A DNA stretch of 7,723 nucleotides, taken from the NCBI GenBank assembly GCA_027037705.1, contig JALVYZ010000339.1:1-7723 (forward strand). Reading direction: 5' to 3'. The translations under genes were made by a program, and so were the position numbers. Positions 1 through 7,723 of this stretch are shown here, piece after piece. The notes beneath the pieces were generated by a model. That model was not told the DNA's origin. It did not search any database and was given only the letters and a program-made list of their open reading frames with translations. The stretch comes from a bacterium (lineage in GTDB: Bacteria > DYJV01 > JALVYZ01). Positions within the stretch are counted from its first letter, which is position 1, and every line of letters starts with the position of its first letter.

Positions 1-1013
1 TCTCAATTATCAGAAATAAGCCTGTAAAAGATAAAATAAAAGTTTGGTTCCCTCATGATAAATACTTTGAATTTCAAGCATTCAGTATAAAAAAAATATC
101 TAAAAATTCATTTGAGGTTATAATAAAGAAATTTGCAGGAGATGATCCAGATATTACTAATGGAGCTTTAATAGGAGCAAAAGTTACTTATTACCCAGAA
201 AATTTTTTAAAAATATCAATAACAGGTGGAGAAGGAATTGGAAAGGTCACTAAACCTGGTCTTCCTGTAAAAATTGGAGAATATGCAATAAACCCTATTC
301 CTAAATTAATGATTGAAAAAAATATAAAAGAGATAGTCAATTCTGGAATAGTTGAAGTAGAGATCTTTGTAAAAGATGGTAAAAAATTAGCAAAAAAAAC
401 ATTAAATGAAAAACTTGGTATTATTGGAGGGATTTCAATTCTTGGGACAACAGGAATAGTGAAGCCAGTATCAACTGAAGCGTGGCTTGAAACAATAAAA
501 ATTGAAATGAATGTCGCAAAAGCCTGTGGTTTAAATGAAATTGTTTTAGTAACTGGAAGGACAACTGAAAATATTTTAAAAAAAGAGTATAACTTTAAAG
601 ATGAAGCATATGTAACAATAGGAGATCATATTGGCTTTTCTTTAAAAGAAGCAGCAAGAAAAAAATTCAATCATATTTTTTTAGCAGGAATGTTTGGTAA
701 ATTTACAAAAATTGCATCTGGAGAGTTTCAAACTCATGTAAAAAATTCAACTCTTTTTATAAATAAACTTGCAGACTTTTTTCTTGAATTTAATAAAAAT
801 TATGATAAAAATTTTATTAAAATAATTAAAGATTCTGTTACAGCAAGAAATGTTTTTGAAGAAGCACTAAAGAAAGGATACAAGGATTTTTTACAATTTG
901 TAACAGATAAAGTTTGTGAAAATTGTTTTAAATTTATTAATAGAAAAGTTAAAATAACAGCAATATTAGTAGGTTTTAGTGGAGGAATAATTGCAACATC
1001 AACAAAAAATTAA
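1..1013 (+). CDS. cbiD: Cobalt-precorrin-5B (C1)-methyltransferase CbiD, 5'-truncated by the window edge
   Basis: CbiD uses S-adenosylmethionine to methylate C1 of cobalt-precorrin-5B, giving cobalt-precorrin-6A in the anaerobic (early cobalt insertion) cobalamin pathway in the cytoplasm. The reading frame is open from the left edge (first full codon at position 3), so the internal ATG at 309 is not the true start. It yields 336 residues. Against a usual CbiD length of about 360, only some 25 N-terminal residues (the usual GYTTGTCA-type region) should be missing. Visible family motifs are GDDPDITNGA (fragment residues 46-55), the glycine-rich GGEGIGKVTKPGL segment, and GEYAINPIPKLMI just after it. 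A central GTTGIVKPVS segment and a late LAGMFGKFTKIA segment also fit CbiD. The 3' end overlaps cbiET by 23 nt, and the cbiET ribosome binding site lies within this gene. Identity is secure; the start and promoter are outside the window. Confidence 0.95.
   Translation, partial: SIIRNKPVKDKIKVWFPHDKYFEFQAFSIKKISKNSFEVIIKKFAGDDPDITNGALIGAKVTYYPENFLKISITGGEGIGKVTKPGLPVKIGEYAINPIPKLMIEKNIKEIVNSGIVEVEIFVKDGKKLAKKTLNEKLGIIGGISILGTTGIVKPVSTEAWLETIKIEMNVAKACGLNEIVLVTGRTTENILKKEYNFKDEAYVTIGDHIGFSLKEAARKKFNHIFLAGMFGKFTKIASGEFQTHVKNSTLFINKLADFFLEFNKNYDKNFIKIIKDSVTARNVFEEALKKGYKDFLQFVTDKVCENCFKFINRKVKITAILVGFSGGIIATSTKN
981..986 (+). promoter_or_regulatory. Shine-Dalgarno site for the TTG start of cbiET
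   Basis: A GGAGGA motif lies 4 nt before the TTG at 991, inside the last codons of cbiD. It is the reason for accepting a TTG start: the N-terminal strand of the CbiE domain (KINVVGIGP) begins only six residues later, and there is no ATG in that stretch. Confidence 0.8.
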
Positions 1014-2178
1014 TGTTGTTGGAATTGGTCCCAAAGGGGAATGTCTAAATTATGAGCTTATTGAAAAGGCAAAGATTTTAGCAGGAGGAAAAAGATTATT
1101 AGATTTTTTTCCTGAAGTAAAAGCTGAAAAAATCGTTCTTGATAAAAATATAAGAGAAAAACTTCAAAAATTAAAAAATTCAAATTCTAAAATAGTTATT
1201 TTGGCTTCTGGAGATCCACTTTTTTTTGGAATTGGAAAATTATTAATTGAAATTTTTGGAAAAGATAACCTTGAATTTATCCCATATCTAAATTCTGTCC
1301 AACTTTTATGTTCAAAAGCAAAAGTTAATTATGAAGATTTTATTAATGTTTCAATTCATGGGAGAAAAATTGATGAAACAACTATTGGTAAAATAAAATT
1401 TAATAAAAAAATAGCTATCTTAACAGATAAAAAAAACAATATAAATATACTTGCAAAAAATCTATTAAAATATTTGTCTGAAAATAGTAAAGTTATTCTT
1501 GGACAGATGATAGGGACTGAAAAAGAAAAAATTTTATTTACAAATATAAAAAATTTATTAAACATAACTCCTTCAGAACTTGATACTGTCCTAATTTTTA
1601 ATGATAATGTTTTTAATATTAAATTTGGGCTTCATGAAAATAATTACTTTCATGAAAAAGGGTTGATTACAAAAAAAGAAATTAGAGCTATTACTTTATC
1701 TTATCTTGAATTGAATAAAGATTCTATTTTATGGGATATAGGTGCTGGATCTGGTTCTATTTCAGTAGAAGCATCAAGTTTATGTTATTCTGGAAAAATT
1801 TACTCCATTGAAAAAAACAATGAAAGAATAAATATGATTAAAAAAAATATTCAAAAATTTAAATGTCATAATGTAAATGTTATTGAAGGAGTAGCTCCAG
1901 AAGTTCTAAAAAACATAGAAAAAGCAGATAGAGTTTTCATTGGTGGTGCTCACAATTTAGATGAACTATTATCATTTTTAAAACAAAAAATAAAAGGAAT
2001 AGTTGTGGCGAATTTTGTTTTAATAGAAAAACTATATAAATTTATTGAATTTTGTACAAAAAATAATATAAAATTTGAAGTTAGCTCTATTCAAGCAAGT
2101 AATTTAAAAAACATAAAAGGTGGATACTATTTTAAAAGTCAAAATTTAATTTATATTGCTAAATTAATATTAAGGTGA
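991..2178 (+). CDS. cbiET: Fused CbiE-CbiT: cobalt-precorrin-7 (C5)- / cobalt-precorrin-6B (C15)-methyltransferase (decarboxylating)
   Basis: This bifunctional SAM enzyme (CobL-type fusion, 395 aa, the usual length) methylates C15 with loss of the C12 acetate carboxyl (CbiT half) and methylates C5 (CbiE half) of the corrin ring. The CbiE half, about residues 1-205, is a tetrapyrrole-methylase fold with VVGIGP (9-14), the ASGDP SAM-binding loop (72-76) and IHGR (122-125). The CbiT half, about 215-395, is a Rossmann methyltransferase with KGLITKKEIRA (223-233), motif I DIGAGSGSISVEA (249-261) and the acidic ribose-binding E274 in YSIEKN. The glycine-rich motif often written GGSGG in CbiT reads GGAHN here (318-322). 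Translation starts at TTG 991 and overlaps cbiD by 23 nt, so the two are probably translationally coupled. The order cbiD-cbiET is typical of anaerobic B12 operons. Confidence 0.95.
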   Translation: MQHQQKINVVGIGPKGECLNYELIEKAKILAGGKRLLDFFPEVKAEKIVLDKNIREKLQKLKNSNSKIVILASGDPLFFGIGKLLIEIFGKDNLEFIPYLNSVQLLCSKAKVNYEDFINVSIHGRKIDETTIGKIKFNKKIAILTDKKNNINILAKNLLKYLSENSKVILGQMIGTEKEKILFTNIKNLLNITPSELDTVLIFNDNVFNIKFGLHENNYFHEKGLITKKEIRAITLSYLELNKDSILWDIGAGSGSISVEASSLCYSGKIYSIEKNNERINMIKKNIQKFKCHNVNVIEGVAPEVLKNIEKADRVFIGGAHNLDELLSFLKQKIKGIVVANFVLIEKLYKFIEFCTKNNIKFEVSSIQASNLKNIKGGYYFKSQNLIYIAKLILR

Positions 2179-2182
2179 AAAA

Positions 2183-2545
2183 ATGGATAAAAAAATTATT
2201 CTTGGCGGCTGGAATGATAGTGAATTAAATAAAATTTTCAACCTATCTAATGAAGTAAAATATATAACTGTTAATAATTCAAATTTAAATGACACAATTA
2301 ATGAAATTCTAAGTAGAAATTTAACAGATAATGATGGAGAACAATTATATGAAAAAATTGTAATTTTTCATATGTTTACTAAAGAAGAAGTATTTGACTT
2401 TATAAAAAAATTTAAAAATTTAAAACTACAATATCCTATATTTGCTGTAGTAACAGAACATTCCATAAATTGGAAATTAAGCTATTTATTAGAACATTTA
2501 ATTGAAGAAAGAGAATATTTCAGGAAAAGAAAAAAAGATCAATAA
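2183..2545 (+). CDS. Small DUF3783-like protein at the end of the cobalamin operon
   Basis: This 120-residue cytoplasmic protein has no signal peptide or membrane segment. I match it from memory, without a search, to the DUF3783 family of small proteins of unknown function. The match rests on the C-terminal pattern PIFAVVTEHSINWKLSYLLE (residues 85-104) followed by an acidic-basic helix (HLIEEREYFRKRKKDQ). The N-terminal half alternates short strands (KKIILGG, KYITVNN, EKIVIFHMF) with helices, suggesting a small alpha/beta fold. The ATG lies 4 nt after the cbiET stop, with an AAGGTG Shine-Dalgarno sequence at 2172-2177 overlapping that stop, so it is co-transcribed with cbiD-cbiET. The context hints at a link with corrinoid or anaerobic metabolism, but no catalytic residues can be named. 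Its last 7 nt overlap the 3' end of the convergent gene. Confidence 0.75.
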   Translation: MDKKIILGGWNDSELNKIFNLSNEVKYITVNNSNLNDTINEILSRNLTDNDGEQLYEKIVIFHMFTKEEVFDFIKKFKNLKLQYPIFAVVTEHSINWKLSYLLEHLIEEREYFRKRKKDQ

Positions 2546-4254
2546 CAAACTCTATTTTTTCCAGATCGTTTTGCTTCATAAAGTTTAATATCTGCTTTTT
2601 TAATTAACTCTTCTAAGCTTTCATTTTTTTCTCTCATTGCGACACCGAGGCTAATTGTAATTTTTTCTTTTTCAATAGGTGATTCCCATTTAATATTTTC
2701 TATAGCTTCTCTTATTCTTTCAGCTAACTTTATTAAATCTTCCTTATTTTTTATGATTAATAAAATTAAAAATTCCTCACCACCATATCTTACAATTATA
2801 TCACCTTGCCTTAGAACTTTTATTATTACTTCTGCGATTTTAGACAAAACTTTATCCCCTACATCGTGTCCATATGTATCATTTATATGTTTGAAATCAT
2901 CAATATCAATCATAATTGCGCCAATTTCAGACACCATATCTCTATCGTGTAAAGAAAAAAACCTATTTGATACTTCCATTAAAAAATACCTTGTATAACA
3001 CTTTGTTAACTGATCTTTTATAGATATATTATAGTATATATTTTTTTCTTTTATTAATTGTCGATTTTTTAGTTCTCTTTGGATAGCAACACTTAAAAAA
3101 TTAGAAATTTGAAACAAAACTCTTTCTAATTCTTTATCAACATTAATTTCTTTATCACTTTCTATTTTTAAAAAACCTATTATTTTTCGAGATTCTTTAT
3201 CTATAAAAGGAATGAATAAATTGTTTTTCTTAATAATAAAAAAGTTATTGTCTAATAAATATTTGTCTATTGTTATGTTTAAATACTTTAGAAAATCTTC
3301 TTTTTTTGAAATTTTTTCCCAAACAGTTGGAGTTTTGGAATTAAATGTTATATATTCATTGTCATAAAAAATGTAAAAATTTAAATCTTTATATTTAATT
3401 ATTTTACTCAATTCACCAGAAAAACTTTTTATCAATTCATTTAAATCTGTATAAGAAGCAATTATATTTATTAAATTTTTTAAAAAATCATTTAATATTC
3501 TTAATCTTTGAATTTCTGTTGAAGTTTCAGTTAATAAAAAGATACCACAATCTAAATCCTTTAGTTTTGATATTATCTTTTTAATTAAAGGCTTTCTAAT
3601 AATAGAACCATGCTGTGGAGCAATAATATCTATGTCTAATTTCTCAATTTTTTCAAGAGTATGTTGCAAAATTTCTTTTGAGGGCATATAATGAGAATGA
3701 AATTTAGCTATTGCTTCAAAATATGATTCATCTTTAGCAAATAAACTCCATTTTTCAGTAAAACCACCAAAAATATCACTTGAAAATAAAATTTTAGATT
3801 TTTCATCATATGTGCAAAAAGCTCCTGCAAAATGAAGATATGGAGTAAAAATAAATTTTAATCTTCTATCCCCTGCTAATATCTCCCAATTATTTTTTTC
3901 AACACATTCAATATTTAAATTTAAATCATAATGTTTTATTAATGCTATTGCCCTCCAGTGAGATAAAACTATTCCATCTTTTCTATTCCATTTTTTTTCA
4001 ATTGTTTTTAAAGATGCTGTAATATCAGGATCTTGATGATGGCAAATTATATATTTTATATTTTTAAATGGGATAATATGTTCAATCTTTTCTAATGTTT
4101 TATGAAATGTAATATTTGACCCAGGATCAATTAGAATAGAATTATTTCCATTTTCAATAAGATATACATGGCATTGGAATTGATCATTTTCTAAAACTTC
4201 ACCAACCCAGTAGATATTTTCTTTTATTTGTATCGGCAAATTCAGTCCTTTCAT
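2539..4254 (-). CDS. ODP-type diiron (metallo-beta-lactamase fold) - GAF-like - GGDEF diguanylate cyclase
   Basis: This soluble 571-residue protein has three regions. Residues 1-235 are a metallo-beta-lactamase fold of the flavodiiron/ODP kind. Candidate metal ligands are H73, D75 and D77 (HQDPD), H141 (YLHFAGAF), D160 (FSSDIFGG) and H215 (PQHGS). Compared with the FprA pattern H-x-E-x-D-H, the Glu is Asp75 and the last His is Ile78. No flavodoxin domain follows, so it cannot be a complete flavodiiron reductase. Residues ~255-395 look like a GAF domain (FIPFIDKESRKIIGFLKIES). Residues ~412-571 are a GGDEF domain with DQLTKCYTR, D450/D452/D453 (MIDIDDF), an active-site RYGGEEF (489-495) and an RxxD inhibitory site (R482-D485), so it should make c-di-GMP from GTP and be product-inhibited. 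Iron, O2, NO or redox sensing is inferred from ODP proteins. The start has a weak AGG 5 nt upstream. Confidence 0.88.
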   Translation of the reverse strand: MKGLNLPIQIKENIYWVGEVLENDQFQCHVYLIENGNNSILIDPGSNITFHKTLEKIEHIIPFKNIKYIICHHQDPDITASLKTIEKKWNRKDGIVLSHWRAIALIKHYDLNLNIECVEKNNWEILAGDRRLKFIFTPYLHFAGAFCTYDEKSKILFSSDIFGGFTEKWSLFAKDESYFEAIAKFHSHYMPSKEILQHTLEKIEKLDIDIIAPQHGSIIRKPLIKKIISKLKDLDCGIFLLTETSTEIQRLRILNDFLKNLINIIASYTDLNELIKSFSGELSKIIKYKDLNFYIFYDNEYITFNSKTPTVWEKISKKEDFLKYLNITIDKYLLDNNFFIIKKNNLFIPFIDKESRKIIGFLKIESDKEINVDKELERVLFQISNFLSVAIQRELKNRQLIKEKNIYYNISIKDQLTKCYTRYFLMEVSNRFFSLHDRDMVSEIGAIMIDIDDFKHINDTYGHDVGDKVLSKIAEVIIKVLRQGDIIVRYGGEEFLILLIIKNKEDLIKLAERIREAIENIKWESPIEKEKITISLGVAMREKNESLEELIKKADIKLYEAKRSGKNRVCY

Positions 4255-4280
4255 GGAAACCTATTTAAAATATTAAAATT

Positions 4281-4306
4281 TTGTTATATAACAATTTTAA
4301 AATTGT
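4281..4306. repeat. Two abutting perfect palindromes, possible operator
   Basis: TTGTTATATAACAA (4281-4294) is a perfect 14-bp dyad. ACAATTTTAAAATTGT (4291-4306) is a perfect 16-bp dyad sharing its first four bases with the end of the former. Both lie in the divergent intergenic region, 27-52 bp upstream of the minus-strand ATG at 4254, and overlap the candidate promoter there. The first has the TTGNT-N4-ANCAA shape of CRP/FNR-family sites, but that assignment is a guess. In DNA this AT-rich, short dyads also arise by chance. Confidence 0.4.
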
Positions 4307-4309
4307 CAA
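4283..4309 (-). promoter_or_regulatory. Candidate sigma-70 type promoter for the diiron-GGDEF gene
   Basis: On the minus strand, a perfect -35 TTGACA (4309 down to 4304) is followed after 15 bp by TATAAC (4288 down to 4283). Transcription would begin near 4275, about 20 nt before the ATG. The spacer is shorter than the preferred 17 bp, and AT-rich DNA offers many -10-like hexamers, so this is a candidate only. The -10 lies inside the 14-bp palindrome, a position suited to repression. Confidence 0.4.
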
Positions 4310-4322
4310 TAAATTTTTAATA

Positions 4323-4338
4323 TGTTTCACGCGAAACA
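4323..4338. promoter_or_regulatory. parS-like ParB (Spo0J) binding site
   Basis: TGTTTCACGCGAAACA matches the widespread bacterial chromosomal parS consensus TGTTTCACGTGAAACA at 15 of 16 positions. The one change (T to C in the right half) breaks perfect symmetry; the only unpaired positions are the seventh and tenth. A G+C-containing near-palindrome is conspicuous in this AT-rich spacer. Chromosomal parS sites usually lie near the replication origin, often but not always by parAB, and no parAB is in view. An alternative is an operator for one of the flanking divergent genes, since it lies about 47 bp before the HD gene ATG. Confidence 0.6.
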
Positions 4339-4384
4339 TTTCTAACGAACTTGCATATTTATATAAAATTTGTTAAAAATAAGT

Positions 4385-5038
4385 ATGTTAAATTGTATCT
4401 TTTGCGAAAAAAATATAAAAAACATTACAACTAAAACAATTGAGTGTGATAACTGCAACAATCTATTCCCAAATTTAACATTTACTAATTATAAAGAATT
4501 ATGGGAAGATTTTATTGATAAGTATCTTTCTTCAATTCCTCAGATTTTCCCTTATACAGTTGCTTTTAAAATGAAAGGATATTTTGAAAATGATTTTAAA
4601 AGAATATTCCATGCTTTGAATGTTGCTAACTTTGCATATTTTATAGCTAAAAAAGAAAATGGTGATTTAAATGTTGTTTTATGTTGCGGTTATCTCCATG
4701 ATATTGGAATTAAAAATTCTGAATTGAAATACAACTCAAGTGCTCCAAAATATCAAGAGATTGAAGGCCCACCTGTTGCTGAAGAAATTTTATCAAAATT
4801 AAAAGCTCCAGAAAAGTTAATAAGAGAAGTTTGTAATATAATTGGACATCATCATTCTCCTAAAGAAGTCGAAACAATAAATTTCAAATGCTTATATGAT
4901 GCAGATTTAATTCAAAACTGGATTGATGGGATAAAAGAAAGGAATGTTAAACCACAAAATATTGATAAGATATTGAATCTTTTTTATACTGAAACTGGGA
5001 AAAAATTAATAAAAAATATATTTCAAAATGTTCAATAA
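4385..5038 (+). CDS. HD-domain phosphohydrolase with N-terminal Cys4 (zinc-ribbon-like) knuckle
   Basis: This is a putative metal-dependent phosphohydrolase of 217 residues. Residues 4-24 contain two CxxC pairs (C4/C7 and C21/C24), likely a small zinc ribbon. The HD domain spans about residues 70-180, with H76 (FHALNV), the H105-D106 doublet in YLHDIGI, H155-H157 (IGHHHSP) and a late Asp (D172 or D174 in YDADLI), as expected of metal ligands. The segment KYQEIEGPPVAEEIL (122-136) resembles small HD proteins I associate with anaerobic proteobacteria. The substrate is unknown. It lacks the GYP signature, so it is not an HD-GYP c-di-GMP phosphodiesterase. I chose ATG 4385; an in-frame TTG at 4370 would add five residues but has no ribosome site. 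A TATAAA at 4362-4367 could be its -10, implying a very short leader. Its last 11 nt overlap the dGTPase gene, indicating co-translation. Confidence 0.8.
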   Translation: MLNCIFCEKNIKNITTKTIECDNCNNLFPNLTFTNYKELWEDFIDKYLSSIPQIFPYTVAFKMKGYFENDFKRIFHALNVANFAYFIAKKENGDLNVVLCCGYLHDIGIKNSELKYNSSAPKYQEIEGPPVAEEILSKLKAPEKLIREVCNIIGHHHSPKEVETINFKCLYDADLIQNWIDGIKERNVKPQNIDKILNLFYTETGKKLIKNIFQNVQ

Positions 5039-6152
5039 AAAACTTGCAAAATTCGCTGCAAAAAGTTCTAATTCAAAAGGAAGACTCTATCCTGAAAAAA
5101 TGAAAGATAATCGTTTTGAATTTGAACGGGATAGAGACAGAATTATACATTCAAAAGCTTTTAGAAAACTTGAATATAAAACTCAGGTTTTTATTGTCCA
5201 TGCAGGAGACTCATACAGAACAAGGCTTACTCATTCTTTAGAAGTAGCACAAATTGCAAGAGGAATTGCAAGAAGAATAGGGCTAAATGAAGATTTAGCT
5301 GAGGCAATAGCTTTAGCTCATGATGTAGGACACACTCCTTTTGGCCATAATGGAGAATATAAATTAAATGAATTGATGCAAAAATATGGTGGATTTGAAC
5401 ATAATTTGCAAAGCTTTAGAATTTTATCAGAGCTTGAAAAAAGATATCCTGATTTCAATGGATTAAATTTAACATTTGAAACACTTGAAGGTCTTGTAAA
5501 ACACTCATCTCAATATGATAATCCAAATCCAATGGGAATGCATCTTGATTTTTTTGAACTTGATAAAAGTCCAACATTAGAAGCACAATTAATTGATTTA
5601 GCAGATGAGATAGCATACAACAATCACGATATTGATGATGGATTAGAATCAGGATTAATAAATTTTGATGATTTATATGAAAATGTTACATTATGGAGAG
5701 AAGCTGTTAATAAAGTTAAAAAATTTTATGGAGAAATAGAGAAGAAAATATTAATATTCCGTGCAGTAAGTTTTCTGATTTCAAAATTCATTGAAGATCT
5801 TGTTGAAACAACATTAGATAAGATTAAAAAAAATAAAATTGAAACACTTGAAGATGTAAGAAACTTTAAAGAAAATCTTGTACAATTTAGCGTTGATATG
5901 CAAAAGAAAAATAAAGAGTTAAAAAATTTTCTTTACAACAATCTATATACACATCCTCAAGTTATGCAAATGAAAATAAAAGCTGAAAAGGTTATTGAAA
6001 CTTTGTTTTATTCAATTAAAAAATATCCAAAACTATTACCCTATGAATATTATAAAAATATAGATAAATATTCACTTGAAAGAGTAATTGCTGACTATAT
6101 TGCAGATATGACAGATAGATCTGCTCTTTTATTATATGAAAAATTGAAATAG
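5028..6152 (+). CDS. dgt: dGTPase-family deoxyguanosine triphosphate triphosphohydrolase-like protein
   Basis: This cytoplasmic HD-superfamily enzyme is expected to hydrolyse dGTP (or other dNTPs) to the deoxynucleoside and triphosphate. At 374 aa it fits the shorter dGTPase-like class rather than the ~500-aa E. coli Dgt. Diagnostic features are the N-terminal SNSKGRLYPE, FERDRDRIIHSKAFRKLEYK (32-51), YRTRLTHSLEVAQIAR (63-78, metal ligand H69), AHDVGHTPFGHNGE (97-110, H98-D99, H102, H107), FEHN with H125, LADEIAYNNHDIDDG (191-205, D193), and the C-terminal DYIADMTDRSAL (356-367). All HD metal ligands are present, so it should be active. It starts 11 nt inside the end of the HD-domain gene, with no clear Shine-Dalgarno of its own, so translational coupling is likely. 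Roles are dNTP pool control, with phage-defence functions known for some relatives; nothing here decides between them. Confidence 0.92.
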   Translation: MFNKKLAKFAAKSSNSKGRLYPEKMKDNRFEFERDRDRIIHSKAFRKLEYKTQVFIVHAGDSYRTRLTHSLEVAQIARGIARRIGLNEDLAEAIALAHDVGHTPFGHNGEYKLNELMQKYGGFEHNLQSFRILSELEKRYPDFNGLNLTFETLEGLVKHSSQYDNPNPMGMHLDFFELDKSPTLEAQLIDLADEIAYNNHDIDDGLESGLINFDDLYENVTLWREAVNKVKKFYGEIEKKILIFRAVSFLISKFIEDLVETTLDKIKKNKIETLEDVRNFKENLVQFSVDMQKKNKELKNFLYNNLYTHPQVMQMKIKAEKVIETLFYSIKKYPKLLPYEYYKNIDKYSLERVIADYIADMTDRSALLLYEKLK

Positions 6153-6225
6153 TATAATTTTTTATACAGCAATTTTCAAAGAATAATTAATGTAGATTTT
6201 TTTAAACTTTACAATAAAAAATTTT

Positions 6226-6296
6226 ACTATTCTTATTTAATTAAAGTTTCATATTTAATAAATAGCTATTAATAAATCAGAATTGTAACTATTCTT
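6226..6296 (+). repeat. Direct repeats ACTATTCTT, possible activator (UAS) sites
   Basis: ACTATTCTT occurs at 6226-6234 and 6288-6296, 62 bp apart, and AAAGAAT (6178-6184) is the reverse complement of ATTCTTT at 6291-6297. They lie about 40-160 bp upstream of the -24 element, within the range where sigma-54 enhancer-binding proteins bind. The repeats are short and AT-rich, so chance is a real alternative. Confidence 0.25.
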
Positions 6297-6334
6297 TTAC
6301 TTTGGTAATGAGTTTAAAGAGATTAAAATTAAAT

Positions 6335-6350
6335 TTGGCAAATTTATTGC
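6335..6350 (+). promoter_or_regulatory. Sigma-54 (RpoN) -24/-12 promoter
   Basis: TTGGCA (6335-6340) and TTGC (6347-6350) place the invariant GG and GC dinucleotides exactly 10 bp apart, as in the consensus TGGCACG-N4-TTGCW. Only the CG after TGGCA (AA here) and the base after TTGC (G here) deviate. The start site would fall near 6361, leaving a leader of about 30 nt before the GTG at 6393. A poorer overlapping sigma-70 reading (TTGCGT, 17 bp, TATATC) is possible. Activation would need an AAA+ enhancer-binding protein, which is not in this window. Confidence 0.7.
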
Positions 6351-6380
6351 GTTTATGCTAAAGGTGAATTATATCATTTT

Positions 6381-6386
6381 GGAGGA
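6381..6386 (+). promoter_or_regulatory. Shine-Dalgarno site for the GTG start at 6393
   Basis: GGAGGA lies 6 nt before the GTG at 6393 and decides this non-ATG start. The encoded N terminus (KQLIKLKVNGDEYE) is exactly where [2Fe-2S] subunits of this family begin. Confidence 0.8.
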
Positions 6387-6392
6387 ATAAAA

Positions 6393-6872
6393 GTGAAACA
6401 ACTTATAAAATTAAAAGTAAATGGTGATGAATATGAAATTGCAGTTGCTCCATGGAAAACATTAAATGAGGTCTTAAGAAAAGAATTAAATTTAACAGGG
6501 ACTAAACTTGGTTGTGGAACAGGTGATTGTGGAGCTTGTACAGTTTTAGTTGATGGGAAAGCTGTGAATTCATGTTTAACTTTAGCTGTTGAAGTACAAG
6601 GTAAAGAAATTACAACAATTGAAGGACTTGCTGAATCTGAAGATAAACTTCATCCTATTCAGGAGTCATTCATTGAAAAAGGTGCTGTTCAATGTGGATT
6701 TTGTACTCCTGGAATGATAATGACCACGAAATATTTTCTTGAAAATAATCCTTCTCCAACTGTTGAGGAAATTAAAAAAGCTCTTGATGGGAATTTATGT
6801 CGATGCACAGGATATGTAAAGATAATTGATGCTATTCAAGATGCTGCAAAAAAAATGAAAGGAGGCAAGTAA
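6393..6872 (+). CDS. [2Fe-2S] small subunit of a xanthine dehydrogenase/CO dehydrogenase-type molybdenum hydroxylase (CoxS/XdhC-like)
   Basis: This electron-transfer subunit, 159 aa (normal length), carries two [2Fe-2S] clusters that pass electrons from the molybdopterin subunit to the FAD subunit. The N-terminal plant-ferredoxin-like domain has C41, C46, C49 (GCGTGDCGAC) and C61 (NSCLTL). The C-terminal helical domain has C101 and C104 (QCGFCTPGM) and C136 and C138 (LCRCTGY), so all eight ligands are present, with the conserved Q100 near the molybdenum cofactor. Translation starts at GTG with a strong GGAGGA site, about 30 nt downstream of a predicted sigma-54 start. The FAD-subunit gene follows after a 1-nt gap. 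Family members oxidise purines, CO, nicotinate, aldehydes and other substrates. The substrate depends on the large subunit, which lies outside the window, so I give no specific gene symbol. Confidence 0.93.
   Translation: MKQLIKLKVNGDEYEIAVAPWKTLNEVLRKELNLTGTKLGCGTGDCGACTVLVDGKAVNSCLTLAVEVQGKEITTIEGLAESEDKLHPIQESFIEKGAVQCGFCTPGMIMTTKYFLENNPSPTVEEIKKALDGNLCRCTGYVKIIDAIQDAAKKMKGGK
6861..6865 (+). promoter_or_regulatory. Shine-Dalgarno site for the GTG start at 6874
   Basis: GGAGG lies 8 nt before the GTG at 6874, within the last codons of the Fe-S subunit gene. It supports the non-ATG start of the FAD subunit; the encoded GLPKFIYLAPKTIDEA matches the usual family N terminus. Confidence 0.75.
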
Positions 6873-6873
6873 A

Positions 6874-7723
6874 GTGGGATTGCCAAAATTTATATATTTA
6901 GCACCAAAAACAATAGATGAAGCATGTGAAATGCTTGAAAAATATGGAGACAAAGCTAAAGTCAAAGCAGGTGGCACTGACTTGATAATAAAAATGTCAA
7001 ATAGAATTTTAACTCCAGAATATATAATAGGATTAAAAAATATAGAAGAACTTAATTATATAAAATTCGGTGAAAATGAAGGATTAAAAATAGGAGCACT
7101 TGCTATACTTTCTGATATTGCAAATAATCCTATAATTAAAGAAAAATATCCTGCCATATCTTATGCTGCAAGCGTTACAGCAACAAATCAAGTAAGAAAT
7201 ATGGCTACTTTAGTTGGTAATTTATGTAATGCTGCTCCAAGTGCAGATAACGCTCCCACTATATTAGCTCTTGGTGCTAAAATTGTTTTGCATTCATTAA
7301 AAGGTGATAGAGTTATTCCTTTAGAAGAATTTTTTAAAGGTCCAGGATTAACTGTTTTACAACCCAATGAAATTGTAAAAGAGGTAATAATTCCTGTACC
7401 AATTAAACAATCAGGAATGGCTTTTTTAAAAGCATCTCAGAGAGGAAAAGTTGATATTGCTGCAGTTAATATTGGGGTTTATTTAACCTTAGAAAATAGT
7501 AAAATAAAAAATATAAACATTTTTTTAGGTGCAGTGGCTCCAATACCAGTAAGAGCTAAAAATGCTGAGAGTGTATGTGAAGGAAAAGAGTTAACTGATG
7601 ATATTCTTTACGAAGCAGGTAAAAAAGCTACTGAAGATGCAAGCCCAATTACAGATATGAGAGCAACAAGAGAATACAGACTTGTGTTAGTAGAAGTGTT
7701 AACAAGAAGAGCTATAAGACAGG
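6874..7723 (+). CDS. FAD-binding subunit of the same molybdenum hydroxylase (CoxM/XdhB-like), 3'-truncated by the window edge
   Basis: This FAD subunit accepts electrons from the [2Fe-2S] protein and passes them to NAD+, ferredoxin or another acceptor. The frame is open for 283 codons from GTG 6874 to the right edge. Since the family is about 285-300 aa, only a few residues are missing. The N-terminal FAD-binding domain shows AGGTDL (32-37) and TATNQVRNMATLVGNLCNAA (102-121) followed by PSADNAPTILALGA, the two classical flavin-binding signatures. The C-terminal domain (from about residue 180; KASQRGKVDIAAVNIGV, then FLGAVAPIPVRA) matches CO_deh_flav_C. I see no insertion of the sort that carries a [4Fe-4S] cluster in 4-hydroxybenzoyl-CoA reductase beta subunits. 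It lies 1 nt after the Fe-S subunit stop in one operon. The order S-M suggests a large Mo subunit gene just beyond the window. Confidence 0.92.
   Translation, partial: MGLPKFIYLAPKTIDEACEMLEKYGDKAKVKAGGTDLIIKMSNRILTPEYIIGLKNIEELNYIKFGENEGLKIGALAILSDIANNPIIKEKYPAISYAASVTATNQVRNMATLVGNLCNAAPSADNAPTILALGAKIVLHSLKGDRVIPLEEFFKGPGLTVLQPNEIVKEVIIPVPIKQSGMAFLKASQRGKVDIAAVNIGVYLTLENSKIKNINIFLGAVAPIPVRAKNAESVCEGKELTDDILYEAGKKATEDASPITDMRATREYRLVLVEVLTRRAIRQ

Follow-up and report, generated by a model that had tools for sequence, protein, structure and literature searches.

A gene on the minus strand of the stretch of DNA analysed here (the window, 7,723 nucleotides) was read in the initial annotation as encoding an oxygen-binding diiron protein (ODP) domain joined through a GAF-like middle to a GGDEF domain, which raises the question of whether a single polypeptide could convert oxygen, iron or redox state directly into a cyclic di-GMP (c-di-GMP) signal. 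The open reading frame is uninterrupted and conserved among full-length relatives, and the same interval on the plus strand contains many stops. The proposed domain order is upheld by Pfam at both ends of the protein and by structure searches for its middle. The features discussed below are collected in Table 1.

Table 1. Positions in the window of the ODP-GAF-GGDEF gene, its domains and key residues, and the surrounding genes
Feature	Position	Strand	Remarks
ODP-GAF-GGDEF gene	2539..4254	minus	571 codons and stop codon at 2539-2541; ATG start at 4254
ODP domain, metallo-beta-lactamase fold, residues 1-243	3526..4254	minus	Pfam span 26-216 = 3607-4179
Signature D24-x-F-Q-C28-H29	4168..4185	minus	His29 in place of the near-universal Asn of other ODPs and flavodiiron proteins
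Metal-ligand motif H73-Q-D75-P-D77	4024..4038	minus	residue 78 is Ile; flavodiiron enzymes have a sixth His there
Ligand H141	3832..3834	minus	75/75 in alignment
Ligand D160	3775..3777	minus	75/75 in alignment
Q214-H215 of PQHG	3610..3615	minus	Q214, ODP-specific replacement ligand; H215, ligand
GAF domain, about residues 244-373	3136..3525	minus	no conserved Cys or His
Signalling helix, 39 residues, 374-412	3019..3135	minus	last GAF helix into GGDEF; DSSP of model
GGDEF diguanylate cyclase domain, residues 413-568	2551..3018	minus	PF00990, E 1.1e-40
Inhibitory site R482-Q-G-D485 (RxxD)	2800..2811	minus	R482 74/75, D485 75/75
Catalytic signature GGEEF, residues 491-495	2770..2784	minus	E494 75/75
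DUF3783 protein gene	2183-2545	plus	7-base overlap of its 3' end with the convergent ODP gene
HD-domain protein gene, divergent from ODP gene	4370-5038	plus	four-cysteine, zinc-ribbon-like N-terminus (CIFC...CDNC)
Cobalamin genes: CbiD (cut by window start) and fused CbiE/CbiT-like methyltransferase overlapping CbiD	3-2178	plus	
Xanthine/CO dehydrogenase-family small [2Fe-2S] and FAD subunits	6393-7722	plus	window ends inside

Domain identity and the predicted metal site

Residues 26-216 of the protein match the Pfam profile PF19583 along its entire length (positions 1-194 of 194; E 6.9e-64; 215.7 bits against a cut-off of 27.2), and no flavodoxin model in Pfam matches the 571-residue chain. 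The solved structures nearest in sequence are the oxygen-binding diiron proteins of T. maritima and T. denticola (~26% identity), and the predicted domain is matched best by 6qwo (Z 31.3, rmsd 2.2, 240 residues), with the peroxo-diiron structure 6r9n at Z 29.5 (rmsd 2.5, 226 residues). Together these results bear out a metal-binding fold that stands without a flavodoxin domain. The metal itself may be other than iron, as the same fold can hold zinc and 6qwo is a zinc-reconstituted T. maritima ODP. Flavodiiron proteins (FDPs) are tied with the ODPs by fold or fall just below them (Z 26-29.5); in the tree they separate from ODPs at 100/100, with the window protein on the ODP side. Identification as a flavodiiron enzyme was rejected on this tree position, the ODP-type ligand set, the lack of a flavodoxin domain and the sequence HQDPDI instead of HxExDH.

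The six residues originally proposed as ligands (H73, D75, D77, H141, D160 and H215) all align with the ligand positions of the T. maritima and T. denticola ODPs, and by alignment to these solved sites they probably cluster at one metal site. Each is invariant in a 75-row full-length alignment (75/75; all counts over 75 rows include the window protein), a conservation that for H73, D75, D77 and H215 arises partly by construction, since these four of the six ligands formed part of the search patterns that gathered the relatives; the same ligand set also occurs in ODPs collected by profile, without a pattern. Where ligand rows were compared, four sampled FDPs read H-E-D-H...H...D...S-H and the sampled ODPs H-D-D-[IVL]...H...D...Q-H, with D77N in L127 as the one exception, and position 214 is Gln in every tabulated ODP row and Ser in 4/4 FDPs. 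In the T. maritima ODP the Gln of motif 5 stands in for the third His of motif 2 (survey, PMC7785958), and I78 and Q214 of the window protein fit this unusual ligand set. L127 and L128, both fusions of an ODP with a class III cyclase, carry Asn at the third ligand position (HHQDPN), and their metal site is possibly altered.

A further signature sets the GGDEF-fused ODPs apart. Residue 29 is His in 25/25 GGDEF fusions, Asn in 23/24 other ODPs and Asn in 4/4 FDPs; C236 is present in 24/25 of the GGDEF-fused ODPs in this comparison, and both C28 and C236 are found in 75/75 rows of the larger alignment. The change at C28 and H29 possibly lies in the second sphere of the metal site.

Profile searches served the two ends of the chain and the middle unequally: the ODP part was recovered with PF19583 as described above, and no Pfam GAF profile matches the window protein (two of the 75 aligned proteins have a match, the best at 4.7e-4). 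A whole-chain AlphaFold2 model built on the 75-row alignment has a mean pLDDT of 91.8 and a pTM of 0.64, a value that makes the relative placing of its domains unreliable. The middle was modelled alone (residues 243-412, 68 rows, pLDDT 88), and the matches listed for it in the PDB are GAF domains or GAF-bearing proteins, led by 3ci6 in Foldseek (3.2e-6) and 3k2n in VIA (Z 14.4, 141 residues, rmsd 2.5). The GAF-like middle is thus supported as a fold, and the contrary reading suggested by the silence of Pfam was rejected.

At the C-terminus, the intact GGDEF domain and RxxD site described in the initial annotation are confirmed by GGEEF at 491-495 and R482-x-x-D485, which are near-universal in the alignment; D450, K562 and R489 are each present in 75/75 rows. 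The fold matches PleD, DosC and DcsBis (Z about 24-26), and the closest solved GGDEF domain by sequence is that of DosC (4zve). GGEEF, D450 and K562 are the sequence hallmarks of a diguanylate cyclase, and cyclase activity is accordingly predicted for this domain.

Relatives and genomic setting

Relatives were gathered by scanning genome contigs with a five-row ODP alignment as query, which returned at least 541, of which the best 80 were kept. The full-length alignment comprises the window protein and 74 relatives, two of 76 intact frames having been left out: L048, in which a class III cyclase takes the place of GGDEF, and L032 (5980-6870, from a Spirochaetaceae MAG), in which the ODP frame stops inside the GAF domain at 297 residues, through either a frameshift or a real truncation. 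All 75 rows share the ODP-middle-GGDEF architecture, a count that describes the set nearest the window protein rather than ODPs at large. By their record labels the relatives belong to 11 phyla (Deferribacterota, Spirochaetota, Thermodesulfobacteriota, Pseudomonadota, Chloroflexota, Nitrospinota, Acidobacteriota, Planctomycetota, Campylobacterota, Nitrospirota and Actinomycetota) and are mostly MAGs of anaerobes or of bacteria from oxic-anoxic interfaces. The fusion therefore represents a widespread family and is not peculiar to the source genome.

When 386 genomes were searched domain-wide by profile, ODP-GGDEF fusions were recovered in G000, G011, G159, G316 and G364, together with ODP-class III cyclases, a receiver-ODP protein, a Ser/Thr kinase-ODP protein and stand-alone ODPs. 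A protein of 726 residues with a Ser/Thr protein kinase fused N-terminally to the ODP is encoded at L135:424-2601. Such variation of output (class III cyclase, receiver, Ser/Thr kinase) behind a constant ODP is consistent with the ODP acting as an input module. The GGDEF fusions group together in the tree, with one cyclase row inside, on a branch supported at 94/92 and not starred; the window protein pairs with that of a Deferribacteraceae MAG at 97/90 (63% identity in the ODP).

Across about 80 loci the flanking genes include no conserved neighbour. Small sets of neighbours that recur, at 4-5 loci, appear to track taxonomy, and the gene neighbourhood of the nearest relative, L031, differs from that of the window; a conserved operon partner was rejected on these grounds. 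The constant architecture and the lack of shared neighbours point to a self-contained, one-component sensor. A viral origin was likewise rejected, viral contigs yielding no close relative and one distant ODP at 27% identity. On plasmids only a separate ODP and GGDEF pair was encountered, in Fusobacteria ZRK30 (L030:4971-6490), where the ODP gene overlaps the start of the GGDEF gene and the latter is annotated in two pieces; this pair is a split version of ODP-GGDEF.

In the host genome, profile matches comprise eight GGDEF, two EAL, one PilZ and two chemoreceptor domains, and the first three indicate that a c-di-GMP network is present. The window gene is the only PF19583 match in this genome (93% complete); because the profile also matches flavodiiron proteins in control genomes, the search amounts to finding no flavodiiron protein in the host. 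Beside the gene, the product of the divergent HD-domain gene is not of the HD-GYP type. A promoter scan of the region found sites no more numerous than in shuffled sequence. Upstream of the ODP gene, the intergenic stretch that separates it from the divergent gene contains a parS-type palindrome, TGTTTCGCGTGAAACA (4323-4338), which agrees at 15/16 positions with the B. subtilis parS consensus. About 0.01 chance matches are expected at two mismatches, this is the sole exact copy in the genome, and the host has one ParB; the palindrome is a candidate ParB site or, alternatively, a candidate local operator.

Proposed signal perception and competing explanations

With the domain order and identity confirmed and the ODP ligand set intact, the protein is best read as an O2/iron-responsive diguanylate cyclase, the sensing role being carried over by analogy from the ODPs of T. 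maritima and T. denticola. More fully, it would be a soluble, one-component sensor in which a diiron ODP turns O2, Fe(II) or redox state into a c-di-GMP level, a reading to which a probability of roughly 0.7 is assigned. The N-terminal domain, whose ligand positions are present, would hold two irons in an ODP-type site and react with O2 to give a stable peroxo or oxidised state, as established for the T. denticola and T. maritima proteins. In a parallel dimer, the resulting change may then pass along the GAF domain and the 39-residue helix and so decide whether the two GGDEF domains come together productively to form c-di-GMP, with the RxxD site presumably providing product feedback and the c-di-GMP level acting on motility or attachment. 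The reduced form is perhaps the more active; this is a guess modelled on the hemerythrin cyclase Bhr-DGC.

An alternative that is possible, if on the unlikely side, is that the ODP senses available Fe(II) through metal occupancy rather than O2, with the apo and metal-loaded states setting cyclase output. It is a sub-reading of the O2/iron-responsive cyclase, and the confidence given to each overlaps. Many relatives come from settings generally known to be high in Fe(II), such as those of Mariprofundus and Magnetococcales, and the title of Muok et al. (2019) describes the T. denticola ODP as sensing iron as well as oxygen. Against this, the strict conservation of all the ligands suits O2 and Fe(II) alike, and the two are inseparable by sequence.

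The modelled GAF fold also admits an improbable arrangement in which a small ligand is sensed chiefly by the GAF domain, the ODP having a structural role or serving as a second input. Against it, the GAF domain is the least conserved region of the protein (mean 0.32-0.45 per 50-residue block versus about 0.7 in the ODP), and no Cys or His within it is conserved across the 75-row alignment. A haem- or bilin-binding GAF domain was rejected on the latter ground, binding of either cofactor through the usual residues being unlikely for most family members. Low conservation and the lack of conserved Cys or His together make it more likely that the domain acts as a relay or in dimerisation than that it carries a fixed cofactor.

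Nitric oxide as the physiological signal would accord with the diiron metallo-beta-lactamase-fold sites of flavodiiron proteins, which are known to bind and reduce NO, but nothing in the window sequence or the relatives favours NO over O2 and this is very doubtful. Least probable of all is that the ODP is still an enzyme (an O2 or NO scavenger, or a hydrolase) fused to GGDEF for localisation or regulation, since the fold that it has in common with flavodiiron NO/O2 reductases is accompanied by neither a flavodoxin nor another electron donor domain, no conserved neighbour could supply an electron donor, the ligand set is of the ODP rather than the FDP type, and the cyclase site is intact across the family.

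Should the O2/iron-responsive cyclase be the correct reading, strict anaerobes, iron oxidisers and magnetotactic bacteria would have a one-protein route from O2 or ferrous iron to the choice between motile and sessile life that dispenses with haem. The swapped outputs behind the ODP support it as a general sensory module, comparable to the globin and hemerythrin domains. It is suggested, tentatively, that these proteins form a class of diguanylate cyclases that spans phyla, is unexplored biochemically and is distinct from the haem and hemerythrin cyclases, and in which an ODP site with Cys28-His29 is tuned for O2 or Fe(II) sensing and provides anaerobes and microaerophiles with a direct oxygen- or iron-to-c-di-GMP link. 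With 75 clean full-length members including the window protein, in 11 phyla, from the best 80 of at least 541 relatives, the family is large, and as its members are also soluble it is readily testable.

Comparison with known systems

According to the account in the TREND paper (PMC7319448), ODPs occur in operons with signalling genes and fused with signal-transduction domains (Muok et al., 2019); on that account the ODP as a fused input domain is already reported in general, and ODP-GGDEF falls within that kind. The open-licence literature yielded no biochemical study of an ODP-GGDEF protein and no relevant paper naming ODP with diguanylate cyclase, or PF19583, and the family appears widespread, built from known parts and biochemically unstudied.

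The closest characterized counterparts are the T. denticola and T. maritima ODPs (6r9n, 6qnm, 6qwo and 6qrq; Muok et al., 2019), which resemble the window ODP in fold (Z 31.3 to 27.3), ligand positions, the absent sixth His and the Gln of PQHG, at about 26% identity. They are separate proteins that couple to a cytoplasmic chemoreceptor, whereas the window ODP is covalently joined to GAF-GGDEF, lies on another branch of the ODP tree and carries DxFQCH with His29. The gene for a chemotaxis-coupled ODP would be expected beside a cytoplasmic chemoreceptor gene; in contrast, the neighbours of the window gene are the DUF3783 and HD-domain genes and no chemoreceptor gene is found in the window. Flavodiiron proteins (FprA, NorV, ROO) have the same metallo-beta-lactamase diiron fold (Z 26-29.5) but differ in their HxExDH motif, flavodoxin domain, enzymatic function and place in the tree (split at 100/100).

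Among cyclases, the globin-coupled diguanylate cyclases (DosC and relatives) are likewise soluble and O2-responsive, a property predicted for the window protein, although their sensor is a haem globin. Bhr-DGC of Vibrio cholerae, a hemerythrin-GGDEF protein, is alike in that a non-haem diiron input controls a C-terminal GGDEF domain, but its diiron fold is unrelated and it contains no ODP. As cited in PMC9388753, its diferrous form is about 10 times more active (Schaller, 2012), and Bhr-DGC thus offers, by analogy, a precedent for diiron control of a cyclase.
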